Origin: Saccharomycopsis phalli | Taxonomy: Eukaryota > Ascomycota > Saccharomycetes > Ascoideales > Saccharomycopsidaceae | Assembly (NCBI GenBank): GCA_020342235.1 | Contig: CP073218.1 | Location: forward strand, 1,364,001-1,428,000 | Length of the DNA stretch: 64,000 nucleotides | Reading direction: 5' to 3' | In this document: positions 1-64,000 of the stretch, one piece after another | Numbering within the stretch: position 1 is the first letter of the stretch | How the letters are laid out: each line of letters starts with the position of its first letter | The notes under the pieces: model-generated | Databases searched by the model: none | What the model was told of the DNA's origin: nothing | The model's input: the letters and a program-made list of their open reading frames with translations, nothing else | Position numbers and translations under genes: made by a program

Positions 1-878
1 ATGTATGTTTATATTCAATTGGTTTGAATCTGGGTTTGAATCTAGGTTCCATCACACGGTTTATCACTTGTTCGGTTGGCACGTTACCCGGCCCCACCTC
101 ATTTCCTTTTGACAGAAGATACTAGTAATTGTACGTGATGCAAATACAATGTTTATTTTCTTTTACATACTAGTAATTGTACATTACACTGTACATAATC
201 TATTGTCCTAATCTATTGTACGTGATTCAATTATATGTGATTTAATTATATGTGATTTAATTATTTGTGATTCAATTATATGTGATTCAATTATATGTGA
301 TTCAATTATTTGTGATTCAATTATATGTGATTCAATTATACGTAATCCAATTATACATAATCCAATTATACGTAATCCGTTGTACATAATCTTTGATGAA
401 AATTTATATGGCTCATTGACAATAAATATTCACATCCACAATACAGTTTCCATCAATGTCATTTGTTCAATGCTCGGACTTTTTCTTGGCAATTTCACCA
501 CTCACCATTCAATCCCACCATATGCCTCTTGTATGAAATAAACTTTCTATAAAAGGCCAAGATGCACACAGATAATGGTATTTTACATTCCATTAACCAC
601 AATTGGTGACTGGCCACATCTCTGGAAATTAATTGCATCTAAATCGTGTAAATATAACCTGAACCGTGTCTACTTTGTACGTCCAAATGTGACCTTTCAA
701 TATATACCACTGCGATTTGCAATTAACCTTGGTTCTAGTTCAGTCTCTCCTATTCATCTTGGTGATTCACTCATTCCCTTTGTCCGATTGATTCGGGTCA
801 ATACTCATTGATCAGCCTCGTTTCCAGAACATAATCAATTATCCACCCGCTCCTCCGGTATGTACCTCATAGATGCGT
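1..878. other. AT-rich intergenic stretch with a 15-bp minisatellite
   Basis: No convincing gene is seen. A tandem array of about ten imperfect 15-bp units (gtgattcaattatat) fills roughly 221-378. A Reb1-like TTACCCG lies at 84-90 and a CACGTG at 879-884. An open frame at 575-811 (78 codons, ATG start, TATAAAAG just upstream) has no recognisable domain and is probably chance or a decayed element. Confidence 0.6.
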
Positions 879-919
879 CACGTGATCGCGCTTTATAGGC
901 CACACAAGTTGCCATCAAT

Positions 920-1344
920 TCAGGATTGTGATAATATATATTTGTATTTATCTATATATTGTTTTTAAAAGTGTAGTTATTTGACAGCCTAATCTCATGA
1001 ACATCTGGGGCAGAAGAATGCTTACATCAGCTCTGAAATAGTCGTTTAGGATTATAGTCAGTTTGAGAAGATTGTCATTTGTAGTACTTGAGGTTAGGCA
1101 ACAAGACTGGTCGCCCCTGTTCAAGTTTGGCCGCTTAATTTCGCCATGACTTTGATGAATTATGTTCCAACATGTTCTGATAAAAATCTATATGTTTATG
1201 GACTGATTTCTGGTCACCACTATTTGGTTGCCTGTGACCATTCCCTTGACCATCTGGATGCGGCGTAGTTGTAGTTTCTGCATTGATGGTACTTAGTGCT
1301 TGTATCTCCATCAATCTGGATAATAACTCTTTTAGAGTAGACAC
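920..1344 (-). mobile_element. LINE family A, 5'-truncated 3' end
   Basis: Read on the minus strand, this stretch ends in the family A 3' signature: a C-terminal motif like DQKSVHKHIDFYQNMLEH, then a 3' UTR with the cgaga-ttcagcggtcaaacttg and aacatcctgaggcag blocks, then the ctatatattg-ttt and tacaaatata tail. The same blocks recur near 4.9, 15.0, 16.7, 27.0, 31.3 and 34.0 kb. The copy is decayed and non-coding. It lies directly downstream of the first secreted-protein gene. Confidence 0.65.
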
Positions 1345-1442
1345 TACTATTCAAATGGTGAGTTTAGCTTATATTCACTCTAAATACTGTATATAGGAAC
1401 AAATATGCAATACCGACCAGCAGCATCACATCTTTATTAATC

Positions 1443-2279
1443 TTACTTGGTTTGATTGGTTTCGGCCGGCTTGGAAGTTTTGGCAGCTCCAGTAGATATG
1501 GAAGTGTAGGAGCCTGTAACTCTGACAGTTCCAGTAGATCTGGAAGTGTGGGAACCTGTAACTCTGGCAGTTTTATGAGGTTTGGCAGTTGGACCTCTGG
1601 CAGGATTGGATGTTTTGCGAGCTTCAGTAGATTTAGAAGTCTTGTGAGCTTCAGTTGATTTAGAATTTTTGTGAGCTTCAGTAGATTTAGAAGTGTGAGA
1701 ACCTGGAACTCTGGCAGAATTGGAAGTTTTGCCAGCTCTAGTAGATTTGGAAGTGTGGGAACCTGTAACTCTAGCAGTTTTATGAGGTTTGTCAGCTGGA
1801 CCTCTGTCAGGTTTGTCAGCTGGACCTCTGTCAGGTTTGACAGCTGGACCTCTATCAGGTTTGGCAGCTGGACCTCTGGCAGGATTGGAAGTTTTGCGAG
1901 CTTCAGTAGATTTAGAAGTCTTGTGAGCTTCAGTTGATTTAGAATTTTTGTGAGCTTCAGTAGATTTAGAAGTGTGAGAACCTGAAACTCTGGCAGAATT
2001 GGAAGTTTTGGCAGCTCTAGTAGATATGGAAGTGTGGGAACCTGTAACTCTGGCAGTTTTATGAGGTTTGGCAGTTGGACCTCTGGCAGGATTGGAAGTT
2101 TTGCGAGCTTCAGTAGATTTGGAAGTTTGAGTAACTTGAGAAGATTTGGAAACTTCAGGAGCATCAGGGATATTATTAGGTTGGCCAATTGAAGTTGCCA
2201 GAGTAGTGACCTCTCCTATTGGAGCAGCAATCGCAGCTAAAGCAATAGAGCTAATGGTAAAGAGAGTTTGAAATTGCAT
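1443..2279 (-). CDS. Secreted low-complexity repeat protein, family copy 1
   Basis: This encodes 278 residues. The first about 19 residues (MQFQTLFTISSIALAA then IAAP) form a clear signal peptide. The mature part is built of imperfect repeats rich in Ser, Thr, Lys, His, Arg and Pro (units such as KTSNPARGPTAKPHK, ARVTGSHTS, SKSTEAHK and KPDRGPA), so it should be secreted and strongly basic. The C-terminus (KTSKPAETNQTK) matches that of the paralogue at 3877-4305, so both ends are conserved and the middle varies. Repeat units are multiples of three bases, which also keeps a second frame on this strand open (1364-2188); that frame is not taken as a gene. The start is chosen at the ATG shared by all family copies. 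A GTATAAAAG TATA box lies about 45 bp upstream. A cell-wall or extracellular role is inferred; no known domain is recognised. Confidence 0.7.
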   Translation of the reverse strand: MQFQTLFTISSIALAAIAAPIGEVTTLATSIGQPNNIPDAPEVSKSSQVTQTSKSTEARKTSNPARGPTAKPHKTARVTGSHTSISTRAAKTSNSARVSGSHTSKSTEAHKNSKSTEAHKTSKSTEARKTSNPARGPAAKPDRGPAVKPDRGPADKPDRGPADKPHKTARVTGSHTSKSTRAGKTSNSARVPGSHTSKSTEAHKNSKSTEAHKTSKSTEARKTSNPARGPTAKPHKTARVTGSHTSRSTGTVRVTGSYTSISTGAAKTSKPAETNQTK

Positions 2280-2535
2280 TTTATGTTTGAGTTGTAATGA
2301 TGATCATTCATAAAATCAAGTCTGCTTTTATACCTCATCCATCTGGAACCTTTGTCTTTTGCTCAGCCGAATTGTTTATGGTAATCCAAGGTAACGAAGC
2401 GGTACCATTCTAATTTGCAAATTACCAAGAACAAAATACTCACTTCAAATATGTTACTGGCAAGTGCATGTATGACGACGTTCGTATCCAATTGTTTACC
2501 ATGACAAATGTCTCACATTAAACTGTCATTGAAAA
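2280..2535 (-). promoter_or_regulatory. Conserved promoter of the secreted-protein family, copy 1
   Basis: This upstream block is nearly identical to 4306-4510 and, inverted, to about 15500-15754. Shared elements include a TATA box (gtataaaag on the minus strand), a block around ccaaggtaacgaagcggtac, and the 5' leader ending acataaaATG. Conservation of the non-coding segment across three copies shows it was duplicated together with the gene start. Confidence 0.65.
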
Positions 2536-2780
2536 GATGCATGTATGTAGTAATCATGTCTCAGATATTAGTTTGAAGTTTCAAAATACAATACAAAATG
2601 AGCCCCAGAGCTGGAAAATAATAGGAGAGTCGTTAAAACTGCTTGAAAATAACAAAATGGAACAAGCCTCACGGATGGCTCGTTATTCAAACTATTTGGT
2701 AATGAAGAATCAAAATGTAAAAGATGTGCGACACATTCTCCCTCCAACACATGGTGAGATTCAACATCAGTAAATTCCAT
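2536..2780 (+). mobile_element. LINE C-terminal fragment (family A)
   Basis: The plus strand decays from a sequence encoding PQSWK-LKLL-LFGNE, then the Cys/His segment of LINE ORF2 C-termini, and ends in the ctccaacacatggtgagattca 3' UTR block. The same fragment lies divergently upstream of the family promoters near 4.5 kb and 15.4 kb. It was therefore already beside the promoter when the segment was duplicated. Confidence 0.6.
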
Positions 2781-2784
2781 TCTT

Positions 2785-3200
2785 TCCGAATTGTAGGCGT
2801 TTACCTAAATGTCAACCTAGCCACCAGTTACCGAAAGAAGATAGTAAGGAGGAAATAAATAAGGACAAATTATTGGGCATTACTCTTGATTCAAAGCGTA
2901 GCTTTAGAGCTGTCTTTAACATTTTCTAAGATGCGCCAAACTGCTGACAGATACGGCATTTAGGCCGAATGACCAGAGGAGCAATGTGATGCACCACGCT
3001 ATATTGTTTAAAACGTGTGCAGTTCCAATAATATCATATGGAATTGAGGTGTTCTACAACAGCGTGACAAATCCCAGTGGACCAGATCAGTGTAATATTC
3101 AGTTCAAGTTTGTTCCAAACTACCCAGATTGATGGAAACACAAGAGTTGCAATTCCAAACACCCTCCTAACCTGAAAATGCTAAATGCAACAGCCCTACA
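2785..3200 (+). mobile_element. LINE reverse-transcriptase fragment
   Basis: Conceptual translation gives KLLGITLDSKRSF at about 2850-2915. This is the (K/R)YLG-x-LD-x-LSF motif that follows the palm domain of non-LTR reverse transcriptases. Further on comes a segment like CAVPIISYGIEVFYNS, matching the family's V-x-P-x-x-SYG-x-E-x-W region. The reading frame is broken by several stops, so it is a relic. It lies after, not before, the C-terminal fragment at 2536-2780, so the two are separate pieces. Confidence 0.7.
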
Positions 3201-3776
3201 TACCCCAGATGCCAAGAAAATGATCTGAGGCAAAGAGTTGCAGTTTTCTGTCACTCATTACGACTCACATTAACCATAGAGTCATTTAATCAAGCTTTTT
3301 TAAGGCCTTTGACAATCCAAGGAAATTCTCAGTTTAGCATTGTCGGTGTCTATTTCTTTGTCCAAAGTGTGACATCATTACAAACTTATGCTGAGATATT
3401 TAGTTAATTATAGACGAGTTTTGTTTCCTTGTAATTAAATAATCGTAACAATAGCGATGATTGAATTGAATTTACTTGTTGACTTGAACTACGGAAATAT
3501 CTCGCCTTAATAAGATAGATATTCCCTTATAAGTTCCTATTGTCAATGAGCTTCAACAAATTACCTTCTGTTGCTTGGATTACTGACACTTGATGCTTAC
3601 CTTTCTACTTGAAATGGGCTTAAAAATGAGCCCAACTCGGACTTTGGAAAACCCATGGCCATGACATGGAGTAATCCCGTTCCGTATTTTGGCCCGAGAG
3701 AGACTTTATCAGTCTGCCATTTAGCAATTATTTTAAATCTGCCGTAAGGACTCTGGTTAAAATCACACTTTTAGGC
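3201..3776. other. Intergenic stretch homologous to the 15.8-16.3 kb region
   Basis: No gene is seen. From about 3365 to 3540 the sequence (acatcattacaaactta, then gttttgt and taattaaataatcg, then ggaaatatctcgcc) matches 15810-15861 plus 16167-16290, where a solo LTR splits the match. This gives an empty-site version of that insertion. Confidence 0.55.
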
Positions 3777-3876
3777 ACTACTATTTAAATGGCTAATTTA
3801 GCTTATATTCACTCTAAATACTGTATATATGAATTAATATGCAATACCGACCAGCAGCATCACATCTTTATTAATC

Positions 3877-4305
3877 TTACTTGGCTGTATTGGTTTCGGC
3901 AGGATTGGAGGTTTTGTGAGCCTTGGCAGACTTGGAAGCTCTGCGAGCTTGAGCTTCAGCAGACTTGGAAGCTTTATGAGCTTGGGCGTCGGCAGATTTG
4001 GAAGCTTTGCGAGCTTCAGCAGATTTGGAAGCTTCAGCAGCTTGAGAAGATTTGGAAGCTTGAGCAGCTGCAGCAGCTTGCGCAATATCAGCAGCATCAC
4101 CTGCGTGAGTAATATAACTATGGAATCCTTTAGGCAAGCGGAAAAAGGTAGGCTTCTTGCCTTGAATATCGTCAGTGTCATCAGAAGCATCAGGGATGTT
4201 ACTAGGTTGGCTAATTGAAGTTGCCAAAGTAGTGTCCTCGCCTACTGGAGCAGCAGTCACAGCTAAAGCAATAGAGCTAATGGTAAAGAGAGTTTGAAAT
4301 TGCAT
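3877..4305 (-). CDS. Secreted Ala/Ser/Lys-rich protein, family copy 2
   Basis: This encodes 142 residues beginning MQFQTLFTISSIALAVTAAP, the same signal peptide as copy 1. Residues about 20-75 form a non-repetitive region that includes KKPTFFRLPKGFHSYITHAGD. Then follow alanine runs and short ASKSAEA-type repeats, and the conserved end KTSNPAETNTAK. The mature protein is basic. Upstream leader, TATA box and downstream flank (cagcagcatcacatcttt) match copy 1 closely, so the two arose by segmental duplication, followed by expansion or replacement of the middle. The KK and RR pairs could be processing sites, but there is no clear repeated pheromone-like unit. Function is unknown. Confidence 0.7.
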   Translation of the reverse strand: MQFQTLFTISSIALAVTAAPVGEDTTLATSISQPSNIPDASDDTDDIQGKKPTFFRLPKGFHSYITHAGDAADIAQAAAAAQASKSSQAAEASKSAEARKASKSADAQAHKASKSAEAQARRASKSAKAHKTSNPAETNTAK

Positions 4306-4510
4306 TTTATGTTTGAGTTGTAATGATGATCATTCATGAAATCGAGGCTGCTTTTATACCACATCCATCTGGAATCTTTATCTCTTGCTCAGTTGAATTG
4401 TCTATGGTAATCCAAGGTAACGAAGCGGTACCATTCTAATTTGCAAATTACCAGGAACAAAATACTCACTTCAAATATGTTACTGGCAAGTGCATGCATG
4501 CTATATGGTG
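4306..4510 (-). promoter_or_regulatory. Conserved promoter of the secreted-protein family, copy 2
   Basis: Almost identical to 2280-2535, including the TATA box, the leader and the ggtaacgaagcggtacc block. Differences are scattered substitutions only. Confidence 0.65.
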
Positions 4511-5012
4511 AGCATGTCTCAGAAGTTTGTTTGAAGTTTCAAAATGCAATACAAAACGGGCCTCAGAGTTGAAAAATAGTAGCAGGGTCGTTAAAACTGC
4601 TTGCAAATAAATAAGATGGAACAAGCCTCACGGATGGCTCACTATTCAAACTATTTGGTAACGCAAAACTGAAATGTAACAGATGTGCGACACATTCTCC
4701 CTCCATTATACATGATCTCCAATGTCCAGAGCTTCTAGGAATCTGGCTTCTATTGCTAATTGGTAAAATACCAGGCTCCTCCAATACATGACAGGATTCA
4801 GCAGTCAAACTTGATAACAAGGCGACCAGGCTTGTACAACAACTATGGATTCACAATACAACTGCTCAAACTGGGCTTAATCCTGGAAAACTGATATGAT
4901 TTTTCTTCAGAAATGCTGCCTCAGGAAGTTCCTGAGTTAGCATATATTCGTCGGATAACTGTGATTCCGGAGACATAGCTAAATGCAAAAATAATTATTT
5001 GCTAAAGGTTAG
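4511..5012 (+). mobile_element. LINE family A C-terminus plus 3' UTR
   Basis: Begins with the same ORF2 C-terminal remnant as 2536-2780. It continues through a Cys/His-type segment (acattctccctccattatacatgatctcc), the cgagattca-type 3' UTR block, the gctgcctcaggaagttcctgag block, and ends at the ccggagacatagctaaatgcaaaaataa tail. Several stops make it non-functional. It is divergent from the secreted gene at 3877-4305. Confidence 0.65.
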
Positions 5013-6229
5013 ATTTACCGGAACGGTTCGCCATGATAATTTAGATTATTTCTATAAACTTAGATAATTGGTTTGTACCTTTAGGATCAGGATAAACTCA
5101 TTGGGATCTGCTAGATGTGATGTCTAGCTGAATTGTCCGGGCAAGTTGTATTGTACTATAAGGAGGGAAACCTCTTTATATAGACGTTTCGAATCTCTCA
5201 TCAGACCTTTAATCTCCAATAATATTGTTTCCAATATCATTGGATTACTTAGTCTCTTAAGACCGGAGGTCGGTGATATTTCAACCGACGCCGATCTTGC
5301 ATTGGTGAACTGTTCTGCAGTGGTATGCTAACAACGACATGCAAATATAATTGTCCATTGCATTCTTGATACGAGCCCTGGCGAGTGACATGGGATTACA
5401 TGTCAACGGGTACCTGATGTCACTGGTACATGCCGCACAAGGGCATATTGCTCCAAGGCAGTATCATACGTGGCGCATAGTATACATAGTGAGCATTTAA
5501 ATTATGCGAGGTATTTTTCCAATGATGAGACCGGATAAACTCAATTGTGGCTAGTACTGGACATGTTGGAGTCACGTGGGATGGATATGGTTAGTGTAAG
5601 ATGATATTTAAAATACCAGCTGATAAAATGGGCAAAGGACATGTCGATGTCGATTCAAGGGAGGTGTTGATTAGTTTTAGCAAGAAAATGTACGTCAATT
5701 TTGGTGGTAGAATTATTGCTGGACGTCTGATTTATCACGTGACTAGTAATATACTAAAGTGTAGACAGTCTGAAGATTGTTCCAATGGCTTTGCAACGAG
5801 ATGTAGAAATATACAAGGTGGGGTGATTGGATTGTATGAAGTGTAGCTATTTTATAAATGGCTCTCCAGTTGAGATGGTGGCTTAATGAGAAAGGAGTTC
5901 AAGGAGATAAAGGAAATAAGGAGTGTATAAAAAGAGTGTATAAAAGGACAGTATTGTAATATAGTTGTGTATTGTTTATTTACTTCTATTGCTATACTAG
6001 ACACCCAGAGGGTATTGTGTATAGTAATTTTGCAATGAGAATGGATAGCGGAAAAGTCAATGCTTGACATTATTCAATGATATTTTTGAAATTTCATAAA
6101 CGATTGAGATTAGCAGTTGGTTCTGCGAATTATAGGGATGAAGATTTACAAAGGGTTTAATTGAGTCTACAATGGATCTTTGAATGGATTGTATAATGGA
6201 TGGTGTAATGGATCCGTAAAGACCAAATA
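5013..6229. other. Intergenic stretch, no gene recognised
   Basis: Contains a short palindromic stretch around ccaatatcattgg and a CACGTG at 5573-5578. A 246-bp open frame at 5601-5846 (81 codons, ATG) shows no known motif. Around 5965-6005 a short piece (tttacttctattgctatacta) resembles the 3' end of LINE family B on the minus strand. Confidence 0.4.
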
Positions 6230-6950
6230 AACACTAGGATGACCAAGGAATGGCAAAAATTAGTAGACACTGGTGAGAGACTCTCCAGCCCACTATAGAA
6301 CTCTATGCGGAACGGAATCACCGGCTACAACTGCCCAAGATGAACATTTACTGAGGCCTTGGCTGGTGCTAAAAATTGTAGCCTCATCAGCCAACTTCCA
6401 AATGGAAAAGGTTGGAATCAAGCACTTGTAGACAGTTTAATATGTTCTGCAATCCAAAGTGCCCTATGTGGGAAAATCCCTCCATATTTCACGACCTATG
6501 ATGCTTAAGTTTAGAGGTATTTACACAGGAAACAATAGGCAGAGGTCTAACTGGAGGAAAATTTGCTGCCTCTTTACATACGCAGAATTAGTTATTCCAC
6601 TGTAGGGTTCTAGACGATATTGCTGGATGGGTAGATTTATTTGCAGCATCACAAGAAGGTCGTCATAATTCAGTTCAAGCTTAGTGACAACCCTACGGCA
6701 GGATACCGTACTAGTACCGAGGCAAAAGCTCGATCTGTCCCATACAAATTACCAGCTTACTCAAATTCCCGCCTGGAGTTTTCTACCCATTTTAAGGGTT
6801 TTCTCTGAGCATATATAGCGGCTCCGTCCCTAGTCTTGGACGGTGGAGAATACATCTCTCCGGAGCAAAGTATAGGTATGGACTTGAATAAAATAGTAAT
6901 AATCAAAGGCGGTCGGGCAGGTAGTCCCTCTGGAAGCCGAGTATAGCTAT
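6230..6950 (+). mobile_element. Decayed LINE C-terminus and 3' end (family B/C type)
   Basis: At 6245-6275 the codons resemble TKEWQKLVD of the ORF2 C-terminus at 46.5 kb. At 6455-6500 they resemble the Cys-x2-Cys...PSIFHD segment of the same domain. At 6770-6880 the gttttctctgagcatatata and cgtccctagtcttggacgg blocks match the family B 3' UTR. It ends near a taataatca tail at about 6900. Many breaks make it a relic. The part between 6520 and 6770 is also similar to 24110-24270, which suggests a third subfamily. Confidence 0.5.
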
Positions 6951-6984
6951 AGAGTGAATGGATATATTGTGATAATGTAGATGA

Positions 6985-7215
6985 GTGTAGTATAGTAACT
7001 AAGAGACTGGGTCAAAAAGTCAGCGTAAAAGAAAAGAAAGGAAAGAGCAATGAAAGCAACGTTTCAAGGAGAGCAGTAAAGATCTTGACAATGATCAGAG
7101 GTCATGAGAAGGACGTAGTGTTGTGGAGAGGAAATGGGCCTGGCTAGCATTTCCTAAGAACCAAGCATACGATGGATAATATTTAGGGTAAACCTTTTAT
7201 CTTCTTATTTACAAT
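6985..7215 (+). repeat. Dispersed repeat D, partial copy
   Basis: Shares with 12680-13010 and 24387-24713 the blocks gtttcaaggagagca, aagatcttgacaatgatcagaggtcatgag and ggaaatgggcctggctag. The left end is missing. The class is unknown; no coding capacity and no terminal inverted repeats were seen. Confidence 0.6.
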
Positions 7216-8044
7216 GGGCGTAGTAGATGGGTAGTAGATGGGTAGTAGATGGGTAGTAGATGTGTAGTAGATGTGTAGTAGATGGGTAGTAGATGAATGC
7301 AGTTGTAGTGGTCAACAACCACTGTAAAACAGTTTGCTCAAGCAATGACAACGTCAGTAAAATATCATGGACCTACGACATTGATTATACTGGGTTGTTT
7401 TTCCAAAGTTGGAGAATGTGGTGACGTCTTAGGCCGTGGGATACGGAACAAATGGCAGCCGTATACAATTACCAGTGGATTATGATGAAGCCACTCTGGA
7501 AGTGTAAATTTTATGTCTATAAATAGGAATAAATTTATTGTATAGAAGCAACAACTTGACTGAGCAATTCAGCCGGACATTATATCTAGGAGAGCCATCC
7601 GGTTATCTAGATCCTAAAGAAACAAACAAATGATTGAGTAGCTTATAGTTTATTATAATACCATGTCTAATCAAGAGAAAATATGAGGTAGGACGTAGTA
7701 TATGGGTAATATGGGTAGTGCATGGGGTATTATATATGGGGTGTCATATATGGGGTGTACATGTAGTGGATGATTGTTATGTAATTGATGCAATTGTTGT
7801 AATGAGTGTATGACGTATTGATATATTGATATATTGATATATTGCATTGTTGTGGTGTTGTATTGTATTGTTATATTGATATATTGTATTGTTGTGGTGT
7901 TGTGTGGTATTGTTATATTGTATTGTTGTATGTTGTGTGGTGTGTGGTGTGGATTACCCGCACGCACGTGACTCGTTAGGTGCCCCTGCCAGGAGTAGAT
8001 TGCCATTAATCCAATGACCATTGAGATTCATTTGGAGACACAAC
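7216..8044. other. UBP15 upstream region with minisatellites
   Basis: Tandem arrays include a gtagtagatgg-type 11-mer at about 7218-7292 and a gatatatt/gttgtggtgttgtatt array at about 7815-7935. The stretch 7300-7800 shows no gene. Promoter sites at 7954-7970 are listed separately. Confidence 0.55.
7954..7970 (+). promoter_or_regulatory. TTACCCG plus CACGTG sites upstream of UBP15
   Basis: A Reb1-type TTACCCG at 7954-7960 is followed by a CACGTG E-box at 7965-7970, 75 bp before the UBP15 ATG. Both are common core sites of yeast promoters (Reb1 and Cbf1 families); occupancy is inferred. Confidence 0.5.
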
Positions 8045-11000
8045 ATGGCGCTGAATCCGCACGAAAGCACGCCAGGGCAGCCTGACGGCGCCACAAAGAC
8101 GGGCCACTCCTTTTCGGACGGGATGTCCCACCCGCCAGAAGCGGACGACATTGAGTTGTTGAGCGACGATGAGGATGATGAGGATGAAGAAGAAGAAGAA
8201 GAGGGATATGACGATAGCGACGTGCAGGTCATTGAGGATGCCGCCGGGCAGCAGCCAAAGAAGGTGTTTCCAGCGACGGATGTCGAGTATTGGATGGCGA
8301 GACTTCCGGCGGTTAGCCGGGATTACCCCATCCAAGCGAGCAGCCACTATACCTGGGCGGTTGACTTTCTGAAATTGACAAAGGGCAGCAAGTTGGTGTC
8401 GCCCGAGTTTTCGTGTGGCGCGACGCGGTTCCAGATCTTGTTGTTTGATCGGGTTGATCGGGCACACAGTGCAAGCAGCTACTCGTTGTTTGTCACACCG
8501 GTGGAGCAAAGCGGGGCGGACTGGCTGGTGTGTGCGCAGTTTGGGCTCATGATTTCGAATCCCGATGACCCGAGCATCCGATACTTTAACCAGTCGTTCC
8601 ACCGGTTCAGCCAGGAGGTACCAGACTGGGGCTTCTCGAACTTCATTAGCCACGAGCGGGTGGCTTCGCGAGGCGCAGTGACGCCGGCGAACCCCGCGGG
8701 CCGCGGGTACCTTACCGCCAGCGGTATCGGCCACATCACGTGCTTTGTCAAGGTGATTGAGGACGTCACCGGGGTTTTGTGGCACAGCTTCGCCAACTAC
8801 GACTCGAAGCACGTGACGGGGTACATTGGGTTGAAGAACCAGGGCGCCACGTGCTATCTCAACTCGTTGCTCCAGTCATATTATTTTACCCAGGTGTTCC
8901 GCAAATCGGTGTTCCAGGTGCCGTCCGAGGGGCACAACGTCACGCTTGCGCTTCAGAGATTGTTGTATTATCTTCATGTGAGCAACGACGCCGTCGATAC
9001 CAGCGAGCTCACCACCAGTTTTGGGTGGGATGCTGCAGACAGTTTTACTCAGCACGATGTGCAGGAAATGAACCGGATTCTCATGGACCGGCTAGAGACG
9101 AGCATGAAGGGAACTGTCGCCGAAGACAGCTTGAACCAGACGTTTGTCGGCAAGATGAAGTCGTACATCCAGTGTGTGCACGTGGACTACGAGTCGTCGC
9201 GGATCGAGGACTTTTGGGACATCCAATTGAACGTCAAGAACCTTCCTGACTTGAGCAGCTCGTTTGCCAATTATGTGTCCAAGGAGATGTTGGACGGCGA
9301 AAACAAGTACGATGCGGGCAAATTCGGGCTCCAGGATGCAGAAAAGGGCGTGGTTTTCGAGGAGTTTCCCAACGTGCTCCATCTCCAGTTGAAGCGGTTT
9401 GACTACGATTACGAGTACGACAGCACCATCAAGATCAACGAGCGGCACGTTTTTCCCGAGTACATTGATCTCCGGCCGTATCTTGATCCGCAAAACACAA
9501 AGGCCACCAGCCAGAACTGGGAGTATGAATTATTTGCTGCGCTCATCCACTCGGGCGATTTTTCCTCGGGGCATTACTATGCGATGATCAAGCCAGACCG
9601 CAATTCGGGCTGGTTCAAGTTCGACGACGACAAAGTGACAAAAGTCACACATACTGAGGTGTTTGACGACAATTATGGCCACGAACGGCTTCCCAGCAGC
9701 GTGCTCCAGAAAATGACCCGCACAGAGTATAACGACTACTTGATCAAGCGACACACTTCAGCATACATGTTGGTGTATTTTCGTCGTGACAAGTTGGACG
9801 AGGTCTTGTGTGGATTTGACGCGGCAAAAGACGTCCCGAAGCACATTAGAGACACCATTGAGACCGAGCGGCGGACTGCAGAACGGCACAAGAAGGAGTT
9901 GGAAGAATTGCCGTTCTATCTCCGAGTACATCTCTTTGGCGTGGGCAAGTCCTGGTACAATTACCAGGGCTTTGATCTAGGCGTCAACCGATCTGGTGGC
10001 GGATCAGTGTCGGGGAAATGGAACGGGCGCATCTACGAAACCCCGGGCGAATTAGCACTTTTGCAAGGTCAGTACCTGTCCCACGACACAGAAACTGACC
10101 CGTACCACGCGCTGGAGCTGTTTAGCCCTCCCAAGTTGCTCAAGGTGTTGCGCAAAATGACGGTCCGCGAATTGTATCACGAGATACTCACGAACCAAAT
10201 GTCGTTGGCCGAAGCAGAATACAAGTATATCCGAGTGTGGATCTTGGCGCACCGCAAGAACGAAACCGCACGGCCAGACTTGCCTTTGGGCTATGTCTAC
10301 GGCTCAGATTCCGGGTCAGGGCCCTGGGACATTTCCCATGTCCATGGGTCAGTTACCATGGAGCAGATTATCGACAAGTCTGCCAACAAGAGCTATGGGC
10401 TCTATTTGTGGGCCGAGGACATGCGCAACGACTTGAGCAGCATCTATAAAATGTCCCGGGAAATCCAGTCGCTTGTCCCCGAGATGCCACGCAACTTTTT
10501 GGAGTTGCCTGCGGTGTTTTCGCAAGTCCACAGCTTGATAGACAAGCACAATCTCGGGGACTTGTTCATGAAGCCGCAAGTCACAGACTCGTCGAGCGAA
10601 ATTGTGATTTTCATCAAGTACTTTGACGTTGAAAACCAGACGTTGACGGGGCTTTCGCATCTCACAGTGTCCAACACCGATGTTGTGTCTTCAATCGTGC
10701 CGATGATCAACCATGTGCTCGGGTTTCCCGAAGACACTCTGTTGGTGATTTACGAGGAAATCAAGCCGGCAAACATTGTCATTGTCAACCAGAGCGTGGA
10801 CTTTATCACCAGCGAGCTTCAAACCGGCGACATTTTGGCAGTGGCGCCGGCAAAACACCTTGAAAACCCACGGGCGAGGATCAGAAAGCTTGCGCACATT
10901 CCCGAGGAAGATCCTGTGACTGTTTTGTTTGGCGACGGTGTGGGGAGTTTGTCCAAGAGCGTGGAATTAGCCAAGAGTGAGGTCAAACCATCCAATAACC

Positions 11001-12049
11001 AAATCAAATTATCCAGAAGCGAAGTCGTGACAAACCGCGACAAATTGATCGACAACTGCCTCGTCCATTGTACCGACATCCCTGCATTTTACAGCTATCT
11101 CCGGTCGCGAATCCACATCATCTTGCGGCCAGTTTCCCGAGCAGAAGGCGACGACTCCTACGTTTCGTCAAAGGCTCTTGATTCCCACAAGCCAACCGAA
11201 ATCCAGTTCTGGGTCGGGCCCCAGGTATCTTACACCGATATCGCACAGCGCTTGGGTGAGTCGTTGGGCATCGACCCAGACTACCTCAAGTTGTTTATTG
11301 TGCCATACAACGACGGGGAAAACATTCCCCTCAAGAAACGGTACACCATTGGCCAGATTGTCGGTCGGTCGTTCAATTACAACAGCACAATCAACTTTGC
11401 CTACGAGGTGTTGAGCATCACCGTCGACGAATTGGAGAACAAGTCCGCGGTCCGTGTCAGCTGGCTTCCTTCAGGAGTGTTGCACGAGTCTGTATTGGAG
11501 TTTCTTGTCGACCAGAATGATACCATTGCAGTCTTGCTCCAGAAATTGGAGCACAAAACCGGCAAGAAGTTGGGCCTGACGGTAGTATATGACGTGACAG
11601 AATTCCGAATCCATCGGTACTACCAGCCGCTGGATTTGATTGGAAAGAGGGGCACAATCTACGTCGCGGAGATTTCCGAGCAGGAGAAGCCGGCTTTGGA
11701 GCGTTTTTTCATGGATGTTCCGGGCGACGAGCGAGTGATCGAGGTGATTCAGTTTGCCAAGGAACCAAGCCGGCTCCATGGCATTCCGTTCCCGTTTGTG
11801 TTGGTCAAGGGAGAAAAGTTTCACGAGACCAAGAAGCGGCTCCAGCTAAAGTTGTCGCTTGGCGTGAAGGAGTTTGGCAAGATCCAGGTTGGTGCTATAG
11901 GCAAGTCGTTGGAGGAGTCGCTCCGGTATTTTACAGATGACGAGTTGGTGTTGAGCGACGAGGTTGGAGACGAGTACTTGTTTTTGGATCATCCGGACCG
12001 AACGCACAAGAGTAATTCGAGCAGCCGGGCGATATTTATCAAGAATTAG
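8045..12049 (+). CDS. UBP15: Ubiquitin C-terminal hydrolase, USP7/Ubp15 type
   Basis: A deubiquitinase of 1334 residues that removes ubiquitin from proteins; the family acts in nucleus, cytosol and peroxisome traffic. An acidic N-terminus (residues about 41-58) precedes a MATH domain (about 70-250). The USP catalytic core follows, with the Cys box GLKNQGATCYLNS (nucleophile Cys270), the His box SGDFSSGHYYAM (His510) and the FKFDDDKV strand after it. The remaining about 750 residues match the ubiquitin-like repeat tail of USP7/Ubp15. The length is close to S. cerevisiae Ubp15 (1230). The start is the first in-frame ATG; the frame is open for 8 codons upstream but only from a TTG. No intron is needed. 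Identity is firm because MATH plus USP plus a long tail is specific to this family. Confidence 0.93.
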   Translation: MALNPHESTPGQPDGATKTGHSFSDGMSHPPEADDIELLSDDEDDEDEEEEEEGYDDSDVQVIEDAAGQQPKKVFPATDVEYWMARLPAVSRDYPIQASSHYTWAVDFLKLTKGSKLVSPEFSCGATRFQILLFDRVDRAHSASSYSLFVTPVEQSGADWLVCAQFGLMISNPDDPSIRYFNQSFHRFSQEVPDWGFSNFISHERVASRGAVTPANPAGRGYLTASGIGHITCFVKVIEDVTGVLWHSFANYDSKHVTGYIGLKNQGATCYLNSLLQSYYFTQVFRKSVFQVPSEGHNVTLALQRLLYYLHVSNDAVDTSELTTSFGWDAADSFTQHDVQEMNRILMDRLETSMKGTVAEDSLNQTFVGKMKSYIQCVHVDYESSRIEDFWDIQLNVKNLPDLSSSFANYVSKEMLDGENKYDAGKFGLQDAEKGVVFEEFPNVLHLQLKRFDYDYEYDSTIKINERHVFPEYIDLRPYLDPQNTKATSQNWEYELFAALIHSGDFSSGHYYAMIKPDRNSGWFKFDDDKVTKVTHTEVFDDNYGHERLPSSVLQKMTRTEYNDYLIKRHTSAYMLVYFRRDKLDEVLCGFDAAKDVPKHIRDTIETERRTAERHKKELEELPFYLRVHLFGVGKSWYNYQGFDLGVNRSGGGSVSGKWNGRIYETPGELALLQGQYLSHDTETDPYHALELFSPPKLLKVLRKMTVRELYHEILTNQMSLAEAEYKYIRVWILAHRKNETARPDLPLGYVYGSDSGSGPWDISHVHGSVTMEQIIDKSANKSYGLYLWAEDMRNDLSSIYKMSREIQSLVPEMPRNFLELPAVFSQVHSLIDKHNLGDLFMKPQVTDSSSEIVIFIKYFDVENQTLTGLSHLTVSNTDVVSSIVPMINHVLGFPEDTLLVIYEEIKPANIVIVNQSVDFITSELQTGDILAVAPAKHLENPRARIRKLAHIPEEDPVTVLFGDGVGSLSKSVELAKSEVKPSNNQIKLSRSEVVTNRDKLIDNCLVHCTDIPAFYSYLRSRIHIILRPVSRAEGDDSYVSSKALDSHKPTEIQFWVGPQVSYTDIAQRLGESLGIDPDYLKLFIVPYNDGENIPLKKRYTIGQIVGRSFNYNSTINFAYEVLSITVDELENKSAVRVSWLPSGVLHESVLEFLVDQNDTIAVLLQKLEHKTGKKLGLTVVYDVTEFRIHRYYQPLDLIGKRGTIYVAEISEQEKPALERFFMDVPGDERVIEVIQFAKEPSRLHGIPFPFVLVKGEKFHETKKRLQLKLSLGVKEFGKIQVGAIGKSLEESLRYFTDDELVLSDEVGDEYLFLDHPDRTHKSNSSSRAIFIKN

Positions 12050-12679
12050 CGGATAGTCGGAGTGGTGTGGATATGGCTAGAGGTAGTTGAATATAATGTT
12101 TAATGGATGTAGAAGAGAAGTGTGGATTGAAAAGAAAATGGTATAGATTGAAAAGAAAATGGTATAGATTGAACGAAAAAGGCAGGTTTGAATGTATAAA
12201 TATCGGGAAGAGGAATTGGTGTTTTGGTTTCAGTACGAGTTACAGGCGTGATGAATTGACTAGATTGATGAATTGACTAGATTGGTGAATTGACTAGATT
12301 GATGAATTGACTACAATGGTAATATAGTCTTCTCTGTACCAAGAAAATTGCTCAAGATTACTTTATACAGTTGTGATTTACAATGGTTTCAAATGAAACC
12401 GTTGAATCAATCAGCCATAAACTATAGACAATGACTCGAAATGTGAAATTTGGGAATTATGACGAGTCTATTATTGAATGCGGAATAGAATCACTTGTCC
12501 AACGGTGCTGACTGTGAATTGAATTGGTAATGGATAAAGAGATGGTGTAATGAGCAGAAAGGTTATGGAATATGAAATGATGGGGTATTGGGCAATTTTT
12601 GATTGGCGAAATCTAAGATACAAGATGAGAATGAGAGAAGGTGTGAATGATTATTCTGATGTTGATATTGTAATATAAT
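12050..12679. other. Intergenic stretch with short tandem repeats
   Basis: Contains a 21-bp duplication (gattgaaaagaaaatggtata) at about 12125-12170 and a 17-bp array (gatgaattgactagatt, about four units) at about 12249-12312. No gene is seen. Confidence 0.6.
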
Positions 12680-13010
12680 AACTAGGATACGTGTTGGTAA
12701 AATGGCTAAAATATATTCGCTTGACTATTTATATCTGGACAAGGTAAAGTACTTTGGTCAAAGGAAATGGACTTGGCTAGACCATTGCCTTGACTAGGAG
12801 ATTGGTCAAAAGCAAGTGTAAAAGAAAAGGACAGGACAAAGAAAAAGACAAGAGAAAGAAAACAAAGTTTCAAGGAGAGCAATAAAGATCTTGACAAGGA
12901 TCAGAGGTCATGAGAAAACGCGGTGTTGTGAGAGGAAAATGGACCTGGCTAGACCATTTCCCAAGTGCCAAACGGTAAATGGAATTTTAGGTTAACCCTT
13001 TATCATTACA
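12680..13010 (+). repeat. Dispersed repeat D, most complete copy
   Basis: About 330 bp starting near ggatacgtgttggtaaaatgg and ending tatcattaca. It is closely similar to 24387-24713 and partly similar to 6985-7215, 30346-30497 and 51784-51883. It contains two internal versions of an aatgga-cttggctagaccatt block. It has no open frame and no terminal inverted repeats. A TG...CA frame is visible in this copy, but left-flank similarity between copies extends past the TG, so LTR identity is not supported. Confidence 0.65.
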
Positions 13011-13328
13011 GATATTCTGATATTGATATTGATATTGATATTGATATTGATATTCCGATTGAATCCATCTCAACATCTCCAATTGGCTATTATGCCATAA
13101 CATACAGCTTCAGTGTTGCATGCATATACACCATTCACTACATCACTCCACAACACCCTCTACACAATACACTCTACACAATACACTCTACAAAATTCAC
13201 TCTACAAAATTCACTCAACTCAATGCACATGCCACACATTCTTAATCACATGGCCACATTCTTAATCACTGCCGATCCCACGTTTTGGGGCAACCCACCT
13301 TAACTCCAATATTCCCAATTCTCCCTCC
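13011..13328. repeat. Hexamer and 12-mer repeats upstream of STE4
   Basis: A (gatatt) hexamer array at about 13011-13054 abuts the end of repeat D. An array of actctacacaata/actctacaaaattc units lies at about 13147-13220. No promoter element other than AT-richness is clear. Confidence 0.6.
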
Positions 13329-14447
13329 ATGGACCTCGAAACCAAAGTCAAAAGCAAGATCGAGCTGCTCAAAAAAGACAACAAAGTCCTTGACGCACAG
13401 CTCAAGAAAAAACTTCAAACCCTCAAGGATACCAGTCTTCTCACCCTCACTAGAGACATTTCTGCGATCCGGCAGCTTGCCATATACAAAGTCGCGAGTC
13501 TTCGTGCCCATGCCCGGGCTATTCTGGCCTTTGTGTGGTCGAGGGACTCGAGCCAGATTGCCACTGTGGGCGAGGATAATAATTTGATCATTTGGAACGC
13601 CCAGACCCAGTTGAAGCAGCATTTTGTCCCGCTCCAGCACGAGGACGAATACAGCTTTGCGTGCGACATTTCCCAGGATAACAAGCTCACAGTCTGTGGC
13701 GGACTCGGAAACAAGGTCACGGTGTTTCGAATCGGGTCGTTGGGTCTGTTGTCGATTGTGTGTCGTTTCAAGGACCACACAGACTGCATTACCGACGTCA
13801 AGTTTCTCAACGCCACACAGTTGCTAAGTGCTCTGAGCGACCGCAGCTGCAAGCTCTGGGACATCAACAAGGGCGTCAAGACACGAAGTTTCACTAACCA
13901 CCTCTCTGACGTGACCAGTCTCAGTCTTAGCACCCATGACGAAAACTTGTTTCTCACGTCTCTGGCACTCGACTGCTGTGCCCGTTTGTTTGATCTCAGG
14001 GTCTCTGGAACCGGAACTGTCGCCTCATTTGAGCCTGTCGGCTCTGAAGCTACAGTGGTGGAGTTTTTTCCCAACGGAAACGGGTTAGTGGTCGGCACCA
14101 AGGAGTCGAGCATCAGTCTCTATGATATCCGAGTAGGTAATATCCAGCTTGAAAACTACCAACTCCCAGTGGCCACAAGAGCCAGGCGGACTCTCTCTGA
14201 TTCACGTAGCAGTACGAGTTCCACTGTGGACATTGATGGAATTGAGTCGGTAAGCTTCTCAAAATCGGGCAGAACGTTGTTCTTGTGTACTCCAGACACT
14301 GGCTGTGTGGCGTTGGATGTTCTAAAAGGCCAGATTATCCAGCTGTTGAATGAGTCTAGTTCGTTGGTGAGAGTGAGTCCAAATGGAGAGGCGATACTAT
14401 GTACCAGTGGAGATGGTAGTGATCTTGATCTCTGGACATATCAGTAG
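13329..14447 (+). CDS. STE4: Heterotrimeric G protein beta subunit
   Basis: This encodes 372 residues. An N-terminal coiled-coil-like helix (residues about 1-50, ending ALYKVA-like IYKVASLRAHARAI) is followed by a seven-bladed WD40 propeller. Signature strands include FVWSRDSSQIATVGEDNNLIIWN, SDRSCKLWDINKGVK and CCARLFDLR; the protein ends SGDGSDLDLWTYQ. Gbeta proteins anchor Ggamma and, in yeasts, pass the mating pheromone signal from receptor to the MAPK cascade at the plasma membrane. The N-terminal RAHARAILAFVWS motif separates Gbeta from generic WD40 proteins. It is shorter than S. cerevisiae Ste4 (423). The last codons form part of a tandem repeat that runs into the 3' UTR. No intron is evident. 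Confidence 0.82.
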   Translation: MDLETKVKSKIELLKKDNKVLDAQLKKKLQTLKDTSLLTLTRDISAIRQLAIYKVASLRAHARAILAFVWSRDSSQIATVGEDNNLIIWNAQTQLKQHFVPLQHEDEYSFACDISQDNKLTVCGGLGNKVTVFRIGSLGLLSIVCRFKDHTDCITDVKFLNATQLLSALSDRSCKLWDINKGVKTRSFTNHLSDVTSLSLSTHDENLFLTSLALDCCARLFDLRVSGTGTVASFEPVGSEATVVEFFPNGNGLVVGTKESSISLYDIRVGNIQLENYQLPVATRARRTLSDSRSSTSSTVDIDGIESVSFSKSGRTLFLCTPDTGCVALDVLKGQIIQLLNESSSLVRVSPNGEAILCTSGDGSDLDLWTYQ

Positions 14448-14534
14448 TATTGATGGACTTGTAGTGATCTCTGGACGTTTCAGTATTGGTGAACTTGAAA
14501 TGATCTCTGGAAATGTCAGTATTGATGGACTTGG
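14408..14534 (+). repeat. 36-bp minisatellite spanning the STE4 stop
   Basis: About three degenerate units of tattgatggacttgtagtga then tctctggacatatcag begin within the last STE4 codons and continue about 85 bp past the stop. Confidence 0.65.
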
Positions 14535-14904
14535 TAATGTAATTAATCAATCAGTAGTTAAATAGAAGTTGGTAATACATGCTCATTAGTGCTTTGTTAC
14601 GTATTCTATCTTCATCTGGCTAATCATTGTTTATACCAACGTATACAACGTTACATATGGTCAATGAGGAATCACCTTGGGTCATGTTTAACTGGGTACC
14701 GTGATTTGGTAATCGAACGAATGATTAGCAGAAAAAGGCCTTGGCTGGAAAGTGCAGTGAAGTGGAATTGAGCTTTTGCCTACATTGTAGGACATTGGTC
14801 GTACCTGTTAACCTCTAATGTAGTAAAGAGAAAATTTTTAATAATCACTTAAATTGCCCTAGCATGCCAAATAGTAAAGCAGACTTGGAATCAAACTCTT
14901 GCCA
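14535..14904. other. Intergenic stretch, nothing recognised
   Basis: No gene, array or mobile-element block could be identified here. Confidence 0.4.
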
Positions 14905-15033
14905 TTCCTGAGCTATTTCGTATCCGTCCCTAGTTGATTCTTGAGACGTCCTGAAAATATATCTGTCGAATAACCGTATTGCCGGAGACAATATATAGCT
15001 AAATACAAAAATAAATATTATTATTATTGTTAT
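14905..15033 (+). mobile_element. LINE family A 3' terminus
   Basis: Plus-strand 3' end: the gaaaatatatctgtcgaataaccg block, then ccggagacaatatatagctaa, then atacaaaaataaatattattattatt as the simple-repeat tail. It meets the minus-strand copy at 15040-15470 tail to tail. Confidence 0.7.
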
Positions 15034-15039
15034 TATTCT

Positions 15040-15470
15040 TCTTGAGACGTCCTGGAACATCATGAGGTAGGATTGCTGAAGAAAACCCACTTCAGCTTTC
15101 CAGTATTAACCTCAATTTGAGCAGTTGTATTGTGAATCCATAGTGATTGTAGAGGTTGTGAAGGTTTGGTCGCCTTGCTATAAAATTTGATTGCTGAATC
15201 TCGCCATGTGTTGGAGGAGTCTAGTTTTCACCAATTCGCTATACAAGCCAGGTTCCTAAAAGCTCTGGACATTCGAGATCATGTATAATGGAAGGAGAAT
15301 GTGTCGCACTTCTTTTACAATTCGGTTCTTCATTACCAAATAGTTTGAGTAACGAGCCATCCATGAAAACTGTTTCATATTGTTTATTTGCAAGCAGTTT
15401 TAACTCTGCTACCATTTTCCAGCTCTGGGGCCCACTTTTCATTGCATTTTGAACTTCAAACAAATATCTG
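15040..15470 (-). mobile_element. LINE family A C-terminus and 3' UTR
   Basis: On the minus strand, codons give LKLLANKQYE..., LFGNEEPNCKR, THSPSIIHDLECPELLG. This aligns with LFNAEASPSCSRC...PSIFHDFTCPILLD of the longer ORF at 46.1 kb, the Cys/His motif at the end of LINE ORF2. The 3' UTR blocks follow toward 15040. It forms one duplicated unit with the secreted-family promoter next to it. Confidence 0.7.
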
Positions 15471-15499
15471 AGACATGATTACTCCATACATGCATCTTT

Positions 15500-15754
15500 T
15501 CAATATGACAGTTTAATGTGAGACATTTGACGTGGTAAATAATAGGATACAACCCTTGTCATACATGCACTTGCCGGTAACATATTTAAAGTGAGTATTT
15601 TGTTTTTGGTAATTTGCAAATTAGAACGGTACCGCTTCATTACCTTGGATTACCATAGACAATTCAACTGAGCAAGAGATAAAGATTCCAGATGGATGTG
15701 GTATAAAAGCAGCCTCGATTTCATGAATGATCATCATTACAACTCAAACATAAA
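15500..15754 (+). promoter_or_regulatory. Third copy of the secreted-family promoter (inverted)
   Basis: The plus strand carries the ggtaccgcttcattaccttgg block, a gtataaaag TATA box at about 15700, and the leader atcatcattacaactcaaac ending acataaaATG, nearly identical to the promoters at 2.3 and 4.3 kb. Confidence 0.65.
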
Positions 15755-15841
15755 ATGCAATTTCAAACTCTCTTTATGTCGATGTCTTATCCATCTTCCA
15801 TTGAGTGCGACATCGTTACAAACTTATACTCAGATATTTAA
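15755..15841 (+). pseudogene. Truncated, chimeric copy of the secreted-protein gene
   Basis: The first seven codons (MQFQTLF) match the family. The frame then runs into unrelated sequence (MSMSYPSSIEC...) and stops after 28 codons. The signal peptide is lost, so this is a broken copy under an apparently intact promoter. The junction lies at about 15776, where sequence like 3360 onward begins. Confidence 0.65.
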
Positions 15842-15861
15842 TAAGTTATAGATAAGTTTTG

Positions 15862-16166
15862 TGTCGTGATCACCTGATGTTCCGATATTACAAGACAGCA
15901 TTGCGTGGGCGGTGCTCACTTGTGTATCAGGGACAATGGACATACTATGGTGATACAAGGGTGAACACTCTGTGTAGCAACATAGGATGACCACTGGAAC
16001 GACTATATAAGACTAGGTAGCAAACTACCTAGGACATCTATCGTTTAAAGGACCTTTGGTTTAGATTCAATCATTCAATCTTAAAGGAACAACAAAATAT
16101 ATAGAGTTTATATATTAGTGCTTCATAGTCATTAATTACCCTTACCTATATATATAAACTTTGACA
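15862..16166. mobile_element. Solo LTR of a retrotransposon
   Basis: A 305-bp unit begins TGTCGTGATCACC and ends ACTTTGACA, with a TATATAAG box inside. It is flanked by gttttg on both sides (15856-15861 and 16167-16172), a 5-6 bp target duplication. The empty site is seen at about 3414-3432. No internal region remains, so it is a fossil left by LTR-LTR recombination. The intact ends and flanks suggest it is fairly young, and it is later than the segmental duplication it interrupts. Family (Ty1/copia or Ty3) cannot be set from the LTR alone. Confidence 0.75.
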
Positions 16167-16172
16167 GTTTTG

Positions 16173-16620
16173 TTCCTTTTATAATTGAATAATCGGAACG
16201 GTAGTGATGATTGGATTGATATTCTTATATGCTCTTCCACAATGGAAATATCTCTCCTTTTAAAGTAGAAATATCCCCTCATAAGTCTATACACCTATGA
16301 TCTTCACATCCCTTTACAACTACATTAACTGCATATTGTGCAGTATCGTAAGTTCATCCAACAACATGATGATAATATTTATACATCACTATACCAGTTC
16401 CAGAGTGATGGATGTTCTTCAAGGACAGTGTTACAAGCTGTCGGAAGACAAAAGGACGGGCAAGATTTTTGTTTAAAGTGTGATGGATACATTGTGTATT
16501 TGCTGAATTGTAGTATTTATCGTTTTGATTGCCCTCCTAACGTGGAAAGACAGATATACTGTTAGTTCGACACTGTGATTTCTCGACGGTTTCAAAGAGA
16601 CTGGCTTATACGGATGTTGT
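16173..16620. other. Continuation of the duplicated segment, then unassigned DNA
   Basis: 16173-16290 matches 3425-3540. The remainder has only a 76-codon open frame at 16338-16565 without known motifs. Confidence 0.4.
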
Positions 16621-18660
16621 CTTTGGATTTGTGATAATAATATTTACTTTTGTATCTAGATATTTATTGTCACCGGCATCACGGCTATTAGACAAATATA
16701 TTTTCACTCAGCAACATCCTGAGGCAACATTGCTGAAGCAAACCCATATCAGCTCTCCAGGATTAAACTTTATTTGAGCAGCTGTATTGTTGATACATAG
16801 TTTTTGTATTAGTTGTGTGAGCCTGGTCACCTTTTTTCTCAAGTTTGACCTCTGAATCTCGCCATGTCGAGGAATCATGATCCAACATGTTCTGATGAGG
16901 GTACGCGTTTTGTTGTAGACTGCTGACTTGATTTGTATGTGTTATTGAATGAGTTGGTGGGTTAGAATGGTGACCCATCTAATGCACTTTTCAATAGCTA
17001 TACGTTTGAGTGGTAAAGGTGGACATGGTGTGTCCTCTTGTTCCATGTGAGACGTAAACAAGTGATTGGATCCACTCAGTTACTCTTTAGTGTGAATAAC
17101 CATGGGTGCAACGTGATTTGAATCTCAATTTTGTGTCAAGAGTGACTTCCAATAATTTAACCGTCTCCGTTTCGTCCTTTGTCTGTTTGAAAAGCAGGGA
17201 ACAGATCCAGTGGACTTTGGGGTAATCCTATGTACTATAGCTTCATTCGTAGTCAGGACTGGTGTACTGGTCCATTGGTGGAAGAGGACCTTTTGAATTA
17301 TCCTCTGTTTGCCCTGTTTGAATGTCGTAATATCAATGAAACGCATGGCTTGTACTTTGCCATCAGCGAGTCGTTGGTAAAGGTCCTGGGTGTTAATCAT
17401 AAAAAGTATTGGCAAAATAAGAAAACATTATGGTGCCCGAACGTTATTGGAAATTATGATTCTGAGAATTTGTTATTGGTTCAGCGTTTTGTCTTCCGAT
17501 TAGTATGAAACTGCTTGTGCAGTTGATTATTTCAGATGGAGTTGTTCCTCTCTTGTGGGTTCATCTGTGGCCTTTTATTTGGCTTAACTGTTCCCTTGAA
17601 GCATATACTGGAAGTGGGCTATATCGGTTGAGGTAAAATCTTTGCTTGGTGAAATATGTGGTGTGTCTGTTTAAAGAGCTTGGCACAGGAGATGTCTTTC
17701 AGAATATCACTTCAATCAGCATGGACATCCTGAGCTTTTGGTACGGAAAAAGGTGTGCTATTTCATCCAGACTGTTTAATTTTGTTGGTAAAGTTTCAAG
17801 GTTAGTTGGCGAGAGTTGGAATGGGATGCTTCCCAAGCCGCGTGGTCCAAGGATTTGGGTCGAAAAGTCCTGGAGACTCGAATATGGCTTGGAGGTGCGA
17901 ATTCCAAGTTGTTTGGGCCGAGTGAGAGTGGCTTGGACCTGTTTGAGAAACGTTCCGACTTGTTTGGCTGTCCTTTTCATGTTGTGAAACTGTGGGTTTG
18001 GATTCTTGGGTAAGTTTGTTTCTCTGGGATGTGAAATCCCTTTTTTAATACGTCTAGATTCATTAAGTTGCTCTTTTGGGTTAGACGAAATGGTGTCAAC
18101 TACTTGTGTGGGCCACAGACGGCTACTTGAGTTGGTACTTTTAGCAGCCTTTACTACGGCTTTGAGTTCCCTGGCTTTTTCAAAGAGGGTAGTGTGCGAA
18201 TTTTGAATGTCTTTGAGCTTGGAAAATGTGGTGGAGGGTGTCTGTAGATAATTTTACCAGGAGTGGTTTTAGTTGGTTCGATGCAGATGACATGATGCAG
18301 ATCAGAGGGTTGTGTGCCCGTGCACAAATATGAGTGGGACGTGTATGGGAAAGGAGCATCTCAGTGAGCCTTTTAAGAGGCACAGAGATGAATTTTGTCC
18401 AAGAGATGCAGGGATTGATGAATGTGAGGTGATCTTTTGGTCTGGCTGAATTCAGACCAAAGTGTTGGTTTGAATTCGGCTACATCTGACCGTCCTGGAC
18501 TGGCTTTTATGATGAGCCTGAGTGAATTTGAACCATTCTAGACTATTCTTAGCAGAAATTTGTTGATGATTGATGAGCCAATGGGCTTGGTTTGCCTTGG
18601 AAGAATTATTTTCGGAAGCGAGATTCCTCGATGCAAGTATTGCTATTTTCTGCATATATG
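16621..18660 (-). mobile_element. Long decayed LINE, reverse transcriptase to 3' end
   Basis: The longest LINE relic in the window (about 2 kb, minus strand). At about 17320-17415 the codons read PILFMINTQDLY...FIDITTF, a decayed form of the palm YXDD region. About 150 bp further come KLLEVTLDTKLRFKS (the post-palm LG-x-x-LD motif). At about 16960-17030 a segment like LKRIAIEKC precedes the C-terminus. The 3' UTR ends at about 16625 with the aataatatttacttttgtat tail. Frameshifts and stops separate these blocks. Sequence from 17500 to 18660 on this strand keeps open frames but no endonuclease motif was recognised. Confidence 0.7.
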
Positions 18661-18914
18661 CATATCTTGGTAAGTCCTCTTTTTATTCTCGCAGAATTGA
18701 AACTACAACTGGAGGTAAACTATGCTGAAAATGACTCTACCAAGAGCAAATTCAGGGATCTTATAGGTTGATAGAGTAGGGTGGATTGGAAAAGGTATGG
18801 ATTGGAAGAGGTATCACTACGTACCTTCTGAATCTGTTGCTTCTAAATCCAGCGGAAACGGTCATTTGAAAGTGAAGCAAGATTCCAGAAACATGGTGAA
18901 GTGTGGCGTGGTTA
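18661..18914. other. Intergenic stretch, nothing recognised
   Basis: Only a short near-duplication (ggtatggattggaagaggta) at about 18790-18820 is visible. Confidence 0.35.
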
Positions 18915-19110
18915 AATAGAGATTATTTGTCTTGTATTTAGCTATATATTGTCTCCGTAAACACTGTGATACATGTACCGATGATAATGGAGGCATAGTC
19001 AACTGGAATTCCAAGTTTAAAAGGCTTCTGGGATTGAAAACTTCAATGGGTGCTGTTTGTCCTCGTAAAAAGGTCTCGTGCTTGTACTGTTTTTGGGAGG
19101 TAGTCTAGCA
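18915..19110 (-). mobile_element. LINE family A 3' end
   Basis: The minus-strand 3' terminus is recognised by ttgtatttagctatatattg-tctccg and gggattgaaaacttcaatggg, blocks shared with 31195-31380. It is truncated at the 5' side. Confidence 0.55.
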
Positions 19111-19651
19111 AGAGGTGATTGATTGGTTTTAAATATTATTGAAGATATAAAAGGCGAAAATGTCTGGACCCTGTGGGGTCGTGTCTTTTGGAATTATCCA
19201 GATGGAGCGTTGGAATTGTCAATGAGTTGTGTTTTTGAGGTGGTATGCCACTCTTGAGGTTTTAACAGAATGTGACGAAGCATTGTGCATCGAGCTTTAT
19301 GAGAGTTGGAAAACTTGTTGAAGATGGCATCTAGGTATTGCCCACTAAATTATACAACAGATTCCTACAACAGATTCCTACAACAGATTCCTACAACAGA
19401 CTCCATACAAGTTTCAAGAATACTAAATCATTATCCAGTGCCATCTGTCGTAATTCTTCTCTATTTCTATTCACCTACCTATTTCTCATTGCCTAGCCTC
19501 ACGGCTGACAAGACCAAGTTGTACAATATGTGGATTCAATTCCACACATGACTTCCAATGTGAGACGATGCAAAATACAAAACATGACGTTATTCTCTTT
19601 TATTCTCTTTCCTCTCCCCTCGTCTACATTGTAATCGTACCACTATATTCA
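19111..19651. other. Intergenic stretch downstream of TAF14
   Basis: Contains an ctacaacagattc 13-bp array (about four units, 19358-19408). No gene is recognised. Confidence 0.5.
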
Positions 19652-20406
19652 CTACTCCATCGCGGCATTCTTCTTTACATAGTCCCACAAACTCTTCAAC
19701 AACGCATCGGGAAACGTATACAAGTCCATGGTAAACTCCCCCTCCTCCACATCGTTGGTGATGTTCATCTCCGCGGTCCGGTTGTCAGTCACCATCTGAA
19801 CCACAGTAAGCAAGTTATCCTCGGTCAACTTCGTCAACCCGCCAGCCAACTTCTCCAAATCAACCGAGCCCTTGACACTGCTCATGCCAAGCTTCGGCTT
19901 CTTGGCCTTGATGTCACCTGGAGCACCCTTGCGCTTGTCACCAGAGCCGGCATCGGGAACCGGTCCGGTTTCCGCCAAAAGACGCGCAAGCGCCGGTTTG
20001 CTGGCGTTGATGCTCACTTTCTGATCGTTCACGTAACGTGTCTCCCTGAAATGAAGGTCGTGCGTGATACTCACCACCCCACCGCCAATGAGATGGAGCG
20101 CAATCGTCATGTCAAACTCGCCCCACCCTTGCTCCTCGATTTTGAACGGCGGCTTTTTAAACTCTCGGGTCGGGTTTTCAAACGTGGGGTGGAGATGGTA
20201 CGTCACCTTGTCAAAGATATTCGCAGGAACCTCTTTGCCTTTGGCGTTGAGGAGCGAAATCTCAATCAGCCACCCACGCATCGGAAAACCCTCCTGGACC
20301 GGCGGAATATCTTGCAAGATGTTCTGGATGGTCGTCACTCTCACTGTTCGTTGTACCTGGGGTTAGGTGTGTATATTTGTGATGGTGTTTTACTTACCTC
20401 TGCCAT
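19652..20406 (-). CDS. TAF14: YEATS-domain subunit of TFIID/TFIIF and chromatin remodellers (spliced)
   Basis: Two exons: 20398-20406 (ATG GCA GAG) and 19652-20356, joined across a 41-nt intron (20357-20397; GTAAGT donor, CCTAAC branch, CAG acceptor). The 237-residue product starts MAEVQRTVRVTT. It has an N-terminal YEATS domain (about 1-130) with VTYHLHPTFENPTREFKKPP and IEEQGWGEFDM, which reads acylated histone H3. A lysine-rich linker and a C-terminal helical ET-like region (about 165-237) follow. S. cerevisiae Taf14 (244 residues) is nearly the same length and, as I recall, also has an intron near its start. Without splicing only a GTG would be available as start. It acts in the nucleus as a shared subunit of TFIID, TFIIF, INO80, SWI/SNF and NuA3. 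Confidence 0.9.
20357..20397 (-). other. TAF14: 41-nt spliceosomal intron in TAF14
   Basis: Donor GTAAGTA, branch-like CCTAAC, acceptor CCAG with only a few bases between branch site and acceptor. Exon 1 is only nine coding bases. Confidence 0.85.
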
Positions 20407-21622
20407 GTGTAAGAATTGTTTTTCAAGTTTGAAATGCAGTGCGGAGGTTTACAAACGCGGATATTCAAGGGAAGATTGCACACTCAATATTCAACATTTG
20501 ACATTTAGAATTTAATACTCGGCGATTCGTCTTGGTAAGGGAATTGTGGAAATATCGTACATTATTTTCAGCTCGTTTACCTCTGCGTCACTACACAACA
20601 CCCAGTCCCGTGTCCTCCAAACATGAATTTTCAATCATGACTTTTCAATCATGACTTTTCAATCATGGCTTTTCAATCATGGCTTTTCAATCATGGCTTT
20701 GCCAATTATTTCCTACAAAATCTTACTCTTGGCAATTTCCTCTGTAAATTATTCACCCAATTTCGCGTCCCTCTATGCCCAATACGTGTCCGGGTAACTA
20801 TGGAACCCGGATAGTATCACCAGCCGTGTTCCACTGATGACGTGGATTATATTTATTTTCGTATTTGGCAAGGTAATTGTGTAGTCGTTGGATAGCGGTG
20901 TTTTGAATAAATTGTGGGGCTTCATTACTGCTTGAAATAGACTTCTGTAGCTACTTGGGCTCAAGGCTTGATGATCTGGATGTGCTTTAAATGTAATAAT
21001 AATATTTATCCAAGGCTGTAACTAGACTAATTACAGGGAGATTAATATTTTATTGACTATGGCAATAAAAGGTGTCTGTCAATGGTTAACTAAATGCGTC
21101 ACCGGTATAAGTTGTAATGTATGATAGTACAGGTCCTCACGTTGATTGTAGCATTGAACAAGGTCTTGTTTTGTCATCTGGCTGCAAGAGCATCGTCGAA
21201 AGGGTCTTTGAATTGCTCTGCTCTATTAGAACCAATAGTCTTGATTACAAGCATCCCAAGATGTACCATTCATCAGTATGTTGATCGAGGTATCCAAGTA
21301 TTTACCTCGACCATCAACGTCAGTACTAGATAATTACTTGGATTTACATTAGCCAATGGTAAAATATCAGTAATGAGCGATTTCCACATTACCGTCTTAT
21401 TAAACAACGGCCTTGGTTACCAAGGGTCGAGCATCTGTCAAGCCTAATACTACATGCAAAAGCCAACTTGCTGCCATTTAAATAACTAATAAACCTAGTC
21501 AGTTGGCACGGGTGGTTAATAATTCAAGGCATATTAAATAACTGGAAAGCCCAAACTGAATCTGCTCACCGACATTGCTCCAACTGGCACCTACTTTATG
21601 AAATACATAACCAGCCATTCGA
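20407..21622. other. TAF14-RCE1 intergenic region
   Basis: Holds an array of catgacttttcaat/catggcttttcaat units (about 20625-20703), a CGGGTAA at 20791-20797, and short LINE 3'-end traces: ggattatatttattttcgta near 20845 and aataataatatttatccaag-gctgtaact near 20990-21025 (family B type, minus strand). Nothing recognisable lies between 21060 and 21620. Confidence 0.5.
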
Positions 21623-22495
21623 CTAATACCAATAAACAGGCCCAGCAGGACTCGTTGTCAAGGGAAACAACCCAAATCTAAATAGAACCAACCCCACCAC
21701 CAACAACGACCAGTACACCACCAATTTCCACCGGGTCAAATCCGGCAATATCTCTGGAAGCCCCATGTAGTTGCAAAAGGCATGGACCAAGACACAGCCC
21801 AACAAGTTGCCGGTTCGCAAAAACACAAAGCTTGCAAACACACCAAACAACCAGGTATATGCCATTTGGACCAGACACTCCAACACAATCCTAGAGACAC
21901 TGGCTCTGTCACGCCACATTTCAAAGCCGTGGTGAACATGTGCGACGCCAAAGCTTAGCGGGGCCACAAAAATAAGCTGGTCAAGGCCAATTTTTGCCGG
22001 GACCATGGACGCTAGTATACAGCCTCTGAAGACGATTTCCTCGGTCAAAGGACCAAAGACGTATCGTTTCTGACCCTCGGTCGACGCCAACGAGTCCATA
22101 ACGCTGTCCAAAAGGTTTTCCCGCTCAAAAACATACCGTTGGACCAACGGTCCTACGAAGAGCATGCACACTAGCAAGACACTTCGTGAAGCATCGTATA
22201 AATAGTCGACAACAGACCGGTACCGGATACCCTCTGCGGTATAGCGGGCCCACGGGACAACTCCTAGCAACACCGAGCCGTGGAAAATCCCGTTTGTTGC
22301 ACCAAAGAGTCGCAAAACAGTCACCACCACCATCATCAGAACCAAGCTGTAAACCACGACAGACCACACGCGATTTTTCACCACAGTCGCGTAGCTCAAT
22401 CCATTTCTGTACCTGTTGGTGGGTAGGTAGAGAATTGCCACATAAAAGAAGGCAAGAAGTGCCAGAATGGATAGTCCAACTGTGGAGTTGTACAT
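21623..22495 (-). CDS. RCE1: CAAX prenyl protease 2 (Rce1)
   Basis: A 290-residue multi-pass ER membrane protease that removes the -AAX tripeptide from prenylated CAAX proteins such as Ras and a-factor. The Rce1/ABI motifs are present: FGPLTEEIVFRG (Glu152-Glu153), FGVAHVHHG (His186) and LVHAFCNYMG (His238, Asn242). Several hydrophobic segments fit membrane helices, the first at residues about 7-24. The ATG at 22495 is the first in frame; the frame stays open upstream only through an ATT-rich minisatellite. S. cerevisiae Rce1 has 315 residues. With STE4, it belongs to the set used in pheromone signalling, though the two are not linked here. Confidence 0.88.
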   Translation of the reverse strand: MYNSTVGLSILALLAFFYVAILYLPTNRYRNGLSYATVVKNRVWSVVVYSLVLMMVVVTVLRLFGATNGIFHGSVLLGVVPWARYTAEGIRYRSVVDYLYDASRSVLLVCMLFVGPLVQRYVFERENLLDSVMDSLASTEGQKRYVFGPLTEEIVFRGCILASMVPAKIGLDQLIFVAPLSFGVAHVHHGFEMWRDRASVSRIVLECLVQMAYTWLFGVFASFVFLRTGNLLGCVLVHAFCNYMGLPEILPDLTRWKLVVYWSLLVVGLVLFRFGLFPLTTSPAGPVYWY

Positions 22496-22512
22496 GGAGA
22501 AGAATAAGTTGT

Positions 22513-22518
22513 CACGTG
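22513..22518. promoter_or_regulatory. CACGTG site upstream of RCE1
   Basis: A palindromic E-box (gtCACGTGga) lies 18 bp before the RCE1 ATG. Confidence 0.4.
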
Positions 22519-22555
22519 GATTGAGATAGGCAAGTGATGTAAATATGTACGATGT

Positions 22556-22690
22556 AGTAGTATTAATAGTATTATTACAATGTAATAGTATTATTATCAA
22601 TGGTATTATTATCAATGGTATTATTATTAATGGTATTATTATCAACGGTACTATTATCAATGGCACTACCAACGGTACTATCAATGATAA
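22556..22690. repeat. 15-bp ATT-rich minisatellite
   Basis: About eight imperfect units of ggtattattatcaat lie in the RCE1 promoter region. On the minus strand they keep an unrelated Ile-rich frame open into the gene. Confidence 0.75.
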
Positions 22691-23394
22691 TATCAATGGT
22701 CAACGGCTTTAAATGTTTTTAATCACCTCAAGGTTCTTATTGGCAGCTCAGAGTAGCCCATTTTCATTTGAAAGTCTTGAATCACGTCGAGGGCAGTTGA
22801 TAACCTTCATCAAAGTTGTATTCTTATTCGAAACTCAATTCAGTGCCGTCTGCAGTTGGATATAAGTCAAGGTTCTTTTCCGGAGTTTTATGGGGTTTTG
22901 TTGCCATTGAGTAAAAGGTTTTTGGTAAATGAGAAAAGGAATGGTTTTGGAGATACTCTTGAGCTTTTGGAAGGGTAGCGATGTGGTAATATTAGAGACT
23001 CTGCTGTAGGGTACGAGGATGAGCTAAATTCAATATCAGTTCAGAAGAATTTCCGGGGAGCCTGTTTATGACTAATTGGAGAAACTGAGATCTTTTGGAA
23101 GTGTTGCATTGCAAATTTACGATATTAGGAGGTTTTTCGTGTAATATACCAAGTACAATTTCAAGGATGAGATTTGGCTTATGGCGAGAAATGAGGACCG
23201 AAATGTAATATGTGGACAAATTCTTCCATTGAGTCTTTATTGAATATCCCATGGAATATCTCATTGAACATTCCATTGAATGTTCCATTGACATCTCATG
23301 GAACATCTCATGGAACATCTCCATCCAGAGCTCTTGGCTCAAATCCCATTGCAATTACAAGTACTACACTCCAATGGAATACACATGGTTGAAC
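22691..23394. other. Intergenic stretch with a catggaacatct-type repeat
   Basis: A degenerate array of cattgaa/catggaacatct units occupies about 23228-23325. The rest holds no recognised gene. Confidence 0.5.
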
Positions 23395-24120
23395 ATTGCT
23401 TGCCAACCGGAAATCAGTACACATGCGTATCCAGTTTACCATAACGTGTTGAAGCATGATTCTTTTACATGACGAGATTGAGTGGTCAAACTTGAACAGC
23501 ACGGGCTTTTACCACAAGTATTGTGAATTGACAACTTCGAATCAACAGACCTGCTCAAATTGTTTAAATCTTGGATACTGAGAATAATGTGGTTTACCAC
23601 AGCAATGCTGCTCAGAATTCAAATGAAATAGATTCGTCCAACTGTATGAACACAATGGCTAAAGGCATTTCATCATTATAAATCTAGTACCGCTAAAACA
23701 ACGGGAATATCTGCCCTAAAAAAATATACAAGTCACCAAAGAATGGCAAGTATCGAATCAATAAGATCTGGCACCCGTCCCAAACAGGAAGTTACACCAA
23801 GACCAGTCCAAGTGACTACTGAAAAATCAAACCACCACATTCAGAAGCCCTAGTTGGGTCCAAACAAGCATTCTGTAAGATTAGTCAACTACACAGCGGC
23901 CAAAGTCCAGTTTGGCATAGGACAAAGACTTTGGTCAATAGCAAAAAACGTGGACTAACCAAGTGCGCCTTTTCTTTGCAGATACAGTGAAGCTTAAAAG
24001 ACTTGGACTTACTCGTCATTGCTGGATTGGTAATTTCCCTTGATAGAGGAATAGCTTTTATGTTGTAGTTTTCCTCCGACAATCTTCCATGGGGTATTAT
24101 GGACAAGTTAAGAGGTATTC
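23395..24120 (+). mobile_element. LINE fragments: family A UTR piece, then ORF2 C-terminal relic
   Basis: 23395-23505 carries the cgtgttgaagcatgattc and gagtggtcaaacttgaacag blocks of the family A 3' UTR. From about 23690 the codons resemble ISALKKYT...KEWQ, RPVQVTTEKS, EALVGSKQAF and GQSPVWHR of the ORF2 C-terminus at 46.1-46.8 kb. The gtgaagcttaaaagacttgg block then starts the family B 3' UTR. Many breaks are present. Confidence 0.6.
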
Positions 24121-24386
24121 AATCTCAAGAAACAATGGGCAAAGTCCTTGCCAGAGTTTAAGCTGCGTCTTTATAGAAGGAAAAGCAGTTTACTCATGTA
24201 TCGAACTCTACACTAGTGAATGGTAAATTTGTTTTACAGCATCAAAAGAGCGGCAAGTTTTTGGGACGAGACTAGTTCCTTTTGAATTATTTCTCTTGAC
24301 TCCAATTTAGCGACACTGTCATTTTAGAGGGTGAAATAGCGTTCTTGCCTGGGAACCTAGTATAGGTATTGAAGGAGATGTGTTAT
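24121..24386. other. LINE-like tail region similar to 6520-6700
   Basis: Shares blocks such as caagaaacaatgggcaaagt and ttacagcatcaaaagag with 6520-6670 (there cacaggaaacaataggcaga and gcagcatcacaagaag). This suggests a third LINE 3'-UTR type. No open gene is seen. Confidence 0.4.
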
Positions 24387-24713
24387 ATAGTATGATACGA
24401 GTTGGTGAAATTGCTAAAAATATTTGCTTGACTATTCTTTGAATAGTCAGGCTATTTATATCTGGACAAGGTAAGGAACTTTGGTCAAAGGGAATGGACT
24501 TGGTTAGACCATTGCCTTGACTAGGGGATTGGTCAAAAGCAAGTGTAAAAGAAAAAGACAGAAGGGAAGTTTCAAGGAGAGCAATGAAGATGTTGACAAT
24601 GATCAGAGGTCATGAAAAAACGTGGTGGTATTTTGGGGAGAAATGGACTTGGCTATACCATTTCCTGAGAGCCGACAGATGGTAAATAGGGTTTTAGGTA
24701 ACGCTTTATTGCA
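24387..24713 (+). repeat. Dispersed repeat D
   Basis: Near full-length copy of the element at 12680-13010; it differs by a short duplication (gactattctttgaatagtca) and scattered changes. It ends ctttattgca. Confidence 0.65.
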
Positions 24714-24835
24714 AGATGGATATTGAAAATATTGATATAAGAATATTAACAATGTTTGCTTACTTCTATAGCTATACTTGGCTTTCCTGGAGGGTGAGAT
24801 TGATATTTCACTGTCTAAAAACTAGAGACGTATAA

Positions 24836-25056
24836 GAATATTGTGAGAATATTGTAAGAATATTGTAAGAATATTGTAAGAATATTGTAAGAATATTGTA
24901 AGAATATTGTAAGAATATTGTAAGAATATTGTAAAAATATTATAATATTTATTATAATATTTATTATAATATTTATTATAATATTTATTATAATATTTAT
25001 TATTGTATAAATATTGTATAAATATTGTATAAATATTGTATAAATATTACTACATA
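24836..25056. repeat. Compound AT-rich microsatellite upstream of TFG2
   Basis: Three arrays in series: a 12-mer (aagaatattgta, about nine units), a ttataatattta array, then a taaatattgta array. Together they give over 200 bp of nearly pure A/T that is likely nucleosome-poor. Confidence 0.8.
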
Positions 25057-25102
25057 AACATTACATGTACAATACATCACTATACTCACTACTCCCCCTC
25101 TC

Positions 25103-25109
25103 CGGGTAA
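25103..25109 (+). promoter_or_regulatory. CGGGTAA (Reb1-type) site upstream of TFG2
   Basis: The site lies 36 bp before the ATG, just after the AT-rich arrays, as expected for a general regulatory factor site. Confidence 0.45.
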
Positions 25110-25144
25110 CGCCCATACTTATCGCGCAAAATTCAAATCTAGCC

Positions 25145-26158
25145 ATGTCCATCAAACAAGAAAACCCACCCAACCCCGATGAACCAGAAAAAGAGTCGCT
25201 TGACCTCAACTTGGGCAACGGCGCGAGGCAGGTGTGGCTTGTGAAGTTGCCGCGGTATCTAGCCGACAAGTGGAACAACACCGACGACATTGGCGGCATG
25301 GAGCTTGGGCGCTTGAGGATGAGCAACAGCCTGAAGGGCGACTTCCGGTTCCGCCTCGCGCTCAACGAGCTTCCAGTGCGAGGTTCGAGCGACTACTTCC
25401 AGGACTTGCCGCACCAATATGACTTGCGGGTCACCAACAAGGCCGTCAAGAACCTGTTTGTGTTTAGCGAGCAGAACCTCGCGGCGTACCTGAAGGAGGG
25501 CGCGGTGGAAGCCAAGATCCGCATGTGGCAGGAGCAGCAGTCGATGACCGCCGAAGACGACACCGAGGACAGCGGGAAGGTCATCTCGTATGTGCGGACA
25601 ATCCCCAAGAAAACCGCGCTTGTCGGCACAGTGTGTCACGAGTGCTTGGTGACGCCCGTGCCGAGCGACCGGAACTACGGGCGGGTGTTGAAGGACCGGA
25701 AATTGCGGGTCTCGAAACGCCCTGACCGGCCGCAGATTGGTGTGCTCAAGGAGAACGACGGCATTGTGCAGAGTTTCATTGCGCCGTCGCTCCGCGGAGA
25801 CGGGAACACGTTCATCAAGGCGAACCGGGAGAATCGCCACAAGGACGGGCGGGCGATCCGGATGGAGCGCAAGGATTTGTTGGATATGTTGTTCAAGTTG
25901 TTTGACGAGTACGACTACTGGACGATGCGCGCCATGAAGGAGCGCGTGAAACAGCCCCAGAGTTGGTTGAAGGAGTGTCTTGACAGCATAGCCAGTCTCA
26001 TTAAGCGAGGGCCTCACGCGTCAAAGTACTGTCTCAAGCCCGAGTACAAGAAGTTGCGCGACGTCGAGCGTGCCGAGCGGTACAAGGCCATGGGGGTAGC
26101 TCCAGAAGATTCCAACGACGCAAATGATGACGACGACGTGGAGATGGAGAATATATAG
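25145..26158 (+). CDS. TFG2: TFIIF small (beta, RAP30-like) subunit
   Basis: This encodes 337 residues. TFIIF binds RNA polymerase II and helps start-site selection in the nucleus. The N-terminal dimerisation region shows ARQVWLVKLPRYLADKWN (residues about 27-45). The C-terminal winged-helix region runs from RMERKDLLDMLFKLFDEYDY through MKERVKQPQSWLKECLDSIA to YCLKPEYKKL (about 238-305). An acidic tail ends the protein. S. cerevisiae Tfg2 is 400 residues; the difference is in the linkers. The ATG at 25145 is the first in frame. A Reb1-type site and AT tracts precede it. Confidence 0.92.
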   Translation: MSIKQENPPNPDEPEKESLDLNLGNGARQVWLVKLPRYLADKWNNTDDIGGMELGRLRMSNSLKGDFRFRLALNELPVRGSSDYFQDLPHQYDLRVTNKAVKNLFVFSEQNLAAYLKEGAVEAKIRMWQEQQSMTAEDDTEDSGKVISYVRTIPKKTALVGTVCHECLVTPVPSDRNYGRVLKDRKLRVSKRPDRPQIGVLKENDGIVQSFIAPSLRGDGNTFIKANRENRHKDGRAIRMERKDLLDMLFKLFDEYDYWTMRAMKERVKQPQSWLKECLDSIASLIKRGPHASKYCLKPEYKKLRDVERAERYKAMGVAPEDSNDANDDDDVEMENI

Positions 26159-26640
26159 TGCTGCTGTTGAGTGGACGGGCCCCGGTGGTGGTCTATTAAG
26201 GTGGTTAGCGATTGATAATGTATAATGGACAGAGAGAAGTGTAGTATGGCAGTGGTACTCAGGATTAATTCAATTTGAGCAATGAATAAAAGTCTTGAGG
26301 TGTGGAACCAAAGTTTCCAGACAATTGTATTAACCGGCTGGTAAAGTAAATCAGAAGGTACAATTGTTGCTCATTCCAACTTATTTATCAGACAAGTTTG
26401 CAATGTACCAATAACAAGGTGATTGAGGTATCATAGACTTGCTCAACTTGCCATGTTTACCATCTGTATTTGAAAAAGGGTTGCTATGAGAGTACCCTGG
26501 AAGATGGTGAGAGTACCCTGAAAGATGGTGAGAGTACCCTGGAAGATGGTTCAAGTCACCTACGACGTAAGAAAAGTTTATTGACCCATTCAATGCCATT
26601 GATCTATATATTTACTAGCTTTGCAAGGGTACAACACAAA
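26159..26640 (+). repeat. 25-bp repeat inside a LINE family B 3' UTR remnant
   Basis: At about 26488-26552 three units of agagtaccctggaagatggtg lead into caagtcacctacgacgtaag and the atgccattgatctatatatt block of the family B 3' UTR. The usual single gtaccttggg-agg motif of that UTR has here been tandemly tripled. 26159-26487 holds no gene. Confidence 0.55.
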
Positions 26641-26859
26641 GTTTCAAATGACCAATGTATACCAAGACTAGGTAAATGTTTGGGCATGGATATGATGAAG
26701 AATTAAAGTGACTGTAAACGTACTGACTGATTATCTTGTCAGCGATCCATACAAGTTTATACATAAATTTCTACGTATTTCTACGTATACGTATAACCAA
26801 GCGTTTTCAAGTGTTAACCATACTCTTGGAAAAGTATTTGCCAATCAGTCTACAAGCTC

Positions 26860-27125
26860 ATGAGTTTACTGGAACATGTTTCCTCCAACACATGGGAAGA
26901 TTTAGCGGCCAAACTTGAACAAGGGCGACCAGGATTACACAACCAATACAAAAACTATATATCAACAATACAATTGCCCAAATGAAGTTTAATCCCGGGC
27001 AACTGTTTGAGAGTTGTGGGTTTTCAGCAATGGTGCCTGATGTTCCTGAGTGAAAATATATTTGTCCAATAACCGTAATGCCAGAGACAATATAGCTAAA
27101 TACAAAAATAAATATTATTATTACA
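26860..27125 (+). mobile_element. LINE family A 3' UTR and tail
   Basis: A well-preserved 3' end from ggaacatgtttcctccaaca through cggccaaacttgaacaaggg, gatgttcctgagtgaaaata and atagctaaatacaaaaataa to an attattatta tail at about 27121. Confidence 0.7.
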
Positions 27126-27164
27126 ACTGTGTCAACTAGAAATAGTCAAACTTGTAGAGTTTTA

Positions 27165-27540
27165 CCAAACGTATTGGAGCATGATTCTACATGGCGAGAT
27201 TCCTCCAACATGGCGAGATTCAACAGTCAAACTCAAGGGCAAGCAGGCTTACACACCACCAAGGCTGAGTTTTCAAATTAAAATATCCAAAGGGCTGCTG
27301 TGCTAGTACCTTGGGAGGTGGCTCAAGTCACCTACAACCTAGGAAAGCTCACCACCCTCCAATGCCATTGATTTATATATTTATTTGGTTAAAAGTTTAT
27401 ATGCCGCAGTTTTCTTTGGACAACTATACGGCCGTTTTGAGTCGTGGACGGCAAAGGGATCTCATCGCAAGCTGCCTCAGGATGGTCCTGGACGGTCAAA
27501 TAGTCGTGCTCTCGGAGACAATATAACCAAGTAAAAATTA
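27165..27540 (+). mobile_element. Mixed LINE 3' UTR pieces (families A and B)
   Basis: 27165-27260 repeats the family A gagattc-cagtcaaact block. 27290-27480 carries family B blocks (agtaccttgggaggtggctc, gtcacctacaacctagga, gttttctttggacaactata). 27495-27530 returns to the tctcggagacaatataacca end. It is a composite of separate insertions or recombination between families. Confidence 0.5.
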
Positions 27541-28689
27541 AATGTTAAGACCTGTGATGTAGTACTGGATACAAGTTGGTAAATAGCCACAGAATACATG
27601 GTTGGCTATAAGGACAGACTATACTGAATGAAGCATAATGGATAAAGAGAAGCACAATTACCAAAAGACGAGCACAATTGATAGACGAGCACAATTACCA
27701 AAAGACGAGCACAATTGATAGACAAGCACAATTACCGGAAAGATATGGAATTGTCAGACGGGAGAATGAGTGGAACCAAGAATTTGCAGCAATGAGAAGT
27801 GGGCCACATCCAAATGGTGTGGTATAAATCACTGGTATGACCTTTGGTTGGGTGGTTTAGTAGTTGGATTGGAAGTTTTACATGGCTGAGTGAATATTTG
27901 GCATACCAACTGGATTCCTGGTGCATTGGTTACATTTCTCAACTCAACTAACTCTACTCAACTCCCATTCTCACATTCAATTGGATTGATGCTGATTATT
28001 GGTTGACCCATTTTACCATACTGCATGTCTGACAATACAATTTGTCTTGACTAGTAGAAGCCAATACTGGACCTAGCAATTGTATGCCACTACAATTGTA
28101 TGCCACTACAATTGTATGCCACTACAATTGTATGCCACTACAATTATATTCCATGACTACACTTGGTCATTTGGTTTAAACATTGTTGATACACATTTAC
28201 AATGTATACTTGGATAATTGACTGGTTCACGAGTACGATAATTATATAATAATGTACGATATTTATACAATGGCTGTAATATTTATATAATAATTAATAC
28301 AATATTTTATAATAATTAATACAATATTTTATAATAATCAATACAATATTTTATAATAATCAATACAATATTTATATAATAATTATTATAATTTTTACCA
28401 TAATTTTTACAAGTATTGCTACAAATATTCACTCTACAACAGTCACTCACACACTCATTCACTCACACACTCATTCACCCACTCACTTATTCACCCACTC
28501 ACCCACCCACTCACCCACTCACTTATCCACTCCTCCCACTCCTCCGCTTATTTTCTCCTCTCCTTCCTCTCCTTCCTCACCTCTCCTCACTTGTATGGAG
28601 GCTCGGGTGAACACGTGCCTTGATGGTGCGCGAAATTACCGCTAATCTGCAGCCGACGAATTTTCTCCCAATTTGCCACCTCACAGAAA
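27541..28689. other. Repeat-filled region upstream of the Myb-like gene
   Basis: Arrays seen: gacgagcacaattaccaaaa-type units (27640-27735), a 16-bp caattgtatgccacta array (28076-28147), AT-rich aatacaatattttataataa units (28285-28390), and a cactcactcattcaccc CT-rich array (28434-28545). A piece like the repeat D start (ggatacaagttggtaaatag) lies at about 27568. A CACGTG is at 28612-28617. No gene is recognised. Confidence 0.55.
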
Positions 28690-29916
28690 ATGACCAACGA
28701 GAGCGAGCCGAAGCTGGAGGAGGAATCCATCCAGAGCCCGAAGGCGAGTCCGAAGGAAAGCCCAAAGGAAAGCCCAAAGGAAAGCCCAAAGACGAGTCCC
28801 AAGAAGGAGGAGGAAAAGGCGGACGAGCGGCTGACATATGAGCGGGCGGGGATCGATGCGACCAAGTGGCTGAAGGAGATGAACGACTTGTTCATCGACT
28901 TGTTGATCCGAGAGTCGAGCGAGAACTACAACGAGAAGAACGAAAACGACTGGTGCAAGGACAGCTGGTCGCGCATCACCAAGGAGTTGGAGTTGGCGTT
29001 CCCGTTGAAGGCCAAGGTGAACAAGTTTGACAAGACCAAGCTCAAGAAGCACCTCAAGATCTTGAAGGACGAGCATGCCTACTGGCGGTTCATCAAGGAC
29101 CATGCCAAAGGATTCCGGTGGCTCTCGGCCAAGGGGCTGTTCAGCCTCGACTATTACGAGGTGGACCACTACTTTGCCATCAACAAGTTCATCGAGGACC
29201 CCGAGGTCGTGAAAAAGTATCAGCGGAAGAAGCTGTGGTTGAAGAAGTTTTGCGTGCCGCACGCCTGCGACTACGTCGTGAAATACGACCGCTACATCTT
29301 CTCCAAGTCCAAGGGCAGTGTGCTAGAGGAGGATTGCGACGATGACGACGACAACGAGCGCGAGTTGGAGATTGAGCGGAAGCGACGGGCCTTTGAAGAG
29401 AGCGACGACGACGAAGAGGAGGAAGAGGCAAACGGAAAGGAGGCAAATGGCGACGAGGACGAGATCAACGACGAGGAAAACGAGTTGTTGGAGTTGACGG
29501 GTTATGGCAAGCCGTCCAAGCCCAAGGCCAAGAAGCGCAAAGTGCTCAGCGACGCGTTGTTTCGTCCAGTGGAGGAGACTACCGTGCCGTTGATGCGGGT
29601 GAACATGACCAACTTTGAAAACGTGTCGCGCTTTGTGATGCGGCATGTCTTGGAGCACCGGATTCTGGCTGCAAGCCAGCAGAAGTTGAGCAAGTTGTTG
29701 TTGGAGGACTTGATTTTGTTTAATTTCCTCAACGACGCCGAGTTTTCCGAGGACGACAAGCTCAGCTATATCAACGAGATTACCAGCGACGTTCCGCGGT
29801 CCAGCGAGGGATCCAGAGTGGCTGAGCTGTCTAGAGTGAGTGAGATTTCCCGAGCAAATGACCTTTCTCGGGCAAATGAGACTCCGCGGGCGAATGAGAC
29901 TCCGCGGGCGAAGTGA
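28690..29916 (+). CDS. Myb/SANT-like domain protein with repeat-rich ends
   Basis: This encodes 408 residues of unknown specific function. Residues about 45-140 (ATKWLKEMNDLFIDLLIRES, then WSRITKELELAFPLK, then LKKHLKILKDEHAYWRFIKD) have the spacing of the Myb/SANT-like DNA-binding domain often derived from transposases. A conserved-looking block follows (LKKFCVPHACDYVVKYDRYIF), then long Asp/Glu tracts (about 220-265) and a basic PKAKKRK nuclear-localisation-like motif (about 278-286). The N-terminus has a tandem SPKE repeat and the C-terminus a degenerate SRAN/TPRAN repeat that reaches the stop. A nuclear DNA-binding role is inferred. The ATG at 28690 is the first in the frame after tcacagaaa. 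Confidence 0.6.
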   Translation: MTNESEPKLEEESIQSPKASPKESPKESPKESPKTSPKKEEEKADERLTYERAGIDATKWLKEMNDLFIDLLIRESSENYNEKNENDWCKDSWSRITKELELAFPLKAKVNKFDKTKLKKHLKILKDEHAYWRFIKDHAKGFRWLSAKGLFSLDYYEVDHYFAINKFIEDPEVVKKYQRKKLWLKKFCVPHACDYVVKYDRYIFSKSKGSVLEEDCDDDDDNERELEIERKRRAFEESDDDEEEEEANGKEANGDEDEINDEENELLELTGYGKPSKPKAKKRKVLSDALFRPVEETTVPLMRVNMTNFENVSRFVMRHVLEHRILAASQQKLSKLLLEDLILFNFLNDAEFSEDDKLSYINEITSDVPRSSEGSRVAELSRVSEISRANDLSRANETPRANETPRAK

Positions 29917-29922
29917 GATCCG

Positions 29923-30345
29923 TGAAACGAGTAAATTGGCGGAAAGGACGAGTATTGGTGTACCCAGGTTCTACGTGACTAGGTGGGGATTGTGTCGGAA
30001 CGTGGATGTGCATGTAGCGGCCAATTGTTGACTTGAGCGAATATATGAGTAAGTATCGTGTAGTATGTGAGGTGACTGTCCACCTGATTATCCGACTTTG
30101 ATTCGACATGATGTCTCAACCTGATATCTCGACATGATATCTCGACATGATATCTAATAATCAACCTTTTGACTACCTTCACTACCTTATTGTAATTACC
30201 TTGTACTTATGATTATTTGACAACCTTATTACCATGATTACCTCATGCTTATTATTTAATCACCTTGTAATTCCACCTAAAATTTACATCCATGTCTGCC
30301 AATCTCACATGGACTTGACTACATACGTCAGTGTAATACCAACCA
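29923..30345. other. Intergenic stretch
   Basis: A short array of tatctcgacatga units lies at about 30110-30155; otherwise nothing is recognised. Confidence 0.45.
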
Positions 30346-30497
30346 CCATACAAGTTGGTAAATGGCAATATTCGCGCGACTATTAAAAAACCTGACCATT
30401 ATACTTGAAAAGAGACGTTTTTGAAAAGAAATGCCTTGACTAGTCCATTTCCTCAAGCCAAACAGTAAATATTAAGATACACCTCTTCATTACAGTC
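30346..30497 (+). repeat. Dispersed repeat D, internally shortened copy
   Basis: Keeps the left end (caagttggtaaatggc) and right end (ccatttcctcaagccaaaca to cattaca) of repeat D but lacks most of the middle. Confidence 0.5.
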
Positions 30498-30919
30498 AGA
30501 GATCCAACGACTAAAGAATGTCATTAATAACATCAAGAATATGGAACCAAGAATATTGAACCAAGAATATGCTAATGTTGAGGTTGAAACCCACAACTAA
30601 GACACCTATAACAGAAAAATATTCTACGTTAGGATGTACGATACGACACAACATGCAGACAATGCTGTTGTATCATAACGTGAAACTCGTGACGATAGGC
30701 TCTTATAAGGGAATATCTGAGCATAGGTTTGTAACAATGTCACACTCAATGTCCAATTCCTTGTCCATTGACCGTTAAATACTGAGCAATACATCAATAC
30801 CTCACATCCAAGTACCCAAGAACTCACATCTCCTCAGACAATCAGCATTCCCTACCAAAGATCATTGGAAGATGTTCCTCAAGAATCAATCAGAGGACGG
30901 AACAACTAATTCAAAATCA

Positions 30920-31900
30920 GACTAAACTGGATACTGCCACACTACAAACGACCCCGCTGAAGCAAGGAAAATTTCTGCTTTAAAAGAAGCTACACGGAAA
31001 AAGGTACCAAGGCATGGCAAGAGCTCATTGACTCAATGAGATCCGGCTCCGTCACATTATACAACTACACAAGGCTCAATTCGAGTGACTACTGAAAAGT
31101 CAAAATTACTACCTTCAGATGCCCTAGTTGGACCTAAGCAAACACTCAGCAAGATCAGCCACCCAGCGACCAAAGCTTAGTTTCATATAAAACTAATAAT
31201 AATATTTATTTTTGTATTTAGCTATATATTGTCTCCGGCAATACGGTGATTCGACAGATATATTTTCACTCAGGAACATCCTGAGGCAGCATTGCTGTTG
31301 AAGAAAACCCTTTGTCAACCCTCATTTGGTTGCTTGGGATTAAAAACTTCAGTGGGGGCAGTTATATTGTTGGTGCTTGGTGCTTGTATGGATTGTGTAA
31401 GAAGCCTGGTCACTCTTGTTGTCGAATGTGACCGCTGAATCTCATCATGTGTTGGAGGAATCATATTCCAACACGTTCTGGTAGAACTCAAGGAGTTTGT
31501 GGACTGATTTTTGGTCGGCAAACACTTTTCCAAGCGTATTGCGTATGCCAAACTGAGGATTGCCTTGGGGCCTGCAAGTGCTTCCGTGAGGAGGAGCTTG
31601 GTTTTGTTCATATAAAACTAGCACTTTATTCAACACCGAAGCGAGCCCAAGAACAGATATACAGGAATTACCACTGCTAATCAAGCCTGCCTCTTTTCAG
31701 ACACGGCGAAGCTTAAACTTATCGGATTCTACTCGTCTGTGCTGAACTGGCGGTTCCCTTTTTGCTACAGCACGTTAGGAGGACTACTGTGCTATATACT
31801 CTTGGTCAAGTCACCTACGACCTAGGAAAAGCTTACTGTCCTCCAATGCTCATTACCTTATATATTTACAAGCTCTTGACAAAAGTTTATATCTCAACAT
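30920..31900 (+). mobile_element. LINE family B copy interrupted by a family A LINE
   Basis: On the plus strand, 30955-31181 encodes decayed PLKQGKISALKEATRKKV and following ORF2 C-terminal sequence. After the interruption (31195-31606) the element resumes at 31620 with tttattcaacaccgaagcga, matching LFNAEAS of the 46.1-kb ORF. It then runs through the gacacggcgaagcttaaact and cagcacgttaggaggactac 3' UTR blocks to about 31900. Stops and frame breaks are present. Confidence 0.75.
31195..31606 (-). mobile_element. 5'-truncated LINE family A insertion with 13-bp target duplication
   Basis: The insert (412 bp, minus strand) starts within ORF2 (KTKLLLTEALAGPKAILS), runs through the 3' UTR and ends in an AATAATAATAAT-type tail at 31195. 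Both sides carry ttcatataaaact (31182-31194 and 31607-31619), and the host LINE reads through once one copy is removed. This is the expected product of target-primed reverse transcription. Confidence 0.85.
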
Positions 31901-32670
31901 CTAGCATGACCACTGCAAATCACTTGCACCTTGGAAGCCCACTCGCTTCAATGATCCTGGTGTACAAGTGGATGGTCTTTTCTCTATGTTGTTTATTTAC
32001 CACTATTCTCTATATCCTCTACTTCACTCTCCTCTCCTCTTTTCCTCCCTGTTCCATCCCAGTCACTTTACCATCTCAATTCATCACTAGCAATCCACAT
32101 TTCTCAATCGAGTCGTACTCATGAACATGCTCCTACACTGTATATGCTCTTATAAATTGCATCTCCAGTATATTTCACCTCGATATTTCCCACTCCTGGC
32201 ACTTTCCAAATTTCCTTGCAATGGTACTTTCTTGCACAGGTTACTCATGGTGTTGTACTATATCTCCTACTATATTCCATGCTATATTTCCTGCTCTGTT
32301 CCCTGTTATGTTTCCTGATATTCCCTGTTATATTCCTTGATATTCATACTATAGTCCCTGATATTCCTTGATATTCCCCGATATTCCCTGATATTCCTTA
32401 ATATTCCCCGTTATTCCCTGTTCTTTCCGTTTCTCTATACTTCCTATTCCCGTTCCACTCACCTTGCTCTTGACTTGACCAAACCAGCCATTTAATCTGC
32501 CGTTTACTCATCATAATATGCCATTTAATCATTATATTCTTCCATGACCATTAAAATCTACATAATCACTGTCATCTCATAATCATATAACCACTATAAT
32601 CACACAATCACTATAATCACAATCACTATATCTCATATTCTCACTCTACAATTCTAGTCACATACATTAA
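31901..32670. other. Intergenic stretch with atattccctg repeats
   Basis: A CT-rich region with a degenerate tgatattccctgatattcc array (about 32315-32425) and a ataatcactat array (32565-32635), downstream of the EBP1-like gene. No gene is recognised. Confidence 0.5.
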
Positions 32671-33783
32671 CTATTTCTTAGCCTTCTTCTTCTTCAATGG
32701 CTGCTTCAACAACTCCAAAATCGCCTCGTCCTCAATCTTCTTGTCGCTCTCAACCTGCGCAATGTCAAAGCCGCTGCTTGCAAACTTCACCACTCCGTTC
32801 TTGGTAATCGCAGCAGTAGTGTACAACTGCACAATCGTCTCGTCCTCCTTCTCAACGACAACGTCATATGGAGTCATCACCGCATGGTTCACACACTCCT
32901 GAAGTCCCATCCGACCCTTGGTTGGCTCCTTCAAGTTGCGGATCGACACTGGGAAGTGGCCCGACTGGCTCTTGATCTCAGCCAATGCCTGGTGCGATGC
33001 CTTCAACTTCAACGAGTAGTTGTTGCCAGTCAACTTGTAGATGGTCGTCCGCAACTCGCTCTTGGTCTTGGCCTTTCCGTCCTTGCTGGTGCTGATCAAA
33101 ATGTCCAAGCCATAGACCTCTCCAACCTTGAAGTTGAACGATGGAACCTGGTTCTTTTGCGACTCGGTTGGGTTCAAAATCACTTCCTTGGCACCCAACA
33201 ACACATTCCGCTCTTGGGAGTACGACAACATACCCTCCAAGGCAGTGACGCCATACGACTTGGCAATCTTGTTCACGGTGTTGGTAATGTCGTAGTTCTT
33301 CTTGTCCTCGCTGAGCAATCTCAACGCAGCTTCAGTCGAATAATACGCAGCAGCAACAGCGTCGGCGACTTTGCCGGTGAATTTTCCCCCGCCAACAAGA
33401 ACGGTGTCCGACAAAACTGACGCAAAACCGTCAATCTGGGCGCCCAATTGGATCTTCACCACATCGCCTTGCTTCAACGTCAAGTTCGCCTGCTTGTCGT
33501 CAGCAGTTGCTGGCGAAAGATACTCGGCAATATTGTTTGGCGACACAGACGTAGGAAACCCAATCCCCTTGCTCTCAACCTTGCTCTTCTTGGAGTTGTA
33601 GATCTTGCTCGTCTCCTCAAGCAACAACTCATCTCCAAAGCTACAAAGCTCAAAGACAGTTGCTCCTGGAATGGCAAGCTTCTTTACCTCCGCAAGAACG
33701 CGCGCAGAAATCTCTCCCGCAGTCTTGTACTTTGTAACCACGTCAGAATTGTTGAGACTGTAATCGACCTTGTCTTCACTCAT
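32671..33783 (-). CDS. EBP1/PA2G4-like (Cdb4-type) pseudo-aminopeptidase
   Basis: This encodes 370 residues with the methionine-aminopeptidase (pita-bread) fold, from EISARVLAEVKKLAIPGATV to the C-terminal KKKKAKK. At the positions where active enzymes have metal ligands (DVGVQIDGYHGD-like) it reads IQLGAQIDGFASVLSDTV, so metal binding and catalysis are presumably lost, as in PA2G4/EBP1 and S. pombe Cdb4. These relatives bind ribosomes near the tunnel exit and pre-60S particles. The GFPTSVSPNNIAEYLSP motif is typical. S. cerevisiae has the more diverged Arx1; the 370-residue length and lysine tail fit the Cdb4/EBP1 group better. Confidence 0.85.
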   Translation of the reverse strand: MSEDKVDYSLNNSDVVTKYKTAGEISARVLAEVKKLAIPGATVFELCSFGDELLLEETSKIYNSKKSKVESKGIGFPTSVSPNNIAEYLSPATADDKQANLTLKQGDVVKIQLGAQIDGFASVLSDTVLVGGGKFTGKVADAVAAAYYSTEAALRLLSEDKKNYDITNTVNKIAKSYGVTALEGMLSYSQERNVLLGAKEVILNPTESQKNQVPSFNFKVGEVYGLDILISTSKDGKAKTKSELRTTIYKLTGNNYSLKLKASHQALAEIKSQSGHFPVSIRNLKEPTKGRMGLQECVNHAVMTPYDVVVEKEDETIVQLYTTAAITKNGVVKFASSGFDIAQVESDKKIEDEAILELLKQPLKKKKAKK

Positions 33784-33904
33784 GTTTAATGGACAAGCGG
33801 CGTCGAAAAAAATTTAAATGTGTTTTGTAGGGTAATGGTTGGGAGTGATGGGTAGCAGGAGGGCCAAGCATACCTCAAGGCCAAAGGCCTCAAGAATATC
33901 TCAG

Positions 33905-34295
33905 AGAATAATAATAATAATATTTATTTTTATTTTGCATTTAGCTATATTGTCTCTGGAATCACGATTATTGACAAATATATTTTCACTCAGGAACATC
34001 AGGCACCATTACTGAAGACCCACAACTCACAAACAGTTGCCTGGGATTAAACTTCATTTGGGCAATTGTATTGGCTTGTAATCCTGGTTGCCTTATTATC
34101 AAGTTGGACTGCTGAATCTCATCATGGAATCATATTCCAATTGGTAAAACAAAGTTCGTAGGCAGAATGGCAAAAACTAATCCACTTTTGCTAATAATAT
34201 GCTTATTCAAGGCTATACCTAGGCTTCCAGAAAATACTTATGTTTGTCATCCATGACTGAGGATGGTCCTTTGCTAATATGTTTAGTTAAAGTGC
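33905..34295 (-). mobile_element. LINE family A 3' end next to a family B 3' end
   Basis: 33905-34145 (minus) has the aataataataataatattt tail, then gcatttagctatattgtctc and tttcactcaggaacatcagg blocks. 34165-34295 has the family B ttattcaaggctatacctag and catgactgaggatggtcct blocks. Both are 5'-truncated. Confidence 0.6.
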
Positions 34296-34645
34296 AGATC
34301 CTGGTCCGACTGTTGGTCGACAATTGACTCATGCCTAATTTCTATAATTCTAGCCAGTTGAGCTCAATGAGGTATTAAATCATTCTTGAAATATAAACCG
34401 TAATTATATCAAGGCACGGGCTGTTTTGTCAATGTATAGTACTATGGGATAGATTTCTGATTCCTCTTTTAAGTCCATCACTCTCGTCTATGACAACGTC
34501 CTAAAGTCGTTGATTAAATCCTCTAAACCACCATCTCAGCTACTCAATTTCTTGTAGTGTCCGTGGTCAATATACATCTCCTGCTTACAATTATACGATA
34601 AATACATTGTATATCCATGCCGTCCAGCAGCATTATTTATAAAGT

Positions 34646-34741
34646 CTAAATAACTTTTCCAGAATTTTTGGTTCCACCAGTAGGAGCGGCAGCAGCAGTT
34701 AAAGCAATAGTAAAGAAGGTAAACACTGTTTGAAATTGCAT
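34646..34741 (-). CDS. 31-residue member of the secreted-protein family
   Basis: A short frame MQFQTVFTFFTIALT then AAAAPTGGTKNSGKVI. Sixteen of the first 20 positions match or are conservative with the family signal peptide, and AAAAP gives the same cleavage context. Only about 11 residues would remain after cleavage. The downstream flank (gtccagcagcattatttata) matches the 3' flank of the other copies, and a gtataaaag TATA box lies about 45 bp upstream. It may be a minimal member without the repeat core or a decayed copy; the frame is clean, which favours retention. Confidence 0.5.
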   Translation of the reverse strand: MQFQTVFTFFTIALTAAAAPTGGTKNSGKVI

Positions 34742-35410
34742 TATTGATCTATTCAATGCTGATTTATAGGATTGGTGTCTCTTTTATACTACAACATTTA
34801 ATACTGTCCGTTTCAGGGTCTCGGTGGTTCCTGGCAACATTCTTCTGGAATATCAGGTGTAGCATTTTCTGGTAAAATAATCACCAAGCCAGTTTCCAAT
34901 TGTTTGTCAGTCTTTTTGTCTCATGTGTAAAGTTACCAAGCCATACTACATATACAACTTCGGCATGTCTCAGTTTAATCAAGTCATCAAAATGTCAAAT
35001 CTACAATGTTTGGTAAACTAGCGTTTCTGTCTACCATACCCCTGTGTATTATTGCAAAGTCACACTAGACATGTAAATGTGATGAATATAAAAGGAAATC
35101 ATCTTATCGTATAGAGGATACAACTTTCCTGAACAAAACAAATAATTGCGTAGTTTACATCTGTCTGACTCAGATAGATGTAGATGTTTATTTATAGACA
35201 GTATGTAAGCTTGGTCCAGCATTAACCAATGGCTAAAATCGTCAACCAATAAAATTAGCCAAAAGGCTCTTATAGCATACAAAATACAACAATATATTAG
35301 ATTCAACTTCGCAAATAAGCTCTATACACTATAATCAGCCCAGTTGCGCATCTTGGCAAGCGTAGTCACGTGGTGAGTACGCGATTTTCGCGTCTGGGTT
35401 TCTATACATT
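34742..35410. other. Divergent upstream region of the mini-gene and PDS5
   Basis: Contains the mini-gene TATA box near 34785 and a CACGTG at 35367-35372, 38 bp before the PDS5 ATG. No other gene is recognised. Confidence 0.45.
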
Positions 35411-38400
35411 ATGATGCCAATACTCACGGAACCAATTATTCCGACGACTAGGAATCCGATTTCGACAAAGACTCTATTCCTTCGACTTCAGGTACTTTCT
35501 GAGACGCTTGGGGACGTGGATCAAGAGGCCTCGGGCGATCCTGAGCAGCTAGAGGCGCTTCAAAAGATTGCGCGAGATTTAATCAACAGAAAGCTCGTGA
35601 AAAATGGCGACTATGGTGTGAAATCGTTGGTGGGATTGTGCCTAGCTGAAATATTGCGTATTTTTGCGCCGGATGCCCCGTATAATGCAACGCAATTGGG
35701 CGATTTGTTCCGGTTATTCTTCACCATCTTCCGGGGCTTGGACGATGAGCAGCAGCAGTATTATGCCGAGAATGTGAGACTTTTGCGGCGTGTGGCCGAG
35801 GTCCGGAGCTTTATCTTGGTGACGGATCTTCCTAAAAGCGAGCAGCTCGTTGACGAGTTGTTTGACATGTGCTATGAGTTGAAGACAGTCAGTAGCGGTT
35901 TGGTGCCGTTAGTGGCGTCAATTTTGTGCGAGGTGATTTCAGAGAGCAGCAGCATCTCGCAGGGGACACTTAAGCTAATTTTGAATCGGTTTCTTGTGAA
36001 TTCCGGGTTGCTGGATCGCGGATTTGCATACAGTTTGGCGATATGCCGTGGCAACGCCGAGCGAATGGCACAGCTGGTGGTTCAGCTATTTGCCGAGATC
36101 CTTGCCGAGGACGAGGATGAGACCGTGTTTGTGAAAAATTTGGGCAAGATCCACCGGTTGGTTGTTGAGATATGGCGAGAAGTGCCTGAGATGCTCAGCA
36201 CGGTTCTTGGAATGGTGGAGAGCGAATTGGCGTCTGAAATCGAACAGGTGCGGCTCATGGCGACAGAAACCGTCGGCCGGCTTGCCCAGATCCAGCCCAG
36301 CCGGTTTCTAGCGGACCATAGCGGGGCCTGGCATATTTGGACCCAGAAGATCTTGGACAAAAGCAGCGTGGTACGGGTAAAATGGGTACAGGTGGCGTCC
36401 TCGATTGTCAAGGAGCGTCTGGAGCTTTCGCTGGAGGTGTCTAATGGGCTTTTGAAGGCGCTTGTGGACACCGACGAGAAAGTACGAGCTGCTGGGGTCC
36501 GTGCTTTGGGTACATTGAAGGATGAAATCTTGGCCGGACGGTTTGACAACGCGGTGGAAATGACACAGACGCTTGGTCTGTTGGCACGTGAGAAGAACCG
36601 GGCCGTTGGAGATGCCGCAATGTTGCTTTTGGCGGAGTTATTTGACCAGGGCTATGCGCACCAGGATGAGATATGGAAGTCACTTGTGGCATGGGTTCCG
36701 GACCATCTATTGGCCTTGGTGTATATCAACGACAAGCACATTAACTGGAAGCTTGACGTTTGTCTTGTGGAACGAATATTCACGATTGATAGCCAGTCTG
36801 AGTCGCGAGTCAATCGTCTTGTTTCCATTGTCAATGGTCTCTCTGAGAAGAGCAAAAAGGCCTTTTGGGCTATCAACAAGCGGCAGGTAGACTACTCGCG
36901 AGCATTGGCGGCGTTCCTTGATGGTGGAGACGCGAAAATTGTTCTGTGGTTGGCGGCAATGCTTCCTCCGGAGCTCCATGCTTCAGAGAACCTTGTGTCG
37001 TTTGGCGAGTCGCCAGACAAGCGGGTTGCGCATCTAGCGAAACTCTGTTTGACCGGCGACTTTTCTACTATAGTTGCGTCGTTCAAAGAGTTGTTTAGTC
37101 GTCTTGACGGCGAGTCGCAGAGCGTGTGGAAAATTCTCTTGTACCGCAGTGCGCTCATTTATTACAACCAATCCAACGTGCGGCTTATTCTTGCCGAGTC
37201 TCTGCTTCTAACAGAACAGATTTCTGTGTGTTTACCATCGGTTTTTGATCTGTGTGTCGATGAGCTCATGTCGAGAGATGACTTGGTGAAGACGAGCTAC
37301 TTTTTCTTCAAGAGCGATAAAAGGAGATTGACAAAGGAGTATGTGGAGAAGATCCGCGGTAATTTGTTTCTGGGATTGTTGCAGTGCAAATACGGGATCA
37401 AAATTGTGTGTTTATATGATGACGATCAGATTATCCAGTCTGTGATTGACGAGATCCTTCCATTGGACTTGGGAAGTGGCACGTTGACGAATAGTTTACT
37501 TATTTTGAGTGAATTGATTCTCGAGAAGAATTATTTGATTTCCCATCAGGAGGAATTGACCTCTTTGCTCATCAAGGGTGTTCTTCTCAATGAGATGCAA
37601 GTTCCAGAGATGCAAGTTCCAGAGACTCAGTCGCAATCAAATGAGCCAGAAAATGATGAGAATGAGTCAAATTCAGGTAAAGATGAGTCAAATTCAGGTA
37701 AAGATGAGTCAAATTCAGGTAAAGATGAGTCAAATTCAGGTAAAGATGAGTCAAATTCAGGTAAAGATGAGTCAAATTCAGGTAAAGATGAGTCAAATTC
37801 AGGTAAAGATGAGCCAGACAATGATGAGAATGAGTCAAATTCAGGTAAAGATAAGCCAACAGGTAAAGATAGTGTACCAACCGATGGAAGTGAAAACAAC
37901 TCCAATCCAAGCAACATTCCAGACCCAGATTTCCTCACCGACATCATGCTCCTCTCAGGAAACTTCAATACATGCTACAACAAACTCCTCTGCCTAGAGA
38001 CCTTCACCAACAGACTCCTTGCGCTTTCAGACCACCACGAACTAGGAAACCTTATTCTAAAACTACTCGTGTCTTGTATAGTCAACGGCGGAGAGTTGAG
38101 CGAGTCCACGCCAAAAACCCACCAGATCAGACTTCGATTGGAGGCTGGGTTGCTGATTTTGAAAATTTTCCTGTCCCAGTACAGGCTCAAGGCCAACACC
38201 GTGAACCAGCTCACGTATTTGATCCAGGATGAGGTCCTTGAAGTCAGAGATGCGTTCCTCAAAGAGCTCCAAAGTACCATTACTCGGGCAGAAATGACAA
38301 ACCAGCTTCTTCCCTTGATTTTTTTTGTGGCATATGAGCCTGACCAGGACGTGCTTCAGTCCGTCAGTACCTGGATCCGGTCCAGCTTCAAGGACTTTGC

Positions 38401-39073
38401 CACGCAATTTGAGACGTCGTTTGTCCGGTTGTTGTACATGGCTAGTAAGCAGCAGGAGTTTGTCGATAGTATCATGGAGGACCCGTTCAAGGCGTATTCC
38501 TTGGTGGCTAAATATGTCTTCTTCTACTTGGATACAGTCTCGACCCGTGAGAATGTGTCGTTGCTTTATTACTACAGTTCGCGCATCAAGCAGTACCGTG
38601 ACCTGAGCATCTCTGACTTGGACTACGACTTGAAGCCAGAAGGTATTTACCACATGTATAGGGTTGCGGACTTGGCTGGAGCGATTCTCAAGTTGTATTG
38701 TGAGAAAAAGGGCTGGCTCTTGGAGACTTTTCCAGGCAAGATGCAGCTTCCAAAGGACTTGTTTGCGCCGATGCAATCCACCGAAGAGGCACAGGACATT
38801 GCGGGGCGGCTTTTTATTGATGAGGCAACGTTATCTGAGTTGGACAGCCTGATGAGGAAGCAGCTTGGCTTGAAACGGGCGAGGTCTGAGACGAGAAAGC
38901 GAAAACGTCCTGATGAAGAAACGGCAAGAGAGAAAAAGGACAAGGGGGAGACGAGAAAAAAGAGCGCTGTGAGTACGAGAAGCAGCGTCAGAAGAAGTGG
39001 ACGGGTGAGCGAAAAGATTGTGGATTACGCCGAGTCAAGTGATGATGTTATTTCAGGTGAAGATGAGTGGTGA
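35411..39073 (+). CDS. PDS5: Cohesin-associated HEAT-repeat protein Pds5
   Basis: This encodes 1220 residues. Pds5 binds the cohesin kleisin subunit and controls sister-chromatid cohesion and cohesin release in the nucleus. The N-terminal part (KTLFLRLQVLSETLGDVDQ, then LVGLCLAEILRIFAPDAPYN and LRRVAEVRSFILVTDLP) is a strong family signature; HEAT-type helices extend to about residue 1100. A low-complexity insert of ESNSGKD heptads (about residues 753-820) interrupts the array. The C-terminus is basic and Ser-rich, ending in SSDDVISGEDEW. S. cerevisiae Pds5 has 1277 residues. The frame starts with two ATGs; the first is used. The last codons belong to a 33-bp repeat that continues past the stop. 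Confidence 0.92.
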   Translation: MMPILTEPIIPTTRNPISTKTLFLRLQVLSETLGDVDQEASGDPEQLEALQKIARDLINRKLVKNGDYGVKSLVGLCLAEILRIFAPDAPYNATQLGDLFRLFFTIFRGLDDEQQQYYAENVRLLRRVAEVRSFILVTDLPKSEQLVDELFDMCYELKTVSSGLVPLVASILCEVISESSSISQGTLKLILNRFLVNSGLLDRGFAYSLAICRGNAERMAQLVVQLFAEILAEDEDETVFVKNLGKIHRLVVEIWREVPEMLSTVLGMVESELASEIEQVRLMATETVGRLAQIQPSRFLADHSGAWHIWTQKILDKSSVVRVKWVQVASSIVKERLELSLEVSNGLLKALVDTDEKVRAAGVRALGTLKDEILAGRFDNAVEMTQTLGLLAREKNRAVGDAAMLLLAELFDQGYAHQDEIWKSLVAWVPDHLLALVYINDKHINWKLDVCLVERIFTIDSQSESRVNRLVSIVNGLSEKSKKAFWAINKRQVDYSRALAAFLDGGDAKIVLWLAAMLPPELHASENLVSFGESPDKRVAHLAKLCLTGDFSTIVASFKELFSRLDGESQSVWKILLYRSALIYYNQSNVRLILAESLLLTEQISVCLPSVFDLCVDELMSRDDLVKTSYFFFKSDKRRLTKEYVEKIRGNLFLGLLQCKYGIKIVCLYDDDQIIQSVIDEILPLDLGSGTLTNSLLILSELILEKNYLISHQEELTSLLIKGVLLNEMQVPEMQVPETQSQSNEPENDENESNSGKDESNSGKDESNSGKDESNSGKDESNSGKDESNSGKDESNSGKDEPDNDENESNSGKDKPTGKDSVPTDGSENNSNPSNIPDPDFLTDIMLLSGNFNTCYNKLLCLETFTNRLLALSDHHELGNLILKLLVSCIVNGGELSESTPKTHQIRLRLEAGLLILKIFLSQYRLKANTVNQLTYLIQDEVLEVRDAFLKELQSTITRAEMTNQLLPLIFFVAYEPDQDVLQSVSTWIRSSFKDFATQFETSFVRLLYMASKQQEFVDSIMEDPFKAYSLVAKYVFFYLDTVSTRENVSLLYYYSSRIKQYRDLSISDLDYDLKPEGIYHMYRVADLAGAILKLYCEKKGWLLETFPGKMQLPKDLFAPMQSTEEAQDIAGRLFIDEATLSELDSLMRKQLGLKRARSETRKRKRPDEETAREKKDKGETRKKSAVSTRSSVRRSGRVSEKIVDYAESSDDVISGEDEW
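37669..37865 (+). repeat. PDS5: In-frame 21-bp minisatellite within PDS5
   Basis: Seven near-identical 21-bp units encode ESNSGKD, then a variant EPDNDEN unit and one more ESNSGKD. Near-perfect identity at nucleotide level implies recent expansion. Confidence 0.9.
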
Positions 39074-39109
39074 TATGATGTTATTTCAAGTGAAGATGCG
39101 TGGTGAGAT
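39044..39109 (+). repeat. PDS5: 33-bp duplication spanning the PDS5 stop
   Basis: Unit 1 (39044-39076) holds the last nine codons and the TGA; unit 2 (39077-39109) repeats the same 33 bases, including a second in-frame TGA at 39104-39106. Confidence 0.85.
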
Positions 39110-39988
39110 GATGCTATATGGGTTACGGATGGTTAGTAGTGGGATAAATGGGTGGAATAGCAATTTGGATCGATTGTTTGGGATACTATACCGATGATGC
39201 AATTGAAGATTGAAATTTGCCAAGGGGCAATTTTTGGTTTCATTGTTCCAGCTTCAGTGCTGGTTTTTGCTGGTATTGTTATGTTAATTTGCTATATAGA
39301 TTTGTTAATTTGCTGATCCAGTTGGTGATATTCATGGACTATGCACCAGTAGAGAATGATGCAAATGATGATGCTAAAGGATGTCGAAATAAACCTTTGG
39401 ATAAAAACTAAGGACTACCTAGAGAAGTGGCTCCGACTTTTCAGCAGTTATCAAGAGTGTAATTTTGCGCAGTGGCTCATGATAGATTGTCAACTGGGCC
39501 AGGTTGATGTCATATCGTCTTTTCAGCTTGCCGGTTAATTTTGCTCGAGATATTAAAAGACTGAAATATTAAAAGACCTATACATTAAAAGGCCGCTGGC
39601 GAGATACACTAATGTTGGGGCTCTGTGGGTCTCTTTAATAAAGTCTACACGTTGAATGAAGTTAGCAAGGGCATAGATAAACTGGTGTATTTTTCAATAG
39701 TCATCTTAGCTGGATAGGTGGAGACGCTGTTTCTACTTTGCTACTAAATTAAAGAAGGAGCTCTGCTCTCCTACTGATTATCAAGCTCTTGTAGCTCAGA
39801 CCACCTGTTATCATCCATATCTTAGTATACCTTATTATCTGTGTACAAGATACCAGTTGTGTATTCTGAATGGTTGAGTACAGACTTAAACACAGTTGTA
39901 TGATGGTGATTAGGCTACTCTTGTAATAAAAAGAGTTGTTTTACCAAGGCTCTTTCCTATTGTAATGATTAGTATCGAGTGCAAAAAA
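39110..39988. other. Intergenic stretch, no gene recognised
   Basis: Only minor repeats are seen (attaaaagac-type units near 39548-39595). Confidence 0.4.
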
Positions 39989-40061
39989 TGGACGAGTTGG
40001 GAATCGAACCCAAGACCTCTCCCATGCTAAGGGAGCGCGCTACCAACTACGCCACACGCCC
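39989..40061 (-). tRNA. tRNA-Ala(AGC)
   Basis: 73 bases without intron fold as a cloverleaf. The acceptor strand starts GGGCGTG with G3:T70, the alanine identity pair. The D arm is TGGCGTAGTTGGTAGC, the anticodon arm CTCCC-TTAGCAT-GGGAG (anticodon AGC), and the T arm GGGTTCGATTCCC. The A box (TGGCGTAGTTGG) and B box (GGTTCGATTCC) are intact. It is nearly identical to S. cerevisiae tRNA-Ala. Confidence 0.97.
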
Positions 40062-41496
40062 ATTTCTTGAATGTGAAAAATATTCATGCGGTTTTGAGGT
40101 CTTGCATTGAAAACACGTGATCACAATGAAACTGGAGTATTGAGTGTCTGTGATATCTGGATAGACCAAAGATTGCACGTAGCAATTATATGATGATGTA
40201 TATGGTATGTAAATTATCATATAATTGCCCCAGATATATAATCAGCCCAATTGAATTGATGTCAGGTACGACAGCTTACCGAAGATCCACGTAGTTTGCT
40301 AACCATGGCAACACATTAATTTTTTTGTATATTAAGATTCTAATGGGCGTTTTAAAATCCCAGGACTTTGTTTCTGATGTGAGAAATCCTTTGAAGCTCA
40401 ATAGTAGCTATCCATCAGCTAATACATACATCTGGAATAAGACACTGCAATTCCAAGCTGTAGCACCACACACCTCCAGAAACGTTGGAATGTCTTGGAA
40501 AATATACAAAGACTGTGGCAAGAAAAAAACAAGAAAACAGTTTCAGCCAATGGCTTAGAAATACAACTTATATCATGCATTTCAGTCAAATCCAGAGACT
40601 CTACCATAAAGCGACCCCGTAAACACAAGGTCCATCATACACATCTTCTGACGAGATAAAGCACAAATTACTACACATCCAAGCATTTTCATGGGCTTGA
40701 AGAACATAATTAGAGCATAGGTACGGGACTATGGATCCAAATCATGATGACGTATCTAGTGTAGACGTATGATGCCACATGAGAACATGCAAAGCTATCA
40801 AATGTTTCAATCAGAAGCCAATGGCTGAGATTAGGAGTCACTGTGCCAAAATGTACATTTCAAAAGCAGGCAACCAAAGGAAATTGTTTGGAACTGCTAA
40901 AGACAATTGCGTTGTTATGAGCCCTGGAACGGTATGTGGTGGCATGCCAACATGATGAGAAATTCAAGACATGGGCATGAAGATATTTGAGAACTAATGT
41001 ACTGAATAGCGAGGGAAAAAGAATGGGACGGGAAAATACAAGAGAAAGTTATTACTAAATTTGTCCTAAGCCATATTAAGAAGCTGTTGACTTTTTGGGC
41101 ATTGTGAATAAGATATTGGCAATCATGTGTCAAGACAATATGCATCATCCAAAAACCAAGCAGTCATTTAAAAACACAACCTTAATTGAAGCCAATCAAA
41201 AAACGCAACCTTAATCAAAGGCAGTTGAAATCAAAAACCAATCCAAAATCCAAAGCAAAAAACACATTCCATAACCGTTGTCATAACCGTTGTCATAACC
41301 GTTGTCATAACCGTTGTCATAACCGTTGTCATAAACACTCCCATAAACACTATCAAGCTAATCAACAGCCAATAAGCCAGATCAAAACCAAGCACGACAC
41401 ATACTCTGAATCTCTTCATAGACCACTTGTATTCTTTTACTCTTACAGCCATCTTGTGCCTTGCCAAGGTACTTCTACTCTCTCCATTTCTTGTCT
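40062..41496. other. Intergenic stretch with a 12-bp array
   Basis: A CACGTG lies at 40114-40119. A 12-mer array (aaccgttgtcat, five units) lies at about 41273-41332, next to a caaaaaccaatccaaa-type poor repeat. No gene is recognised. Confidence 0.5.
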
Positions 41497-42228
41497 TCAC
41501 TCGGTATCACGTTCATCCTCTGTGTTTCGCACAGTAATCACGCTTCCAAATCTCGGTACGTGCCTCCGGGAATTGCTCCGGAGCAAATAATACGAATGTT
41601 CTTCGCTCGCATCACTCTCGTCGTCCTTCTGTGCATCCTTGTCAAATAAATGGTGGGCAAAATAAAACAGATCAGTGTCTTGCGGGTCGTCTTCGTGACC
41701 AAAAAAGTATCGGAAGCAGGAGTAGTTGGTGAGCAAGTCCTTGTGCAACTCAAAGTACCTTGATTCGTCTTCATACACCAACGTGTTGTCAGTGTCTAGT
41801 TTTCTGCCTGTGCCCGAGTTCAAGTAGTTGAGAAGCGACTCTCCGGTGTGCAACTTACTAATGAGGTTTGCTTCGATGACGTAGCAGTTGACCTTGTACT
41901 TTTGCGATTCGCAGCTGGCATCCAAGTACTTCCAGCCAACGGTCTGGAGACACTGTTTGCAGTGTACGTTTTTGACCTTGAAGGTGCCGGTCATCAACTC
42001 ACGGACCTCGTACTTTTTTGGGACTACATAGTTTACCAATTTGCTGACAAAGTACGCGGCGCCATGTGTGCCTTTGAATTTCTGCCGTTAGTAGAGCCGG
42101 ATGGTGTGTATACTTACCCCAGGGATGATCCAAGCCAGGCTGATGAGATGGGTTGAGCAGCGATTACAAACGTAAGTGGAGTACTGGTGATTGATGTCGT
42201 CGATGGACGATGTTATTTTAAGTCCCAT
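41497..42228 (-). CDS. MOH1: Yippee-family zinc-binding protein (Moh1-like), spliced
   Basis: Two exons: 42118-42228 and 41497-42081, with a 36-nt intron (42082-42117). The 231-residue product has the Yippee fold: Cys21-x2-Cys24 (YVCNRCSTHL) in exon 1, KFKGTHGAAYFVSKLVN at the junction, and Cys78-x2-Cys81 (VHCKQC) with TVGWKYLDA and QKYKVNCYVIEANL in exon 2, which together bind one zinc. Only the spliced form joins the two Cys pairs. A tail of about 110 residues after the domain is acidic and unusual; S. cerevisiae Moh1 is 138 residues. Yippee proteins resemble the cereblon/RMI ligand-binding fold, and a role in stationary-phase survival or ubiquitin ligase work (Gid/CTLH) is known for relatives. 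Confidence 0.85.
42082..42117 (-). other. MOH1: 36-nt intron in the Yippee gene
   Basis: Donor GTAAGTA, branch TACTAAC followed directly by GGCAG. The exon junction restores the Yippee consensus across P-G/K-F. Confidence 0.88.
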
Positions 42229-42869
42229 GAGGCGGTGTTGTTGTGCTGATGTCAATGATGGTGCTAGATGTAGGCCAATGTACTGATAGGCTGAACCAGA
42301 GTCTAGTCTTGAAGTGTGTGTCACGATTCCTTGCTAAATGTACAAGGCTTGACTGAAGTGTGAGCTGGTAGCAGGAGCCACAGTAAAACACCAAGTATAG
42401 CTGTTTAGTTGAGTGTAGCTGAGTGTAGCCGATATTGATATAATTCGATATAATTCGATATAATTCAATGTAATATCAATATAATATCAATATAATATCA
42501 ATATAATATCAATATAATATCAATATAATTATCACCAGATAAATGTCAAGACTAATCAATTCTCAAGCGTGCAAGAAATGACCAATGACCACAATAATTG
42601 CACTGCTCTATATCACAGCAATATATCTGATACCTCGCTGAATATCCAATATCCAATAATATCCAATATCCAATAATATCCAATACTCAATAATACCAAC
42701 CCAATAATACCTACTCAATAATATCTACTCAATTTCAAAATTCCCAACACTACTTCGTACCGTCAGAATACATTACTATATACATTCTCCTGCTTATATA
42801 CTCATGACCGGTCAGCAGCCCGGGCCAGCTTGCCTTGCATGCAATCACTCAATGCCCCCTCTATTTTGC
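42229..42869. repeat. Minisatellites between the Yippee gene and MRPL22
   Basis: Arrays of aatataatatcaat-type units (about 42438-42530) and atccaataatatcc/aataatacctactc units (about 42642-42735). No gene is recognised. Confidence 0.65.
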
Positions 42870-43787
42870 TCACCACTTGATATACCCAGGAGCCACTCCC
42901 CTGATTATATCCGCTGGTTTCCAGCCACTCCGCTTTGATTCCTTCTCCCATGCCAACCGACGCTTCGTCTGGTTGCCTTTAAGCACCACCCGCACGTGCG
43001 AATTCCGGAACCGAATCATCCCGACCCGACCCCTTCCCTTGATGTCCAATACCCGTTCCGCTTTTCCATCCGAGCCACTCCATATCTGCGAAATGTACAA
43101 CTCCGAGGGGTCGAGCTCGAGCGCACGTGCTTTCGCAATCCCCTCCTGCAACAAATCAGCCAACTCACGCTGCACACGCTTCTTCCCAAACTGACACTGG
43201 GTAATCGCATCCATCATCTTCATCCCGCCAAGAAGCCGTGTCACAAGCGTCGTCTTCTTCGTGCTGCCCTTGATCCGGTACGATTTGAGGTACAATCCAG
43301 GCTCAAGCGCTTCAATCGCGCCCCGTGGAAGATTCAACGTGTACTTCTTGCCGTCAACAACAACAGGCACGCCGTTTTTGAAGAACCCGTGCTGTCTCAC
43401 GTTCTCAGAATACACCTTTTGCTTCAACGGACTGAGATAGTGCTCCTGGCTCTTCAACACCGGGAACTGCTCTTGTACAAACTTCTGGTACTCCTTGTCG
43501 CTCTCAAGCGTAATCTCCTCCCTCGCTTTCTCAAACTGCCGTTTCGACAACTGTTTACTTGTAAGCATCTCCGAGTCGGCATCGTCCCCCATATTATTCG
43601 CCATGTCTTCCATCCGGTTCATTTTCGAAAACAGCCCTTTCGAATCGTCCGATGTCGTAATGTCTCCAAACACAGACGACTTGGTGTTTCGTAGAATCCC
43701 GCCATAATGGAACTGCCGTATAAACGGCACGACTCTTATTCTCGCTCCAAGACTCATGCGTTGAAGAGCTGAAAATTGTTCGTTCAT
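42870..43787 (-). CDS. MRPL22: Mitochondrial large-subunit ribosomal protein uL22m
   Basis: This encodes 305 residues. The basic N-terminus (SLGARIRVVPFIRQFHYGG) fits a mitochondrial targeting sequence. The uL22 core is at about 150-290, with LLGGMKMMDAITQCQFGKKRVQ, ARALELDPSELYISQIWSG and GRGRVGMIRFRNSHVRVVLKG, the loop that lines the exit tunnel. S. cerevisiae Mrpl22 has 309 residues. The ATG at 43787 is the first in frame. A CACGTG sits 11 bp upstream. Confidence 0.9.
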   Translation of the reverse strand: MNEQFSALQRMSLGARIRVVPFIRQFHYGGILRNTKSSVFGDITTSDDSKGLFSKMNRMEDMANNMGDDADSEMLTSKQLSKRQFEKAREEITLESDKEYQKFVQEQFPVLKSQEHYLSPLKQKVYSENVRQHGFFKNGVPVVVDGKKYTLNLPRGAIEALEPGLYLKSYRIKGSTKKTTLVTRLLGGMKMMDAITQCQFGKKRVQRELADLLQEGIAKARALELDPSELYISQIWSGSDGKAERVLDIKGRGRVGMIRFRNSHVRVVLKGNQTKRRLAWEKESKRSGWKPADIIRGVAPGYIKW

Positions 43788-43797
43788 ATTACGTGGT

Positions 43798-43803
43798 CAC
43801 GTG
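43798..43803. promoter_or_regulatory. CACGTG upstream of MRPL22
   Basis: gtCACGTGaa lies 11 bp before the MRPL22 start, with a second near-match (gtcacatga) about 25 bp further up. Confidence 0.4.
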
Positions 43804-44254
43804 AATGTATATTACCCTATACATGGTCACATGATACTGCTCCCTAAGCCTAGTTTGTATTAGCATCTTCAGGATTTCACACAATGGTCATCCGACTCGT
43901 TGCTGGTTCGACCCAAGGGCATTGCATAATTTGCTGTTATCCTGTAAAATACACTAAATTCTTTATAGATGAAATTAGTATCGTAGCACTATGAAACAGA
44001 TTCATCTGCCAGGACAATTCTATTTTGGATTATACTTTAGTCTGCTCCTTTTAGGTACAATACATCATAGATCCTCAATCTTGATCTAATATAGCTCTAA
44101 AAGTGAATAATCATTTATTATCATTGCTCTTGGTCCTTTATTAAGATCAATCCAAAAGGCTGATTCACAGTTTTCTCTCAATTCAATTGTCTATATCAAC
44201 CAAGAGTATAGTGGCATGTAGTCGTGATTCCAGTTTAAACTACACGAGACCAAA
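43804..44254. other. Intergenic stretch, nothing recognised
   Basis: No repeat array, mobile element or gene could be recognised. Confidence 0.35.
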
Positions 44255-44600
44255 ATATCCTTATAATATAATAATATTTATACAAGACTATACCTATGCT
44301 AGGCTCCCAGGGGAGATTGATACTTTGCCGTCAAAGACAAAGGACGGCTATGTAATCGTCAAAGGAAAACTCCGCAATAGAGAAACAACTTTCAACAAAT
44401 GTTGGTGAATACGCAGAGTAATTGACATTGGAGGGGTAATAAACTTTTCCTAGGTCGTAGGTAACTTGAGTCATCCCTCCTCAGGAAGTAGCAAGACAGT
44501 CCTCCTAACATGCTGTAACAAAAAGGGAAACTACCAGTCCAGACGGGTAGAATCTCACGAGATTTTTAAGCTTTGCCTTATCTGAGAAGAAATATCCTTA
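44255..44600 (-). mobile_element. LINE family B 3' UTR, 5'-truncated
   Basis: The minus strand matches 45808-46160 block by block: the aataatatttat tail, actatacctatgctaggctc, aacatgctgtaacaaaaagg and ttaagctttgccttatctga. No coding part remains beyond a few codons. Confidence 0.75.
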
Positions 44601-45029
44601 AAACAATCAAACATCTTTAAAAACCAAGTTTCTGCTTATATCGACTCCAGCATATCCAAGAAATTTTGACACGTGATACATGGCACCGTCTCCTACTACA
44701 TAAAATTGCCATATTTTGCAACGACTCAAATTACTTGTCCATCAATCACGTTATTGTACATGTTTATTCAGAGTGGATAACTGCTTCTTCCCCATACCGG
44801 AAACAGACCACGTGATGTGTCATCGAGTAATCACGTAGCTTATGCAGAAACACTCTGGAGACGGTTTTGTTTTCCAATTATACCACTGAGGCACTACAGA
44901 AGTTTTAAATTGGGTCTGAGTTTTAAATTAGGCCTGGGTTTTAAATTGGGCCTGGGTTTTTGCTCATACTCACTTGGTCGTCTTGTTAGGTCCCACAGTA
45001 ACTTGTATCGGGATATACCACGAAAGCAG
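44601..45029. other. Upstream region of the macro-like gene
   Basis: CACGTG at 44670-44675 and 44809-44814, a TCACGTA near 44830, and three 22-bp units (gttttaaattgggcctgggtt) at about 44903-44960. The frame of the next gene is open upstream through this repeat, but without an ATG. Confidence 0.5.
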
Positions 45030-45725
45030 ATGAAAATAATATTAGCAAGTTCTGACTACAAGTTAGTCGGCGAGTGGAACAAATATATCCGCTTTTTGCC
45101 TACTTTGGATGTTGATTTGGAAATCTCATTGGAAGAATCCAATGCATTACCCATTGACTGTTTTGTAGTGCCAGTGTCCCGGCAATTGGCAGCAGTGACT
45201 CCAGAATTCTGCAAAGTGGCCTCGATTTTTGATCCTCAAAGTGACATGGGGACATTGGAGGACCAGTTTCGTGAGTTTGCAGCACTGTACAAAGGGCACT
45301 TGACTAGAAACGTGTGTTTTCTCTCCAACGGTAATGGCAAGTCTCTGATTCTTGTTCCAAGCTTGGATATCTCTGCTGATTTTGCGGGGTATAGTTTCAC
45401 CACTGCGTTTGATTTCTGTTGGCAGGTGCTTTGCACGCTTCATCAGCATGAGGAGGTTTCCTCGGTGTGGATGCCGAACATTATTCCCGGAGCAGATGTC
45501 GGGGTTTCTGCCAAAGCTATGATGTACAGTTTGGGGATATTTTACGGGACTCTGGTGTTGGAGAAGCGGTTTTATGTGTTGCGATTGCTAGGCGAGCCTG
45601 TAGATGAGTTGTTGGGCTACATGGTTGAGTGTGGGTTGGTTAGCTGGAAGAAGTTTGACAAGTTTGATGTGGAAAAAGATGCAATGGCGTCGTTTTTTAA
45701 GCCACCTAAGGATAGGAAGGGGTAA
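45030..45725 (+). CDS. Macro-like domain protein (YMR087W type)
   Basis: This encodes 231 residues from MKIILASSDYKLVGEWNKY. The order of strands fits the fungal macro-like family: an N-terminal (M)(K/R)IIL strand, a central CFVVPVS strand, a MPNIIPGADVGVSAKAMMYSL loop like the ligand-binding IIPG-x-x-x-G segment, and the end FDKFDVEKDAMASFFKPP. The last matches my memory of YMR087W (SFNVEKDAIELL). Macro domains bind or hydrolyse ADP-ribose derivatives; the glycine-rich first loop (GNSYGYLGGG in YMR087W) seems replaced by VSRQLAAVTPEF, so activity is doubtful. The ATG at 45030 is the first in frame. Assignment rests on a few motifs. Confidence 0.6.
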   Translation: MKIILASSDYKLVGEWNKYIRFLPTLDVDLEISLEESNALPIDCFVVPVSRQLAAVTPEFCKVASIFDPQSDMGTLEDQFREFAALYKGHLTRNVCFLSNGNGKSLILVPSLDISADFAGYSFTTAFDFCWQVLCTLHQHEEVSSVWMPNIIPGADVGVSAKAMMYSLGIFYGTLVLEKRFYVLRLLGEPVDELLGYMVECGLVSWKKFDKFDVEKDAMASFFKPPKDRKG

Positions 45726-45807
45726 TATGTAGATTGAAATGATTTAAATGGGAAGGTAGTAGATGAATGGAGATAGATTTTTTTTTTGTATCAAATTGCT
45801 CGTGTCA

Positions 45808-46930
45808 TTATTATTATTAATAATTTATTTAAGGCTATAGCTATACTAGGCTCCCAGGGGAGATTTATACTTCGCCGTCTATGACTAAGGACGGTGCTGC
45901 TATATAGTCGTCGAAAGAAAACTCTGCAACAGAGATAAAAAACTTTCAACCAGAGCTTGTAAATATGTAAGGTAATGAGCATTGGAGGGGCAATGAGTTT
46001 TTCGCCTAGATCTTTGGAGGTAACTTTAGCCACACCCTCCCCAAGGTACTAATTCGGTAGCCCTCCTAACGTGCTGTAACAAAAAGGGAAAACTACCGGT
46101 CCAGCACCGACGAGTAGAATTCTATAAGATTTTTAAGCTTCGCCTTATCTGAGAAGAGGATGCGAGCTTGAGTAGCGTTGGTAATTCCTTCAGGAATCTG
46201 TGCTTGGGCTCGAGAGTCCAATAGTATCGGGCATGTGAAATCGTGAAAAATAGATGGTGCAGCATCCTCACATCGGCTGCATGATGGGCTCGCTTCGGCA
46301 TTGAATAAAGTCTTAGTTTTATGTGAGACTAGGCTTTGGCCGCTAAGGAGTTGACTGATTTTGCTTAGTGCTCGTTTGGGCCCAACTAGTGCTTCTGAAA
46401 GTAGTAATGTTGACTTTTCAGTAGTAACTTGAATTGGACCTCGGCGTAGCGTTGTGTAGTGAGTCGGTAGTCGGATTTCATTGGAGTCAATGAGTTCTTG
46501 CCATTCCTTGGTTACTTTTTTCCTTGTAGCTTCTTTTAAAACAGAAATTTTTCTTTGTTTCAGCGGGGCCATTTGTTGTGTGGCAGTTTCCAGTTCAGTC
46601 TGATCTTGAATTAGTTGCTCCGCCCTCTGATTGATTCTTGAGGAGACGTCTTCAAAGGATCGCTGGTAGGGAATGCTGATGTTGAGGGCCGCGAGTGTCT
46701 CTTTGATGAGGGGATACGCGTGGAGTTCATTGTTTGCGACGCCTGATTTAATCTGCGTGTCTATGCTCTTTTGTATGGGGTTGCTGGGATTGGTATTAGT
46801 GAACCATCTGGTGCACTTGTCAATAGCAATTCGTTTGAGTAGAAGTGATAGTGGAAGGGAGCCTGACTCAATGTTGAGGATGCCAATTGCAGTTGGTCTT
46901 AGCATGCCCAAGGCCAGTCGTAGAGCGGTG
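45808..46930 (-). mobile_element. LINE family B, ORF2 C-terminal part with intact frame
   Basis: The best-preserved LINE piece in the window. The minus-strand frame is open from 47055 to 46093. From about 46925 it encodes ALRLALGMLRPTAIGILNIE, SLLLKRIAIDKCTRW, a coiled, Gln/Lys-rich stretch, STLLLSEALVGPKRALSK, and the terminal Cys/His motif CSRCEDAAPSIFHDFTC, typical of non-LTR ORF2 C-termini. The 3' UTR runs to 45820 and the tail is ttattattattaataat (45806-45823). The element is 5'-truncated within ORF2 and has no reverse transcriptase, so it cannot move on its own. The open frame suggests a recent insertion. Confidence 0.82.
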
Positions 46931-47045
46931 TGAGATAGATGATTTGGAAGATGAATGGAGATAGATGATTTGGAAGATGAATGGAGATAGATGATTTGGA
47001 AGATGAATGGAGATAGATGATTTGGAAGATGAATGGAGACTAGAT
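46928..47045. repeat. 26-bp minisatellite at the 5' junction of the LINE
   Basis: About four units of gatgatttggaagatgaatg(gagata). They begin in the LINE sequence and run out into the flank, extending its reading frame with a SIHLPNHLSPFIF-type repeat that is not LINE protein. Confidence 0.8.
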
Positions 47046-47508
47046 GACGGTACATTGATTGATAACGAATTGAGGAGCATTGATTGGCAAAGAATCAGTT
47101 AGTGATTACTGGATTATCTTGACGAGAGAATGGATGAACTTGGATATTGTCACGGTATGAAATTTATGAGGATTGTACAATTTAAGACTATACAACGACT
47201 ATACAACGACTATACAACGACTATACAACGACTATACAAAGACTATACAATTTATGTAATTCCTGCACATATAATTCTGCATATATAATTCTGCACATGT
47301 ATCATTCTCACAGCTATTCTTCTCTATTATTCTTCTCTATTATTCTTCTCTTCATCCCTCTCTTCATCCCCCTATCCCTCTCTTCATCCCTCTATCCCTC
47401 TCTCCATCCCTCTTTCCCTACATTCTACACAATCCAAAACTGTTTATTATGACATACAAACTCGTGCAACCCCCATTCACTCCTCATTCTTCACCACCCT
47501 CAATACAT
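47046..47508. other. Intergenic stretch with short arrays
   Basis: An 11-mer array (ctatacaacga, about six units, 47183-47245) and CT-rich tctcttcatccc units (about 47325-47420). No gene is recognised. Confidence 0.55.
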
Positions 47509-47751
47509 CTACTCATCATCATATCCAGTTAAATTCTTATTTCTTGGAGTCGTAGGAACAGGATAACTCACTGGAATCTCAGTATGGTCCGCGTACAAAA
47601 ACTTGCGGCGCAATGGAGTTACCCCGAAGATAAACACAGGACTCAACAACCCCAATGCAACGGAATAGAACAAATGTGGACGTGTGTAGGCATAAAACCG
47701 AGCCCATCGGTATGGCTGCTTGTAGTATACTGGAGGTACTTCAGTGGTCAT
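47509..47751 (-). CDS. NADH:ubiquinone oxidoreductase 9.5 kDa subunit
   Basis: This encodes 80 residues of an accessory subunit of mitochondrial complex I. One hydrophobic segment (FYSVALGLLSPVFIFGV, about 28-44) spans the inner membrane. It is flanked by the family's PYRWARFYAYTRPHLFYS before it and by PLRRKFLY, then EIPVSYPVPTTPRN and a terminal GYDD after it. These match the Neurospora 9.5-kDa/Yarrowia NI9M (NDUFA3-like) pattern, as recalled. Its presence indicates that the yeast has complex I. The ATG at 47751 is the first in frame. Confidence 0.83.
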   Translation of the reverse strand: MTTEVPPVYYKQPYRWARFYAYTRPHLFYSVALGLLSPVFIFGVTPLRRKFLYADHTEIPVSYPVPTTPRNKNLTGYDDE

Positions 47752-48204
47752 TGGAGAAACTATTCAACGATCATTGGATATACCCATAGGGCTCATAACA
47801 CGGGGTGTATTGGGGTGGACCAGGTTGCTGAGCTTGACAAGGTTATTTGGATATTAGATTATTACAAGACTAGAATAGTAGGTTATTAGAAGACTTAGAT
47901 ATTATATTATAGAAGGCTAGAATATTATATTATAGAAGGCTTGGATATTATATTATAGAAGGCTTGGATATTAGATTATAGAAGGCTTGGATATTAGATT
48001 ATAGAAGACTTGGATGATATCTAAATTTACGAGAAAAACTTGAAATGATTTCTGAAATTACTAGAAAAACTTGTGAAATACTCCAACCATACTCAATTAT
48101 TTCAACCTAACATTTTACCGTCAACCAATTGTCCAGCGTGATATTCACAGCCAACTGTCAATATCCAGCACTATCAATATCCAGCACCGTCACATCCAGC
48201 CCTA
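47752..48204. repeat. 24-bp minisatellite and short repeats
   Basis: About six units of tagaaggcttggatattata (23-25 bp) at 47870-48015, and atatccagcactatca-type units at 48160-48203 running up to the SHR3 stop. Confidence 0.65.
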
Positions 48205-48973
48205 TCAAGTCTTTTTGCTCCGGGTCTTTCGCACAGAAGTCTCATTCACTTGCAAATCACCCGACTTTTCTCCGCCCTTGACTTCCTTTTCTCCGCCCTT
48301 GACTTCCTTTTCATGGCCATACTTCTTGGCGTTTCTGGCATCCTTCTTCGCCTGCTTCTCCTCCTCGGCCTTTTTGCTTTGCTCCTCCAACTTCTCCTCC
48401 TCCTCCACTTTGGCCAAATACTTGGCATACTCGGCATCCGACTTTTGGTCCTCGAGAATCTGGTAGTACCGTCCGCCCTGCATGAAGAACACCCCAAACA
48501 AAAGCACCACCATAATCAGTTCACTGGCGCCAATGACATTTATTCCTGTAGGCATGTCGACCTCGCCCCAATTTCCGTGGATACACGCCTCGATTCCCGT
48601 GCGGACGTTGGTCAAAAACACACAAATGGACAAGAAGAACATTCCCCCGGAAACATAGTCATACAACTTGAGACTGTCCTTTGGCTTGTACAACAAAATA
48701 AGAAACCCAGAGAGTCCCAAAGCCGACACAACTGCCGGAATCGCAATCACCCACCGTGGAAGTGCCGCCCAGCGGCGATAATGTGCCAAAGAAGCCTCGA
48801 AATCGGCGTCGGTGGCAACGCTCCAAAGAGTGTTGTACACATATGGCATGTTGCCATAGAGAATTCCCAAGAGGAAAAACGTGGCTGGTGTTAGTGGGCG
48901 CGTTGCTGCTTGGCTACTTACCTGATAAGGCTAGACCTATGCCGATTGGAATGAGCTTGTTGTATAATCCCAT
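48205..48973 (-). CDS. SHR3: ER packaging chaperone for amino-acid permeases, spliced
   Basis: Two exons: 48922-48973 and 48205-48884, with a 37-nt intron (48885-48921). The 243-residue product starts MGLYNKLIPIGIGLAL, and splicing joins SATFFLLGILYGNMPYVYN, the hallmark first membrane segment (ILSATTFLMGILFSNMPY in S. cerevisiae). Four membrane segments follow, with LYKPKDSLKLYDYVSG and ICVFLTNVRTGIEACIHGNW and GEVDMPTGINVIGASE conserved. The cytosolic tail is Lys/Glu-rich with a tandem KEVKGGE repeat and ends in KKT. Shr3 helps permeases fold and leave the ER. A CACGTG lies at 49022-49027. Confidence 0.92.
48885..48921 (-). other. SHR3: 37-nt intron in SHR3
   Basis: Donor GTAAGTA, branch CACTAAC, acceptor ACCAG. 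It splits the codon for the Ala before TFFLLG (phase 1). Confidence 0.9.
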
Positions 48974-49975
48974 GAGTGAAGAAGTGGGTCCTGAGTATCG
49001 ATGAAAAGTGTCGCGCCGTGCGCACGTGATGCCAAGCTATAGCATTGGTAGATGATATGGCATTAGTTATGGCTGGGATTATATTTATAGCTGGATGGTA
49101 TAATATTTATAGCTTGGTGGTATAATATTTATAGCTGGATGTCTATATGAGAGGAGATGGTGTTATTTTATGGTGTGTTTTATAGATGTATTAGGTGGTA
49201 TGGTAATATTCGACAAGTGGTTTTGTTAGTTGTAGCTCAGAGAATTATTTTGTAAAGTGGTCTTGTAAAGTGGTCTTGTAAAGTATCATTGTGAAGTAAT
49301 CACTGTTTGGAGTAACCACTGTTTGGAGTAATCACTGTTTGGAGTAATCACTGTTTGGAGTCATTATACAGTGATTTCCTACTATGTGCCAATTTTCATC
49401 TGTTTGTATATTATCAAAAGTCGTTTACCAAGCACCATCTTCTCCATGTTCTTAGTCAATGGCAAAACATTCCAAAGTGTAAACAGTCAATTGGTCATAA
49501 ACACTGGCAATGAAAATGTATGGCAACTGATGTAGAAATTATAAAATATTGACCAAATTCAGACTATAAACTCAAGCGACTGTTTATCTACTCTACATAC
49601 TCAAGCAAATGGTAGATAATGAGTTGAAATTAGGTTTGTTCTTGCATACTCAAGCAAATGGTAATAAATTGAAATTCAGTCCTACTCTTGCATACTCTTG
49701 ACAAATACTAGACAATGTGCTAATCCAGTCCTCTCTTCACGCATGCATGTCGAAAATCAAACCAGACGGAAAATAAATTGGTCACTTTTCAATTTGCTTC
49801 ACTCCAATCATTGGTCACAAACTTACAACATTGACTAAATACACACCTTTCCATCTCACAACACCAAATTAACCACCTCATCCCACAACACCAAATTAAC
49901 CACCTCATCTCACTACAATTCTCGCCCACTCAGCACATAAATATTCACTCTACTTATACACTAGGTCCAATTAAT
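48974..49975. repeat. SHR3-RPS3 intergenic region with several arrays
   Basis: CACGTG at 49022-49027 belongs to SHR3. Arrays follow: tataatatttatagctgga-type units (49078-49142), tgtaaagtggtct units (49250-49285), a 16-bp gtaatcactgtttgga array (49295-49365), and a cacaacaccaaattaacca duplication (49858-49915). No gene is recognised. Confidence 0.6.
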
Positions 49976-50692
49976 CTAAGCTTCAGTAGCCTCCTCCTCC
50001 TTCTCAGCAGCTGGCTTGTAGTCCTTGACAGTTGGCTCTGGGACCTCAACCTCCTCCTTAGGGTCGTAGATCTTAACATAGTCTGGCAACGACTTTGGAC
50101 CGGCTCTGTTCTGTTCTGGGTCCTTCATGATCTTGACCTTGATACCCAAGACACCCTGTCTCAACAAAACGTGTCTAATGGCAACATCAATAAAGTCTCT
50201 AACTGGTTGACCAGAGTGGATCATGAAACCGTCGTGGAACTTCATCGACTTGGCTCTGGCAGCTCTGAGCTTACCAGAGATCACAACCTCAACACCCTTG
50301 GCACCAGACTCCATGACGTATCTGACAACACCGTAGGCGGCTCTTCTGATGGCCAAACCATTGAGCAACTTGTACTTAAGAGACTCGGCTTGAGCAACAG
50401 CAGACAAACCCCGGTCCTGGACACGCTCAACGAACAAGACAATGGTGTTGTCCTCGAACTTGAATCTCTTCTGGACCAACGAAGTCAACTCGTGGATTCT
50501 TCTTCCGTTCTCACCAAGAACAGCTTGAGTGTGGGTAGCTCTGATGATAACCTCGGTCTTGGTTGGGGTCACACGGACCTCAACACCAGAATAACCTTCC
50601 TCGGCCAATTCTCTGGTGAAGAATTCGTTCAATTCAGCGTAGAAGACACCGTCAGCGACAAGCTTTCTTTTCTTGGAGATGATTAAAACCAT
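49976..50692 (-). CDS. RPS3: 40S ribosomal protein uS3
   Basis: This encodes 238 residues (S. cerevisiae 240). The KH-type N-terminal domain contains [21 protein letters not shown] and [19 protein letters not shown]. The C-terminal domain contains [20 protein letters not shown] and [20 protein letters not shown]. It lies at the mRNA entry channel of the small subunit. Codon use is strongly biased, as expected for a highly expressed gene. No intron is needed. It shares a 131-bp divergent promoter with CAB5. Confidence 0.98.
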
Positions 50693-50823
50693 GTTGTGAT
50701 AAACTTTTTTTCCGTATCCTGCACTCTATGAAAATTTCCATCCTCCAGCAGCCCAGCAGTCACGTGGAGTTGTGCACGTGAGTATGTGACTTATATCGCC
50801 ACGTGCAAACACTCAGGTCAGTT
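50693..50823. promoter_or_regulatory. RPS3/CAB5 divergent promoter with three CACGTG boxes
   Basis: CACGTG occurs at 50761-50766, 50775-50780 and 50800-50805, all in the CAB5-proximal half. A T-rich tract (actttttttcc) lies next to the RPS3 leader. Such E-boxes are Cbf1 sites at ribosomal protein genes in some non-Saccharomyces yeasts. Confidence 0.65.
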
Positions 50824-51549
50824 ATGCTTGTCGTGGGGTTGACAGGGTCTATTGCCACAGGCAAGAGTACGGTTTCAAGAGAATTTTCCAATCGTGGTAT
50901 TGTTGTCATTGATGCCGACGTCATCGCCAGAGAAGTCTGTCTTCCAGGAACCAAGGGGTATCGTGAAATCGTAGACTATTTTGGTCCCTTGAACGACCAG
51001 TTGGTGCTTGAAAACGGAGACTTGAACCGCGCAGTGTTGGGCCAGTTGGTGTTTGGTGACGAGAATAAGGCCAGGTTACGCAAATTAAACTCGATTACCC
51101 ACCCCAAGATTGGTGCTGAGATCCTCAGACGCGTGTGTGTGAATTATGTCCAGGGACAGGGGATGGTGGTTCTAGATGTCCCGCTTTTGCTCGAAGCAAA
51201 GTACCATTATATATGTGGCGTAGTGTTGAATGTTTCTTGTCGTCCTGAGACGCAATTGGCGCGATTATTGGCACGAAATGCCGAGTTGAGCGAGCAGCAA
51301 GCCCGTGACAGATTGGCGAGCCAAATGCCCCAGCAGGAGAAGAAGAAGTACGCTGATGTGGTCATTGAGAACGACGGCAATGTTGCGGAGTTGCAGGAGA
51401 AAGTTGGCGAGATTTTAGGGCGTTTGGAGCCGGCAAGATGGTGGGTGTGGTTTGAATGGATACCGTTTGTTGGGATCACAATGGCGGCGTTTACTGTGGT
51501 GAGAAATGTCATAAAGTACCGAGCAATTGATGGGCTGAGACGTGATTAG
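50824..51549 (+). CDS. CAB5: Dephospho-CoA kinase
   Basis: This encodes 241 residues, exactly the length of S. cerevisiae Cab5. It catalyses the last step of coenzyme A synthesis, phosphorylating dephospho-CoA with ATP. The P-loop is GLTGSIATGKST (residues 5-16), followed by VVIDADVIAREV, ITHPKIGAEI and the PLLLEAKYH segment of the CoaE lid. A C-terminal hydrophobic segment may attach it to a membrane. The ATG at 50824 is preferred: upstream in-frame codons offer only a GTG. Confidence 0.93.
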   Translation: MLVVGLTGSIATGKSTVSREFSNRGIVVIDADVIAREVCLPGTKGYREIVDYFGPLNDQLVLENGDLNRAVLGQLVFGDENKARLRKLNSITHPKIGAEILRRVCVNYVQGQGMVVLDVPLLLEAKYHYICGVVLNVSCRPETQLARLLARNAELSEQQARDRLASQMPQQEKKKYADVVIENDGNVAELQEKVGEILGRLEPARWWVWFEWIPFVGITMAAFTVVRNVIKYRAIDGLRRD

Positions 51550-51883
51550 GAGTAGTGAGTGTATGATGTGGGTAAGTGAGTATATGCTGAAGTAGTAAAG
51601 AGTAAGTTGTAAGTTGGTAAGGTTGAATAAGGTCCAATCGAGCAAGATGTGAGTTGGTAAATAGTTGAATAAGACAGCAGTGGAGCAAGGATGTGAGTTG
51701 GTAAATAGTTGAATACAGTTTAATAGAGCAAAATGTGAGTTGCCGAGAGGTTGAATAAGACTACAGTAAAGCAAGATGTGTGTTGGTAAATAGTTGAATA
51801 AAGACCCGTGCTTCTAAAAGGCAATGGACTAGACCATTACCTCGGAAAGAGATTGGGTCACGTAAAATCCCCCTTTCATTACA
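51550..51883 (+). repeat. Array derived from the start of repeat D
   Basis: About four imperfect 45-60 bp units contain gagttggtaaatagttgaat(aa). The last unit runs on into a short form of repeat D (ggcaatggactagaccatta to cattaca, ending 51883). Repeat D's left end thus appears tandemly amplified. Confidence 0.6.
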
Positions 51884-52848
51884 AAGTCAGAAAGCGCAAT
51901 TTCGTGAATCATCAAGGCCAATCGTAAACTTGGCAAAAAAGAAAATGTGATACAACAATACCAACAAGTGGGTAATCAATGCAAAGTGATTAGCAGCTGG
52001 ATATACCAACTCTTTATTACAGCAGTACAGAATAAAGTTATGAGGCAGCAATGTGAGATAATTAGTAATTACATAGTGATGTAGGGAATCCATACAGTGC
52101 CAATAAAAGTACTACACATTGTAATCCCTGATTGTCAGATCTACAAGAGCAAAGCCAAAGAATTTGCTACCGAGTGTGGTCCAAGTCATGTTGAGATTGA
52201 ATAAGATGGCGATCTTGTTGTGGATCCAAAGCGGAGCAAGACGTCACGATCACAATAATAGGTTAATTACAAGCACACGGTCGCAATCAGAAAAAAATAC
52301 CATTCACCAATTCTGGCTTATTAGCAACCTCCGGCACACTAAATTGCAAAACGTGTTTTCAACAGAGTACCAAAGTACCCAAACTTTGGCGTAATTACAG
52401 GGCAGATTCGTAACACCGCATTCAATATCGGCCTGGTAACCTGGAAATCTTCTTACCGCTATAAATGTATCGACCTGTTATCATTATTGATATGGTTTGT
52501 AGGTCATAGCTGGAGTACTGCAAATTAATTACAACTGTAATAATGATGCACACCACTTGAGATAAGCAGCATGCAAGGCGATAGGGGCTAAAACAAGAGG
52601 AAATCACGAACGGCAAGCAGCCGTAATTAAAGTGAGTTGCCAACAAGAAAAAAATGGCCATTGAAGCGTAACGACGATTCTATTTTGCTTTGTGATGTTG
52701 ATGAATCGTCCAGTGGTGCCAATGACGCCTTTGCTGCTCGGTCCAGACGGTTTTATGTCAACATCCACGTGATCGGGTATCGACTATTTTCCCGAAATAG
52801 TCTAATGCCATCAAGATAAAGGACCGGCATTTCCGCAAACAGGTAGGA
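51884..52848. other. Upstream region of the GOR1-like gene
   Basis: No gene is recognised. A CACGTG lies at 52766-52771, 78 bp before the ATG. Confidence 0.45.
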
Positions 52849-53850
52849 ATGAGCGACGTGGTAGTTTTAATCAACAAGGGCAACTTCCCATACACCGAGG
52901 AAAAATGGCAGGCTTTGATTGCCAAATACTCGCATGTGAAATTTTTGTTTGACGAGTCCACCAGCTTCAACGAGTTTCTCGAAAATAAGGCATTTGCCAA
53001 TGTCTCTGTGATTGCTGGTGTCAAGAATTTCTACCAGTTAGATGCTGCAGCATTCGACAAGTTGCCGCACTTAAAAGCAGTGTGTTTTGCTTCCGCCGGA
53101 TACAACCAGATTGACTTCAAGGAAGCAACGTCCCGAGGAATCCAAGTATCGCGGGTGTATGATTTGGACACTTCGACTGCAGACACCAACTTGTTTTTGT
53201 TGCTTGGTGCCATGCGGTTTTTCCAGTACGGTATTAAAGATCTTCTCTACAATCGCAAGTTCCGCAACCCGCCTCAGGTTGGAGTAGCTCCTGATGGCAA
53301 GGTGCTTGGAATCGTAGGCCTTGGTGCGATTGGAAGACAAGTAGCTGCACGAGCCAAGCCGCTAGGGTTTGAGAGAATCGTGTACTATGGTCGTAGTCAG
53401 CAGAGTAGAGAGGTTGAGGAAGAATTGGGAGTGGAATTTGTGGGCGATTTGGACGAGTTGGTGCGCATTTCCGATGTCATTGACTTGAACTGTGCGTTGA
53501 CAAAGGAGACGTTCCATTTAATCAATGAGGAGCGCATTCTTAAGATGAAGGACGGGGTGATTATCGTGAATACTGCTCGTGGCGATGTCATTGACGAGAC
53601 TGCGCTTATCAAGTACTTGAAGAATGGCAAGATCTTGTCTGCTGGGTTGGACGTGTTCCACAACGAGCCGGATATAAACTACGAGTTGGTTGACTTGGAA
53701 AACGTCATTTCTCTTCCTCATTTGGGCAGTTTCACCAAGGCCACCCGGATCAATGCCCAGTTGACGGTGTTGAAGAACGTGGAGTCTTTTATCGAGTCAC
53801 GCAAGTTGGTGACGTATATCGGTGAGCAGCGAGATATCGAGTGGAACTAG
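52849..53850 (+). CDS. GOR1: D-2-hydroxyacid dehydrogenase, glyoxylate reductase type
   Basis: This encodes 333 residues. The nucleotide-binding loop VGLGAIGR (GxGxxG at 157-162) is present, as are the catalytic Arg244 (NTARGDVID), Glu273 (FHNEPD) and His291 (LPHLGSF) of NAD(P)-dependent D-2-hydroxyacid dehydrogenases. The substrate cannot be fixed from sequence; glyoxylate or hydroxypyruvate is likely from the similarity to Gor1 and related yeast enzymes. The GR-SQQ after the second beta strand (YYGRSQQ) suggests an NADPH preference. The ATG at 52849 is the first in frame. Confidence 0.75.
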   Translation: MSDVVVLINKGNFPYTEEKWQALIAKYSHVKFLFDESTSFNEFLENKAFANVSVIAGVKNFYQLDAAAFDKLPHLKAVCFASAGYNQIDFKEATSRGIQVSRVYDLDTSTADTNLFLLLGAMRFFQYGIKDLLYNRKFRNPPQVGVAPDGKVLGIVGLGAIGRQVAARAKPLGFERIVYYGRSQQSREVEEELGVEFVGDLDELVRISDVIDLNCALTKETFHLINEERILKMKDGVIIVNTARGDVIDETALIKYLKNGKILSAGLDVFHNEPDINYELVDLENVISLPHLGSFTKATRINAQLTVLKNVESFIESRKLVTYIGEQRDIEWN

Positions 53851-54880
53851 GTCTAGAGGAGTTTTTTGACTCAGAGCGAGGTGGCACGTAGTGCTAGTGT
53901 TTAGTATTAGAAATGGTACGACGGAATACATCTGTCGATAGTTTTACGTTCCAGGAGATGTGCTGACAAGTTCCAGGAGATGTACTAACAATTACAAGTA
54001 CCAGGAGATATGACCTTTTATAGTATTGATGGAAGATATTCTTTTAATTTTGTACGATCATGAGTTTGGCATTTGCAATGTTGACTGTTGTTTTTCTGTT
54101 GTACCGAGTGGTGTGTCTTTACGCTCTTGGGTGAATCTTCGCAGAAGAATCGTCACAGAATGATATTTGTAGTGTAACTAGAAGTTACTATTTGTACATT
54201 CAAGTAGACATGATCCTTGTTGATATGATGGTTGAAATATATTTGCTCGACTATTCTCAAGGACAACTATATATCGCTGTGAAATGGACACTTTCTAGAA
54301 TGGTCGTGGGGCGTATCTTGTATAGATATTCAGTTGTAGTTATAGAACTTCAAGTCTTGTATCGGAATGATGAAAATACACAGTATTATTACAGATGTCT
54401 TTATAAATGTTTGACAATATATATTGTCCCAGTCAGTTTGACACTTACCACTTACAAATTGCCAAGGTGAATTATCCACAGCGTATTTCCAAGTCAAAAA
54501 TTCCATCACCTTTACTGCTAGATATTAGCACAATGACAGGTATTAATGTTATCAAAGGATATTTCCACTACAGTTTGAAAACGCAGAGAAACCGTTGGAA
54601 TTGACTTTTGACGTATCCCGAAAATGGGCTCGGTATGGAATTTACAGGGTACCATAATTACGGTTCTTGGTTAGAATAGATGCAACAGTGGATTAATGAG
54701 AGAATATCAATTACTCAGTAGCCGTGGATATTTCATGGGTAGTTTTCACAGAATTACGCTGAAGTGGATTTCCTGGGCAGAATTCCAAAATGTCCTTTAT
54801 AATTTTAAAGGCAGGGAAGCAATTTAGGAGGCATTTGTTTACTTTAATCACCAGTGTGCAAACAGTTGCCATGTCATTGT
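53851..54880. other. Intergenic stretch
   Basis: A degenerate array of ttccaggagatgt-type units lies at about 53950-54010. A short trace of repeat D (atatatttgctcgactattc) is at about 54237. No gene is recognised. Confidence 0.45.
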
Positions 54881-54889
54881 CGGGATCAA

Positions 54890-55085
54890 CTGGGGACCGT
54901 AGTGGGGAGTTTTGGAGAGATTCTTGAATATAGTTCGGAAAGTTTTCTTGAATATACTCTGGGGAGTTTCTTGAATATACTTTGGAGAGTGGGATGTACT
55001 TCTGTTGATGCCATCTTGGAGTGTTTTGGATGTAGTTTTGCTGATGCCGTTTTGGAGTGTTTTGGATGCAGTTTTCGGGACGCTT
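54890..55085. repeat. Degenerate repeats in the SPE3 leader region
   Basis: Two nested arrays: ttcttgaatatactttggag-type units (54915-54990) and ttggagtgttttggatgtag-type units (55015-55075), directly before the SPE3 start. Confidence 0.7.
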
Positions 55086-55109
55086 TTGGACGCAATTTTT
55101 TCACTCCAC

Positions 55110-55964
55110 ATGACACACGAAACGATCAAAGACGGGTGGTTTTGGGAGAAATCGCCAAGTTTCCGGGGCCAGTCCTTCACATTAAAAGTCGAGGAGGTAC
55201 TTTTCAGCGACAAGTCAGAGTTCCAGGACATTCTTGTGTTCAAATCGGCGTCTTATGGCAACGTGCTTGTGCTTGACGGAATCGTCCAGTGTACCGAACG
55301 AGACGAGTTCTCGTACCAGGAAATGATGGCACATGTGCCGCTTCTTGCACACAAACACCCCAAGTCAGTTTTGATCATTGGAGGGGGAGATGGCGGGGTT
55401 CTTCGCGAGGTATTGAAGCACCAGGACGTGCAACGGATTGTGCTTGTAGAGATTGACGAGTACGTGATCAACTTGAGCAAAAAGTACTTTCCGAAAATGG
55501 CCAGTGGGTTTTCGGACCCCAAGGTCGAGCTTGTGCTCATGGACGGGTTCAAATACTTGAAGGAGAACCAGGGAATGTTCGATGTCATCATCACCGACTC
55601 TTCGGACCCAGATGGACCGGCTGAGAATTTTTTCCAGGAAAGCTACTTCCGGCTTCTCGACGATGCTTTGACTCCGGGCGGAATCACGATTTCCCAGTCG
55701 TCGGAGAACATCTGGCTCAACATTGACGTCATTCTGTCGCTCATGAGTCTGGCACGATGTGTGTTTCCCAACGTCCGGTACCTCTATACCTGTACTCCCT
55801 CGTACACTTCTGGGCAGTTGGGGTTGATTATTAGCAGCAAGGATGCAAATGTGAAGTTGGACGAGCCTCAGAGAGAATTGGCAGATGTCGATTACTACAA
55901 TAAGGGTATTCACAAGGCGAGTTTTGTCTTGCCAAACTGGGCAGCCAAACGGTTGGACAAATAG
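55110..55964 (+). CDS. SPE3: Spermidine synthase
   Basis: A 284-residue cytosolic enzyme that transfers aminopropyl from decarboxylated S-adenosylmethionine to putrescine. Motifs: GNVLVLDGIVQCTERDEFSY (50-69), LIIGGGDGG (GGGDGG 91-96), VEIDEYVI, and ITDSSDPDGPAENFF with Asp163 and Asp166. The C-terminus is YYNKGIHKASFVLPNWAA. S. cerevisiae Spe3 has 293 residues. Start chosen at MTHETIKDGWF, which aligns with the family N-terminus; another in-frame ATG at 55044 would add 22 hydrophobic residues encoded by the repeat array and is judged unlikely. No intron is seen. Confidence 0.93.
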   Translation: MTHETIKDGWFWEKSPSFRGQSFTLKVEEVLFSDKSEFQDILVFKSASYGNVLVLDGIVQCTERDEFSYQEMMAHVPLLAHKHPKSVLIIGGGDGGVLREVLKHQDVQRIVLVEIDEYVINLSKKYFPKMASGFSDPKVELVLMDGFKYLKENQGMFDVIITDSSDPDGPAENFFQESYFRLLDDALTPGGITISQSSENIWLNIDVILSLMSLARCVFPNVRYLYTCTPSYTSGQLGLIISSKDANVKLDEPQRELADVDYYNKGIHKASFVLPNWAAKRLDK

Positions 55965-58018
<2,054 letters not shown>

Positions 58019-59581
58019 CTAAATAGAAGCATCCGACTTCTCGTGGTGCGACTCCTCAATCTTTGCCTCAGCAAGTGAGTTTTCATCACCCAATTGTGAA
58101 AGATCGTAGCCTTCGGATTGCAAATATTGCAAAAAGTGACGGTCCTCGTTGACCATGGCCAGAGGAGAAACATCTGGCAAGAAAAGCAATCCAAGTAAAG
58201 CAGCAAACAACGCCAAACCAGATGCAATGTAGTATGGCACCAGCAAACCGTACTTCTTTTGCACGTGTGGGAACACCCAGGTACCTACAAACGCACCAAT
58301 CTTACCAATAGCAGCAGCAATCGAGTAGTAGGTTCCTCTAACTGGAGTAGCAACAGTCTTGGAGGCAAGAGCACCAATGTTGTCACCTGGACCAAACTCA
58401 CCAAAGGTCATAAACAAGCCGTAGACCACAGTAAAAGCAGCAACGTGCTTCTTCAAGGTGTTGTAGGCACCACCAAGGGCAAAGCCAAAGATGCACTGGA
58501 TCACCAAGCCAAGAACCAAGGTCAAACGTGGGCCGATATAATCAGCGGAAATGGCACCAAGGAACGCACCTGGGATGTAGAAGAGATTGAAGACGACGTT
58601 CCAGCCAAAGGTCTTGTAGAGGTCACCGTCTGGGATGATACCCTTGAGGATGAACGACGAGTAGATTCCAAAAGCGTATGAGGAGAAGTCGTAGATGAAC
58701 CAGATGATGGCAACAATGGCAAGACGGAACCAGTAGAACTTGATAACCTTTCCGTAAGGAATAGCCCGCTTCTTGAAGCGAGTTTTCTGGAAGTTTGGAG
58801 ACTCCTGGAACTTCATACGCAAGAACAACAAACTGAGTGGCCAGATTGCACCAATACCAAGTGTGACTCTCCAGACGGTGTTGAGGTGCTTTGGTGTGCA
58901 AATCCAGAGGAGAACCATTGGCACAAACGCAGATACTACGAACCCAGAGTCGATTGCAAAGTTGGTAAACCAGATAAAGTACCGGTTGCGGCGTTTTGCT
59001 GGAAGAAGGGCAGATGCTTCGGCACAGGCAACAGAACCAGTTGGGTACTCGGAACCAATACCGATACCGAGGAAGAATCTGTAGGCAGTAAGAGCAGCCA
59101 ACAACCCAGGAATGCTTCCATGCCATCCCCAAGCACCGGCACAGAGGATCGAAAACACGATAAGAAGCGAGTTTGAAATGAGCATACCGGTTTTTCTGGA
59201 GAATTTGTCGGCGACATAACCAAAGGACAATTGACCGATCACGGTACCCACAAAAGCAATGGAGGAGACGTTGGAAATGGCATTAGAACCTGCATATTCC
59301 TTTGGGTATAAAATGGCAAGACACGTCAGGGCCGTGGAAATGGAATTGTTGACGTACCCGTCGGAGAAAAGCCCCGAGCCTGCAGTGAGAACCGTCCAGA
59401 TTTGACCCTTTCGCTCTGAAGCTGGCACCTCACCGGCCAACTGGATTGGAGAATCGTCAGAAGCATCATCGGTGAGCTCGTTCTCACGCTTGTTGATGAC
59501 GTATTCACGCTTGGCACGGCTGGTCCAGCCAAACAACAAGTCGCTGGCGGAGGAAGGAAGATCTCTGGTTAACACAGACAT
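58019..59581 (-). CDS. GIT1: Glycerophosphodiester/phosphate permease, GIT1 type (copy 1)
   Basis: This encodes 520 residues of the major facilitator superfamily, close in length to S. cerevisiae Git1 (518). About 12 membrane segments are visible. Motifs: GYVADKFSRKTGML (MFS loop 2-3 motif), FLGIGIGSEYPTGSVACAEAS (phosphate:H+ symporter signature), and EFGPGDNIGALASKTVATPVRGTYY. It should import glycerophosphoinositol, glycerophosphocholine or phosphate at the plasma membrane. It lies head-to-tail with a paralogue at 59878-61605. A pair of CACGTT sites lies in the 296-bp gap upstream. The start is the ATG at 59581. Confidence 0.85.
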   Translation of the reverse strand: MSVLTRDLPSSASDLLFGWTSRAKREYVINKRENELTDDASDDSPIQLAGEVPASERKGQIWTVLTAGSGLFSDGYVNNSISTALTCLAILYPKEYAGSNAISNVSSIAFVGTVIGQLSFGYVADKFSRKTGMLISNSLLIVFSILCAGAWGWHGSIPGLLAALTAYRFFLGIGIGSEYPTGSVACAEASALLPAKRRNRYFIWFTNFAIDSGFVVSAFVPMVLLWICTPKHLNTVWRVTLGIGAIWPLSLLFLRMKFQESPNFQKTRFKKRAIPYGKVIKFYWFRLAIVAIIWFIYDFSSYAFGIYSSFILKGIIPDGDLYKTFGWNVVFNLFYIPGAFLGAISADYIGPRLTLVLGLVIQCIFGFALGGAYNTLKKHVAAFTVVYGLFMTFGEFGPGDNIGALASKTVATPVRGTYYSIAAAIGKIGAFVGTWVFPHVQKKYGLLVPYYIASGLALFAALLGLLFLPDVSPLAMVNEDRHFLQYLQSEGYDLSQLGDENSLAEAKIEESHHEKSDASI

Positions 59582-59831
59582 GATGGAGAGAAGCTAGCAA
59601 GAGAGCGAGTTATATAGTGAGGTGGCTGTCGGTTGATGCATGATACTGCAGCAACCAGGTCACACTCAGATCAGGGTTTGCTCCCCGGGAAAATGAGTGA
59701 CAGGGACTAAATACAGGAAAAAAAAAATTTCTGGCATGAGACTTTTGGAGCTGGAGTATATAAAAAAAATGGCGGTGATTCGAATAACTCTGGGTTGTTT
59801 GCGAAAAATCCTTGCATGTACACGGCTCAAG

Positions 59832-59873
59832 CACGTTGCCCCAAGGCCCAGATAGGAAACCAAGGGCAACGTG
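59832..59873. promoter_or_regulatory. Inverted pair of CACGTT sites between the GIT1 copies
   Basis: CACGTTGCCC at 59832-59841 and its exact inverse GGGCAACGTG at 59864-59873, separated by 22 bp. CACGTT is a known Pho4 medium-affinity site, so it may drive the downstream gene (58019-59581) under phosphate limitation. The inverted repeat might also act in 3'-end formation of the upstream copy, whose stop lies directly next to it. Confidence 0.5.
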
Positions 59874-59877
59874 AGTT

Positions 59878-61605
59878 TTACCAATTTACCGATTTCGACT
59901 TGCACCTGGAACCTAGGGTATCAGAATCTGTCGTGCTAAGCGTATTCACAGGGTTAAGTGGCTTTACCTTGATTCGTATTTCTGTTTCCTTTTCGATATC
60001 CTTTTCCATGTCCCTTTTCGTGTCCCCGTGCTCCTCCTCGTGCGTCTTGGGCTCGTTTGTATGCTTTTCCTGTCCAGGGTTTTGTACCGGGCTGCGTGCC
60101 ACGTTGGTCTTGTTGTCCTGCGAGCCAAGAAGGCCAAGATCAAACCCTGTGGATGACAAGTATTCCAAGAATTTTGCGTCCTCACGGCCCATGGCCAGGG
60201 TGCTCACGTCGGGCAAAAGCACCAAGCCGACAATGGCGGCAAGTGCGGCAAGTGCCGCCGCGACAAAGTACGGCGCCTGCATTCCGGAGTTGGACTTGTC
60301 GCCGCCGGCGGATCTGATGATGATTGGGAAGATGTAGGTGCCTGTAAACGCGCCTATTTTGCCAATGGCCGCTGCGATTGAGTAGTACGTGCCGCGTATT
60401 GCGGTTGCACTGGTCTTGGAAGCAAGGACACCAATGTTGTCACCCGGCCCGAACTCGCCCATGGACATGAAGACGCCGTAAACGACGACAAAAATGGCGG
60501 TCAGGTTCTTGAGCAGCGGGAAAAAGATGCCGAGAAGTAGAGCCGTGACAGCCTGGAGCCCAAGGCCAATGACCAAGGTCAAGCGGGGACCAAGATAGTC
60601 TGACGAAACCGCGCCAAGAAACGCTCCTGGGATGTAGAAGAGATTGAGCACAATGTTCCAGGCAAAGGTCATGTAGAGATTCCCATTGGGGATGACGAGC
60701 TTGAGGATGAAGGAGGAGTAGAGGCCAAAGGCATATGCGCAAAAGTCGTAGACGAACCAGATGAGCGAGACGACAATGAGGCGGAACCAGTAGAACTTGA
60801 TGACGGTCCAGTACGGGATCGGGACCTTTTTGAAGTTTGTCTTGGTGAAGTTTTCATTCTCCTTGAACTTGACTCGCATAAAAAAGAGTCCCAAGGGAAA
60901 CACAGCCCCAATGCCTAGCGTGGTACGCCAAATAAGATCCAAGTGGTTGGTCTTGAAGATGAGAAGAAGGATCATCGGCACCACCGCACTGGTGACAAAC
61001 CCCACGTCGATGCTGAAGTTGGTGAACCAGCAAAAGTACCGGTTGCGCTTCTTGGCTGGAAGCATCGCCGACGCCTCGGCACACGCAACAGACCCAGTAG
61101 GGTACTCAGAGCCAATGCCAATGCCCAAGAAAAATCGGTAGATTGTAAGGGCAAGAAGCATCCCATGGACGTTGTTTGGGCCGGCGTACGACGCCGCACA
61201 GAGAAGCAGAAACACAATAAGAAGCACCGACGACGCAAGCATCCCGGATTTCCGCGAAAACTTGTCGCTCACGTACCCAAAAGCTAGCTGTCCGACAACC
61301 GTGCCGACAAACGCTATCGACGACACATTGGAGATTGCACTCGAGTTGGCATACTCCTCGGGGTATAAGATCGCAAGGCAGGTCAGCGCCGTGGAAATCG
61401 AGTTGTTGATGTACCCGTCGGAAAAAAGACCCGACCCAGCCGTGAGAATCGTCCAGAGCACCTCTTTTTTGTCGTGCTTGGGCTCAGGCTCATGCTCGGT
61501 CTCCTCATGATGCTTTTTGAAAATCGTCTCACGCTTCGCCCGCACGATCCAGCCGTACGTAAGATCCTTGAAGGACTGCGGAATGTCCCGTGTGAGGTAA
61601 CCCAT
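59878..61605 (-). CDS. GIT1: Glycerophosphodiester/phosphate permease, GIT1 type (copy 2)
   Basis: This encodes 575 residues and is a paralogue of the neighbouring permease, with the same motifs (SDKFSRKSGMLASS, FLGIGIGSEYPTGSVACAEAS, EFGPGDNIGVLASKTSATAIRGTYY). It is GC-richer in codon choice and has a 60-residue longer, highly charged C-terminal tail (NEPKTHEEEHGDTKRDMEKD), which may carry endocytosis or phosphorylation signals. The ATG at 61605 is the first in frame; sequence upstream is open only from a TTG. Upstream sites: CACGTT at 61662-61667 and CACGTG at 61798-61803. Which copy is the true GIT1 orthologue cannot be told. Confidence 0.85.
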   Translation of the reverse strand: MGYLTRDIPQSFKDLTYGWIVRAKRETIFKKHHEETEHEPEPKHDKKEVLWTILTAGSGLFSDGYINNSISTALTCLAILYPEEYANSSAISNVSSIAFVGTVVGQLAFGYVSDKFSRKSGMLASSVLLIVFLLLCAASYAGPNNVHGMLLALTIYRFFLGIGIGSEYPTGSVACAEASAMLPAKKRNRYFCWFTNFSIDVGFVTSAVVPMILLLIFKTNHLDLIWRTTLGIGAVFPLGLFFMRVKFKENENFTKTNFKKVPIPYWTVIKFYWFRLIVVSLIWFVYDFCAYAFGLYSSFILKLVIPNGNLYMTFAWNIVLNLFYIPGAFLGAVSSDYLGPRLTLVIGLGLQAVTALLLGIFFPLLKNLTAIFVVVYGVFMSMGEFGPGDNIGVLASKTSATAIRGTYYSIAAAIGKIGAFTGTYIFPIIIRSAGGDKSNSGMQAPYFVAAALAALAAIVGLVLLPDVSTLAMGREDAKFLEYLSSTGFDLGLLGSQDNKTNVARSPVQNPGQEKHTNEPKTHEEEHGDTKRDMEKDIEKETEIRIKVKPLNPVNTLSTTDSDTLGSRCKSKSVNW

Positions 61606-61797
61606 GGTGTTTTGTCGTGTTCTGCACAATATATATACCTCTCACTGGTGCCGTGCAAAGGCACGTTGTTTACAAGGCATTGCCAGGGTTTGCAGGAATC
61701 GTGCATTGTATGGCACTTTACGGCCCTGGATGGCATTTATGGATCAATCAGGATAGCTGGATAGCCTTTTTCTGGAGATCATGGGGCATGGCAGCGT

Positions 61798-61803
61798 CAC
61801 GTG
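61798..61803. promoter_or_regulatory. CACGTG upstream of GIT1 copy 2
   Basis: gtCACGTGga, 193 bp before the ATG, with CACGTT at 61662-61667 nearer. This is compatible with Pho4 control. Confidence 0.45.
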
Positions 61804-63426
61804 GAGTAATAGGGATGGGTCAAGGTGGTGACATGTGAATGTTGGTGAATCGTAGACGATGTTGGGTCGACAGGGCTGGTGATGCTGTAAATATTGATTA
61901 TCTAATGTGTTACTAAAGGCTGGGATATTTGGAATGACAGCAGCTAGTGTGCAATAGGGTGAATATCCTGGCTGTATACATGTTTACCATTACGTAATGG
62001 TATGCTTGGAAGCACGGAAGACGGTGCAATGACACGGTATAATGACATGGTACAATGAACAAAGTACAATTGATAGTGATGATTAAATATCGACACTATA
62101 TAATTGATAATTAAATATCGACACTGTAACATTGATAATTAAATATCGACACTGTAACATTGATAATGAAACATTGACAATCCATCACCACTCATCTCTG
62201 CATATATCCCAAGTCAATACTAAAACAGCTTGCTCACACTAGCTTGAAATCTTGTCCATGTCTTGCATCTACACTAATCACCTCAAGCTACACAACGTAT
62301 GCTTCACTCCCATTAAGATACCTCACTATCTACACCCCAGTTGATATTACACACGCTACAGACAAGGAAAACTATATCTTGTCAAAGCCTGCAAAAAGTC
62401 AAACAATGACCCATGTACATGGTTCTGTCCGCGAGCCATGTGCACATTGACCAGACTGAAGGTCAAACTACAACTGTACGACGGCCCAATAGCAATCTAC
62501 TGCTTCTCAAACATCCAGTAGTACCCAGCTCTCTATAGCCTGTCCAATGAGCCTTTTTCCTGACACGCCCTCAGAGACCTTGGTAATTATCGTTGGATTA
62601 TGAAACCCAGAGTCAGAAGCAGCTTCGCTAATTCAAGCATTAGATTTAGTTTTGGTGCTTGTGTATTGTTGGTGGTGGGGCCTGCTTTTAGCATGCATTA
62701 ATGTCCTGTCTTGGCACTGAAACAATGGAACCTTAGCAAATAACCTCTTAACGGTTTTGTATATTTCCATATCAATCTGGTAATTTGGGAGCCGATGACT
62801 TGGCGCAAGGAGATACCAAACTGGGCTAGACTGTACGCAGTAGCAAGATGTGAAATGTGTACCAAATGAATAGGAATATGGGCAACGGATTGAGGCATGG
62901 GGTTTGATAAGAGGTATGCAGATATAGTGAATCAACGAGGTATGAAAATAGGTGAATGAAAATGCGTGAAATGGAAATGGGTGAAATGGAAATGGGTGAA
63001 ATGGAAATGGGTGAAATGGAAATGGGTGAAATGGAAATAGATGGAAATATGAAAATAAAGTGTAGTCGAAAATAAAGTATAGTCGAAAATAACGTGTAGT
63101 CGAAAATAACGTGTAGTCGAAAATAACGTGTAGTCGAAAATAACGTGTAGTCGAAAATAACGTGTAGTCGAAAATAAAGTGTAGTCGAAAATAAAGTGTA
63201 GAAATATAGAAATATGCAAAGATAATATGATAATTAGCCTTGTTGCGTTGCAGAGGAAAGCCACAACAAGACCTTGAATATTAACAATACGTCCGAGATA
63301 TTCAACTGCCAATCATCGACACCACCATCAAGTTGATATCCAGTCTGACAAAACTACATGGAACAATTGATCAAGTATCACGCCGGGTAACTTCACCATA
63401 AAAAATAATTCATAATCACACTCACC
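61804..63426. repeat. Intergenic region with three minisatellites
   Basis: A 32-bp unit (gataattaaatatcgacact gtaacatt) at about 62073-62170; a 15-bp gaaatggaaatgggt array at 62950-63040; and a 17-bp gaaaataacgtgtagtc array (about eight units) at 63050-63202. A CGGGTAA lies at 63384-63390, 37 bp before the GPN3 start. 62180-62940 holds no recognised gene. Confidence 0.7.
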
Positions 63427-64000
63427 ATGTCTCGAACAGGAGTGATCGCATTAGGGCCTGCAGGCGCAGGGAAAGTAAGTCGTTGAGTTTTCCGGGCGTA
63501 CTAATCCAGACCACCTTTTGTAACTCATTGGTGAGCTATATGCAGCAGATTGGCCGCACGTGCCACCTTGTGAACCTTGATCCGGCTGCCGAGGCCAAAA
63601 AGTACGAGTTCACGGTGGATATTCGCGACTTGATCTCGTTGGAGGATGTGATGGAGGAATTGTCGCTTGGTCCAAACGGAGGGTTGGTGTATTGCTTTGA
63701 GTTTCTCCTCAAGAACCTCGATTGGCTTGAGGAAGAGATTGGCGAATACAACGACGAGTTTCTTATCTTCGACTGTCCTGGCCAGATTGAGTTGTACACG
63801 CACATTCCGGTGTTTCCTGCGATAATCCGGCACCTCCAGCGGAACATGAACTTCCTGCTCTGCTGCACGTACCTCATGGAGTCGACGTTTGTCATGGACA
63901 AGAACAAGTTCTTCTCGGGTACGTTGAGCGCAATGTCGACGATGTTGTTGCTCGAGCTTCCGCACATCAACATCTTGTCCAAAGTGGACTTGATCGAAGG
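63427..64000 (+). CDS. GPN3: GPN-loop GTPase 3, spliced, cut by the window end
   Basis: Exon 1 is 63427-63474 ([16 protein letters not shown]), and exon 2 runs from 63510 past 64000. Splicing of a 35-nt intron completes the P-loop GPAGAGKTTFCNSL. Then come [29 protein letters not shown] (containing the Gly-Pro-Asn loop that names the family), [12 protein letters not shown] (switch 2) and SKVDL at the window edge. GPN GTPases help assemble and import RNA polymerase II. About 175 residues are visible of a usual 270 or so. A Reb1-type CGGGTAA precedes it. Confidence 0.92.
63475..63509 (+). other. GPN3: 35-nt intron in GPN3
   Basis: Donor GTAAGTC, branch GTACTAAT, acceptor CCAG. It interrupts the P-loop exactly between the lysine and threonine codons. 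Confidence 0.92.

Follow-up and report, generated by a model that had tools for sequence, protein, structure and literature searches.

Saccharomycopsis phalli probably carries a large class of ordinary U2-type introns that have shrunk to about 35–50 nt, splicing itself being predicted from the DNA. The class came to light in a 64,000-nt stretch of contig CP073218.1 (the window), where an earlier note had proposed four such introns in the genes for GPN3, a Yippee-like protein, SHR3 and TAF14. All four were located at the sizes given there (Table 1). They have strong splice signals, every donor reads GTAAGT, and the putative branch A is separated from the terminal AG by three bases in GPN3 and by four in the others, much as the note had described. 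With GT...AG ends and recognizable donor, branch and acceptor signals, they have the features of U2-type spliceosomal introns.

Table 1. Exons and predicted introns of four genes in the window (positions counted from the first letter of the window)
Feature	Positions	Strand	Remarks
GPN3 exon 1	63427..63474	+	16 codons; ends in P-loop GPAGAGK
GPN3 intron, 35 nt	63475..63509	+	branch TACTAAT; putative branch A 63504
GPN3 exon 2	63510..64000	+	runs past window end
SHR3 exon 1	48922..48973	-	
SHR3 intron, 37 nt	48885..48921	-	branch CACTAAC; putative branch A 48891
SHR3 exon 2	48205..48884	-	
Yippee-like gene exon 1	42118..42228	-	
Yippee-like gene intron, 36 nt	42082..42117	-	branch TACTAAC; putative branch A 42088
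Yippee-like gene exon 2	41497..42081	-	
TAF14 exon 1	20398..20406	-	ATG GCA GAG (MAE)
TAF14 intron, 41 nt	20357..20397	-	branch ACCTAAC; putative branch A 20363
TAF14 exon 2	19652..20356	-	YEATS and BET domains

Retention of the intron would lead to a stop in the upstream frame after 2–18 codons in each of the four genes, and its removal joins two open frames in all of them. A Pfam domain spans the junction in three: ATP_bind_1 covers residues 9–178 of GPN3 (junction after residue 16), the domain of the Yippee-like protein covers residues 18–119 (junction after residue 37) and that of SHR3 residues 8–194 (junction at 17/18). No Pfam domain lies over the TAF14 junction. Because exon 1 of TAF14 has three codons and the YEATS match begins at residue 28, support for this intron comes from the ATG together with its splice signals, and it is the weakest of the four. 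In the window the splice pattern has four matches; 100 dinucleotide-preserving shuffles averaged 0.59, with a maximum of 3, and none of them reached four. Upstream of GPN3, window positions 62970–63210 hold two tandem-repeat stretches, GAAATGGGTGAAATG... and GTAGTCGAAAATAA....

The 14.15-Mb assembly that contains the window was searched with the pattern GTAAGT-N8..38-CTAAC-N0..12-YAG (short bin) and with the same pattern carrying N39..69 (long bin). The short bin returned 239 places and the long bin 44. Reversed patterns matched 100 and 109 times, respectively, and GTATGT donors at the same spacing showed no net excess in the genome (53 matches versus 86 in the reversed control). Since the reversed controls exceed the real counts in two patterns, they form an unclean background, and setting bins of equal width against each other is more informative. 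An initial, over-strict splice pattern gave no matches. Among the matches listed, short-spaced ones lie on contigs C1, C2 and C3. The distance from donor to CTAAC rises steeply at 19–20 bases, with 18 or fewer in only 4 of the 97 distinct donors among these matches, and in the short bin the spacing from CTAAC to AG is exactly three bases in 43 of 97. An ARP2-like gene (L074) contains two introns close together, of 50 and 46 nt. In the 46-nt one the signals are weak, with GTATGG as donor and no CTAAC at the branch, and it escapes the consensus patterns, which must therefore undercount short introns as well. One sequence that recurs among the genome matches, found in the window at 31765–31818 on the minus strand (GTGACTTGAGCC...CCTAACGTGC), imitates the intron pattern and may be a repeat dispersed in the genome or a regulatory element.

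Matches were then judged from reading frames. The flanks of 20 short-bin donors were read, the first ones listed, all of which lie on C1. Sixteen of the 20 behave as introns of 35–52 nt (median 38), with removal joining an upstream open frame to a downstream frame of at least 49 codons. The remaining four (L032, L042, L044 and L045) were rejected on frame reading; their candidate lengths are 61, 40, 53 and 27 nt. When the first 20 long-bin places were read, five looked like introns, of 55–70 nt; L071 is ambiguous, two places (L061 and L062) fall within open frames, and the others are negative. The proportions 16/20 and 5/20 differ with Fisher p 0.001. Projected from these samples, and so from C1 alone, the genome would hold roughly 190 introns with exactly these signals in the short bin and 11 in the long bin. 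A Pfam family matched 15 of the 16 spliced short-bin products, the exception being L051. The matching domain spans the junction in nine of the 16 (HMG-CoA synthase, sugar transporter, S13, Arf, HORMA, prephenate dehydratase, kinase, phosphatase and ATP19) and fails to do so in six. Four of the five long-bin candidates were scanned in the same way, and in one of them a domain crosses the junction. L051 and its neighbor L050 (G000 C1, about 1185–1189 kb) are adjacent intron-bearing genes, one with a homeodomain and the other with no Pfam match, and the pair resembles a mating-type locus by eye.

An independent survey covered the window and twenty 10-kb stretches on C1, C2, C3 and C7 (264 kb in total) and allowed lengths of 25–500 nt. 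It recovered three of the four window introns, missing GPN3, and yielded nine candidates of 36, 37, 41, 44, 44, 46, 48, 252 and 450 nt. With two decoy donors the survey produced four and two candidates, all of at least 125 nt; the seven short candidates (36–48 nt) are therefore without a decoy counterpart, and the two long ones fall within decoy numbers. We regard the longest of them, the 450-nt one in L016, as doubtful. A survey based on codon usage had earlier produced nine candidates, several inside open frames; it was too noisy and has been superseded.

Longer introns are also present. ACT1 has a 119-nt GTATGT intron after ATGGATGCTG, removal of which restores MDAEDVAALV, and in RPS7 an intron of 155 nt separates SIRE from IEVSGGKKA; both are supported by the reading frame. 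RPS25 (L021) probably has a 252-nt intron that stops immediately short of the ATG and shares its 3′ end, TACTAAC-TTCAG, with the short introns. As this intron precedes the start codon, a frame check is impossible and the call is supported by its signals; an intron of S. cerevisiae RPS25A is mentioned in PMC13309789. The branch A lies 8 nt from the intron end in RPS7 and 9 nt in ACT1. Alongside the short class, which dominates the intron population, there is thus a longer one, found at least in certain genes of high expression. Hence the earlier proposal of genome-wide short introns of uniform size stands as regards a short class across the genome, as the counts of 239 and 44 indicate, but the uniformity is contradicted by ACT1, RPS7 and the signal-supported RPS25 intron and by the five long-bin places that look like introns of 55–70 nt.

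The geometry of the short class was described from 20 checked introns, chosen by their consensus signals. The branch A lies 28–45 nt from the donor G, at 28–32 nt in 15 of the 20, and is followed by six nucleotides in 14, five in four, seven in one and nine in one. All 20 thus have the branch within the 10 nt or so of the AG that characterizes U2AF1-bearing yeasts, in a range that the search patterns bounded at 12 bases plus YAG. For the MATa1 intron of yeast, Kohrer and Domdey (1988) reportedly arrived at a minimum. A branch close to the AG has been described in U2AF1-retaining yeasts (PMC4202332, PMC5499181), and the short donor-to-branch distance, being less usual, is the more distinctive feature. 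In a report on 11 yeasts, the presence of U2AF1 shortened introns through the branch-to-acceptor part and not the donor-to-branch part (PMC8496845), whereas both parts are short in S. phalli. The minimum donor-to-branch distance described for human systems is about 46–50 nt (PMC11291888, PMC6692369).

Contrary to what had been supposed, the introns are not near the smallest that spliceosomes are known to handle, because shorter ones exist: those of Stentor are reported as 15–16 nt (PMC9505925), and the medians in the Bigelowiella nucleomorph, Paramecium and Encephalitozoon are 19, 25 and 32 nt (PMC2483917, Table 2). Stentor, Paramecium and the Bigelowiella nucleomorph resemble S. phalli in having spliceosomal introns near the minimum size, but theirs are 15–25 nt long with weak branch signals. 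Encephalitozoon cuniculi likewise has few, short introns in which conserved signals are kept (PMC2483917); it is, however, a parasite of reduced genome in which 13 introns were studied, whereas S. phalli has an estimated couple of hundred in a free genome of 14 Mb. Yarrowia lipolytica shares a CTAAC branch very near the YAG, the presence of U2AF1 and no need for a long 3′ region, but its median is 204 nt (PMC2483917, Table 2) against about 38 nt in total for the short introns of S. phalli, and its donors are given as GTGAGT, with 1–2 nt from branch motif to acceptor (PMC13309789), where S. phalli has GTAAGT. The likeness to Saccharomyces cerevisiae lies in strong consensus sequences at donor and branch, in the greater length of introns in genes of high expression and in bimodal lengths (as described in PMC4202332); S. 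cerevisiae differs in its median of 148 nt, its lack of U2AF1 and its greater branch-to-AG distance.

It is an even question whether the short introns are an inherited trait common to a whole group of budding yeasts, of which the S. phalli genome would be typical. Ogataea (Hansenula) polymorpha, another budding yeast with short introns, is compared here by its mean alone, given as 65 nt over all introns (PMC3866509). With some long introns among them, such a mean would suit a much shorter median and could hide one near that of S. phalli, which may for this reason not be exceptional among budding yeasts. A short branch-to-AG distance, common to U2AF1-bearing yeasts, points the same way. Against this, the medians of 10 budding yeasts range from 63 to 467 nt (PMC2483917, Table 2), and 71 nt was termed a short median in an account of Geotrichum candidum (PMC4479816). 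Protein searches also name no single relative. For PDS5 the nearest named match is in Ogataea philodendri (36%). HMG-CoA synthase comes closest to that of Saccharomycopsis crataegensis (76%), with Lachancea, Kuraishia and Ogataea no more than three points away, and U2AF1 to that of Trichomonascus (55%); by sequence similarity these matches indicate a budding yeast, but the nearest named yeast differs from protein to protein.

That the four window introns are real and their shortness a local or gene-class effect, compounded by selection on the part of the reader, we consider unlikely. Introns of 119–252 nt in ACT1, RPS7 and RPS25, and five real-looking ones of 55–70 nt in the long bin, are what such a reading would expect; it does not accommodate the excess of short-bin over long-bin matches, spread over C1, C2 and C3 among those listed, the introns at 16 of 20 unselected short-bin places, or the seven of nine survey candidates at 36–48 nt.

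The genome search found a full-length U2 snRNA (124.4 bits) with GUAGUA intact. Prp18 is present, with a match over profile positions 32–140, as is Slu7, with a weak match of 51.7 bits that runs beyond a stop along the profile. What we take to be the zinc knuckle of Slu7 looks intact. Work in yeast suggests that a short branch-to-AG distance might make Slu7 and Prp18 dispensable; loss of either was rejected, both being in the genome. U2AF1 (L026) is a 178-residue frame with 52–55% identity to named fungal U2AF small subunits. Its first zinc finger scores over the Pfam cut-off and its second (19.1 bits) below, and the Pfam RRM model found no match in this frame. The protein apparently starts at MSNC, without an intron splitting the codon of the first zinc-finger cysteine; that codon is described as intron-split in many yeasts (PMC4202332). 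Cwc25 and Isy1 were found as well, with the N termini MAPGDLN and MSKERAK, which show few differences from the reference sequences, in part paper-quoted, with which they were compared. Three glycines are named for the plug of human Cwc25 (PMC9505925), and two of them are replaced in MAPGDLN.

These features make it improbable that the spliceosome was remodelled for tiny introns in the manner of Stentor. The Cwc25 and Isy1 termini and the weak Slu7 match would fit remodelling, but a two-residue change at one protein tip is no evidence of it, U2 snRNA is full length, and Slu7 and Prp18, reported as undetectable in Stentor (PMC9505925), are both found in S. phalli. The claim of a genome-wide adaptation of branch and 3′ splice-site recognition is not borne out, as U2AF1, Slu7 and Prp18 are present and neither loss nor clear remodelling was found; the factors do not point to a special machinery, though they would be compatible with a small change. 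In human cells, Smu1 and RED are reported to be required for short introns (PMC6692369). Last, it is scarcely credible that nothing is spliced, the matches being due to chance or to coding sequence, or the frame breaks to assembly errors: clear non-introns do occur among the matches (4/20 in the short bin, and two long-bin places inside open frames), but no shuffle reached the window count, domains cross three of four and nine of 16 junctions, and the same donor and branch motifs recur at all junctions.

We favor ordinary U2-type introns, a large class of which has been reduced in length. Each would comprise GTAAGT, a filler that keeps donor G and branch A about 28 nt or more apart, CTAAC, usually two bases, and YAG. 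U2, with its intact GUAGUA, would recognize the branch, and the 3′ splice site would be chosen a few bases past it, probably held by U2AF1, as has been suggested for other U2AF1-retaining yeasts. This role for U2AF1 is qualified by Vanderwaltozyma and two Tetrapisispora species, which are described as keeping U2AF1 with branch-to-AG medians above 30 (PMC4202332), so that U2AF1 is not always paired with a short branch-to-AG distance. The filler may have eroded to the shortest donor-to-branch spacing that the spliceosome tolerates, and a few highly expressed genes (ACT1, RPS7 and probably RPS25) would have retained longer introns with the same 3′ end. The spacing floor of about 28 nt, based on 20 introns picked by consensus signals, may reflect a mechanical limit.

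It is possible, if rather doubtful, that a standard fungal spliceosome has reached a donor-to-branch minimum of about 28 nt, compared with about 46–50 nt in human, through a small change in an assembly factor, and that most non-ribosomal introns sit at this minimum. Were this so, the change that lowered the spacing limit would be findable by comparison with yeasts intolerant of such spacing. The donor-to-branch minimum is a physical limit of spliceosome assembly, and a budding yeast with many spacings of 28–32 nt and a near-complete standard toolkit would open that limit to genetics. For annotation, we infer that gene finders set to a longer minimum intron length would break many genes in such genomes.
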